DNA of 36,046 nt from Vicinamibacteria bacterium (GTDB lineage Bacteria; Acidobacteriota; Vicinamibacteria; Vicinamibacterales; JAENWD01): the NCBI GenBank assembly GCA_016650245.1, contig JAENWD010000174.1, positions 1-36,046 on the forward strand. Direction: 5' to 3'. Position 1 is the first letter of the stretch. Each line of letters begins with the position of its first letter. The translations under genes were made by a program, and so were the position numbers. Shown one piece after another: positions 1 through 36,046 of this stretch. A model generated the notes under the pieces. The model saw only the letters and a program-made list of their open reading frames with translations. It searched no databases and had not been told where the DNA came from.

Positions 1-1743
<1,743 letters not shown>

Positions 1744-2058
1744 TCAAGCCTTTTCCATGGCCGCCTGGAGGGGATATCCCGCCTCCTGCGCCAGATCGAC
1801 GACGGTGGCGACCTTCGTTTCGGCGACCTCATGTGCATAGATGCCGGCCAGCCCCGACCCCTGCGTGTGGACCTGCATCATGACCCGGTACGCCTCGGAG
1901 GGGGATTTCACGAAGATGGTCTCGAGCACCTCGACGACAAAGTCCATCGGCGTGTAGTCGTCGTTGAGCAGCAGCACGCGCCACTGCTCAGGGTCTTTCA
2001 GCTCGTGCCGCGTCTTCTCGAGGACGTCGCCCGTCGTGCGGGGCGTCTGGTCGGCCAT
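1744..2058 (-). CDS. clpS: ATP-dependent Clp protease adaptor ClpS
   Basis: This 104-residue cytoplasmic adaptor binds the ClpA N-domain and delivers N-degron substrates to ClpAP. The ClpS core is plain: WRVLLLNDDYTPMDFVVEVL carries the N-D-D-Y/T-P-M-D signature of the N-end-residue pocket. It is followed by the helix with the SEAYRVMMQVHTQG segment, where the His corresponds to the conserved MxxVHxxG motif, and by the closing segment GLAGIYAHEVAETKV that contacts ClpA. Length is normal for the family. The stop abuts the clpA start with no gap, giving a clpS-clpA operon. No strong Shine-Dalgarno sequence is visible ahead of the ATG. Confidence 0.97.
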   Translation of the reverse strand: MADQTPRTTGDVLEKTRHELKDPEQWRVLLLNDDYTPMDFVVEVLETIFVKSPSEAYRVMMQVHTQGSGLAGIYAHEVAETKVATVVDLAQEAGYPLQAAMEKA

Positions 2059-2090
2059 GGAGGAATTGTACTTGGCTACAGGCTACGGGC

Positions 2091-3365
2091 TCAGCCGCCG
2101 AAGCGGCGGTTGACGACGTTGTTGAAGATCGACCCGAAGGTGTAGCTGAACCCCACCGAGAGCTGATAGCGGTACCCGGTTTCGAGCTGGCGCTGCCGGA
2201 CGAGGATCTCTTCCGCCGTTGCTTCGCCGGCCGGCAGGTAAATCTGGTCGCGAATCACGGCGGCGGCGCTGGTGAGGCTGAGCGACAGGCCGCGAAACAG
2301 TCGGATGTCGAACTCGTTGTCGAAGTTCAGCCTGTACTTCTGCGGATCGTCAAGGTACTGCGCGCCGTCCACCGACGCGTTGATGGTGCCCCAGGGCCGC
2401 TTGAGGTCCAGCGCGGCCTCGAAGCTGTGGTCCCACCGGGTTTCCTCGGTGTAGCCGAATACGTTGACCTGGTCGTAGACGAACCTCCGCACGCCGGCCG
2501 CGTACTGCAACGTGAGGCGCCGGCGAGTGGACTCCGCGTAGGGAAACAGGTTGTACTCGATGGCCGGCGCGACGCGGCCGGCTAGATCCTGGTTGACGTA
2601 GGTGCTCGACGTCACCGAGGCGCGCAGGCCCGCGCTCCACCGGTCGCTCAGGCTCTTGACGACCACTGCGCGCACGCCCGAGTTGCGCGACACGCCTCGA
2701 TAGGGATCCTCGCCCCCCAGGTCGTAGTCACTCTGCCAGTAGGCGGCGTCTGCGGAGAGATGGGTCCTCCACGCGTCGGTCGTGCGATTGGCGGACAACG
2801 CGCCATTGACCCCGTATGAGCTCACGCTGCTTTCGGCGTCGACTCGGCTGGCAAGCCGGCTGCGAAACACCCAGTAGTTCCACGGGTCGCTCTGGCGGGC
2901 GGGGGACTGCTCGCGGGGAAGTCCCTGGCCCGCAACCACCACGCGGAGATCGCGCCCGGCGGCGGTGGTGATCACATACCGCACCAGGCCCAGCGACAGC
3001 ATCCGCGCGAAGCCGGCCCGCCGCTCGTCGGCCGTGTCGGTGTCCGATGAACTGTAGGTGAGATCGTCGGTCTGGCCGTCGAAGCGGTCCAACCCGATGA
3101 ACCGCATCGCGTACTCGATGCCCGACCCTGTGCGCTGCGAGGTCACCATCACATGGACGTCGGCGTCCTGACGAGTGCGCACGTAGTCCACAAACGCGAT
3201 CTCGGTGCGCAGGTAGTCGAAGTCACACCGCGTCTCGACGCAGTCGAGGAAGACGCGGACCGGTTCGTCGGTCGCGCGGCGGTGGTGACCACGATCCGCG
3301 GCCTCGGCGGAGGTGTCGAGCGCCACCAGGCCGAGGAGGAGAGCCAGAGCGCGGCCCAGGGACAT
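2091..3365 (-). CDS. Exported β-barrel protein of unknown function
   Basis: Predicted 424-residue exported protein. I chose the ATG at 3365 because it opens a clear signal peptide (MSLGRALALLLGLVALDTSAEA, cleaved near AEA/AD); the frame stays open upstream but that stretch has no export signal and overlaps the next gene. An N-terminal domain of about 150 residues includes a two-cysteine segment (DCVETRCDFDYLRTEI). After it come alternating aromatic/polar strands typical of outer-membrane β-barrels, ending in GYRYQLSVGFSYTFGSIFNNVVNRRFGG. The final residue is not the usual aromatic. I recognise no named family. Likely an outer-membrane protein with a periplasmic N-terminal domain. It lies 32 bp from clpS on the same strand but no functional link is evident. 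Confidence 0.8.
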   Translation of the reverse strand: MSLGRALALLLGLVALDTSAEAADRGHHRRATDEPVRVFLDCVETRCDFDYLRTEIAFVDYVRTRQDADVHVMVTSQRTGSGIEYAMRFIGLDRFDGQTDDLTYSSSDTDTADERRAGFARMLSLGLVRYVITTAAGRDLRVVVAGQGLPREQSPARQSDPWNYWVFRSRLASRVDAESSVSSYGVNGALSANRTTDAWRTHLSADAAYWQSDYDLGGEDPYRGVSRNSGVRAVVVKSLSDRWSAGLRASVTSSTYVNQDLAGRVAPAIEYNLFPYAESTRRRLTLQYAAGVRRFVYDQVNVFGYTEETRWDHSFEAALDLKRPWGTINASVDGAQYLDDPQKYRLNFDNEFDIRLFRGLSLSLTSAAAVIRDQIYLPAGEATAEEILVRQRQLETGYRYQLSVGFSYTFGSIFNNVVNRRFGG

Positions 3366-3417
3366 CGTCACATTGTACCAGGAATTCACAAGCGAGCGGC
3401 AACGCCCCGCGGTCACG

Positions 3418-4095
3418 TCACGGCGCCGCTTCGAACACCAGGAAGTACTGATAGGGCAGGAACGTGTGTTCACGGGCCAGGGTGAACCCATGGGCCTGCA
3501 TCTGGGCGAGGAGATCCTCGCGCGCGATCTTCATCGCGACCGGAGGCCCCACCGGGAGGTCCCGCTTGTGGAAGTCGATCATCACGACGCGGCCACCAGG
3601 CCGCAACTGTCGCTTCATGATCGCCAGGTAGCCTGCCTGATCCTCCACGTGATGCCACACATCGACGATCACGAACAGGTCGACGCGCGTCGGCAGGAGA
3701 GGGTCGTCAGGCGGCGCAAGGATGGTCGAGACGTTGGTCAGTTTCGCGTCGCGGACGCGCGCGTTCAGGTGGCGCACCATGTCGGGGCTCACATCGACGG
3801 CGTACACCCGCCCGGTGGGCCCCACCTTCGGTGCGAACCGCAGCGTGAAGTACCCCGACCCGGCGCCGATGTCGGCGACCAGGTCGCCCGGCTTCAAGGC
3901 GAGGGCGTCCACCACCTCGTCGGGTTTCTGATAGGCGTCGCGCCGCGGATCGTCGAGCGCAGCGATGTAGGCCTTCGGGTCCTGGTGCAGGCGGTGCGCC
4001 TCGTGCTGGTCCGCGGGCGCCTGCGCGCTGGTGGGATGTGCGGCCTGCGCCAGGAGGATCGCGACGGCGAGAAGGGCGGATCGAGTACTGCGCAT
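3418..4095 (-). CDS. Exported class I SAM-dependent methyltransferase
   Basis: A 225-residue protein with a class I methyltransferase fold. Motif I is VADIGAGSGYFTLRFA (about 73-88), the acidic residue after β2 is in VYAVDVSPDMV, and the motif IV region is DLFVIVDVWHHVED, followed by LRPGGRVVMIDFHKRD. Ahead of the fold is a convincing signal peptide (MRSTRSALLAVAILLAQAAHPTSAQA). The ATG at 4095 is the natural start and the signal is in frame with the fold. Methyltransferases of this type with signal sequences do occur in genome annotations, but their substrate and their periplasmic source of S-adenosylmethionine are generally unclear. The gene lies 52 bp upstream of the β-barrel gene on the same strand and could be cotranscribed with it. 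Confidence 0.88.
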   Translation of the reverse strand: MRSTRSALLAVAILLAQAAHPTSAQAPADQHEAHRLHQDPKAYIAALDDPRRDAYQKPDEVVDALALKPGDLVADIGAGSGYFTLRFAPKVGPTGRVYAVDVSPDMVRHLNARVRDAKLTNVSTILAPPDDPLLPTRVDLFVIVDVWHHVEDQAGYLAIMKRQLRPGGRVVMIDFHKRDLPVGPPVAMKIAREDLLAQMQAHGFTLAREHTFLPYQYFLVFEAAP

Positions 4096-4142
4096 GCGGT
4101 GATTGTACCGAAACGACGCGCAATGCGCCGGCGCTGCGTTGG

Positions 4143-4180
4143 CCTCGGGCCTCTGAAGCGTCGTGATAGCCTCAGGCCCT
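4143..4180. repeat. Intergenic repeat, related to the 27.4-kb tandem repeat
   Basis: One unit of about 27 bp (cctcgggcctctgaa... ending gatag) followed by the first 11 bp of another (cctcaggccct). It is related in sequence and layout to the 29-bp units at 27390-27487, which also begin cctcRggcctctg and end with tag. It lies between the uracil-DNA glycosylase and methyltransferase genes. Confidence 0.6.
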
Positions 4181-4183
4181 CAT

Positions 4184-4221
4184 CTGCGTAATCCTCAATC
4201 TGCAATCGTCAATCGGCAATT
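4184..4221. repeat. cgtcaatctgcaat-family repeat, single arm, overlapping the end of the UDG gene
   Basis: Contains caatctgcaatcgtcaat-type units. The last codons and the stop of the uracil-DNA glycosylase gene lie inside it, giving the protein tail CRLTIAD. Other copies are at 14232, 15395-15504, 16043, 32481-32609 and 33315-33434. Confidence 0.85.
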
Positions 4222-4959
4222 CTGAAACACCTCGGCCAGCATCGCCGGCGTCAGACGCCCGGTGTGGGTGTTCTGGCGGCTGGGGTGATAGGCGCCCAGC
4301 ACGGCCAGGCCGTCGTCGAGCCGCACGCTCGTGCCGTGCGCGAACAGCGGGCGCGGGCGTGGCACCCGATGGCCTCGCGCAGCCAGGGCCCGCCAGCAGG
4401 CGTCCCACGCAAGCCTGCCCAGGCAGAGCACGGCCGTCACGTTGGGCAGCGCGTCCCATTCGGCCAGCAGGTGCGTCTGGCAGCGGGCGAACTCTTCGGG
4501 GGTGGGCTTGTTGTCGGGGGGCGCACAGCGGACGGCGGCCGCGATGAAGGCGTCGCGCAGCTCGAGTCCGTCGCTGACGTGGCGTGAGACCGCCTTGTTG
4601 GCGAAGCCGCTGGCGTGCATCGCCGCCAGCAGGAAGTCGCTCGAGCCGCCGACACCGTCGCCCGTGAACACGCGTCCCGTGCGGTTGGCGCCGTGCGCCG
4701 CCGGCGCCAGGCCGACCACCAGCAGGCGCGCAGCCGGATCGCCGAAGCCCGGCACGGGTCGTCCCCAATACAGCTGGTCGCGAAACGCCGCGCGCTTTTC
4801 GATGGCGATGCGCTGGCAATGGCGTCGCAGGCGCGGGCAGCGCTCGCACGAGACGATCGCGCGATGCACGGCCGCAAGCGCGGGCGTCGGGCCGTGATGC
4901 GGAAGCAGCGCAGGGTCAGCCGCGCGCGGCGGCAAGGGCGTCCGCCTGCTCGTGGGCAT
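4195..4959 (-). CDS. Uracil-DNA glycosylase, family 5 (UdgB-like)
   Basis: This 254-residue Fe-S DNA-repair enzyme should remove uracil, and in family 5 also hypoxanthine and other deaminated bases, from DNA. Motif A is GLAPAAHGANRTGRVFTGD (about 83-101) and motif B is YHPSRQNTHTGRLT near the C terminus. Motif A lacks the Asp or Asn typical of other UDG families, which points to family 5. The four expected Fe-S ligands are C38, C41, C145 and C160. The start at 4959 overlaps the 3' end of lipA by 44 bp. A later start would still retain the cluster ligands, so the N-terminal 30 residues are uncertain. The C-terminal NCRLTIAD and stop codon come from the intergenic repeat rather than from a conserved UDG tail. 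Confidence 0.9.
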   Translation of the reverse strand: MPTSRRTPLPPRAADPALLPHHGPTPALAAVHRAIVSCERCPRLRRHCQRIAIEKRAAFRDQLYWGRPVPGFGDPAARLLVVGLAPAAHGANRTGRVFTGDGVGGSSDFLLAAMHASGFANKAVSRHVSDGLELRDAFIAAAVRCAPPDNKPTPEEFARCQTHLLAEWDALPNVTAVLCLGRLAWDACWRALAARGHRVPRPRPLFAHGTSVRLDDGLAVLGAYHPSRQNTHTGRLTPAMLAEVFQNCRLTIAD

Positions 4960-5842
4960 GATACGAACTGCGGACCAGCGGTCCGGACTCGACGTGCCCG
5001 AAGCCCAGGTCGAGCGCGATGCGCTTGAGCTCCGCGAACTCGTCGGGGTGGTAGTAGCGGACCATCCGCAGATGCGATTCGGTAGGCCGCAGATACTGGC
5101 CGATCGTGAGGATCTGGACGCCAGACGAGCGCAGGTCGTTCAAGGTCTGCACCAGCTCGTCCCACTCTTCGCCGAGTCCGACGATGAGGCCGGTCTTGGT
5201 CGGGATGTGTGGGGCGATGGCGCGGGCGCGGTCCAGCAGCTCGAGCGCGCGCGAATAGCGTCCGCCGGGGCGCGCCAGCCGATACAGCCGCGGCACCGTC
5301 TCGGTATTGTGGTTCAGGACGTCGGGGCCGGCGTCCAGGACGGTCCGGAGCGAGGCTTCGAGTCCCTGGAAGTCGGGGATCAGCACTTCGACACGGCACT
5401 CGGGACGCGAGGCGCGGACGGCCCGGATGGTGTTGGCAAAGATCTCTGCGCCCCCGTCGGAGAGGTCGTCGCGATCGACCGAGGTGATGACGACGTACTG
5501 GAGCGCCATCGTCGCGATCGCGTGAGCGACGCGTCCGGGCTCGGCGGTGTCAAGCTCGGTCGGCATGCCGTGGGGCACCGCACAGTAGCCGCACGCGCGC
5601 GTGCAGACGTCGCCCAGGATCATGAAGGTGGCCGTGCCGTGGTTCCAGCACTCGCCGATGTTCGGGCAGCGGGCCTCTTCGCAGACCGTGTTGAGCCGCA
5701 GCTGCTTCATCAGGCCCTTGAGCCTGAGGTAGTTGGGCGACCCCGGCGCGCGCACCTTCAGCCATGCGGGCTTGGGCTCGCGCGGGATGCCCGGCCTGAT
5801 GTCTCGCGGACGGATGATCCGGAGGGGTGCGACAGAGGGCAT
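4916..5842 (-). CDS. lipA: Lipoyl synthase
   Basis: Radical-SAM lipoyl synthase, which inserts two sulfurs into protein-bound octanoyl groups in the cytoplasm. The 308-residue product carries the auxiliary-cluster cysteines C54, C59 and C65 (CEEARCPNIGEC), the radical-SAM cysteines C80, C84 and C87 (CTRACGYC) and the C-terminal RSSYHA motif whose Ser ligates the auxiliary cluster. Other family marks are DVLNHNTETVPRLY and KTGLIVGLGE. I use the ATG at 5842 (MPSVAPLRII); the frame is open further upstream but that part has no LipA similarity and reaches into the divergent gene. It overlaps the downstream UDG gene by 44 bp. No lipB is visible nearby. Confidence 0.97.
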   Translation of the reverse strand: MPSVAPLRIIRPRDIRPGIPREPKPAWLKVRAPGSPNYLRLKGLMKQLRLNTVCEEARCPNIGECWNHGTATFMILGDVCTRACGYCAVPHGMPTELDTAEPGRVAHAIATMALQYVVITSVDRDDLSDGGAEIFANTIRAVRASRPECRVEVLIPDFQGLEASLRTVLDAGPDVLNHNTETVPRLYRLARPGGRYSRALELLDRARAIAPHIPTKTGLIVGLGEEWDELVQTLNDLRSSGVQILTIGQYLRPTESHLRMVRYYHPDEFAELKRIALDLGFGHVESGPLVRSSYHAHEQADALAAARG

Positions 5843-5904
5843 CTCGGCTTCTGACACGGTGGATCTCGATGATAACACGGGGGTTCTGGTAAACTGCCGG
5901 TCCA

Positions 5905-6618
5905 GTGTCGGAGCGCAATTCCCCAGTGCACACGGCCCACGCGAGATCGTCTGCCGGGCTGCCAACGTTACTGCTGACGATCGGTTTCTGGCTGGCGTCT
6001 GCCGTCGCGGCCCGCGCGGATGGCCAGATCTGGGCGCTGGTCTCGCTGACCAAGACCGTCGCGGTGGACTGGCGAGTCAGCGTCGATGTCGCGCCCCGAT
6101 GGGAGCGTGACGCGTCGGATTACTCGAAGACGGTGCTGAGGGCTCAGGTCGCCAGGCTCCTCGGCAAGCACACCGCGCTGGGTCTTGGCTATGAGTTCCA
6201 GGAGCCGGCATCGTTTGTTGCCAGGCGCGAGCATCGTATCTGGCAACAGGTGCAGGTGCAGCACCAGGTCGGCGCGTGGTCCCTGTCGCATCGAGGGCGG
6301 GTTGAGGAGCGCTGGCTGCACCTGGCGCCGTCGGTGGTCGTGCGCGCGCGCTACCAGTTTCGAGCCGCGCACCCGATTGCCCACAGCCGCCGCTGGTCGT
6401 GGCTGGTGCTCGACGAGGTCCTCTACACCCTGCGCGGCACGCGCCTGGGTCCCGCGCAGGGCGTCGACCGGCATCGGATCGGCGGCGGCGTCGCCCGCGC
6501 ACTGTCTGATCACATCACCGTCGAAGGCGGCTACACGTGGCAGTTCATCAACCGTCAGCCCCCGCTGCCCGCTCAGCACGACCACTTCGCCGTGTTCACC
6601 CTGACCGCCCGCTACTGA
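5905..6618 (+). CDS. DUF2490 family outer-membrane protein
   Basis: A 237-residue exported protein with a GTG start. A hydrophobic signal (GLPTLLLTIGFWLASAVAARA) ends near residue 38. The mature part shows the DUF2490 pattern: WALVSLTKTVAVDWRVSVDV, paired strands with LRAQVARLLGKHTALGLGYEF, the signature EHRIWQQVQVQHQ, then RGRVEERWL and a closing strand FAVFTLTARY ending in an aromatic residue, as expected for a BAM-assembled β-barrel. Function of the family is unknown. It is divergent from lipA with 62 bp between starts, which must hold both promoters; neither could be placed with confidence. The exact start among nearby GTG codons is uncertain. Confidence 0.82.
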   Translation: MSERNSPVHTAHARSSAGLPTLLLTIGFWLASAVAARADGQIWALVSLTKTVAVDWRVSVDVAPRWERDASDYSKTVLRAQVARLLGKHTALGLGYEFQEPASFVARREHRIWQQVQVQHQVGAWSLSHRGRVEERWLHLAPSVVVRARYQFRAAHPIAHSRRWSWLVLDEVLYTLRGTRLGPAQGVDRHRIGGGVARALSDHITVEGGYTWQFINRQPPLPAQHDHFAVFTLTARY

Positions 6619-6624
6619 CCACTG

Positions 6625-6645
6625 GGTCGGGCCTACGAACCGACC
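6625..6645. terminator. Possible hairpin between convergent genes
   Basis: Arms ggtcgg (6625-6630) and ccgacc (6640-6645) around a 9-base loop, between the ends of the DUF2490 gene and the σ54 regulator gene. There is no T-run, so a terminator role is only suggested by position. Confidence 0.25.
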
Positions 6646-6650
6646 AGCCG

Positions 6651-6690
6651 ATGTCAACCCGGCCCAACGTGACCCAACCCGGTCAACCGT
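6651..6690. repeat. caaccc-rich repeat at the end of the regulator gene
   Basis: Reiterated caaccc/gtcaacc units run up to and over the stop of the σ54 regulator gene. A longer related tract (caacccgatcaacccgat) is at 27556-27606, suggesting a dispersed family. Confidence 0.5.
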
Positions 6691-8053
6691 TTTCGAGTCT
6701 GTATTTGGCGAGGTAATAACTCAGCGCCCGCTGGCTGATTCCCATCAGCTCGGCCGCGTCCTTCTTCACCCCGCGCGCCTGCTCGAGCGCCTGACGCACG
6801 GTCTCGCGCTCGGCCCACTCGAGGTTCTGGTGCAGGTGCAGCGCCGGCAGCGCCGGCGTCGTCGACACCGGCGGCGCCAGAATCGAGATGTCGTTGACGG
6901 TCAGCACGCGATTGTTGCTGAGCACGACGGCGCGCTCGATCGTGTTTTCCAACTCGCGGACGTTGCCCGGCCACCCGTACTGCTGCAGGGCAGCGAGCAC
7001 GCCGTCTTCCACGCGGTCGATGGGCTTGCCAGTTCGTTGTGCATGCTTGGCAATGAAGTGTTCGGCCAATACGGGGATGTCTTCCCGCCGATCGCGCAGC
7101 GGCGGCAGGTGCACGGGGATGACGTTGAGACGGTAGAACAGATCCTCCTGGAACCGGCCCTCTCCCACCAACTGCCGCAGATCCCGGTTGGTGGCGGCAA
7201 TCACGCGGACGTCCACGCGCTCGGTGCGCTCGGATCCAAGCGGCTCGAACTCCCGCTCCTGAAGCACGCGCAGCAGCTTGGGCTGCACCGCGCTGGGCAT
7301 GATCCCGATCTCGTCCAGGAAGATGCTGCCGCCGTTGGCAAGGGCGAACCGGCCCTTCTTGTTGGTGGTCGCGCCGGTAAAGGCTCCGCGCACGTGGCCG
7401 AACAGCTCTGATTCAAGCAGTGTTTCGGGAATCGCCGCGCAGTTGATCTTGATCAGCGGCATGTGGCGCTGCGCGCTGCGGTCGTGGATGGCGCGGGCCA
7501 CCAACTCCTTGCCCGTGCCCGTCTCGCCGGTGATGAGGACCGTGCTGCGCGTCTCGGCGACGCGCTCGGCGCGATGGATGACGTCCTGCATCAGCCGGCT
7601 CCGGCCGACGATCCCGTAGTGGTTGAACTCCTCGTCACGCTCGGTGAGCAGGTACCGGTGCTGCGTGCGCAGCCGCTGATGCTCGACAGCACGGCTCACC
7701 GTCACCAGGAGGTGTTCGATCTCGAATGGCTTCTGGAGGAAATCGAGTGCGCCAAGCTTCATGGCCTCGATCGCGTCGTTCACGGTGGCATGCGCCGTCA
7801 TCATCACGATCTGCGGCCGGTCCGGTTCCGGGACGGTCGCCACGATATCGCGGATGAGCTCGAGGCCGGTGAGCCCCGGCATCAGGTTGTCGACGACCAG
7901 CACGTCGACTCCGCCTTCGGCGATGAGGCTCCGTGCCTCGCGCGCATCCCCGCGTTCCACCACGCGATGGCCCTCATCTCGCAGCGCGCGGCCCAGCGTC
8001 TTGAGAATCTTCTCCTCGTCGTCCACCAGCAGAATCAATCCGGTAGTGGTCAT
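6683..8053 (-). CDS. σ54-dependent response regulator, NtrC family
   Basis: A 456-residue transcription activator that would be phosphorylated by the coupled kinase and act on σ54 RNA polymerase. The receiver domain (about 5-122) has acidic residues D11 and D12, the phospho-acceptor D55 (VVDNLMPG) and the conserved Lys in FLQKPFE. The AAA+ domain follows with Walker A GETGTGKE, the σ54-contacting GAFTGA loop and Walker B GGSIFLDEIG. A Fis-type helix-turn-helix ends the protein (VKKDAAELMGISQRALSYYLAKY). All three modules look intact. The ATG overlaps the kinase stop as ATGA. No -24/-12 promoter could be identified upstream of the operon, so target genes are unknown. Confidence 0.96.
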   Translation of the reverse strand: MTTTGLILLVDDEEKILKTLGRALRDEGHRVVERGDAREARSLIAEGGVDVLVVDNLMPGLTGLELIRDIVATVPEPDRPQIVMMTAHATVNDAIEAMKLGALDFLQKPFEIEHLLVTVSRAVEHQRLRTQHRYLLTERDEEFNHYGIVGRSRLMQDVIHRAERVAETRSTVLITGETGTGKELVARAIHDRSAQRHMPLIKINCAAIPETLLESELFGHVRGAFTGATTNKKGRFALANGGSIFLDEIGIMPSAVQPKLLRVLQEREFEPLGSERTERVDVRVIAATNRDLRQLVGEGRFQEDLFYRLNVIPVHLPPLRDRREDIPVLAEHFIAKHAQRTGKPIDRVEDGVLAALQQYGWPGNVRELENTIERAVVLSNNRVLTVNDISILAPPVSTTPALPALHLHQNLEWAERETVRQALEQARGVKKDAAELMGISQRALSYYLAKYRLENG

Positions 8054-9813
8054 AGCGGCAGGACGATCTCGATAGTCGTGCGGCCCGGTGCGGTGGCCAC
8101 GCCGATGGTGCCGCCGAGGCCTTCGACGATGTTGCGCGCGATGGGAAGGCCCAGCCCCGTGCCCGTGCGGCGCGTGGTGAAGTACGGCTCGAATACCTGT
8201 GACAGGTGCTCGGGTGTGATTCCGGTGCCCTGGTCGCTCACGCGCAATCGGACGTGGCTGTCATCGGGCCGGTCCAGCGTCAGCGGGACCGCTGGTGCCT
8301 CGTGCCCGTTCACCGGCCGCGGGGTGGCGCGCTCGTGCGCGTCGACGGCCTGTCGCGCGTTGGAGAGCACGTTGACCAGCGCCGTGCGCAGCCGTTCCGG
8401 GTCGGTGGACGCCACCAGGGGCGCGTCGGGCATCTCGAGATCGATGGCGGGACCTGCGCCCACGGCGGCGGCGGTGGCCGCGTCCTGGCACAGCCGCACC
8501 AGATCGGCCGGCTCGCGCAGCACGCTGGGCGGCTTCGCGAAGTCGAGCACGTCGTGCACTGTGCGGTTGAGCCGATCGACTTCCTCGTCGATGTCCTTCA
8601 CCGCTTCGCGGATGTCGGCAGCCGGTGCCTCGGGCCGCAGGCCTCGCAGCGCCGCCTTGATGATCATCAACGGATTGCGCACCTCGTGTGCGATGACCGT
8701 CGACAGCCGTCCCAGCGACAGCAGGCGTTCCTTTTGCGCGGCCTCGCGCTGAAAGCGCGCCACCGAATCGGTGAGCGTGTTGAACGTCGTCGCCAGAAGG
8801 CGCGCGTCCTCGTCCTGCCACGCCGACGGCTCGCGCAGCGGGATCTTCCGCGTCAGGTCGCCCGTCGCGGCCACCTCGCGCATCGTCGCCGTGATGGCGG
8901 CCAACGGACGGGTGATCGTGCGCGCGACGGCGTAGCTGAGTCCGATGGCCAGCAGCACCGCCGTGGCGGCGGCCAGGGCGAGCGCCGCATACACGGTGCG
9001 CAGGAATCCCAGCCGTTCGGTGCGCGACTGCAGAACCAGCGCCGCCGGCACCGCCGCTCCCGCGACCGACGCCGCGTCGCTGCCGTCGCTGGCCCCGAGC
9101 GGCTGGGCGCGGCCGACGTACTCGGACTCGCCGATCAAGACGCGCGACACCCCGCGCCTGTTCAGCAGCGGCTGCAATGCACGCCACGTCGCCTGCGGCA
9201 GCGTCGCAGCCCGCACGGTGCCGTCGAGCGTGAAGGCGACCTCGCTGCGTGTCGCGCGCTTGAACCGGTCGGCCATCCGCGCATCGAGCCGCACGCCGAC
9301 GCTCAGCGTGCCGAGCACGTCCGGGCTTTCAAGGCCGATGGCAATCGGCACCGTGGCCACCTGCAGCACGCCGCCGGTGTCCGGCAGAAACTCCACCACG
9401 TCCCGGCCACCCAGCGCCGCGGTCACCGCGTTGGGCGTCGGCGCGCCCGCACCGGCCGGCACGGCGGCCAGCAGCGCGCCGTCCCGATCGGAGATCACCA
9501 GCAGGTCGGCGGTCACCTGCCGTCGGTAGTCGGCGGCGATGGGCGCCACGGTCTCGGCATGGCGCGTCTCGACCGCGCCCTTGAGCTTGGGCAAGTCGGC
9601 CAGCAGATGGGCCGTGAGCAGTGATTGGGCGCTCAACGCCCGCCGCTGCTGGTCCATCAGGTCGCCGGCCTCGGCAAGACCGCGCGCCAGCTCCAGTTCG
9701 GCCTCGTGCGTCGCCCGCAGGCCGACGACGTAGACCGCCACGCCGGTAGTGACGATCGCCAGCAGCGAGGCGGCGATGAAAATGCGATTCGTGAGCGAAG
9801 AGAGCAGCGTCAT
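8050..9813 (-). CDS. Membrane sensor histidine kinase with Cache-like periplasmic domain
   Basis: A 587-residue inner-membrane kinase. TM1 spans about 10-32, a large periplasmic sensor of roughly 235 residues has a Cache-like pattern (TADLLVISDRDGALLA, then VATVPI...LGTLSVGVRLD), and TM2 spans about 274-297. A HAMP domain follows, then the HisKA box IAHEVRNPLMIIKAALRGL with H376, and the ATPase domain with N box NVLSNARQAV, G1 DQGTGIT, F box EPYFTTR and G2 GTGLGLPIARNIV. The HEVRNPL motif and partner resemble NtrB/AtoS-type kinases paired with σ54 activators. The ATG at 9813 overlaps the stop of the cupredoxin-like gene (ATGA). A longer open frame extends upstream but lacks the signal-anchor logic and shadows that gene. 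Confidence 0.95.
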   Translation of the reverse strand: MTLLSSLTNRIFIAASLLAIVTTGVAVYVVGLRATHEAELELARGLAEAGDLMDQQRRALSAQSLLTAHLLADLPKLKGAVETRHAETVAPIAADYRRQVTADLLVISDRDGALLAAVPAGAGAPTPNAVTAALGGRDVVEFLPDTGGVLQVATVPIAIGLESPDVLGTLSVGVRLDARMADRFKRATRSEVAFTLDGTVRAATLPQATWRALQPLLNRRGVSRVLIGESEYVGRAQPLGASDGSDAASVAGAAVPAALVLQSRTERLGFLRTVYAALALAAATAVLLAIGLSYAVARTITRPLAAITATMREVAATGDLTRKIPLREPSAWQDEDARLLATTFNTLTDSVARFQREAAQKERLLSLGRLSTVIAHEVRNPLMIIKAALRGLRPEAPAADIREAVKDIDEEVDRLNRTVHDVLDFAKPPSVLREPADLVRLCQDAATAAAVGAGPAIDLEMPDAPLVASTDPERLRTALVNVLSNARQAVDAHERATPRPVNGHEAPAVPLTLDRPDDSHVRLRVSDQGTGITPEHLSQVFEPYFTTRRTGTGLGLPIARNIVEGLGGTIGVATAPGRTTIEIVLPL

Positions 9814-10499
9814 CGATGCGGGAAGTCCAGCTCGACGCCACGCGACTCGGCGCTCACCTGCACGCTGCGGGTGTCGCGAATCGCGCCTTCCACCCACGCC
9901 ACCAGAGTGTAGGTGCCCGGCGGCACGTGGTCGATCTGGTATCGTCCCTCGGCGTCGGCGACACTGAAGAAGCGGTGGGTGAACACCAGGATGAAGGCGT
10001 TCATGTGCGAGTGGATGTCGCAGAACACGCGCACGATGCCCGGACGATCGAAGCGGATCGACTTGGAGTGCCCGGCGGCATAGCGGCCCAGGTCGAAGCG
10101 CCGGGCCTTGGACAGCGAGAACACGTTGTGGTACGTGCGGTCGCTGTTGGGAAAGTCCACGGTCGTACCGACGGTGATGGCCAGCAGGTGTGGGACAAAC
10201 GTCTCGTGGCGCTGGTCCAGGGACACACGGCCGCCCTCGCGATCCTCGAACGCGCCCTTTGGCGCGGTCTCGAAGTACACCACCGCGCGCCGTCGTTCGA
10301 CGACGTCGCGCACGGGGCCGTCGCCCAGGTCGCCGGAGGAGGGCCTGCGCTCGGTGAGCGAGGTCGTCCGCGGCATCTCGACGCGTCCGCGCAGGGTCAC
10401 GCCCCGTGTCTGGGCGGGACCCGGTGTCGGCCGCGCCGCCAGCACGAGGCCGACGCCCGTCATCACGACGGCCCACCGCAGGCGCGCGCTCAGAACCAC
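9810..10499 (-). CDS. Periplasmic cupredoxin-like protein with carboxypeptidase-regulatory-like tail
   Basis: About 229 residues, exported. I prefer the GTG at 10499, which gives a basic, hydrophobic signal (MVLSARLRWAVVMTGVGLVL) ending near PAQ; the ATG at 10463 would leave an uncharged N terminus. The middle region resembles methylamine-utilisation or plastocyanin-like cupredoxins: ITVGTTVDFPNSDRTYHNVF supplies H124, and VRVFCDIHSHM supplies C160, H163 and M166, the C-x2-H-x2-M arrangement of a type 1 copper site. A segment GRYQIDHVPPGTYTLVAWVEG resembles carboxypeptidase regulatory-like domains. It overlaps the upstream porin gene by 10 bp and the kinase gene by 4 bp, so it is a translational link between the outer-membrane protein and the signalling pair. 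Copper binding is inferred from the motif only. Confidence 0.85.
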   Translation of the reverse strand: MVLSARLRWAVVMTGVGLVLAARPTPGPAQTRGVTLRGRVEMPRTTSLTERRPSSGDLGDGPVRDVVERRRAVVYFETAPKGAFEDREGGRVSLDQRHETFVPHLLAITVGTTVDFPNSDRTYHNVFSLSKARRFDLGRYAAGHSKSIRFDRPGIVRVFCDIHSHMNAFILVFTHRFFSVADAEGRYQIDHVPPGTYTLVAWVEGAIRDTRSVQVSAESRGVELDFPHR

Positions 10500-11761
10500 A
10501 CCGTCACCTGCAACGCCGGCAGCGTGGACGACCGCACCGTGCCGCGCGACCGATCGTTGTGTTGCACCGTGCCGCGGACAATCAGATTGCGCGTCGCTGA
10601 CCACGCCACGCCGCCTTCGACCCGCGTGACCGGTGCGTCCCACGGCAGTGTCTGGTAGCTGCCGCGCACCTGGCTGAACGACAGACGGTCCACGCGCGCC
10701 GCGGCAGTCACGCCGGGCGCGATGCGATAGCGGCCCTCGACCGAGACGCCGGTCGACCGCAGCGGTTCCTCGATCGACGGCGTGCCAATGGCGGGCAGCC
10801 GCCACCGCGCGGCGACCATCTCGGCACGCGCCAGGAAGTGCCCGAGCGAGTACTCGGCGTCGGCGCCCCAGGTCTGCTGATGGTAGCGGCCAGTGGTCGC
10901 CGAGGCCGTGGTGTAGGTGTAGCCGGACCCGGACGAGCTGGCGGGCACCGGCACGGCCAGGTTGTCCGCGAAGAATCGCCCGTCAGCGAACGACCCGCCC
11001 AGGATGAGCCCGGTCGCCGGCCGGACCGCCAGGCGCATGGACACCTGCGGCCCTCCGTTGGTTGTTCGCGCGCCGGGACTCGACAGCGTGCCGGCGGTGA
11101 CGGCTGCCGCGACAAAGACGCGCTGGTGCTCGCCACCCACTCGCGCCTGCACGCCGGTGTCATACCTGAAGGCGGTGGTGAGTGGCACGCCTCGCGCGTA
11201 TCCGGGGGTGCCTACCGAATACGACGCCCGCCAGCCGGCCGACCGCGCGTAGATCAGCTCGTCGGCGCTGGACGGCACGGCGTCGGTTCGCAACACCGTC
11301 AGGTACTGCCACGCAAGCGGGTAGCCGATGAGGACGTTGTCGTTGGCGTAGATGCGACGGCCCGCGGCGCCAAACACAGGGGGAATCCGGCCCGCCTGGA
11401 TGTCAAACGGCCGGTCCTTCCAGGGCCTGACCCGGACGTAGGCGGCAAACGGCGTCGCCGTCCAGGGCCCGCCGCTCGTGTCGCCCTCGGCGCGCAGTTC
11501 CGTCACCAGCGCGATGCGCTCGACCGGCCGGAACGACGCCGTCACGCCCAGTCGCAGCAACTGCAGCGCGCTGCGCTCGTAGTCGGTGTAGTTGAACGTT
11601 CCCTCATCGTCTGGGGCGACCGTGGCGGTGACTTCGCCGCCCAGCGTCAGCCGGCCACCGGCCAGCGACACCGTCTCCTGGGGGAGTAACTGCGCGCAAA
11701 CCGGAGCCGCTGGCAGCAGGCCCAAGAGGGCGAGCCCGCCGAGTCGGCGGATAAGGGACAT
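10490..11761 (-). CDS. Outer-membrane β-barrel (porin-like) protein
   Basis: Predicted 423-residue protein, first gene of a four-gene overlapping operon. The ATG at 11761 opens a signal peptide (MSLIRRLGGLALLGLLPAAPVCAQ); a GTG 15 bp upstream is the alternative. The mature protein shows long amphipathic strands with aromatic girdles and turns rich in Gly, Ser and Asp, for example RLTLGGEVTATVAPDDEG and FDIQAGRIPPVFGAAGRRIYANDNVLIGYP. The RIPP.FG.AGRR segment is the kind of constriction-loop motif seen in phosphate-selective-like porins. The final strand TLPALQVTVWF ends in Phe, the canonical BAM signal. Substrate is unknown. Its linkage to a cupredoxin-like protein and a sensor kinase suggests uptake or sensing of a metal or a small oxidisable compound. 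Confidence 0.85.
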   Translation of the reverse strand: MSLIRRLGGLALLGLLPAAPVCAQLLPQETVSLAGGRLTLGGEVTATVAPDDEGTFNYTDYERSALQLLRLGVTASFRPVERIALVTELRAEGDTSGGPWTATPFAAYVRVRPWKDRPFDIQAGRIPPVFGAAGRRIYANDNVLIGYPLAWQYLTVLRTDAVPSSADELIYARSAGWRASYSVGTPGYARGVPLTTAFRYDTGVQARVGGEHQRVFVAAAVTAGTLSSPGARTTNGGPQVSMRLAVRPATGLILGGSFADGRFFADNLAVPVPASSSGSGYTYTTASATTGRYHQQTWGADAEYSLGHFLARAEMVAARWRLPAIGTPSIEEPLRSTGVSVEGRYRIAPGVTAAARVDRLSFSQVRGSYQTLPWDAPVTRVEGGVAWSATRNLIVRGTVQHNDRSRGTVRSSTLPALQVTVWF

Positions 11762-11810
11762 GGCGTTCACCGACACCCAAAGACCCGGGGGAAAGGGTCG
11801 CTGGGAATTA

Positions 11811-11840
11811 TACGGGTTACGGGTTACGGGTTACGAGGTA
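11811..11840. repeat. Heptad tandem repeat (tacgggt)
   Basis: Three perfect copies of the 7-bp unit tacgggt followed by tacgagg and ac, upstream of the porin operon. The same family, inverted and more degenerate (acccgta, actcgta, gctcgta, actggta), is at 25075-25109. Confidence 0.75.
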
Positions 11841-11886
11841 CGAATGTCTTGTTGATGTGCCCGGGTGCCGGAGTGCTGGTACGTAG

Positions 11887-11906
11887 GGCGGAACTTCAGT
11901 TCCGCC
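11887..11906. repeat. Palindromic repeat element with acgtagg flank
   Basis: Arms ggcggaact and agttccgcc with a 2-base loop, preceded by ggtacgtagg. A very similar palindrome (gccggaact-N2-agttccggc followed by ctacgtac) is at 22616-22635 in the opposite orientation, so this is a dispersed REP-like element. It sits between the porin operon and the small-gene island. Confidence 0.7.
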
Positions 11907-11939
11907 ATCTGCCGTGCGCTGAAGTGGGGAAGTCCCTCG

Positions 11940-12122
11940 TCAGCGGAGGCTGTCGCGCAGCCCACGAAAGCACCGGGGGCACAGATCATGATCCGGGTCG
12001 GCGCGCGTGCGGCCGCGATAGGAGAAGACTGATCGCCGCTGCTGACAGGCTACGCAAACGTATCGAGGGATAATCAGTCGCACTCGGTTTGGATGTCGAA
12101 AGGCATTCACGACCGGCTCCAA
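11940..12122 (-). CDS. Small four-cysteine zinc-finger-like protein
   Basis: A 60-residue basic protein not assignable to a named family. It has two CxxC knuckles, C23/C26 (YVCVAC) and C48/C51 (LCPRC), 21 residues apart, the spacing of a zinc ribbon or treble-clef structural zinc site. The N-terminal half is basic and hydrophobic (HPNRVRLIIPRYV). It overlaps the preceding small gene by 16 bp and is the last of three minus-strand genes. Paired CxxC motifs support a real protein, although its small size keeps confidence moderate. It might bind nucleic acid or a partner protein; no function can be assigned. Confidence 0.5.
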   Translation of the reverse strand: MEPVVNAFRHPNRVRLIIPRYVCVACQQRRSVFSYRGRTRADPDHDLCPRCFRGLRDSLR

Positions 12123-12349
12123 TCGTTGCCTGGGGAAATGGCGCTGGTTCCGCGGCCTCGGCGGTATGGTCGACAGACCACGACCTTCGCGGCGATCTCA
12201 CCATTGGGACCGGATAGATGCAGCCAACAGTTCGGGTCTACGAGATTGTCTGCGTTGCCACTGAAAGAAGGCTCACCAGCCTCCGGCAACAGAATCTCCA
12301 GACGGAGACGGTTTCCAGTCAGGTTCACAGCGATCTTTCCGTACGGCAT
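12107..12349 (-). CDS. Small hypothetical protein
   Basis: An 80-residue protein of unknown family, starting 6 bp after the stop of the ribbon-helix-helix gene and overlapping the zinc-finger gene. The first two thirds alternate hydrophobic and polar residues (MPYGKIAVNLTGNRLRLEILLPEAGE, shown here only as a β-rich opening) and include NCWLHLSGPNGEIAAKVVVC, while the tail is basic and low complexity. Support comes from tight packing in an apparent operon rather than from recognised homology. The second cysteine pair is too far apart to suggest a metal site. Confidence 0.45.
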   Translation of the reverse strand: MPYGKIAVNLTGNRLRLEILLPEAGEPSFSGNADNLVDPNCWLHLSGPNGEIAAKVVVCRPYRRGRGTSAISPGNDWSRS

Positions 12350-12355
12350 TTCGGC

Positions 12356-12931
12356 TCACTCCTCATTCATGAGTGCGGACGGGTCAACTGGCTGAGGCAA
12401 CTGTGGTGGCTCGGCCCTGCCCAAGGGGCCTGTCTTTCGCTCCTCGAGAATTCTCAAGAAGTTGGCGCTTTCCTCTAAGACGCTTCGAAGGAACTCCGTG
12501 CCTCCGAAATTGACCGCTTTCGATACATCTTCAATGTCCGTTCGATGAAGTCGTTCCACCTCGTGGACGCATCCGACAGTCGGGTCGACGATGTCACTTT
12601 CATAGAACTCGGCCCAGCTCATCGTCCTCACCTGCGGCTCGGTTGGATCACTCGGCGGGTACTCTCTCGTCACAGTGATGGAGGCTTCCGGATTCGTCAG
12701 TTGACACGCGACTCGCACTGCCATCCGCCTGAAGTCAAACGAGGTTGCCTCAGAGGTGTTGACAATGTGTGCGGCCTTCTCGATCGCAGCGATGCGGATC
12801 AGTCTTGCCACCGACCAGCCGCGCGCTTTGGCAGCTCGAACTACCAGGTCCTGCTCCGGCGGCGTGAGGCGGGTGCTAAAGGTGGTCAAGGTGGCGTCGA
12901 GGGGGGCCGACTTTCGAAGTTGCTTTCCCAT
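12356..12931 (-). CDS. Ribbon-helix-helix (DUF1778/TacA-like) N-terminal protein
   Basis: A 191-residue protein. Residues about 14-58 (TLTTFSTRLTPPEQDLVVRA, then AKARGWSVARLIRIAAIEKA) have the β-strand plus two-helix pattern of DUF1778/TacA-type antitoxins, which bind operator DNA as dimers. The C-terminal 130 residues are not recognised; they include MSWAEFYESD and a run of charged and hydrophobic helices ending in a Pro-rich tail. Classical TacA antitoxins are about 90 residues and pair with a GNAT toxin, and none is visible here. The gene is divergent from the PIN toxin gene, with 83 bp between starts holding a perfect 9-bp-arm palindrome. Base composition of this block is visibly less GC-rich than its surroundings, suggesting acquisition. 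Confidence 0.65.
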   Translation of the reverse strand: MGKQLRKSAPLDATLTTFSTRLTPPEQDLVVRAAKARGWSVARLIRIAAIEKAAHIVNTSEATSFDFRRMAVRVACQLTNPEASITVTREYPPSDPTEPQVRTMSWAEFYESDIVDPTVGCVHEVERLHRTDIEDVSKAVNFGGTEFLRSVLEESANFLRILEERKTGPLGRAEPPQLPQPVDPSALMNEE

Positions 12932-12987
12932 GAATCAAAATGTAGCAAACATCTTCATTCGTGTCAATAGAAGATGTATGCCGATTG

Positions 12988-13007
12988 TGGTATCACTTGT
13001 GATACCA
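12988..13007. promoter_or_regulatory. Perfect palindrome, likely operator of the toxin-antitoxin/RHH divergent promoter
   Basis: Arms TGGTATCAC and GTGATACCA separated by 2 bp, ending 7 bp before the GTG start of the PIN gene. Position and symmetry fit an operator for a dimeric ribbon-helix-helix regulator, either the downstream antitoxin or the divergent RHH protein. A weaker inverted repeat (acatctt at 12949-12955, aagatgt at 12971-12977) lies nearer the divergent gene. Confidence 0.65.
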
Positions 13008-13014
13008 TTTTAGG

Positions 13015-13434
13015 GTGAGAGTGGTTCTGGACACGAACGTCCTGGTCGCAGGTCTGCGCTCGCGGAATGGCGCGTCGTTTCAGGTTCTCTCGATGGTGGG
13101 GACGGGACGTTTCGAGACAGTGGTGTCGGTTCCACTGGTGCTCGAGTACGAGGCGGCGCTCAGACGACAGGTGTCGGAGATTGGTTCAACGGCGCTTGAG
13201 ATCGACACCGTCCTGGACTACATCTGCAGCGTCAGCAGCCGGCGTGAGGTGTATTTCCTGTGGCGGCCTGTGCTCAGCGACCCCAGCGACGAGTGCGTAC
13301 TCGAAGTTGCGGTCGAAGCGGAGTGCGACGCTATCGTCACGCACAACGTCGATGACTTCGTCGGAGTAGAACGATTCGGTTTGGAAGCGCTCAGGCCAGC
13401 GGAGTTCTTGAAGCGTGTGAGGGGCCAGTCATGA
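13015..13434 (+). CDS. PIN-domain toxin (COG1569-type putative ribonuclease)
   Basis: A 139-residue PIN protein, the toxin half of a toxin-antitoxin pair and probably a Mg-dependent ribonuclease. Acidic residues expected in the active site are D6 (VVLDTNVLVAGL), E44 (LVLEYEAAL), D92 or E93 in SDPSDECVLEVA, and D113/D114 in IVTHNVDDF. The segment order and the LDTNVLVAGL opening match the COG1569 subgroup rather than classical VapC. The start is GTG at 13015, immediately followed by RVVLDTN. The stop overlaps the ATG of the antitoxin gene (ATGA). Toxin-first gene order, with the antitoxin second, is typical of this subgroup. Confidence 0.92.
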   Translation: MRVVLDTNVLVAGLRSRNGASFQVLSMVGTGRFETVVSVPLVLEYEAALRRQVSEIGSTALEIDTVLDYICSVSSRREVYFLWRPVLSDPSDECVLEVAVEAECDAIVTHNVDDFVGVERFGLEALRPAEFLKRVRGQS

Positions 13435-13736
13435 GTGTCCTTAGTTTGCGATTGCCTGATTCGCTGCACGACAAAGTGCGTGAGCTGGCGAAGCGCGAAG
13501 ACATCTCGCTCAATCAATTCATCGCGATGGCCGTGGCCGAAAAGATGTCGGCCCTCATCACGAGCGAGTACCTCGATGCGCGCGCCTCGAGGGGAACGCG
13601 CAAAGCGTTCGAGGCGGTGCTGAAGCGTGTGCCAGACGTACCAGCGTCGATCAGCGACGAGTTGATCGAGCCAACGAGCGAGGTGGCTCGACGTCGGCGC
13701 CGAGCGACACGCGCGGGCGCAACGAGAACCCGCTAG
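13431..13736 (+). CDS. Ribbon-helix-helix antitoxin paired with PIN toxin
   Basis: A 101-residue protein with an N-terminal RHH/HicB-like DNA-binding fold: SVLSLRLPDSLHDKVRELAK forms the strand and first helix, and EDISLNQFIAMAVAEKMSAL the second helix. The middle, EYLDARASRGTRKAFEAVLK, is likely the toxin-binding region, and the C-terminal tail is very basic (RRRRRATRAGATRTR). It is translationally coupled to the toxin by a 4-bp overlap. It probably represses its own promoter by binding the palindrome at 12988-13007. Confidence 0.88.
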   Translation: MSVLSLRLPDSLHDKVRELAKREDISLNQFIAMAVAEKMSALITSEYLDARASRGTRKAFEAVLKRVPDVPASISDELIEPTSEVARRRRRATRAGATRTR

Positions 13737-13783
13737 GCCCCGGCTTCGCGTCATCGCGCCTTCGCGCCGTCGTGATTGTGAGT

Positions 13784-14233
13784 TCACTCGAGCGGCGGCA
13801 CCCGGAACTCGATCACCATCGTCCCCTCCACGATGCGCGACAGTGTGGCGTCGGGGTACGGCGACACCAGCGTGTAGGCGAGCCGCTGGCCGTCTTTGAC
13901 GAACGACCCGCGGACGACGGTGATCCGCTTGCCGTTGAAGAGTCGGGCCAGCCGGGCGCCGTCGTACAGGCCTTCCTGACCGAACGCCCCGTGGGCCTCG
14001 GGCCGTGACGGCTCCCAGGCGCCCGGGGAGGGCGACGGGTCGAGCTCACGCAGCCGCGCCGTCAGCGTCTCGATCGCCTCGCTCGACGTGTAGACCACGT
14101 AGGTGCCAGGCGGCACCGCGACCGGGGTGAACAGCCGAGTGAGCGCCTGGTGCGGTGTGCCCAGCGGAACCGCGGCCGCCATCAGCGCCAGCACCAGCAC
14201 CTGAGGAGTTTGCCCCACCGCCGGGTTGTACAA
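13784..14233 (-). CDS. Small exported protein of unknown function
   Basis: A 149-residue hypothetical protein with a hydrophobic N terminus (QVLVLALMAAAVPLG) that looks like a signal peptide, although it lacks the usual basic residues. The start at 14233 abuts a repeat copy, and internal GTG codons at residues 12-16 or ATG at 18 are alternatives. The mature part has a short conserved-looking stretch PPGTYVVYTSSEAIETL and a later FNGKRITVVRGSFVKDGQRLAYTLVSPYPDATLSRI, suggesting a compact β-rich domain. I do not recognise the family. It is convergent with the antitoxin gene across 47 bp. Confidence 0.65.
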   Translation of the reverse strand: MYNPAVGQTPQVLVLALMAAAVPLGTPHQALTRLFTPVAVPPGTYVVYTSSEAIETLTARLRELDPSPSPGAWEPSRPEAHGAFGQEGLYDGARLARLFNGKRITVVRGSFVKDGQRLAYTLVSPYPDATLSRIVEGTMVIEFRVPPLE

Positions 14234-14263
14234 CCGTCAATCGTCAATCTGCAATCGTCAATC
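14232..14263. repeat. cgtcaatctgcaat-family repeat, single arm
   Basis: Reads cgtcaatcgtcaatctgcaa and continues with tcgtcaatccc. It sits at the 5' end of the small exported-protein gene, upstream of the IclR gene on the other strand, and shares its units with the copies at 4184, 15395-15504, 16043, 32481-32609 and 33315-33434. Confidence 0.85.
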
Positions 14264-14331
14264 CCAATATCCGACCATTCCGCCCCCTTGTTTCCTGCCA
14301 ACTCTCGCCCATACACTCAGAGATGAAACAA

Positions 14332-14350
14332 CGTTCCGTATAGTGGAACG
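14332..14350. promoter_or_regulatory. Candidate IclR-type operator
   Basis: Perfect inverted repeat CGTTCC-N7-GGAACG, ending 14 bp before the GTG start of the IclR gene. IclR-family proteins commonly repress their own gene from short imperfect palindromes near the start, so autoregulation is likely. The assignment rests on symmetry and position. Confidence 0.55.
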
Positions 14351-14364
14351 GCAAGGGGTCGGCC

Positions 14365-15090
14365 GTGACGGCGACGTCAATCGACAAGGCACTCGAGGTG
14401 TGCGAGGCGCTCAGCCGCGCCCCCCGTGGGGCGAGCGTGGGCGAGTTGGCGCGAGCGCTCGGGTTGCCGGCGCCGACCGTGCACCGCTTGCTGGGTGTGC
14501 TGAAGCGGCGCGGCTACGTGCGGCAGGACGAAGAGACGCAGCGCTACGGCCTGACGCTGAAGATGCTCGACTTGAGCTTTCAGTTCCTGGGCCGCTCCGA
14601 GCTGCGGTTGCACGCCTACCCGGTGCTGCGCGAGTACGTGCTGGGGTCTGGCCTGCGGGCGTTCATCGCCATCCCGGCCGCCGACGAGGTCACCTACGTG
14701 TGGGCGACCGGGGCGGACGAGGTGGCCATGCGGACGGTGTACGGCAAGGCGATGCCGGCGCACTGCGCGCTGTATTTCTCGCCGACCCAGGCGACCCGAC
14801 GCCTGGGTTGCTTGCGGCTCGACCGGCCGCGCGACGTGGCCGACGGCGCGGCGGTGTTACGCCGTCTCGGACCGCCTGCCGTGGATGGCGCGCCGCCGCC
14901 TCTGGGCTGCACATGCGCGCCGGTGGTGGACTACACGGGCCGTGAAGTGGCGAGGCTCGGCATTTTCGGTCATGCGGCGGACGAGACCCCGCTTGTGACC
15001 ACGATGAATCGCGACGGCTGGGAGCTGGCGCGACAGGTCTCGCGGCGGCTGGGCTGGCTGCCGCCGACATCGATGGACATCCCCGCCTGA
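14365..15090 (+). CDS. IclR family transcriptional regulator
   Basis: A 241-residue regulator with a GTG start. The N-terminal winged helix (about 5-65) includes ASVGELARALGLPAPTVHRLLGVLKRRGYV and the wing QRYGLT. A C-terminal GAF-like effector domain follows (about 80-235) with AFIAIPAADEVTYVWATG, GKAMPAHCALYFSP and a closing CTCAPVVDYTGREVARLGIFG. Family members regulate catabolism of aromatic acids, sugars or other carbon sources, and the effector cannot be read from sequence. The ferredoxin gene begins 41 bp downstream on the same strand, so the two may share a transcript. Confidence 0.93.
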   Translation: MTATSIDKALEVCEALSRAPRGASVGELARALGLPAPTVHRLLGVLKRRGYVRQDEETQRYGLTLKMLDLSFQFLGRSELRLHAYPVLREYVLGSGLRAFIAIPAADEVTYVWATGADEVAMRTVYGKAMPAHCALYFSPTQATRRLGCLRLDRPRDVADGAAVLRRLGPPAVDGAPPPLGCTCAPVVDYTGREVARLGIFGHAADETPLVTTMNRDGWELARQVSRRLGWLPPTSMDIPA

Positions 15091-15131
15091 GGTGTTCGGT
15101 GCCTCACGGCGGCGTGGAGGAGCGAAGCGAC

Positions 15132-15392
15132 ATGGCGTACATCATCACGGAACCCTGCATCGGCACGAAGGACAGCGCCTGCGTCGACGTGTGTCCGGTG
15201 GACTGCATCCACCCGCGCAAGGACGAGGCGACGTTTGAGGCGGCCGAGCAGCTCTTCATCCACCCCGACGAGTGCATCGACTGCGGCGCGTGCGTCCCGG
15301 CGTGCCCGGTCGAGGCGATCTTCGCGCTCGACGAAACGCCCGACAAGTGGAAGCACTTCGTGCAGAAGAACGCGGAGTTCTACCAGAAATAG
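15132..15392 (+). CDS. 7Fe (3Fe-4S/4Fe-4S) ferredoxin
   Basis: An 86-residue soluble electron carrier. The start ATG at 15132 (MAYIITEPCIGTKD) is preceded by a GGAGGA stretch about 10 bp upstream. The first cluster region has C-x7-C-x3-C-P (CIGTKDSACVDVCP) and the second CIDCGACVPACP with the normal C-x2-C-x2-C-x3-C-P spacing. The 7-residue gap in the first motif, and the following DCIHP, are typical of seven-iron ferredoxins (FdxA type). The tail DKWKHFVQKNAEFYQK is also family-like. Redox partners are not evident from neighbours. Confidence 0.96.
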   Translation: MAYIITEPCIGTKDSACVDVCPVDCIHPRKDEATFEAAEQLFIHPDECIDCGACVPACPVEAIFALDETPDKWKHFVQKNAEFYQK

Positions 15393-15394
15393 GC

Positions 15395-15504
15395 ATTGCA
15401 GATTGACGATTGCAGATTACGGTGTTTCCCCGAGGCGGTCGGATTCATCCCGGCCTTCGGATGAGCGCCCGTAATCGTCAATCGTCAATCTCCAATCGTC
15501 AATT
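15395..15504. repeat. Composite inverted repeat (two cgtcaatctgcaat arms around a variable centre)
   Basis: Left arm 15395-15422 (attgcagattgacgattgca, then gattac) and right arm 15471-15504 (gtaatcgtcaatcgtcaatc...) are inverted relative to each other and enclose about 48 bp of GC-rich sequence. It spans the gap between the convergent ferredoxin and thioesterase genes, and the right arm overlaps the thioesterase stop. It could form a large stem-loop. Confidence 0.85.
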
Positions 15505-15969
15505 CCCAGCGCGCCGCCTCAGCCGTTCTGCCCGTCGTGCACGCGCCCCCTCGGCGCGCTGGCGTTCCCCGTCGCTCTCGAGCAACAGCGGCGGCACCGC
15601 CCGGTGGCCGCCCTCTTGATCCGCCGTCACGAACGTCAGAAACGCGCGGCTGGTCATCTGCCGCACGCCGGTCAGCGTCTCTTCCGAGAACACCTCGACC
15701 TCAACTTCCATCGACGTCGTGAACGCCGCGTTCACCCTGGCGCGCAGGATGATCAGGTCGCCCACCTTGATGGGGTGCAGAAACTGCAGGTCGTCTACGG
15801 CGGCCGTCACGACAGGCACGCGCGCGTGGCGGAGGGCCGCAATCGCGCCGGCCATGTCGATCAGGTGCATCACCGTGCCGCCCAGGATGAACCCCAGCGG
15901 GTTCGCGTCGTTTGGCAGCACGACGTGGACGGTTTCTGTGAATGACTCGGACGGAGACTTGGGAGTCAT
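15499..15969 (-). CDS. Acyl-CoA thioesterase (hotdog fold)
   Basis: A 156-residue cytoplasmic thioesterase of the YciA/BFIT-like group, hydrolysing acyl-CoA to free acid and CoA. The hotdog core is clear: VLPNDANPLGFILGGTVMHLIDMAGAIAA carries the N-x2-G-x-I/L-x-G-G and following Asp active-site region, then VVTAAVDDLQFLHPIKVGDLIILRARV and SMEVEVEVFSEETLTG. The C terminus is Arg-rich (RARRAERLRRRAGN). I chose the ATG at 15969 (MTPKSPSESFTETVHV); an ATG 18 bp upstream adds MAFRTS. The gene is flanked on both sides by copies of the composite repeat. Confidence 0.92.
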   Translation of the reverse strand: MTPKSPSESFTETVHVVLPNDANPLGFILGGTVMHLIDMAGAIAALRHARVPVVTAAVDDLQFLHPIKVGDLIILRARVNAAFTTSMEVEVEVFSEETLTGVRQMTSRAFLTFVTADQEGGHRAVPPLLLESDGERQRAEGARARRAERLRRRAGN

Positions 15970-16011
15970 AGAAGTGCGAAATGCCAATTGCGAAATGCAA
16001 AGTACGTGAGA

Positions 16012-16077
16012 GGGGCGCGGCCGCCCGAAGGTCGCCGCGCCCCGTAATCGTCAATCGTCAATCTGCAATCGTCAATT
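16012..16077. repeat. Composite repeat, right arm with GC-rich hairpin
   Basis: A hairpin with arms ggggcgcgg (16012-) and ccgcgcccc (to 16042) is followed by the cgtcaatctgcaat arm at 16043-16077, which reaches the stop codon of the metallopeptidase gene. The matching left side (15971-16004) carries different units built on gcgaaatgc. Confidence 0.75.
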
Positions 16078-19000
16078 AGAAGTCGTACCCGATCCACACC
16101 TTGAACTGCGCGCGGCGGAACTCCTGGCTGCCGCCGACCGAGGCGTACAGCGCGTCTTCCCACTGGCTGTTGAAGGTGGTCCGCCACGCCCAGTCGAAGT
16201 GGATGGGGAAGCCCAGCGCGAAGGTCTCGAGGCCAAAGCCGTAGGAGGCTTTGCCGTCGCGCAGACGGAACCCGGTGATGTCTACCGGCGGGCCGTAGAT
16301 GGGAATCGGCGCGCCGGTGCCCGGGTCCACGTCGGACCCCAGATACGGCGCGTACGACTCGGTCTTGCTCGTCGAAAACTGATACGGCTGGTCGTTGAAG
16401 TACGCGGCACCAGTGCCGAAGAAGAACACGCCGCGCACGCCGCCCATCACACCCAGCGGCGTGAGCATCGCCTCGATCAGCGGGAAGCGCAGCTCGGCGT
16501 TCATGAAGTAGACATTGTGCCCCGTAAACGCGAGGTAGTCGTACCCTCGCAGCTCCGAGTTGCCGCCAAAAAATGTGTAGTCCGGCGCGTTGCCCCAACT
16601 CTTGAACATCTTGCCCCGCAGCGCCAGGAGTCCCGATCCGCCCAGGCGGATGTACTTGCGCACGTCGATGTCGCCGGTTTGATACGACAGCGTGTTGCCG
16701 ATCTTGGGCGCCACTTCGTAGGACAGCCGCATCGTGCTGCCCGACAGCGGCCCGAACTCGCGGAACACCGTCGTCTCCTGCACGAAGGCCACGCCCAGCG
16801 GCACCGAGGTCCCGCTACGGAACAACTGCGTGCCGTAGAGCTGTTCCTGGTAGTTGTTCGAGTACTCCTCCAGCGCAGGGTCGTTGTAGTGCTCGTTGTA
16901 GTTGATGACGCTGGTGGAGAGCTCGATTCGGCGATACCGGTCGAACGGGTAGATGCCAAACGCACTGCCGCCGCGCAGTGAGCGCGTGGCGATCGCGTTG
17001 TCGCGGTCCAGGAAGAGTGGGTTGTAGGCCGGGTCGTAGAAGTACGATCCGGTGCCGTAGAAGAAGGACTCCTGCGAGAAGCCCTGCAAGGCGTACTGGA
17101 ACCGCCGCGACAGGTTCGTGTAGTTGACCGAGAACGTCCGGTACTGCGAGATCGACGCCGCGAAGACGTTGAACTGCTTGTCGCCGAGCACGTCGCCGAA
17201 GGTGACCTGTGTGCCGCCAAACAGGTCGCCGCCGCTGGTGACGCCGACGTTGACCGGCGGACGCCCGTCCAGGAACATCTTCTCGAACGTGCCCTTTTGC
17301 TTCTGGTTCTCTTTCACCAGCGTGTGCGTCATCGGCGGCTGGAAGTCCACCATCTCGCCCCCGGCCTCGCCGAAGTCGCTCGCCAGGGCCGTCTGGATCG
17401 GCTCCTTGCGCTCGAGCGTGTGCACGCCCCACTCGTTCTTGTAGTAGGTCACAAAGGCGATGCGGCTGGTCTTGTCGCCGGGCAGCAGGACCGGCGAGAC
17501 GTTGCCGGCGACCGCGTCGGTGTACTGGCGCAGCTCGCTGGTCTTCAGGTCGAGCGTCCAGATGTTGAAGATGTTGCCGTTGCGCGCGACTTCAGGTTCG
17601 ATCGGCTGCGTGGGGTTCACGGCCGTCGACGGGAACACCAGCGTGTGGTCGTCGATGAACTTGGCCTGGCCCTCGTCATGCGTGCCGAAGGTGAGCTGCG
17701 TCTTCTTCCTGGTGTCCAGATCGACGCGGAACAACTTCTCGTTGCCGCTGATGCGGGCCAGATAGACGACCGACTTGCCGTCGGGCGCAAACGTCGGCGC
17801 GTAGTCGGCAAACGCGTCGTCGGTGAGATTGGTGATGTCGCCGGAGGTCGTGTCGAGCCGGAAGATGTCGCCGATGGCGTTGCGCAGGCCTGAAAACGCC
17901 ACGAAGCGGCCGCCAGGCGCAATTGACGGCGACTCGGGCTCGTCCACGGTCTTCATCGGGAAGCGCTGCTTGACGTCGGTCGAGACGACGTCTTGCAGGA
18001 TCAGCGTCTTTTCCTTCTCCGTCCGCACGAAGTACGCCAGCTGATCGCCGACTGGCGACCACGACATCCACGACACGGTGTTCCACCGGCCGCCGGGTGT
18101 GGAGATGTAGGCAAAGCCCATCCCCTGGTCGAAGCCCTTGGTCAGGTTGCGCACGACCGTGCCGTCCTTGGTGGAGAGCAGCACGATGTCGAGCTCCTGC
18201 TCGCGCCGGTTGCCGACCATCGCGGCCATCAGGTCGCCCGACGGCGCCGGCTCGATCGACAGCACCGAGGTGTACTTCGTCTTCTGCGGGTTCGGCGAGA
18301 GGTTGCGCCCGTAGTCGGCCGGACGTTCCTTGTCGCGAAACGCCTTGAAGCGATCCTTCAGGTACTTCTCGTACTCCTGGTCGAACTCTTCGGGCTTGAG
18401 CTGGAACGCTTCTTCGTACGCGTCTTCGCCGCCGCCGATCACGCTCTTGCGCAGCGCGAAGAGGAACTGGCGGATGCCTTCCTTGCCCCACTTGGACTCG
18501 ATGAACTCGAAGACGGTGTGGCCGAGGTTGTAGATCAGGCGCGGGTTGCTGAAGCCGCCATAGCCTTCCAGTTCCGACATCTTCGGGACGGTGTCGGCCA
18601 CCGCTGCATCGCGCACCGTCATCAAGTCGATGGGACGCCAGATGCCGGTCATGTAGTCTGACAGGCCTTCATTCACCCACAGCGGCACGCTGCGGCGGAT
18701 GAGCGACTGCGGGATGATGTCGAACTCGAAGATGTGCGTCAGCTCGTGGACGACGAGGCGGTAGAGCAGGTCGGGCGGCTCGTCGATGGGCAGCACCATG
18801 CGATCCCGAAACGGCTCGGCAAAGGCGCCCACGCCTTCCTGGGCCGCGCCCGGAATCACGTTCTGCTGCTGGAACTCGCTGCTGGTCTTGAAGAGGATCA
18901 GTGGAATCTTGAACGCCAGGTCGTGCTTCAGATCGGCGCTGATCTGCTGATACGCGCTCTCGGCATATCCGGCCACCCGCTCCAGATGCTGCTCGATCTC

Positions 19001-19192
19001 GGGGTAATAATAGATCTCGAAATGATCGGTGGTGTAGATGTGCCACCGGAAATTGTCGTACCGGATCTGGTTCTTGCCGAAGTACGGAACGTATGGCGTC
19101 TGGGCCACGGCCGACAGGGTGCTGCTCAGAAGCAGCGCCGCCGTCAGCCCGGTCAGACGTCCCGTCAGGCAGCGCGTCGTGCGCGTGCGCAT
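16076..19192 (-). CDS. Exported HExxH peptidase / TolB-like β-propeller / outer-membrane β-barrel fusion
   Basis: A 1038-residue protein whose ATG at 19192 follows a GAGGAG box and opens a signal peptide (MRTRTTRCLTGRLTGLTAAL, then LLSSTLSAVAQ). Residues about 50-350 form a gluzincin-like peptidase domain with zinc motif H149-E-L-T-H153 and likely third ligand E175 (WVNEGLSDYMTG). Residues about 365-680 contain repeated WD40-like/PD40 blades such as PAPSGDLMAAMVGNRREQ, APGGRFVAFSG and APDGKSVVYLAR, as in TolB. The last 350 residues read as a BamA/Omp85-like barrel (GNSELRGYDYLAF, NAELRFPLIEAM, GVFFFGTGAAYF) ending in WIGYDF. Likely anchored in the outer membrane with the other domains in the periplasm. 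The catalytic motif is intact, but activity and substrate are unknown. Confidence 0.93.
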   Translation of the reverse strand: MRTRTTRCLTGRLTGLTAALLLSSTLSAVAQTPYVPYFGKNQIRYDNFRWHIYTTDHFEIYYYPEIEQHLERVAGYAESAYQQISADLKHDLAFKIPLILFKTSSEFQQQNVIPGAAQEGVGAFAEPFRDRMVLPIDEPPDLLYRLVVHELTHIFEFDIIPQSLIRRSVPLWVNEGLSDYMTGIWRPIDLMTVRDAAVADTVPKMSELEGYGGFSNPRLIYNLGHTVFEFIESKWGKEGIRQFLFALRKSVIGGGEDAYEEAFQLKPEEFDQEYEKYLKDRFKAFRDKERPADYGRNLSPNPQKTKYTSVLSIEPAPSGDLMAAMVGNRREQELDIVLLSTKDGTVVRNLTKGFDQGMGFAYISTPGGRWNTVSWMSWSPVGDQLAYFVRTEKEKTLILQDVVSTDVKQRFPMKTVDEPESPSIAPGGRFVAFSGLRNAIGDIFRLDTTSGDITNLTDDAFADYAPTFAPDGKSVVYLARISGNEKLFRVDLDTRKKTQLTFGTHDEGQAKFIDDHTLVFPSTAVNPTQPIEPEVARNGNIFNIWTLDLKTSELRQYTDAVAGNVSPVLLPGDKTSRIAFVTYYKNEWGVHTLERKEPIQTALASDFGEAGGEMVDFQPPMTHTLVKENQKQKGTFEKMFLDGRPPVNVGVTSGGDLFGGTQVTFGDVLGDKQFNVFAASISQYRTFSVNYTNLSRRFQYALQGFSQESFFYGTGSYFYDPAYNPLFLDRDNAIATRSLRGGSAFGIYPFDRYRRIELSTSVINYNEHYNDPALEEYSNNYQEQLYGTQLFRSGTSVPLGVAFVQETTVFREFGPLSGSTMRLSYEVAPKIGNTLSYQTGDIDVRKYIRLGGSGLLALRGKMFKSWGNAPDYTFFGGNSELRGYDYLAFTGHNVYFMNAELRFPLIEAMLTPLGVMGGVRGVFFFGTGAAYFNDQPYQFSTSKTESYAPYLGSDVDPGTGAPIPIYGPPVDITGFRLRDGKASYGFGLETFALGFPIHFDWAWRTTFNSQWEDALYASVGGSQEFRRAQFKVWIGYDF

Positions 19193-19513
19193 ACAGGTCT
19201 CCTCGCGGGCAGTAACACGGAGTCGAGGGGTCGAGGTCTGAATGGATTGCATCTTACTGTGACTGAGACATGGCCGTAAACACGCAGGATCCGCGCCTCG
19301 TGAAACACGACACGAAAGGCTCGAAGCAAGCCCCGTACCTCCGGCTGGCATTGATCAGACGGCCGAATTCGTCGAAAGGTCTGGGGACTTGTCATCGATT
19401 CAGGAAACTCGCTACGGAGGACCAGGACAGGCCGGGCAGCGCCGCCCGGGAATAACCCCGGAGCGGCAGGGGTTTACACTGCTAACGGCTGTAGAAGCTC
19501 CCACGGATGTAAC
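19193..19513. other. 321-bp divergent intergenic region
   Basis: Separates the starts of the metallopeptidase fusion (minus) and the ECF sigma factor (plus). The GAGGAG ribosome-binding site of the former is near 19200. The right end has GC-rich sequence with gggaataaccccgg (19448-19461) and ggggtttacactgctaac. No small gene could be supported. Confidence 0.6.
19448..19480 (+). promoter_or_regulatory. Possible ECF-type promoter of the sigma factor gene
   Basis: GGGAATAACC (19448-19457) resembles -35 elements used by several ECF sigma factors; ggtttacact about 14 bp further on could supply the -10 region. It is 34 bp upstream of the GTG start, a plausible autoregulated promoter. A similar GGGATAACTCCGG string occurs at the sigma stop codon (20088-20100), so the match could be coincidental. 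Confidence 0.3.
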
Positions 19514-20095
19514 GTGTTCGGTTTTCCGTCCGTCGCCAGCACGTCGGGTGACCAGCTGTCGTTTGAAGACGAGGCGCTGGCTCAGGCTGATGCTTTGTAC
19601 CGGACGGCGCTGCGGGCCACCCGCAACCCGGCCGAGGCCGAAGACCTCGTCCAGGACACGTATCTGAAGGCCTTCCGCAACCAGGGCCGCTTCGAGCCGG
19701 GGTCCAACGTGCGGGCCTGGCTATTCACGATCCTGATGAACACCTGGCGCAACCGGCGGCGCGATGCCGGACGCGACCCGGTGGCGGTGGCAAGCGAGGT
19801 GGTCGAGCAGGCCGAGGCACGACCGGCATCGGGCGGCTCGCCCGAAGACCTGCTCCTGCGCGACACGCTCGGGACCGATCTGAAGGCTGCGTTGGACCAG
19901 ATGCCCGACGCGTTTCGCGAAGCCGTGTGGCTGCGCGACGTCGACGAGTTCACCTACGCCGAGATCGCCGCGATGCTCGAGGTGCCCATCGGCACGGTGA
20001 TGTCGCGCATCTCCAGGGGGCGGCGGCAGTTGTTCGAGAAGCTGACAGCCGGGGGTGACGCGATGCGTCCGGCAGAGGCGGCCGGCCGGGGATAA
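19514..20095 (+). CDS. RNA polymerase ECF sigma-70 factor
   Basis: A 193-residue ECF sigma factor. Region 2 (about 25-90) has ALYRTALRATRNPAEAEDLVQDTYLKAFRN and the -10-recognition stretch VRAWLFTILMNTWRNRRRD. Region 4 (about 125-180) has LDQMPDAFREAVWLRDVDEFTYAEIAAMLEVPIGTVMSRISRGRRQLFE, the helix-turn-helix that reads the -35 box. The start is GTG. The anti-sigma gene begins 5 bp after the stop, and a TlpA-like gene follows, so this is a three-gene stress-response unit. Cytoplasmic and held inactive by its partner in the usual model. Confidence 0.96.
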   Translation: MFGFPSVASTSGDQLSFEDEALAQADALYRTALRATRNPAEAEDLVQDTYLKAFRNQGRFEPGSNVRAWLFTILMNTWRNRRRDAGRDPVAVASEVVEQAEARPASGGSPEDLLLRDTLGTDLKAALDQMPDAFREAVWLRDVDEFTYAEIAAMLEVPIGTVMSRISRGRRQLFEKLTAGGDAMRPAEAAGRG

Positions 20096-20100
20096 CTCCG

Positions 20101-20868
20101 GTGGGCACGATCATCAGAATGGCACACTGCACAGACATCGACCGGCTCGTCACAGGCTACGTGGACGGCCTTGCCAGCGCCGCTGAGCGCGACGACGTGG
20201 AACGGCACGTGCGCCGCTGCGCGGCGTGCGACCGACGGGTCACCGCCGAGCGCGCCGCCCGGCAGATCGTGCAGCGGCACGCCGCCGATCTGAGGTCCGC
20301 GACCGCGCCACCCGCGCTGCGCGCCCGGCTGGCCACCCTGGCAGCCCAGGCTCGGCCCCCTCAAGCGCGCGTCGTCCAGCGCTGGCTGCTGCGGACGGCC
20401 ATGGCGGCCTCGCTCGTGCTGGGCTGCGGGCTGTGGCTCACCGCGGTCGTGACCCGGCAGTCCACGACGGTGCTGGCGGCGCAACTGACCGCCGACCACG
20501 TGAAGTGCTTCCTGACGAACCACGACGACGGCATGCTAGACCCACGGCGCGCGGCCGACTACCTGCGCGAGCGATACGGCTTTGCGGCCCGCGTGCCGGC
20601 CAGCGACGCCGACATCGGCCTGCGACTGGTCGGGGCGCGCCGCTGCATCACGGGAAAAGGCACCAACGCCCACATGCTCTACACCTGGCAGGGCCAGTCG
20701 GTGTCGCTCTACATGCTCCCGGGCGTGGGGCACACCCGGCAGGCGCACGACGTGCTGGGGCACACCACCGAGATGTGGTCAGGGCATAATGGAACCTACG
20801 TGCTGGTCATGCCAGACGGCGGGCACTTGACGCCGCTGACCGACTACATGCGCCAGGCCACCAGGTAG
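20101..20868 (+). CDS. Membrane anti-sigma factor with ZAS motif and extended periplasmic domain
   Basis: A 255-residue anti-sigma factor. The cytoplasmic part (about 1-94) carries the zinc-binding H36-x3-C40-x2-C43 motif (HVRRCAAC) of ZAS anti-sigma domains. A transmembrane helix (about 97-117) is followed by roughly 135 periplasmic residues with C136 (ADHVKCF), C182 (ARRCIT) and many His residues (HTRQAHDVLGHTTEMWSGH). The start is GTG at 20101; an ATG at 20119 (MAHCTDID) is an equally plausible start. It should bind the upstream ECF factor and release it on an envelope signal. Cys and His in the outer domain, with a thioredoxin next door, suggest a redox or metal cue. Confidence 0.88.
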   Translation: MGTIIRMAHCTDIDRLVTGYVDGLASAAERDDVERHVRRCAACDRRVTAERAARQIVQRHAADLRSATAPPALRARLATLAAQARPPQARVVQRWLLRTAMAASLVLGCGLWLTAVVTRQSTTVLAAQLTADHVKCFLTNHDDGMLDPRRAADYLRERYGFAARVPASDADIGLRLVGARRCITGKGTNAHMLYTWQGQSVSLYMLPGVGHTRQAHDVLGHTTEMWSGHNGTYVLVMPDGGHLTPLTDYMRQATR

Positions 20869-20891
20869 GAAGGATCTTTAGGAAGGATCTT
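20866..20891 (+). repeat. Perfect 13-bp tandem duplication containing stop and Shine-Dalgarno
   Basis: Two identical copies of taggaaggatctt at 20866-20878 and 20879-20891. The first copy starts with the TAG stop of the anti-sigma gene; the second carries a GGAAGG element 6 bp from the ATG of the TlpA gene. The duplication therefore moved the ribosome-binding site and widened the intercistronic gap. Confidence 0.9.
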
Positions 20892-20892
20892 G

Positions 20893-21450
20893 ATGTCACG
20901 AGTGGTCCGCTGGGTGATTGCCGCCGCCGCCCTCACGGCGCTGGTCTACGCGTTGGTGCCGAGCCTGCCCGCGCCATCCGAACTGGTCGGCGCGGGCGCC
21001 AGGGCGGCCGGAAGCGACGCCTGTCCGGCCGACGCCAAGAAGGCCAATCTCGACTTCACCGTCAACGACATGAACGGCAAGTCCGTGGCGCTCGCCTCGT
21101 TCAAGGGTAAGGTCATCGTGCTGGACTTCTGGGCGACGTGGTGCCCGCCGTGCAAGGCGGAGATTCCCGGCTTTGTCGAGTTGCAGGATGCCTATGGCAG
21201 CAAGGGTCTGCAGGTGGTGGGCGTGTCGGTGGACGACCCGGCCGACAAGCTCCCGCCGTTTGCCGCCGAGTTCAAGATGAACTACCCGGTGCTGGTGGGC
21301 CTGGGCCGCGACGACCTCCAGGACGCGTACGGGCCGATGTGGGGCATTCCGACGACGTTTCTGATCAGCCGGGACGGCAAAATCTGCCGCAAACACTCGG
21401 GGCTGGTGGGCAAGGACCGCTACGAGAAAGATATCAAGGCCCTCCTGTAG
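20893..21450 (+). CDS. TlpA-like membrane-anchored or periplasmic thiol:disulfide oxidoreductase
   Basis: A 185-residue protein with a hydrophobic N-terminal helix (RVVRWVIAAAALTALVYALV) that acts as signal peptide or anchor, then a TlpA/ResA-like thioredoxin fold. The active site is WCPPC (C84, C87) within VIVLDFWATWCPPCKAEIPG. The cis-proline strand is GIPTTFLISRDGKI. An extra pair of cysteines, C44 before the fold and one in GKICRKHSG, is present. The likely role is reduction of periplasmic disulfides, or cytochrome c or copper-site maturation. It follows the anti-sigma gene by 24 bp and probably belongs to its regulon. Confidence 0.94.
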   Translation: MSRVVRWVIAAAALTALVYALVPSLPAPSELVGAGARAAGSDACPADAKKANLDFTVNDMNGKSVALASFKGKVIVLDFWATWCPPCKAEIPGFVELQDAYGSKGLQVVGVSVDDPADKLPPFAAEFKMNYPVLVGLGRDDLQDAYGPMWGIPTTFLISRDGKICRKHSGLVGKDRYEKDIKALL

Positions 21451-21454
21451 TAAC

Positions 21455-21694
21455 ATGGGCGCACACTCCATGTTGAAGGGCTTCACTCACGCTCGTCTCG
21501 CCTGCGGTTGCCGGCTCGCGTTTCGCGCCGGCGTCGAGGGCAGCCCCGTCATCGTCGTGGTCGACGACAAGTCGCCCGCCTGCGCCATGCCGCTGCACGT
21601 GCGCGATCTGCCCATCTACGATTACCGCGAGGCGTTGCGTCCGTCCACGCGCCTGGGCTCGCCCGAAGAGGAAGAATTCGGCGAAGAAGGCTAG
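21455..21694 (+). CDS. Small hypothetical protein
   Basis: A 79-residue acidic-tailed protein of unknown family, 4 bp after the TlpA stop. Residues 15-48 form a compact β-like core (LACGCRLAFRAGVEGSPVIV, then VVDDKSPACAMPLH) with three cysteines, followed by VRDLPIYDYREALRPSTR and an E-rich end. A second ATG at 21470 is an alternative start. Its place between two genes on the same strand and its ordered core support it as real; no function is suggested. Confidence 0.6.
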   Translation: MGAHSMLKGFTHARLACGCRLAFRAGVEGSPVIVVVDDKSPACAMPLHVRDLPIYDYREALRPSTRLGSPEEEEFGEEG

Positions 21695-21703
21695 TCCGAG
21701 TAC

Positions 21704-22609
21704 TTGCCTGCCGCCACCGTCACCATCTTCTGGATCGTTCAGGCCTCGGCGCTGCTCGTCTTCACGGTGGCGTTTCGCTGGGAGCTGGCAGGCCTCTGGG
21801 CGGCCAGTCATTTCCTGCGCGCCATCGGCCTGACGCTCGCCTTCCATCGCTATTACGCCCACCGCGCGTTTCAGATGAACCGCATCGCGCGCTTCTTCTG
21901 GACGCTGGCCGGCACGGCGGCGATGCAGAAGGGGCCGCTCTGGTGGGCGGGACATCACGTCTACCACCACAAGTACGCCGACCGCGACGGCGATCCGCAC
22001 AGCCCGAAGATGAGCGGGTTCTACCACGCGCACTTCGGCTGGTTCCTCAACGACAGCCGTTACAAGTCGCTGCACCCGTCCAACCCCGTCGTCCGGGTGT
22101 TCGGCAGCGCGCCCGAGATCGTGTGGCTCGAGCAGTTCTACTTCCTGCCGCCGCTGGCGCTGGCGCTGTCGATGTACGGCATCGGCGGTTGGGACTGGCT
22201 CGTCTGGGGCTTCTGCCTGCCGACGATGACGCTGGCGCACGCGACCTTTGCGATCAACACGGTGAATCACCTGTTCGGGTCGCGCCGGTTCCAGACGCAG
22301 GACGACTCCACCAACAACCCGCTCACGGCGTTGTTCGCGGTGGGGGAGGGCTGGCACAACAACCACCACCGCTATCAGCGCGCCGCGCGCAACGGCTTCT
22401 ACTGGTGGGAGTTCGATGTAACGTGGTACACGATCTGGGCGATGGAGAAACTCGGCCTGGCCTGGGACGTGCAGCAGGTCCCAGAACGCGTCTACCGGGA
22501 AGCCAGCGACGGTCTGCCCGCCCGCCACGAGTCTACGTACGCCAGTCACGAGTCTACGTACGCCAACCACGGAGACACGGAGATCACAGAGACGGCACAG
22601 AGTTTCTAG
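21704..22609 (+). CDS. Acyl-CoA/fatty-acid desaturase
   Basis: A 301-residue integral membrane di-iron desaturase that would introduce a cis double bond into fatty acyl chains. The His boxes are all present: HRYYAH (48-53), HHVYHH (84-89), NTVNHLFG and EGWHNNHH (H218, H221, H222). Membrane segments are at about 8-45, 63-80 and 145-185. The start is a TTG 9 bp after the preceding stop and I see no better one. The final 29 residues (from ARHESTYASHESTYANHG onward) are encoded by a 21-bp direct repeat and an inverted-repeat element, so the natural C terminus was probably near residue 272. The extension lies beyond all catalytic motifs. Confidence 0.93.
   Translation: MPAATVTIFWIVQASALLVFTVAFRWELAGLWAASHFLRAIGLTLAFHRYYAHRAFQMNRIARFFWTLAGTAAMQKGPLWWAGHHVYHHKYADRDGDPHSPKMSGFYHAHFGWFLNDSRYKSLHPSNPVVRVFGSAPEIVWLEQFYFLPPLALALSMYGIGGWDWLVWGFCLPTMTLAHATFAINTVNHLFGSRRFQTQDDSTNNPLTALFAVGEGWHNNHHRYQRAARNGFYWWEFDVTWYTIWAMEKLGLAWDVQQVPERVYREASDGLPARHESTYASHESTYANHGDTEITETAQSF
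22526..22565. repeat. 21-bp direct repeat within desaturase 3' end
   Basis: Two identical 19-bp copies (cacgagtctacgtacgcca) at 22526-22544 and 22547-22565. Because the spacing is 21 bp, the repeat is in frame and produces the peptide HESTYASHESTYAN. Confidence 0.85.
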
Positions 22610-22709
22610 GGGGGTGCCGGAACTGAAGTTCCGGCCTACGTACGTCGTACCCCAAGAAGTTCTCTGTGCGTCCTCTGTGTCCCCGGTGTCTGCGGTGGTT
22701 GGCGTACGT
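22556..22709. repeat. 154-bp inverted-repeat element between convergent genes
   Basis: Perfect 14-bp outer arms (acgtacgccaacca at 22556-22569, tggttggcgtacgt at 22696-22709) continue inward as imperfect arms with cacggagacacgg and cacagagacggcacagag on the left, mirrored by ctctgtgcgtcctctgtg and ccggtgtctgcgg on the right. The centre holds a second palindrome, gccggaact-N2-agttccggc (22616-22635). It fills the space between the desaturase and an ABC permease and includes the desaturase stop. It could act as a bidirectional terminator or be a nonautonomous mobile element. Confidence 0.8.
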
Positions 22710-22712
22710 GAT

Positions 22713-23879
22713 CTATGCGTCGCGAAGCGCGGCGGTGATCGGCGTGCGTGCGGCGCGGAGGGCGGGCAGCAGGCCGCCGATGAGGCCCATGAAGACGGCC
22801 GCCACGACCGCGATGACGAGCCACTGCGGGTCCACCTTGAAGGCAAACGCGATCTGCGAGAAGTTGGCCCCGCCGGTGGCGCCCGACAGCGTGTTGATCG
22901 GCAGCGCGAGGACGCTGCCCAGCAGGCCGCCGACGAGCGCGAGAAACGCCGACTCGATCATGAACGACACGAGGATCGACGTGCGCGAGAAGCCCAGCGC
23001 CCGCAGCGTGCCGATCTCGCGCGTGCGTGCCGACACCAGCGCATACATCGTGTTCATCGCGCCGAACACGGCGCCGATACCCATGATGACGCCCACAAAC
23101 ACCGCCAGGATGGTCAGCGTCGTCGCGGTCTGGCCGGCCTGGCCCTCGTAGAACTGCAGCTCGCTCATCATCTGAACCTGCATGTTCGGGTTGGCCTTGA
23201 GGTCGGCGTTGAACTTCTCGATCTGCGCCGAGTCGTTCAGCTTGAGTGTGAGTGACTGGTAGCCGCCGGCCCGGTTGAACACCGGCGCCAGCGCGTCCAC
23301 GTCGCCCCAGATCTCGCTTTCGAAGCTGCTGCCGTCCGACGTGAAGATGCCCACCACCTTCCAGTTTTGCCGCTGCAGCTTGATGCTGCCGCCGACTTCG
23401 AGGTTCTGGTAGCGGTCGGCCGCCTTCTGCCCGACGACGATCTCGTAGAGCCCCGGCGTGAAGTTGCGCCCGGCGACGATCTTCACGTTCTGGCGGACCT
23501 GGAACGCCATCGGCGAGACGCCACGCACGGTGACGTTGACCTCGGTGCCGTCCCCGAGACGCGGAATCGAGGCCACCACGATCATCTCCGGCGAGGCCAG
23601 CGGCCGGCCGGTGCTGTCGCGCTTCACCCGGTCGTCCACCAGGATCGTGCTCGCGTTGTCCTTGCTGAAGCCGGAGGTGAGTTCCGACCCTGAGCCGCGC
23701 TGGGTGACGATGGCATTGTCGGGCGAGCCGGTGGACTTGAGCGCCACCCTGAAGCCGTTTGCCATCGCGGTGAGCGCGATCAGGACCGCGACGACCAGCG
23801 AGATGCCGGCCAGCGCCAGCAGGGTGACTCTCCAGCGGACGATCACGTTGCGGAAGTTGTACGAGATCGGGATCGCCAT
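22713..23879 (-). CDS. ABC transporter permease, MacB/FtsX family (second permease)
   Basis: A 388-residue inner-membrane permease. TM1 lies at about 20-42 (LLALAGISLVVAVLIALTAM), followed by a MacB-type periplasmic domain (about 50-255) and three C-terminal helices typical of FtsX: ATTLTILAVFVGVIMGIGAV, IGTLRALGFSR then VSFMIESAFLALVGGLLGS, and LVIAVVAAVFMGLIGGLLPALRAAR. The start ATG at 23879 overlaps the stop of the preceding permease gene (ATGA). A longer open frame upstream is only the shadow of that gene. With its sister it should form a heterodimeric permease. Confidence 0.93.
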   Translation of the reverse strand: MAIPISYNFRNVIVRWRVTLLALAGISLVVAVLIALTAMANGFRVALKSTGSPDNAIVTQRGSGSELTSGFSKDNASTILVDDRVKRDSTGRPLASPEMIVVASIPRLGDGTEVNVTVRGVSPMAFQVRQNVKIVAGRNFTPGLYEIVVGQKAADRYQNLEVGGSIKLQRQNWKVVGIFTSDGSSFESEIWGDVDALAPVFNRAGGYQSLTLKLNDSAQIEKFNADLKANPNMQVQMMSELQFYEGQAGQTATTLTILAVFVGVIMGIGAVFGAMNTMYALVSARTREIGTLRALGFSRTSILVSFMIESAFLALVGGLLGSVLALPINTLSGATGGANFSQIAFAFKVDPQWLVIAVVAAVFMGLIGGLLPALRAARTPITAALRDA

Positions 23880-25060
23880 CAGACCTGCCTCAGCATCGAC
23901 GTGATGTTCGCGCGATAGGCGCCCACCGCCGGCGCCAACCCCGAGATGAGGCCCATCGCAGCGCCGACGGCAAACATGCCGGCGGCCAAGCCGGCCGACA
24001 TGGCTACCGAGCCGAAGCCCTGCAGGCCCGGAATGGACCCGAGGTTGCCGATCAGAGTGCTGGCCATCAGCACGCCGAGGCCGCTGCCGAGCAGTCCGAT
24101 GACCAGCGCCTCGCCCAGCACCAGCGCGAGCACCAGGGCGGACGGGTAGCCCAGCGTCTTGAGCACCGCTATCTCCGTGCGCCGCTCGCGGATGGCCATG
24201 CTCATCGTGTTGGCTGTGACCAGCAGGATCGTGAAGGCCACGGCCATGCCGATGGCATTCAGGATGAGGCCGAGATCGCCGACGAGCGCGAGGAAGCTCG
24301 CGACAAACTGCGCCTCGGTCTCGGTCTTGGTCTGCGTGTCGCTGTTCTCGAAGGTCGAGTCCACGGCCTTGGCGATCGCGGCGGCCTGTGAGGGGTTGGC
24401 GATCTGCAGACTGTAGGTGCCCACACCCGCCCGCTGGCCCGTCTTCTCGTAGAGGTACTTCCAGTGGAACAGCATCATGTCTCGGGCGTGATTCGGGTAC
24501 TTCTGGGTGTCGACGGAATAGATCGCCCGCACCACGAACTCGAAGGGCTTGTCGGCCCGGTAGGGCGGAATGATGCTTTCGAGCTGAAACGTGCTGCCGA
24601 TCTTCCACCCGTATTTCTCGGCCAGCGCCGGCCCGATGATCGCACCGCGCATGTCCTGCATGAACGCCTGCTTGTCGGCGTCGGTGAGGCCGTACTCGGG
24701 GTACATCGCCAGGTACGGCTCGGCGTCCACCGCGAAGTTGGCGAAAAAGTTCCTCATGTCCGGCTGGCCGCCGCTCGAGCCCATCACGCCGCCAAACCAG
24801 TTGGTCTTGGCCGTCCGCTTCACGCCGGCGATGGCGCCGATGCGCGCCTCGTAGGCCATCGGCAGGTCTTCGGCCAAGCTGATGCGGTGGCGCGTGATCA
24901 GCCGGTCGGTGGCTGCCGTGTCGATGGTGCCGTAAAAGGCGGCCAGCACGGTCTGCAGCGAGGCGATGAGGAAGATGCAGAGCGCCATGGCCGCAATGGT
25001 GCTCGCGGTCCGAATCCAGTTCTTCCGCAGGTGTTTCAAGATGTATGGCAGGTATTTCAT
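23879..25060 (-). CDS. ABC transporter permease, MacB/FtsX family (first permease)
   Basis: A 393-residue permease starting MKYLPYILKHLRKNWIRTAS at 25060. TM1 is about 17-40 (STIAAMALCIFLIASLQTVL), a periplasmic MacB-type domain of about 220 residues follows, and the FtsX region has NAIGMAVAFTILLVTANTM, AIRERRTEIAVLKTLGYPS, LVLGEALVIGLLGSGLGVL and a last helix ending GLISGLAPAVGAYRA. The RRTEIAVLKTLG motif is the coupling helix that contacts the ATPase. The open frame upstream of the ATG is heptad repeat DNA, not coding sequence. It is 49 bp from the ATPase gene. Confidence 0.94.
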   Translation of the reverse strand: MKYLPYILKHLRKNWIRTASTIAAMALCIFLIASLQTVLAAFYGTIDTAATDRLITRHRISLAEDLPMAYEARIGAIAGVKRTAKTNWFGGVMGSSGGQPDMRNFFANFAVDAEPYLAMYPEYGLTDADKQAFMQDMRGAIIGPALAEKYGWKIGSTFQLESIIPPYRADKPFEFVVRAIYSVDTQKYPNHARDMMLFHWKYLYEKTGQRAGVGTYSLQIANPSQAAAIAKAVDSTFENSDTQTKTETEAQFVASFLALVGDLGLILNAIGMAVAFTILLVTANTMSMAIRERRTEIAVLKTLGYPSALVLALVLGEALVIGLLGSGLGVLMASTLIGNLGSIPGLQGFGSVAMSAGLAAGMFAVGAAMGLISGLAPAVGAYRANITSMLRQV

Positions 25061-25074
25061 CGTCAGTTCCCGAG

Positions 25075-25109
25075 ACTCGTAACCCGTAACTCGTAGCTCG
25101 TAACTGGTA
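25075..25109. repeat. Heptad tandem repeat (actcgta/acccgta)
   Basis: Five 7-bp units: actcgta, acccgta, actcgta, gctcgta, actggta. It occupies the gap between the ATPase stop and the first permease start, where a ribosome-binding site should lie. The same family is at 11811-11840 in the other orientation. Confidence 0.75.
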
Positions 25110-25823
25110 CTAGCGTGCGCCAACCGGCGCGGCCACGTCGTGCCGCTCCACGGTCGTCATCAGCACGCCTTTGTCCAGATGCCGCTCGATGTGGGCGCGG
25201 CAGGCGGCGCGCGGGTCGTGCGTGACCATCACGATGGTCTTCTTGAAGTCGCTGTTGAGCGTCTGCAGCAGGTTCAGGATCTCTTCAGCGCTCTTGGCAT
25301 CCAGGTCGCCGGTCGGCTCGTCGGCGACCAGGACCGCCGGGTCCGCCACGACGGCGCGCGCGATGGCGACGCGCTGCTCCTGTCCACCCGAGAGCTGGCG
25401 CGGGTAGTGATGCGATCGGTCTGCAAGGCCGACGATCTTGAGCGCCGTCATGGCCCGTTCGCGGCGCTGCTTCCTGGGCAGCTTCGTCAGCAGCAGCGGC
25501 AGCTCGACGTTTTCCACCGCCGTCAGCACCGGGATCAGGTTGTAGAACTGGAAGATGAACCCGATGTTGCGGCTGCGCCACTTGGCCAGCGGGCCTTCAG
25601 ACAGCGTCGTCAGGTCGGTCCCCGACACGATGACTTTGCCCGACGTGGGACGGTCGATGCCCGCAATCAGGTTCAGCAGCGTCGTCTTGCCGGACCCCGA
25701 CGGCCCCATCAGCGCGACGAACTCGCCCTCGGGCACTTCCAGGCTCAGACCGTCGAGGACGACGATCTCCTGGCTGTCGCGCTTGTAGATCTTTCGAACG
25801 CTCTGCACATCAACTGCGGCCAT
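25110..25823 (-). CDS. ABC transporter ATP-binding protein, MacB/LolD family
   Basis: A 237-residue ATPase with all motifs: Walker [11 protein letters not shown]-loop [22 protein letters not shown], signature [15 protein letters not shown], Walker [14 protein letters not shown] and switch His in MVTHDP. The QFYNLIP and [10 protein letters not shown] context is typical of the MacB/LolD group, which uses mechanotransmission rather than solute translocation. The ATG at 25823 has a GGAGGAG ribosome-binding site 7 bp upstream. It lies downstream of the HlyD-like adaptor gene and upstream of two permease genes, all on the minus strand. Confidence 0.97.
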
Positions 25824-25842
25824 GAACAATCTCCTCCACAAT

Positions 25843-25881
25843 CACGACGGCACGACGGCACGACGGCACGACGGCACGACG
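25843..25881. repeat. 8-bp tandem repeat (cacgacgg)
   Basis: Four perfect copies plus seven bases of a fifth, immediately upstream of the ATPase ribosome-binding site. Likely prone to slippage. Confidence 0.85.
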
Positions 25882-25890
25882 CACCTCGAG

Positions 25891-25923
25891 GAACCTGAAG
25901 AACCCGAAGAACCCGAAGAACCC
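25891..25923. repeat. 9-bp tandem repeat (gaacccgaa)
   Basis: Units gaacctgaa, gaacccgaa, gaacccgaa and a partial gaaccc. The first 18 bp are identical to 31861-31878, which lies inside the SCO1-like coding sequence. Confidence 0.8.
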
Positions 25924-25926
25924 TGT

Positions 25927-25947
25927 GGGCGGGTTTGAAACCCGCCC
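25927..25947. repeat. Perfect 10-bp-arm palindrome after the adaptor gene stop
   Basis: Arms gggcgggttt and aaacccgccc around a single base, ending exactly where the stop codon of the HlyD-like gene begins. It could be a hairpin that attenuates or stabilises the operon transcript between adaptor and ATPase genes. It has no T-run on either side, so strong termination is not expected. Confidence 0.7.
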
Positions 25948-27228
25948 CTACCGTTTCTTGACCGCCGCGCCGTCTTTCAGCGTCTCGGCTGGCTTGTCCA
26001 CCAGCGTCTCGCTGCCGGCCAGGCCATCGGTGACGATCACGCGATCGCCGCGGACGGCGCCGGTGGCGATGGTGCGCATCTGCACGCGATCGCCGACGAT
26101 CTCGAACACTTTCGGCCCGTCGCGATTCACCACCGCGCTTTGCGGGACCAGAATCACGGACTTGGCCGGCACGGCCTCGACGGCCACCGGCGCCTCGGCG
26201 CGCTGCGGCTCGAGGAACGTGACCTTCGCGCTCATCTCGGGCTTGAGGTCCTTGTCCTTGTCGATGAGCGTCACCTTGGTCAGCACCGTCGCCTTGGTGC
26301 GATCGGCCGTCGGGATGACCTGGCGCAGCACGGCTTTGTACTTGCGATCAGGGAACGCCTCGACGGTGATCTCGGCCGGCTGGCCTTCGGTGAGCTTGGC
26401 GACGTTGGCCTCGTTGACGTCGGCTTCCATCTCGAGCGTCGCCAGATCGGCCAGCGCGACGATGGCGCCGCTGGCGGTGGAGATATTCACTCCGGGCGGA
26501 ATGGGCGCGACGCTTTCGCCGATCTCGGCCATCTTGCGCACGACGGTGCCGGAAAACGGCGCGCGAATCACCGTGTTCTGCAACTGCGCCTGGGCATAGG
26601 TGAGGTCAGCTCTGGCCAGGGCGGCCGACGCGACGGTCCGCTCGCGCTCGGCACTCGCCTGCGCCAGGGCCGCTTCGGCCAGCTTCACACGGCTCTTGTT
26701 GGCGTCGAGCTGATCCACGGGCACGAGCTTGTCGGCGATCAGCCGCTCGGAGACGCCCAATTGCCGACGCGCTTCGGCGACGTCGGCCTCTGCGCGTTGA
26801 ATGGAGGCATCGGCCGAGCGCTGCGAGGCCGCGGCTTGCTGCACCTGCGCCTGCGCGCGGGCCACGTTGGCCACGAAATCCGAGCTCTCGAGGCGGGCGA
26901 TCAGGTCGCCTTCGCGCAACTGGCTGCCTTCTTCCACGCGCAATTCAGACAGGCGGCCCTGGATCTTCGACGAGACGATCGCCTCCCGGCGCGCGACGAT
27001 ATAACCGGAGGCGGTCAGCACGGGAGTGCCCGCTGGCGCGGTGGAGCGGCGCTCGACGCTCGGGGTCACGGTCGCGACCTCAACAGCGGCGTTGGCGCTG
27101 CGCCATGCCAGCGCCCCGCCGCCCAGCGCGACGATGACCACGGCGAGCAGAATCCACAGCCCCTTGCGGGACGTCTCGGGCGCCTCGTTGAGGCGCAGCG
27201 ACGCCAGGTCGGCCTTCAAATCGCTCAC
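25948..27228 (-). CDS. Periplasmic adaptor (HlyD/MacA-like) of the ABC exporter
   Basis: A 426-residue membrane-fusion protein. One inner-membrane anchor (about 24-43, LWILLAVVIVALGGGALAW) is followed by a biotinyl-lipoyl half-motif (GYIVARREAIVSSKIQGRLSELRVEEGSQLREGDLIARLES). A coiled-coil hairpin of about 100 residues comes next (ARAQAQVQQAAASQRSADAS through ASAERERTVASAALARADL). The second lipoyl half (VIRAPFSGTVVRKMAEIGE), a β-barrel domain and a membrane-proximal domain close the protein. It heads the minus-strand operon, and with a MacB-like ATPase and two permeases it should build a tripartite exporter. No TolC gene is nearby, so the outer-membrane partner is elsewhere or not needed. 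Confidence 0.95.
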   Translation of the reverse strand: MSDLKADLASLRLNEAPETSRKGLWILLAVVIVALGGGALAWRSANAAVEVATVTPSVERRSTAPAGTPVLTASGYIVARREAIVSSKIQGRLSELRVEEGSQLREGDLIARLESSDFVANVARAQAQVQQAAASQRSADASIQRAEADVAEARRQLGVSERLIADKLVPVDQLDANKSRVKLAEAALAQASAERERTVASAALARADLTYAQAQLQNTVIRAPFSGTVVRKMAEIGESVAPIPPGVNISTASGAIVALADLATLEMEADVNEANVAKLTEGQPAEITVEAFPDRKYKAVLRQVIPTADRTKATVLTKVTLIDKDKDLKPEMSAKVTFLEPQRAEAPVAVEAVPAKSVILVPQSAVVNRDGPKVFEIVGDRVQMRTIATGAVRGDRVIVTDGLAGSETLVDKPAETLKDGAAVKKR

Positions 27229-27389
27229 GTGTGCCTGAACTCCTTGGATGGGAACGCGTACTTTATCCGACTGCGCTGCGGCGGTCCATGCGGCCAGCGG
27301 TTACGACAACCTACGACGGCGCGAGGGTCCAAAGTTCACGGTAGCGGTACTGCGGGCCGGGCGCCATTGACAAACATCACAAACAAGGG

Positions 27390-27487
27390 CCTCGGGCCTC
27401 TGGAGCTGACGACGCTAGCCTCAGGCCTCTGGAACTGACGACGCTAGCCTCAGGCCTCTGGAACTGACGACGCTAGCCTCGGGCCTT
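27390..27487. repeat. 29-bp tandem repeat, three copies plus a partial
   Basis: Units at 27390-27418, 27419-27447 and 27448-27476 (second and third identical; each starts cctcRggcctctgg and ends gacgctag), then 11 bp of a fourth. A related unit is at 4143-4180. There are no spacers, so it is not a CRISPR array. Confidence 0.85.
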
Positions 27488-27555
27488 AGGTCACGTGACT
27501 AACGTCTTATGGCGCAATTAGTTATGTCGAATGTGGCGAATGAACGAAAGGGCGC

Positions 27556-27606
27556 CGACCAACCAACCTGCCCAACCCGATCAACCCGATCCACCTGGTC
27601 AACCTC
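27556..27606. repeat. caaccc-rich repeat tract
   Basis: Reiterated caacc/caacccgat units, related to the tract at 6651-6690. Confidence 0.5.
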
Positions 27607-27688
27607 GGTCCCCAGCACCTTATTCCGTCAACCGTTGAAACGGCTTCCCGCGCGCGATTGGCGACGGGCATAGCCCGCAGTCCGTAGC

Positions 27689-29671
27689 CTAGAGCCCAGA
27701 GCCGATCTTCTTGATCGCCGCCTGCGCGGCCCACCGAACGCGCGGCTGCCGCTCGAGTTCCTTCAAGAGCGGCAGCGCCGGCGCGGCAGCTCGACCGAGT
27801 TCGCCGAGCGCATCGGCCACGCTTCTGAGCACGTGCACGTGTTGGCCTGGAACGCGGCCTGCCGCCACGAGCGCGTCGAGCGTGGACGGATCGCGCAGCC
27901 GTCCGATCGCTTGCGCCGCGATCATGCGCACGCCGACCTCGTCGTCTTTCAGACGCGCAATCAGCGCGTCACGCGCGGGACCGGCAGCCGCTCCCGCGTC
28001 GCGGAGTCCCAGCGCGGCCAGGCCCCGGACGACGTGGTCCTCATCGGTCAGGGCGCGTGTGAGTGTCGCCACTGCGTCGGCGGTCACCGGCGTCTGGTCG
28101 GCGATGGCTCGAATGGCCTGGGCGCGGCTGGCCGCCGGATCGGCCACGGGGCCCGCGCCCAGCCTGGCGAGGATGAGCGTGTCGATGCCGAAGTTGAAGG
28201 CCGTGGACGCGTTGTTCTTGCCGACACAGACGAAACGCAGCGTGTGCCGTCCCCTGGCCAGCGTGGCCCATCCGATCAGGTGATCCTCGGCGACGTAGGT
28301 CTCGGTGAAGTACGCGTCGATGCGGCCGGTGTCCCCGGCGTTGGCACCGGGCTCGTGCTCCAGCACCGTGCTGCTTGCCGTGGACTGACCGTCGAGCTCG
28401 ACGACATAGGCGCCGTAGTCGGGGCTGTGCGCCAGCTGCGCGACCAATTCGTAGCGGCCCTCGGCGGCCACGTCGAACGGGACCGTGACGGCGGCGCCCG
28501 GACCGCTGCCCTCGAAGAACAGGATGTCCTTCGACCAGAACACGTCCTTCTGCACCGACGCTTTGCCGGATTCAGCCGTCACCTCGCTTGCGCGCTGCTC
28601 GACTTCGATCTGCTGCGCGTTGCCGATCGGCAGTCGGGCGGCGCCGTACGGCAGATCGGGCTGGTCGGTCGCGATCCCGCGCTGATACCAGAACGCCACG
28701 CTGCTGAACAGGTCTGCGCGCTCCTCGAATGCCGAGCGCACCGACCCATCGGCGTTGTAGGTCCAGCCGGCGTGCTCGATGTCGAGCCGCAGCGAGCGGC
28801 GGAACGGCACGGGATCCACGACGTGCCACCGGTACGCGCCCAGGCGCGCGCCCACGCCGGTGCCCTCCGCGATGGGTACGCCGGTGTAGAGCGAGTCGCC
28901 GACGCGAAAGCTCCATGCGTCGTTGAAGTAGTCCTCGGTCCCGGTGCCTTCGATGACTGGTGCCGAGTTGCCGTCCACGTAGAAGCGCTCGTCGCCCTCG
29001 CCGAACCAGCCGGCCTCGTTCTGGACGATGTTGAGCACCGTGCCGACGTAGTGGCCCTGTCCGGCGACCGAGAGAATCTCGTAGGGTGTGCCCGCTTTGG
29101 CGGGCAGCGCCTGCCGGAACCGCGCGTGAAAGTAGGTGGTGTCGGGGGGCACCGACGGCAGCGTCCGCCAGTCGACGTGGTAGTAGAGATTCGACACACG
29201 GCGGCGGCCTTCGTTGGTGATCGTGATGCGGATGCGTTTGGCAAAGGGCATCTGCCAGTAGCTGTTGCGCGACCGCCCGCTCGAACTGTTGCGCGCCATC
29301 GCCGAGTTGATCGAGCGCTCGAAGCCGTGGCCGACGCCGAAGAAGTCGCCGACCGGCGCGTCCACGCTCGGGACCGGGCTGTCGTCGTAGTACACGCGCA
29401 GGCGAAGCAGGCGCGGCCAGCCGTACTCGTTGGCGGCCACCGTGAGCCAGATGTGGTTGACGACGCCGGGTCCGGCAAGGTCGGCCAGCGTGACGGTCTC
29501 GCCGGCGATGGGTCGCAGGCTGTCGTCGTTGGAGTCAGGGTCGCGGTTGTTGCTCGACACCCTCGCGGCCTCGCCCTCCTGGAGCCGCGTGAGGCTCGAG
29601 GGGTCAACCCCCACCGGTGTCTGGGCAAAGACTCCTGCAGCGCAGAGAACGACGATGATCGCGATACGCAT
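27689..29671 (-). CDS. Exported GH172 (DUF2961) protein with C-terminal HEAT repeats
   Basis: A 660-residue exported protein starting MRIAIIVVLCAAGVFAQ at 29671. The DUF2961 fold, now glycoside hydrolase family 172 (difructose dianhydride/α-D-fructofuranosidase and exo-arabinofuranosidase members), covers about 35-350. Its marks are GDFFGVGHGF, SYWQMPFAKRIRITITNEG, GHYVGTVL, GWFGEGDERFYVDG, VIEGTGTEDYFND and RWHVVDPVPF; the Glu residues in GEGDE and GTGTED match the catalytic region of the family. A β-sandwich carbohydrate-binding-like region follows (about 375-505). The last 120 residues are HEAT-like repeats (RALTDEDHVVRGLAALGLRD, RLKDDEVGVRMIAAQAIGRL). A role in extracellular or periplasmic furanoside breakdown is inferred. 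Confidence 0.92.
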   Translation of the reverse strand: MRIAIIVVLCAAGVFAQTPVGVDPSSLTRLQEGEAARVSSNNRDPDSNDDSLRPIAGETVTLADLAGPGVVNHIWLTVAANEYGWPRLLRLRVYYDDSPVPSVDAPVGDFFGVGHGFERSINSAMARNSSSGRSRNSYWQMPFAKRIRITITNEGRRRVSNLYYHVDWRTLPSVPPDTTYFHARFRQALPAKAGTPYEILSVAGQGHYVGTVLNIVQNEAGWFGEGDERFYVDGNSAPVIEGTGTEDYFNDAWSFRVGDSLYTGVPIAEGTGVGARLGAYRWHVVDPVPFRRSLRLDIEHAGWTYNADGSVRSAFEERADLFSSVAFWYQRGIATDQPDLPYGAARLPIGNAQQIEVEQRASEVTAESGKASVQKDVFWSKDILFFEGSGPGAAVTVPFDVAAEGRYELVAQLAHSPDYGAYVVELDGQSTASSTVLEHEPGANAGDTGRIDAYFTETYVAEDHLIGWATLARGRHTLRFVCVGKNNASTAFNFGIDTLILARLGAGPVADPAASRAQAIRAIADQTPVTADAVATLTRALTDEDHVVRGLAALGLRDAGAAAGPARDALIARLKDDEVGVRMIAAQAIGRLRDPSTLDALVAAGRVPGQHVHVLRSVADALGELGRAAAPALPLLKELERQPRVRWAAQAAIKKIGSGL

Positions 29672-29679
29672 GTGGTTAG

Positions 29680-29755
29680 CGCAGATTACACAGATTCTTC
29701 TTTCCAAGCGTGCGGAAGACAGAAGAAAACGATCTGGTCATCGGCGTAATCTGCG
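29680..29755. repeat. Inverted repeat between GH172 and EEP genes
   Basis: Perfect 10-bp arms cgcagattac (29680-29689) and gtaatctgcg (29746-29755) enclose about 56 bp upstream of the GH172 start. Resembles the outer parts of the cgtcaatctgcaat composite repeats. Confidence 0.55.
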
Positions 29756-29788
29756 GATGAAACCTGTCCGTGCAATCCAGAACATCGA

Positions 29789-30517
29789 TCAAATCGCGAC
29801 GCGAAGCGTCGCCACAAGCGGCAGATGGTCTGACGCGATCAGCGCGCGCCGCGATCGAACCAGTTCCACCTTCTCGACTTCGACGTCGCCCTGGTAGTAG
29901 ATGTGATCCAGGTGCACCATCGGGAAGATCCCCGGATACGTGTGGCGCCTGCGAAGATGTGCCGAGAGATCGATGCCTTGCAGCCGCTCGCTCAGCAGCG
30001 CCGAGGCTGGCCCGCGCGTCCACTCGTTGAAGTCGCCGAGCACGATCTTGGGCCCCGTCACGCGGCGGTCGCTGACGATGCTGGCAAGCCGTTCGGCCTG
30101 CACGCGACGCTCGAGAATCGCGGTGCCGAAGTGCACGTTGTAGAGGTGCAGGATCACGCCGTCCATATCGAGGTCGACGCGCATGCAGCCGCGCGGCTCG
30201 CACGTCTTCCACGACAGGTTGTAGCGGAGCTGGTGGACGATGGGGAAGCGCGACAGCACGACGTTGCCGAACTGGTGGCTCCACAGCTGGCGGGTCGGCG
30301 CCATCACCCAGCCCATGCCAAGCGCCGCGCCGAACGCTTCAGCATGCCCCCCGTGGCGCGGTCCAGCGCCCACCACCTTTTGCAGGGCGACGACGTCGGC
30401 GTCGATGTCCTGAAGCACCGCGGCAATGCGATCGGGCTTGGTACGACCGTCGAGGCCGCGGCCGCGATGGACGTTGTAGGTGACGACGCGGATGGTATGG
30501 GAGCGACGTTCGGTCAT
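29789..30517 (-). CDS. Endonuclease/exonuclease/phosphatase (EEP) family protein with atypical LQK motif
   Basis: A 242-residue member of the DNase I/sphingomyelinase/phosphatase superfamily. It keeps VVTYNVHRGRG (N15), the His region YNVHFG, GDFNEW (D162, N164) and the closing SDHLPL (D230, H231). The metal-binding Glu of the usual D-x-x-A-L-Q-E motif is replaced by Lys47 (ADVVALQKVVG). In DNase I-like enzymes that Glu coordinates the catalytic metal, so activity may be altered or lost. There is no signal peptide. It is divergent from the small CPCC protein, with 58 bp between starts. Confidence 0.9.
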   Translation of the reverse strand: MTERRSHTIRVVTYNVHRGRGLDGRTKPDRIAAVLQDIDADVVALQKVVGAGPRHGGHAEAFGAALGMGWVMAPTRQLWSHQFGNVVLSRFPIVHQLRYNLSWKTCEPRGCMRVDLDMDGVILHLYNVHFGTAILERRVQAERLASIVSDRRVTGPKIVLGDFNEWTRGPASALLSERLQGIDLSAHLRRRHTYPGIFPMVHLDHIYYQGDVEVEKVELVRSRRALIASDHLPLVATLRVAI

Positions 30518-30575
30518 CGGTCACGGCCGCCGGCGGGCTGGGGGGCCGTCAGGGTCTGGGGTGTATCATACCGGC

Positions 30576-30878
30576 ATGTCGCGCCTGATATCGGAAGTCG
30601 AAGTCCCGTGCCCGTGCTGTGGCGCCGTTTTGGTGTTCGATCGGAACCTCGGACGCGTCATCTCGCACGCGCAGCCCGAGCGCGGCGACAAACCTGAACT
30701 GAACGACGCCCAGCGAATCGTCGCCGCCGAAGCCGCACGACGCGAGGCGATTTTCGAGAAGTCCGTGCAGAGCGAGAAGACGCGCGGCGACGACCTGGCG
30801 AAGCGCTTCGAGGAGGCGCTCAGGCAGGCGAAGCAGGAGCCGATCTCGAGGCCGAAGCGAGACTTCGACCTGGACTGA
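30576..30878 (+). CDS. Small CPCC-motif protein
   Basis: A 100-residue cytoplasmic protein of unknown function. The N terminus has PCPCCGAVLVFDRNLGRVISH, a half zinc ribbon with only two metal-binding-type cysteine pairs fused as CPCC, then a charged helical region (AAEAARREAIFEKSVQSEKT, later AKRFEEALRQAKQE) likely to be coiled-coil, ending in FDLD. The second pair of ligands for a full zinc ribbon is absent, so it may dimerise around a metal or use His31. The ATG at 30576 is used; the frame extends upstream but overlaps the divergent EEP gene. Its 3' end overlaps the convergent transglutaminase-like gene by 59 bp. Confidence 0.8.
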   Translation: MSRLISEVEVPCPCCGAVLVFDRNLGRVISHAQPERGDKPELNDAQRIVAAEAARREAIFEKSVQSEKTRGDDLAKRFEEALRQAKQEPISRPKRDFDLD

Positions 30879-31545
30879 CCCCAGCGAATCCGATCCCCTC
30901 GGCCCTCAGAAATTCCTCCGGGATCGGCGTCCACTTCTCCCGCCCCTTGTAATCCACGGGTTTGATTCCGTGCATCTTCCGGAATGCGCGATACCGACGT
31001 CGCAGGTCGGCGATGTGCGCGGCGTTGGTCTTGATGTGCCGATGCGGGTAGTCGAGCAGGAACTGCTCGGCCGGCCAGACAAAGCGGCGCGAGAACCGCC
31101 AGTCGTAGTCGCCCATCTGCCGCATGTCGACGACGGCATAGCCGGTGACGCCGCCTGTGAAGTCCACGTAGGGCTCCACATAGCTCACCGCGAGCGCGCG
31201 CGGAGTCGCAAAGACCGGCTTGCGTCCGTGAAGACCAGGGTCGCGTGACCGCGCAACCGATCCCCACGCGCCGCCCTGCTGATACGCGAACAGCACGTGG
31301 TCGAGGCGGTCGATGGACTCGAAGCTCAGGACCAGCGGCGGGTAGCCGTGCTGCTCCAGCACGACCGCCGCAAACATCGCTGCCTCGAAACAGTGGGCCG
31401 TGCCCGCGCGGACCACGCCGCGGAAGCTGCGAAGCGTCTCGCCGCCCGGCTCGGTGTTGTAGCGCAGCGCATTCAGATACGCCTGAACCTTGGCGGGCGT
31501 GGACAAGCGGCTGATGAGGCGCCACTCGCTGGCGGTGAACCTCAC
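30820..31545 (-). CDS. Transglutaminase-like (papain-fold) protein
   Basis: A 241-residue protein without signal peptide. TAHCFEAAMFAAVVLEQHGYPP puts Cys52 at the N terminus of a helix, the transglutaminase/papain arrangement, and RLDHVLFAY supplies His83 at the expected spacing; a third acidic or polar residue is likely in the following strand. Downstream, YVDFTGGVTGYAVVDMR and FLLDYPHRHIKTNAAHIADLR add a conserved-looking segment. The start is GTG at 31545, overlapping the stop of the SCO1-like gene (GTGA), so the two are translationally coupled. The last 20 residues, rich in Ser and Ala, overlap the convergent CPCC gene and may be nonessential. Confidence 0.75.
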   Translation of the reverse strand: MRFTASEWRLISRLSTPAKVQAYLNALRYNTEPGGETLRSFRGVVRAGTAHCFEAAMFAAVVLEQHGYPPLVLSFESIDRLDHVLFAYQQGGAWGSVARSRDPGLHGRKPVFATPRALAVSYVEPYVDFTGGVTGYAVVDMRQMGDYDWRFSRRFVWPAEQFLLDYPHRHIKTNAAHIADLRRRYRAFRKMHGIKPVDYKGREKWTPIPEEFLRAEGIGFAGVSPGRSLASASRSAPASPA

Positions 31546-32420
31546 GCGCCGGCCACCGCGCGCAGCCGCGTCACCAGGTCCGCGGCCGTCCAGCCGGTAC
31601 CCCTGCGCATCTCGACGACGCGGCGGTGGCGATCCAGGACGACGGCACGCAGGTTGTGCTCGATGTCGGCCGGCGCCGAGCCCGTCTGGCGCACGTCAAG
31701 TCCGAACTGGCGGCCAAAGACCGCGATCTCCGCGGGCGGTGCCGTGACGAACCGCCACATCGCCGCGTCCGCGCCCAGCTTCTGCGCATGCGCCTTGAGC
31801 ACGGCCGGGGTGTCAAACGCCGGGTCGATGCTGATGGACAACAGCCGGACGCCGGCCAGCGAACCTGAAGAACCCGAAGCACCTCTGATTGCAGCTTGCA
31901 GCTCAACAAACTTTCGATCGATGGCGGGGCAGAAGTCCGGCAACGGACACCGCGTGTAGATGAACGTCACCACCGTCACGTGCCCATCCACCCACCCCAT
32001 CGTCAACGGCGCGTCGTCTTGATCGACGAATGTCTGATCCGCCACGCGGTCACCCGGCGCCAGACCCGGAGCTGGCCGCTGGGCGGGGGTGGGTAGAGGG
32101 GCCGAGCCCGTCTTTGCGAGGCGCGAGATCCATGCGTCGGTGTTCTGCACCTGCAGAGTGGCCGTGACCAGATCGCCCGGGACCCGACCCTCGAGCAGCG
32201 CCGGGTCCTTCACCGCGAAAGGCATCGTCATGCCGGGCATGAAGCCGGTGATGTCTTCGTGTCGTAACGTTACATAATTCGTGCTGCGGTCGATGGCGAC
32301 GATTTGGCCAACGACCGTGAACTCGCGGATCGGCGGGGCTTCCCGGCACGCGATGGCCGCAAGCAGGACAAGCGGCACCGATTGGACTGCCAGCCGCACT
32401 TGGCGGCGAGGGCTGCGCAT
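31542..32420 (-). CDS. CusF-like copper-binding domain fused to SCO1/SenC, probable lipoprotein
   Basis: A 292-residue exported protein. The N terminus ends in AAIAC (C25), a plausible lipobox. Residues about 34-95 are a CusF-type domain with TLRHEDITGFMPGMTMPFAVKD, where Met61, Met64 and Met66 and a nearby Trp98 resemble Cu(I) ligands. A linker of Pro and Ala follows, then the SCO1/SenC thioredoxin fold with CPLPDFC (C158, C164, an expanded C-x5-C instead of the usual C-x3-C) and the copper-ligand His255 (IEHN). SCO1 proteins deliver copper to cytochrome c oxidase. A 9-bp-period repeat (31861-31878) codes SGSSGS inside the fold. It is coupled to the downstream transglutaminase-like gene. Confidence 0.92.
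   Translation of the reverse strand: MRSPRRQVRLAVQSVPLVLLAAIACREAPPIREFTVVGQIVAIDRSTNYVTLRHEDITGFMPGMTMPFAVKDPALLEGRVPGDLVTATLQVQNTDAWISRLAKTGSAPLPTPAQRPAPGLAPGDRVADQTFVDQDDAPLTMGWVDGHVTVVTFIYTRCPLPDFCPAIDRKFVELQAAIRGASGSSGSLAGVRLLSISIDPAFDTPAVLKAHAQKLGADAAMWRFVTAPPAEIAVFGRQFGLDVRQTGSAPADIEHNLRAVVLDRHRRVVEMRRGTGWTAADLVTRLRAVAGA
31861..31878. repeat. In-gene copy of the gaacccgaa repeat
   Basis: Identical over 18 bp to 25891-25908. Inside the SCO1-like gene it codes a Ser/Gly-rich loop (SGSSGS), so the repeat sits at a tolerated site. Confidence 0.75.
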
Positions 32421-32480
32421 CTCAGGTCACTCTATCAGGCGTACCGCGAAGGCGCTCGTGACAGCCGTTGGTAGCTGCAC

Positions 32481-32609
32481 ATTGACGATTGACGATTGAC
32501 GATTGCAGATTACGATGGCGTTGGGATGCATCCCGGCGCTCGGCTCGGCTCCAATTCGGTGGAATTTCGTAATCGTCAATCTGCAATCGTCAATCTGCAA
32601 TCGTCAATC
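32481..32609. repeat. Composite inverted repeat upstream of DUF72 gene
   Basis: Left arm 32481-32513 (attgacgattgacgattgac, then gattgcagattac) and right arm 32568-32609 (gtaatcgtcaatctgcaatc, then gtcaat units) are inverted and enclose a GC-rich centre with ggatgcatcc. It occupies most of the 193-bp gap between the divergent SCO1-like and DUF72 genes, so it lies where their promoters should be. Confidence 0.85.
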
Positions 32610-32613
32610 ATCC

Positions 32614-33333
32614 ATGATCTGGACCGGCACCTCCGGCTACAACTACCCCGAGTGGAAGGGGACCTTCTATCCGGCTGATCTGCCGGCGTCCAAGATGCTG
32701 GCGTTTTACGCAGCACGCTTTCCGACGGTCGAGATCAACTACACGTTCTACCGGCTGCCCACCGAGAAGCTGGTCGCCGGCTGGGCTGCCGGGACGCCGT
32801 CTCCATACAAGCTCACGCTGAAGGCGCCCAAGCGCATCACGCACGACAAACGTCTGCGCGACGCCGGTGAGTTGCTGCGCGTGTTCTGTCACGTCGCGGG
32901 CACGCTGGGCGACAAGCTCGGCGTGCTGCTGTTTCAGCTCGCGCCGAACTTCAAGGTCGACCTCGCCGTCTTCGACGCGTTTCTCGCCGAACTGCCGCCC
33001 GGCGCCAAGGCAGCGTTCGAGTTCCGCCACCCGTCATGGTTCGACGAGGCGGTGTACGATCGCCTGCGCGCCCGCAACCTCGCCCTTTGCATCGCCGACA
33101 GCGAGAAGCTGTCCACCCCCGTCATCGCGACCGCCGACTACGGCTACTTCCGTTTGAGAGACGAAGGGTACCAGGACGCCGACATGGCCCGTTGGGCCCA
33201 CACCATCCGCGCCCACCAGGCGCAGTGGAGGGACACCTTCGTGTACTTCAAGCACGAGGAATCTGGTAAAGGGCCAGCGTTCGCCCGGCGCCTGAGCGAA
33301 CGCCTCGCTGAGCCATTGACGAATGCAGATTGA
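32614..33333 (+). CDS. DUF72 family protein
   Basis: A 239-residue cytoplasmic protein starting MIWTGTSGYNYPEWKGTFYP at 32614, the usual DUF72 opening. Other family landmarks are FPTVEINYTFYRLPTEKLVAGWA, FTLKAPK-like KLTLKAPKRITH, GVLLFQLAP, AFEFRHPSWFDEAVYDRL, YGYFRLRDEGY and DTFVYFKHEESGKGPAFARRL. The fold is a TIM-barrel of unknown activity. The frame is open upstream, but only through repeat DNA, so the ATG at 32614 is preferred. The final residues LTNAD and the stop are encoded by the next repeat copy, as a mirror of the CRLTIAD tails. Confidence 0.94.
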   Translation: MIWTGTSGYNYPEWKGTFYPADLPASKMLAFYAARFPTVEINYTFYRLPTEKLVAGWAAGTPSPYKLTLKAPKRITHDKRLRDAGELLRVFCHVAGTLGDKLGVLLFQLAPNFKVDLAVFDAFLAELPPGAKAAFEFRHPSWFDEAVYDRLRARNLALCIADSEKLSTPVIATADYGYFRLRDEGYQDADMARWAHTIRAHQAQWRDTFVYFKHEESGKGPAFARRLSERLAEPLTNAD

Positions 33334-33434
33334 CGATTGACGAATAAGAAATTGCGCAGATGGGGTTTGCGCCCTCCGCTCGGGTGCATCCAAGCGGTAC
33401 GTAATCGTCAATCTGCAATCGTCAATCTGCAATG
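33315..33434. repeat. Composite inverted repeat between DUF72 and YheT-type genes
   Basis: Left arm 33315-33347 and right arm 33400-33434, inverted, around a GC-rich centre. The left arm contains the last codons and stop of the DUF72 gene, the right arm those of the convergent hydrolase gene, so one element ends both. Confidence 0.85.
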
Positions 33435-34388
33435 CTCCAGTGCCCTCCACTCGGCCCAGTACCCGTCGTGCACCCCGTTCCCCGCCGCCACAAACGCGCA
33501 ATGACCGCCGTGGGGGCTCACCAGCGCCGTGATGTGCGGGTTGCCGGTGACGGCTGGATCGGAGAACGGCTCGGGTGGCACGAAGGGGTCGTCAGCGGCG
33601 CTGATGATGAGCGCGGGCACCTGGATTCGACCGACGACGCGCAGCGAGGCGGCACGGTAGTAGTAGTCGGTGGCGTCGCGGAAACCGAAGTGCGGTGCAG
33701 TGTACGCCTCGTCGAAGTCGCGCACCGTACGGATCCGGTCGAGCGGCTCGGCCGAGAAGCGCTCCGGAAACGCCGAGACCTTCCGGCGCATGCGTGCCTT
33801 CAAATTCCGGACAAAGTTCCACTGGTACGCGAAATTGCTCCGCCGTTCGAGCGCGTCGACACAGCGCGGCAGGTCCATCACCGGCGAGATGGCGACCACG
33901 GCCTTCAAAAATGACGGCGCCTGCGCGCCGTAGTCACCGGCCAGCTTCAGCGCGAGGTTGCCGCCCAGCGAGTACCCGACCACCCCGAATCGAGTGAGCC
34001 CTTCGGCCGCCAGCTCGCGCAGCACCCAGTCGGTGTCGGCCGTCAGGCCCGAGTGATACAGCGTGGACGACAGGTGCTCGGTGCCGCCACAGTTGCGCTG
34101 GTTGAGCAAGACGACGTTGAAGCCGGCGGTCCACGCCTTGTCCGCCACGCCTTGCATGTAGTGCGCCTGGCTCGACCCTTCCAGCCCGTGCAGCGCCAGG
34201 ATTGTCGGGCGCGCGGTACGGTCCCGGTGCCAGTAGCAGTGCCCAAGCACGCGGGCATCCGGGGCGACCTGAAACAACCGGCTCTCCGGCGACGGCAGGT
34301 TCGGAAACGGCCGCCGCCGGGCCCATGCCCACAAGGTCATGGCATGACCATTCAGAAGGCGGGGGTGGGGCAGAAACGAGTCGGACAT
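33408..34388 (-). CDS. YheT-type α/β-fold hydrolase
   Basis: A 326-residue hydrolase of the COG0429/YheT group. The opening LLNGHAMTLWAW and PTILALHGLEGSSQAHYMQG (oxyanion region) are followed by the nucleophile elbow VVGYSLGGN with Ser140. The acid is in IISAADDPFVPPE (D266/D267) and the catalytic base in SPHGGHCAF (His296). Also characteristic are NQRNCGGTEHLSSTLYHSG and VAISPVMDL. It is probably a cytoplasmic esterase; substrate is unknown. The start lies 21 bp from the divergent amidohydrolase gene. The C-terminal LEHCRLTIAD and the stop come from the repeat. Confidence 0.94.
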   Translation of the reverse strand: MSDSFLPHPRLLNGHAMTLWAWARRRPFPNLPSPESRLFQVAPDARVLGHCYWHRDRTARPTILALHGLEGSSQAHYMQGVADKAWTAGFNVVLLNQRNCGGTEHLSSTLYHSGLTADTDWVLRELAAEGLTRFGVVGYSLGGNLALKLAGDYGAQAPSFLKAVVAISPVMDLPRCVDALERRSNFAYQWNFVRNLKARMRRKVSAFPERFSAEPLDRIRTVRDFDEAYTAPHFGFRDATDYYYRAASLRVVGRIQVPALIISAADDPFVPPEPFSDPAVTGNPHITALVSPHGGHCAFVAAGNGVHDGYWAEWRALEHCRLTIAD

Positions 34389-34409
34389 CTTGATCTAGAC
34401 TACCAGACC

Positions 34410-36046
34410 GTGATCCGACGACCTCCGATTGTCGTGCTCGCTCTGATCCTCGCTGCCAGCGTCGCCCCCCGCGCGCAGCAGGTGCCATCCACCGCGCCGA
34501 TCAAGAAATCCGCGAAGGCCGCCAGGCCTGCACCGCCCACGAAAGACCAACTGCGTCTCACTGCCCTGAAGAAGGAGGCTTCCACCGACATCGACGGTCT
34601 GGCCACGCTGACGCAGCAGATGGTGGACTCGGTGTTCAGCTTCGGCGAGCTGGGCTTTCAGGAGATCGAGTCGTCGCGCTACCTCACCGGCATCCTCGAG
34701 CAGCACGGCTTCACGATCACCCGCGGCATCTCGGGTATCCCGACGGCGTGGGTCGCCCAGTGGGGCAGGGGCAAGCCCGTCATCGCGCTGGGTTCCGACA
34801 TCGACGGCATCCCGCAAGGCTCGCAGAAGCCTGGCGTGGCCTATCGCGACCCGCTGGTCGAGGGCGCGCCGGGGCACGGCGAGGGGCATAACTCCGGCAT
34901 CCCGCTCAACATCACCGCCGCGATCGCGGTGAAGAAGCTGATGGAGCGCGAGAAGCTGTCGGGCACCATTCGCCTGTGGCCGGGCGTCGCCGAGGAACTG
35001 GTGGGCGCCAAGGCCTGGTACGTGCGTGACGGGCTGTTCAAGGACGTCGACATCTCGCTCTTCGCGCACGTCGACAACAAGTTCGGCACGTCGTGGGGCA
35101 TGCGGCAGGGCACCGGGCTGGTGTCCATCGAGTACACGTTCACCGGGCAGACGGCCCACAGCGCCGGCGCGCCGTGGCGCGGAAAAAGCGCGCTCGACGC
35201 GGTGGAGCTGATGAACATCGGCTGGAACTACCGTCGCGAGCACCTGCGCCTGCAGCACCGCTCGCACTACGTCATCACCAACGGCGGCGACCAGCCCAAC
35301 GTCGTGCCCCGCTACGCCGGCGTCTGGTACTACTTCCGCGAGACCGAGTACGCGCGCATCAAGGAGCTGTGGGAGATCGGCAATCAGATCGCCGACGGCG
35401 CCGCGACGATGACCGGCACCACCTACACGTCACGAATTCTTGGCACCGGCTGGCCGCAGCACATGAACAAGCCGCTGGCCGAGACGATGGACGCCAACAT
35501 CCGGGCGATCGGACTGCCGACGTGGACCGACGCGGACCAGGCACTGGCCAAGGCGCTGCAGAAGGAACTCGGCGTGAAGCAGGCGGGGCTGTCCAACGAG
35601 ATTCCCGCGCTTGAAGGCAATGTGAAGGACGAAGACAACCGCGGCGGGGGCAGCGACGACATCGGCGACGTGTCGTGGAACCTGCCGACGATCACGCTGC
35701 GGTATCCGGCCAACATCCCGGACCTGCCGGGTCACAACTGGGCCAACGCGATTGCCATGGCCACGCCCATCGCGCACAAGGGCACCACGGCCGGCGCCAA
35801 GGCCATGGCCGCCACCGTGCTCGAGGTGCTGCTGACGCCGGCGCTGGTCGAGCAGGCGTGGACCTACTTCCGCGACGTGCAGACGAAGGACCAGAAATAC
35901 GTGCCCTTCATCACCGACAAGGACCCGCCGGCCATCACGACCAACGCCGCAGTGATGGCCAGGTTTCGTGAGGAGATGAAGAAGTACTACTACGACCCGA
36001 CGAAGTACAAGACATACCTCGAGCAGTTGGGGATTACGTATCCGAC
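34410..36046 (+). CDS. M20-family amidohydrolase (AbgB-like), exported, partial at right edge
   Basis: An M20 metallo-aminoacylase/carboxypeptidase, open to the window end (545 codons visible, no stop). The GTG at 34410 gives a signal peptide (MIRRPPIVVLALILAASVAP). Di-metal site marks are GSDIDGIPQ, APGHGEGHNSG (His), WPGVAEELVG (Glu-Glu), SLFAHVDNKFG (His) and a late PGHNW (His). The dimerisation domain includes TFTGQTAHSAGAPWRGKSALDAVELM. The GAPGHGEGHNSG and GGDQPNVVP motifs match the AbgB (p-aminobenzoyl-glutamate) subgroup, though secreted relatives in soil bacteria may act on other N-acyl amino acids. No clear Shine-Dalgarno is visible. Confidence 0.94.
   Translation, partial: MIRRPPIVVLALILAASVAPRAQQVPSTAPIKKSAKAARPAPPTKDQLRLTALKKEASTDIDGLATLTQQMVDSVFSFGELGFQEIESSRYLTGILEQHGFTITRGISGIPTAWVAQWGRGKPVIALGSDIDGIPQGSQKPGVAYRDPLVEGAPGHGEGHNSGIPLNITAAIAVKKLMEREKLSGTIRLWPGVAEELVGAKAWYVRDGLFKDVDISLFAHVDNKFGTSWGMRQGTGLVSIEYTFTGQTAHSAGAPWRGKSALDAVELMNIGWNYRREHLRLQHRSHYVITNGGDQPNVVPRYAGVWYYFRETEYARIKELWEIGNQIADGAATMTGTTYTSRILGTGWPQHMNKPLAETMDANIRAIGLPTWTDADQALAKALQKELGVKQAGLSNEIPALEGNVKDEDNRGGGSDDIGDVSWNLPTITLRYPANIPDLPGHNWANAIAMATPIAHKGTTAGAKAMAATVLEVLLTPALVEQAWTYFRDVQTKDQKYVPFITDKDPPAITTNAAVMARFREEMKKYYYDPTKYKTYLEQLGITYP

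Follow-up and report, generated by a model that had tools for sequence, protein, structure and literature searches.

What is the palindromic sequence that fills the gap between two convergent genes of a Vicinamibacteria bacterium, and how did one of those genes come to end inside it? The question was raised by a first-pass annotation of the window, the whole stretch of 36,046 nucleotides analysed here (contig JAENWD010000174.1, positions 1 to 36,046), which described an inverted-repeat element captured by a desaturase gene. The reading that we prefer, with a probability of roughly 0.6, is that the element belongs, as a non-autonomous and MITE-like member, to a family of elements that carry a GxxExxY gene and insert at stop codons.

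The window element and its neighbours

The full copy with its caps, as defined by repeat and fold analysis and an alignment of 116 ends, is an arm-loop-arm structure of 162 bp (22552..22713, no strand assigned). The left cap and arm (22552..22602, plus strand) read GTCTA CGTACGCCAAC followed by CACRGAG units, and were assigned to arm type X. The right cap and arm (22664..22713, minus strand), read inward, consist of GATCA CGTACGCCAAC and CACRGAG units, and were assigned to arm type Y. A single strand of the whole element folds far beyond its shuffles (z of -8.35 as DNA and -9.18 as RNA), and the outer arms are perfect, as first annotated, over 15 bp rather than 14 (22556-22570 / 22695-22709), while the longer arms are imperfect. 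Together with the dispersal described below, this bears out the existence of the element. The palindrome annotated within the loop (GGTGCCGGAACTGAAGTTCCGGCCTACGTAC..., 22612..22648) was also found again and is a second dispersed repeat, with a match elsewhere in the genome at C18:5897. The same palindrome, GCCGGAACTGAAGTTCCGGCCTACGTAC, was seen at window position 11887 (minus strand) and at L068:2103.

The element contains neither a transposase gene nor a GxxExxY gene, and its only coding sequence is the tail read in from the neighbouring ORF. It matched no Rfam family and no promoter was found at it; an intrinsic terminator was ruled out, as the stem is not followed by a T run. On its far side is the ORF of a MacB/FtsX-type permease (22713..24608, minus strand), whose C-terminal FtsX domain is complete and whose TAG stop overlaps the end of the element by one base.

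On the near side is a fatty acid desaturase gene (PF00487; 21704..22609, plus strand), whose reading frame ends at the TAG at 22607-22609. Terminal units and the element together encode its residues 275-301, so that the element-derived end annotated as the last 29 residues is right in kind and 27 residues long. The in-frame 21-bp direct repeat (HESTYAS/HESTYAN), also seen in the first pass, consists of extra tandem copies of the element's terminal unit (CACGAGTCTACGTACGCCA; 22519..22551, plus strand). For 22 homologues (66-76% identical), drawn from 22 genomes of the same order, the alignment mostly stops at about residue 264-276; these proteins share ...GLAWDVQ.VP.RIY.EA and then continue into unrelated native tails, often ending LELAEDAEPV. 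After this common core the window desaturase reads SDGLPAR HESTYAS HESTYAN HGDTEITETAQSF, and from HESTYAS on the sequence is that of the terminal units and left arm. Four weak alignments extend further, without identity to the HESTYAS/HESTYAN repeat. The tail is thus not conserved, as it would have been had the annotation been mistaken on this point, and since the homologues' tails differ and that of the window protein is encoded by the element, the native tail was replaced.

Dispersed copies and GxxExxY genes

The genome to which the window belongs (4.26 Mb in 448 contigs, assembly 91% complete) contains 57 forward and 59 reverse ends that match the cap-and-arm pattern, and none that match a control pattern. 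Extraction from fetched genome regions gave about 58 full copies, plus solo halves; a single copy would have refuted the first-pass idea of an element. Most copies are about 110-156 bp long between cap positions. The 116 aligned ends define a cap G[A/T][T/C]CACGTACGCCAAC (also given as G[A/T][T/C]CACGTACGCCAACCAC) followed by CACRGAG units, and the amplified form carries the cap GATCACGTACGCCAAC or close variants. In at least about a dozen copies one end is accompanied by an additional terminal unit (a loose pattern gives 18, a few of them likely chance matches), and the 21-bp repeat in the window is one such case. Among the 58 copies no excess of target-site duplications of lengths 2-9 stood out, so that a check proposed in the first pass came out negative, and the family is called MITE-like rather than filed as a MITE for this reason.

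Some copies depart from the common form. Solo and decayed halves were seen at L079, L087, L095, L107 and other loci, and two loci, L089 (C256:807-955) and L077 (C5:15664), have the family cap but not the usual interior (ACCTTGGGAACTGACGCAGACGGCCTCGGG... instead), which gives the impression of a cap fused to some other repeat. Across the 58 copies the A/G positions of the CACRGAG units (arm columns 14, 31, 35, 42) are anti-correlated between the left and right arm of each copy, with about one mismatch per unit and a random direction, while in other phyla the arms agree. This is possibly an avoidance of perfect palindromes, and is unexplained.

The arm pattern was found at at least 118 loci in about a dozen phyla. 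The matches listed include Acidobacteria, Planctomycetes, Verrucomicrobia, Chloroflexi, Cyanobacteria and Armatimonadetes, as well as Elusimicrobia, Hydrogenedentes, Bacteroidetes, Proteobacteria, Cloacimonadota and a Diapherotrites bin. Individual bins may be contaminated, but this cannot explain the overall spread. These copies have variable loops, and their caps are mostly TTCAC, TTAAC or TGAAC. Neither capped arms nor confirmed GxxExxY relatives were found in viral contigs. The first-pass annotation was correct that the arms resemble repeats of several environmental phyla. The arms are not of low complexity, however, and form the termini of a defined family of elements carrying GxxExxY.

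A GxxExxY gene lies between the arms at one locus (L150) and in part at another (L157), and among 30 GxxExxY loci sampled within the phylum the arms often stand just outside the gene. By a fixed test, inward arms flank the gene on both sides in 13/27 GxxExxY loci and on at least one side in 20/27; about half of the loci are without paired arms. The same test found an outward pair in 0/27, arms at 0/23 desaturase loci, and 0/540 in a random model; an association with four-helix-bundle genes (TIGR02436) was rejected, as it was absent from all of their loci (0/27). The test pattern was written after inspection of the GxxExxY loci, so the controls count for more than the p value. At the level of 199 genomes, GxxExxY is present in 37 of the 44 with arms versus 36 of the 155 without (p about 3e-13, a guide only, the genomes being related).

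The GxxExxY family (PF13366 PDDEXK_3 / TIGR04256) is assigned by Pfam to the PD-(D/E)XK superfamily and is a predicted nuclease, with nearly invariant catalytic D, ExK and QxxxY positions in the alignment. An AlphaFold model was too poor for use (pLDDT 42, two sequences). Queries whose first three residues are not the real ones returned no PDB relative by sequence and no PADLOC family.

Five GxxExxY genes are present in the bacterium's own genome, in an assembly that is 91% complete, and none is enclosed by the capped arms of the window family; for this reason the mobiliser of the family was not identified. One of the five, on C184, is followed by a related short copy, which begins about 10 bp after the stop. 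In another genome of the same order (G001), a GxxExxY cassette (L394) and short copies have the common cap GATCACGGGCCACAGAG, which is close to the GATCACGTACGCCAACCACAGAG of the window's own genome.

The gap between two genes of one genus, named sufD and sufS from their sequences and not from annotation, holds the element in many states. A full arm-GxxExxY-arm element stands right behind the sufD stop in seven genomes (G197, G256, G254, G095, G261, G246, G251), and in G271 it is internally deleted with the start of GxxExxY kept. Decayed remnants remain in G218 and G241, arms-only forms in G166 and G270, and single-arm scars in G253, G258 and G266, while the gap is without an element in G158 (12 bp) and G225 (41 bp). 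The series shows how arms-only copies originate and that the site is polymorphic, though not the direction of every change. It could reflect vertical inheritance and decay rather than repeated insertion. In other species of the genus (L275-L294) different small genes occupy the gap, which is suggestive of a hot spot. These are genes that we take to be short ribbon-helix-helix-like ORFs, a YhcG/DUF1016-like nuclease and a DUF4160/DUF2442-like pair.

It is also possible that GxxExxY is mere cargo and that something else moves the element. In one such account the gene, a passenger or one for a homing-type nuclease, would have invaded palindromic repeats that already existed and that another enzyme spreads. 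Such an account would accommodate a repeat family without a capped GxxExxY copy in the bacterium's own genome, and the 7 of 44 arm-positive genomes that have no GxxExxY at all. It sits poorly with the internal-deletion intermediates, which keep parts of the GxxExxY frame between their arms, and with the genome-level association, and we consider it unlikely, though by no means negligible.

Position behind stop codons

At 61 of 104 testable ends in the bacterium's own genome, an open frame of 100 codons or more terminates no farther than 16 nt outside the cap, as against 3-5% for controls shifted by 200-400 bp (p about 2e-17). The frames are open reading frames and not the output of a gene caller, and individual assignments may therefore be in error. 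The stop lies at exactly -6 or -7 from the cap in 36 of the 61 adjacent ends, and by a slightly wider criterion 24/49 copies have stops on both sides. The same adjacency was seen again in G191, and in a cross-phylum sample it is weaker (30/195 versus 2-3% in the control). A plasmid record of Bacteroides finegoldii (L395:1395-1960) has arms and GxxExxY directly behind the TAG stop of radA, with the next start a few nucleotides past the right arm.

The narrowness of the peak at -6/-7 speaks for something beyond selection alone. Part of it may consist of stops formed at the junction, since a TGA or TAG can be completed with the G that the cap contributes, as happens for the TAG of the permease. 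Whether placement reflects directed insertion, selection in dense genomes, or both remains open. The desaturase is a case in which the frame runs on through the terminal units, unlike most copies, which abut stops; the word captured is fitting in that the tail is read from the element, and its emphasis is partly wrong for the family.

Selection alone is what a functional repeat of the REP/BIME kind would require, with copies serving as two-way terminators, protectors of mRNA 3' ends or supercoil sites and placed by selection, not by insertion preference. The very stable fold and the location at gene 3' ends, between convergent genes, would suit it. There is no terminator-like T run, and arms of this kind enclose a gene family across phyla. 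Contrary to selection for a hairpin, two arms from one copy are less alike than arms from different copies, by more than chance, which rules out selection for a perfect hairpin. We regard this account as distinctly unlikely.

The position behind stops also recalls an RNA-level parasite like the intervening sequence (IVS) of 23S rRNA, a stem-loop with an ORF that would move through RNA to sites behind the stop codons of messages. Known IVSs have stem-loop borders around a small ORF and are sporadically present (PMC4990558); the GxxExxY elements share that layout, with complementary borders, an element of about 430 nt and a small ORF, and their insertion point appears to be set by the message and not by DNA sequence. 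No reverse transcriptase or RNA intermediate has been shown, and four-helix-bundle genes are without these arms. IVSs lie in rRNA helices and CACRGAG elements do not; the window element in particular lies between protein genes with no S23p/four-helix-bundle ORF inside, and was not identified as an IVS. We give this account little credence.

A REPIN-type element moved by RAYT, a Y1 transposase, is very improbable, even though the element is palindromic, dispersed and gene-flanking and its genome has three Y1_Tnp genes, because 0/3 of those loci have paired arms (which speaks against RAYT as the mobiliser), only one degenerate cap match was seen there, and the arms associate with GxxExxY instead.

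A proposed origin and comparison with known systems

We return to the preferred reading, a MITE-like derivative of GxxExxY elements. The gene-bearing form would consist of an arm of CACRGAG units, one GxxExxY gene and an inverted arm; internal deletion would yield arm-loop-arm copies, one form of which would have been amplified to about 58 copies in this genome. Elements would insert at or right behind stop codons, by preferential insertion and not only selection, as we infer, so that the host gene still works and a convergent gap is often filled exactly. At the desaturase, the junction would have fallen inside the native 3' end, with translation through the terminal units into the left arm, a stop in the loop, and replacement of the native tail. 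The GxxExxY nuclease is inferred to recognise the arms, drive movement and act in trans on short copies, and the simplest driver that we can infer is that this protein cleaves at the arms.

The copy number, the ends, the stop adjacency and the association of GxxExxY with the arms have been demonstrated, as have the occupied, empty and internally deleted states of a single site within one genus and the shared caps in a genome of the same order. Against the preferred reading stand the lack of a target-site duplication, the fact that no movement has been observed, and the unidentified mobiliser of the window family.

A broader proposal is possible but tentative, and we would put it at rather less than an even chance: GxxExxY elements may represent a novel, very small kind of mobile element distributed over many phyla. 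A single protein of about 120 residues of the PD-(D/E)XK type would carry DNA (or its RNA copy), delimited by hairpin arms of CACRGAG units, to sites that stop codons determine, and short derivatives would account for the palindromic repeats of many environmental bacteria. The family is apparently widespread and undescribed. In the literature that could be reached, nothing on GxxExxY-arm elements under other names was found; subscription papers and preprints were not covered, and a prior description is not excluded. One paper that names the family presents GxxExxY as a gene beside a reverse transcriptase and does not regard it as mobile. A literature search by arm sequence gave one match, a primer reading AACTCTGTGTTCTCTGTGGTG beside the invertible capsule promoter of Bacteroides fragilis, which contains the arm sequence CTCTGTGTTCTCTGTGGTG (PMC3090145).

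These results link the GxxExxY family to a repeat across bacterial phyla and to an insertion pattern tied to stop codons, and so offer a testable role for a large protein family known only by its motif name. Should insertion prove to be directed, the elements would do no harm as guests within operons (sufD-sufS, leuC-leuD) or downstream of genes like radA, and would offer a model of how mobile DNA can be targeted while genes stay intact. In the window copy one also sees how a protein can acquire a new tail from an element of this kind.

Among known families, the GxxExxY genes themselves lie between inverted CACRGAG arms at many loci, and a matching cap is found on short copies in a genome of the same order; the window copy has the inverted arms, the cap and the stop-codon position of the proposed family but not its gene, and is classed as a non-autonomous derivative. 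Like MITEs, the window family is short and non-coding, with inverted ends, tens of dispersed copies and, to judge from the cap shared in G001, a possible gene-bearing relative with similar ends; unlike them, it has no target-site duplication that could be found, and its presumed mobiliser is a predicted PD-(D/E)XK protein and not a classical transposase. It shares palindromic repeats at gene 3' ends with the REP, REPIN and BIME sequences associated with RAYT, but has another sequence, longer arms of CACRGAG units and no link to RAYT genes here. Finally, GxxExxY elements resemble the 23S rRNA IVS with its S23p/four-helix-bundle ORF in their stem-loop borders around a small ORF and their sporadic presence (PMC4990558), whereas TIGR02436 loci are without these arms and the GxxExxY-arm elements stand behind the stop codons of protein genes.
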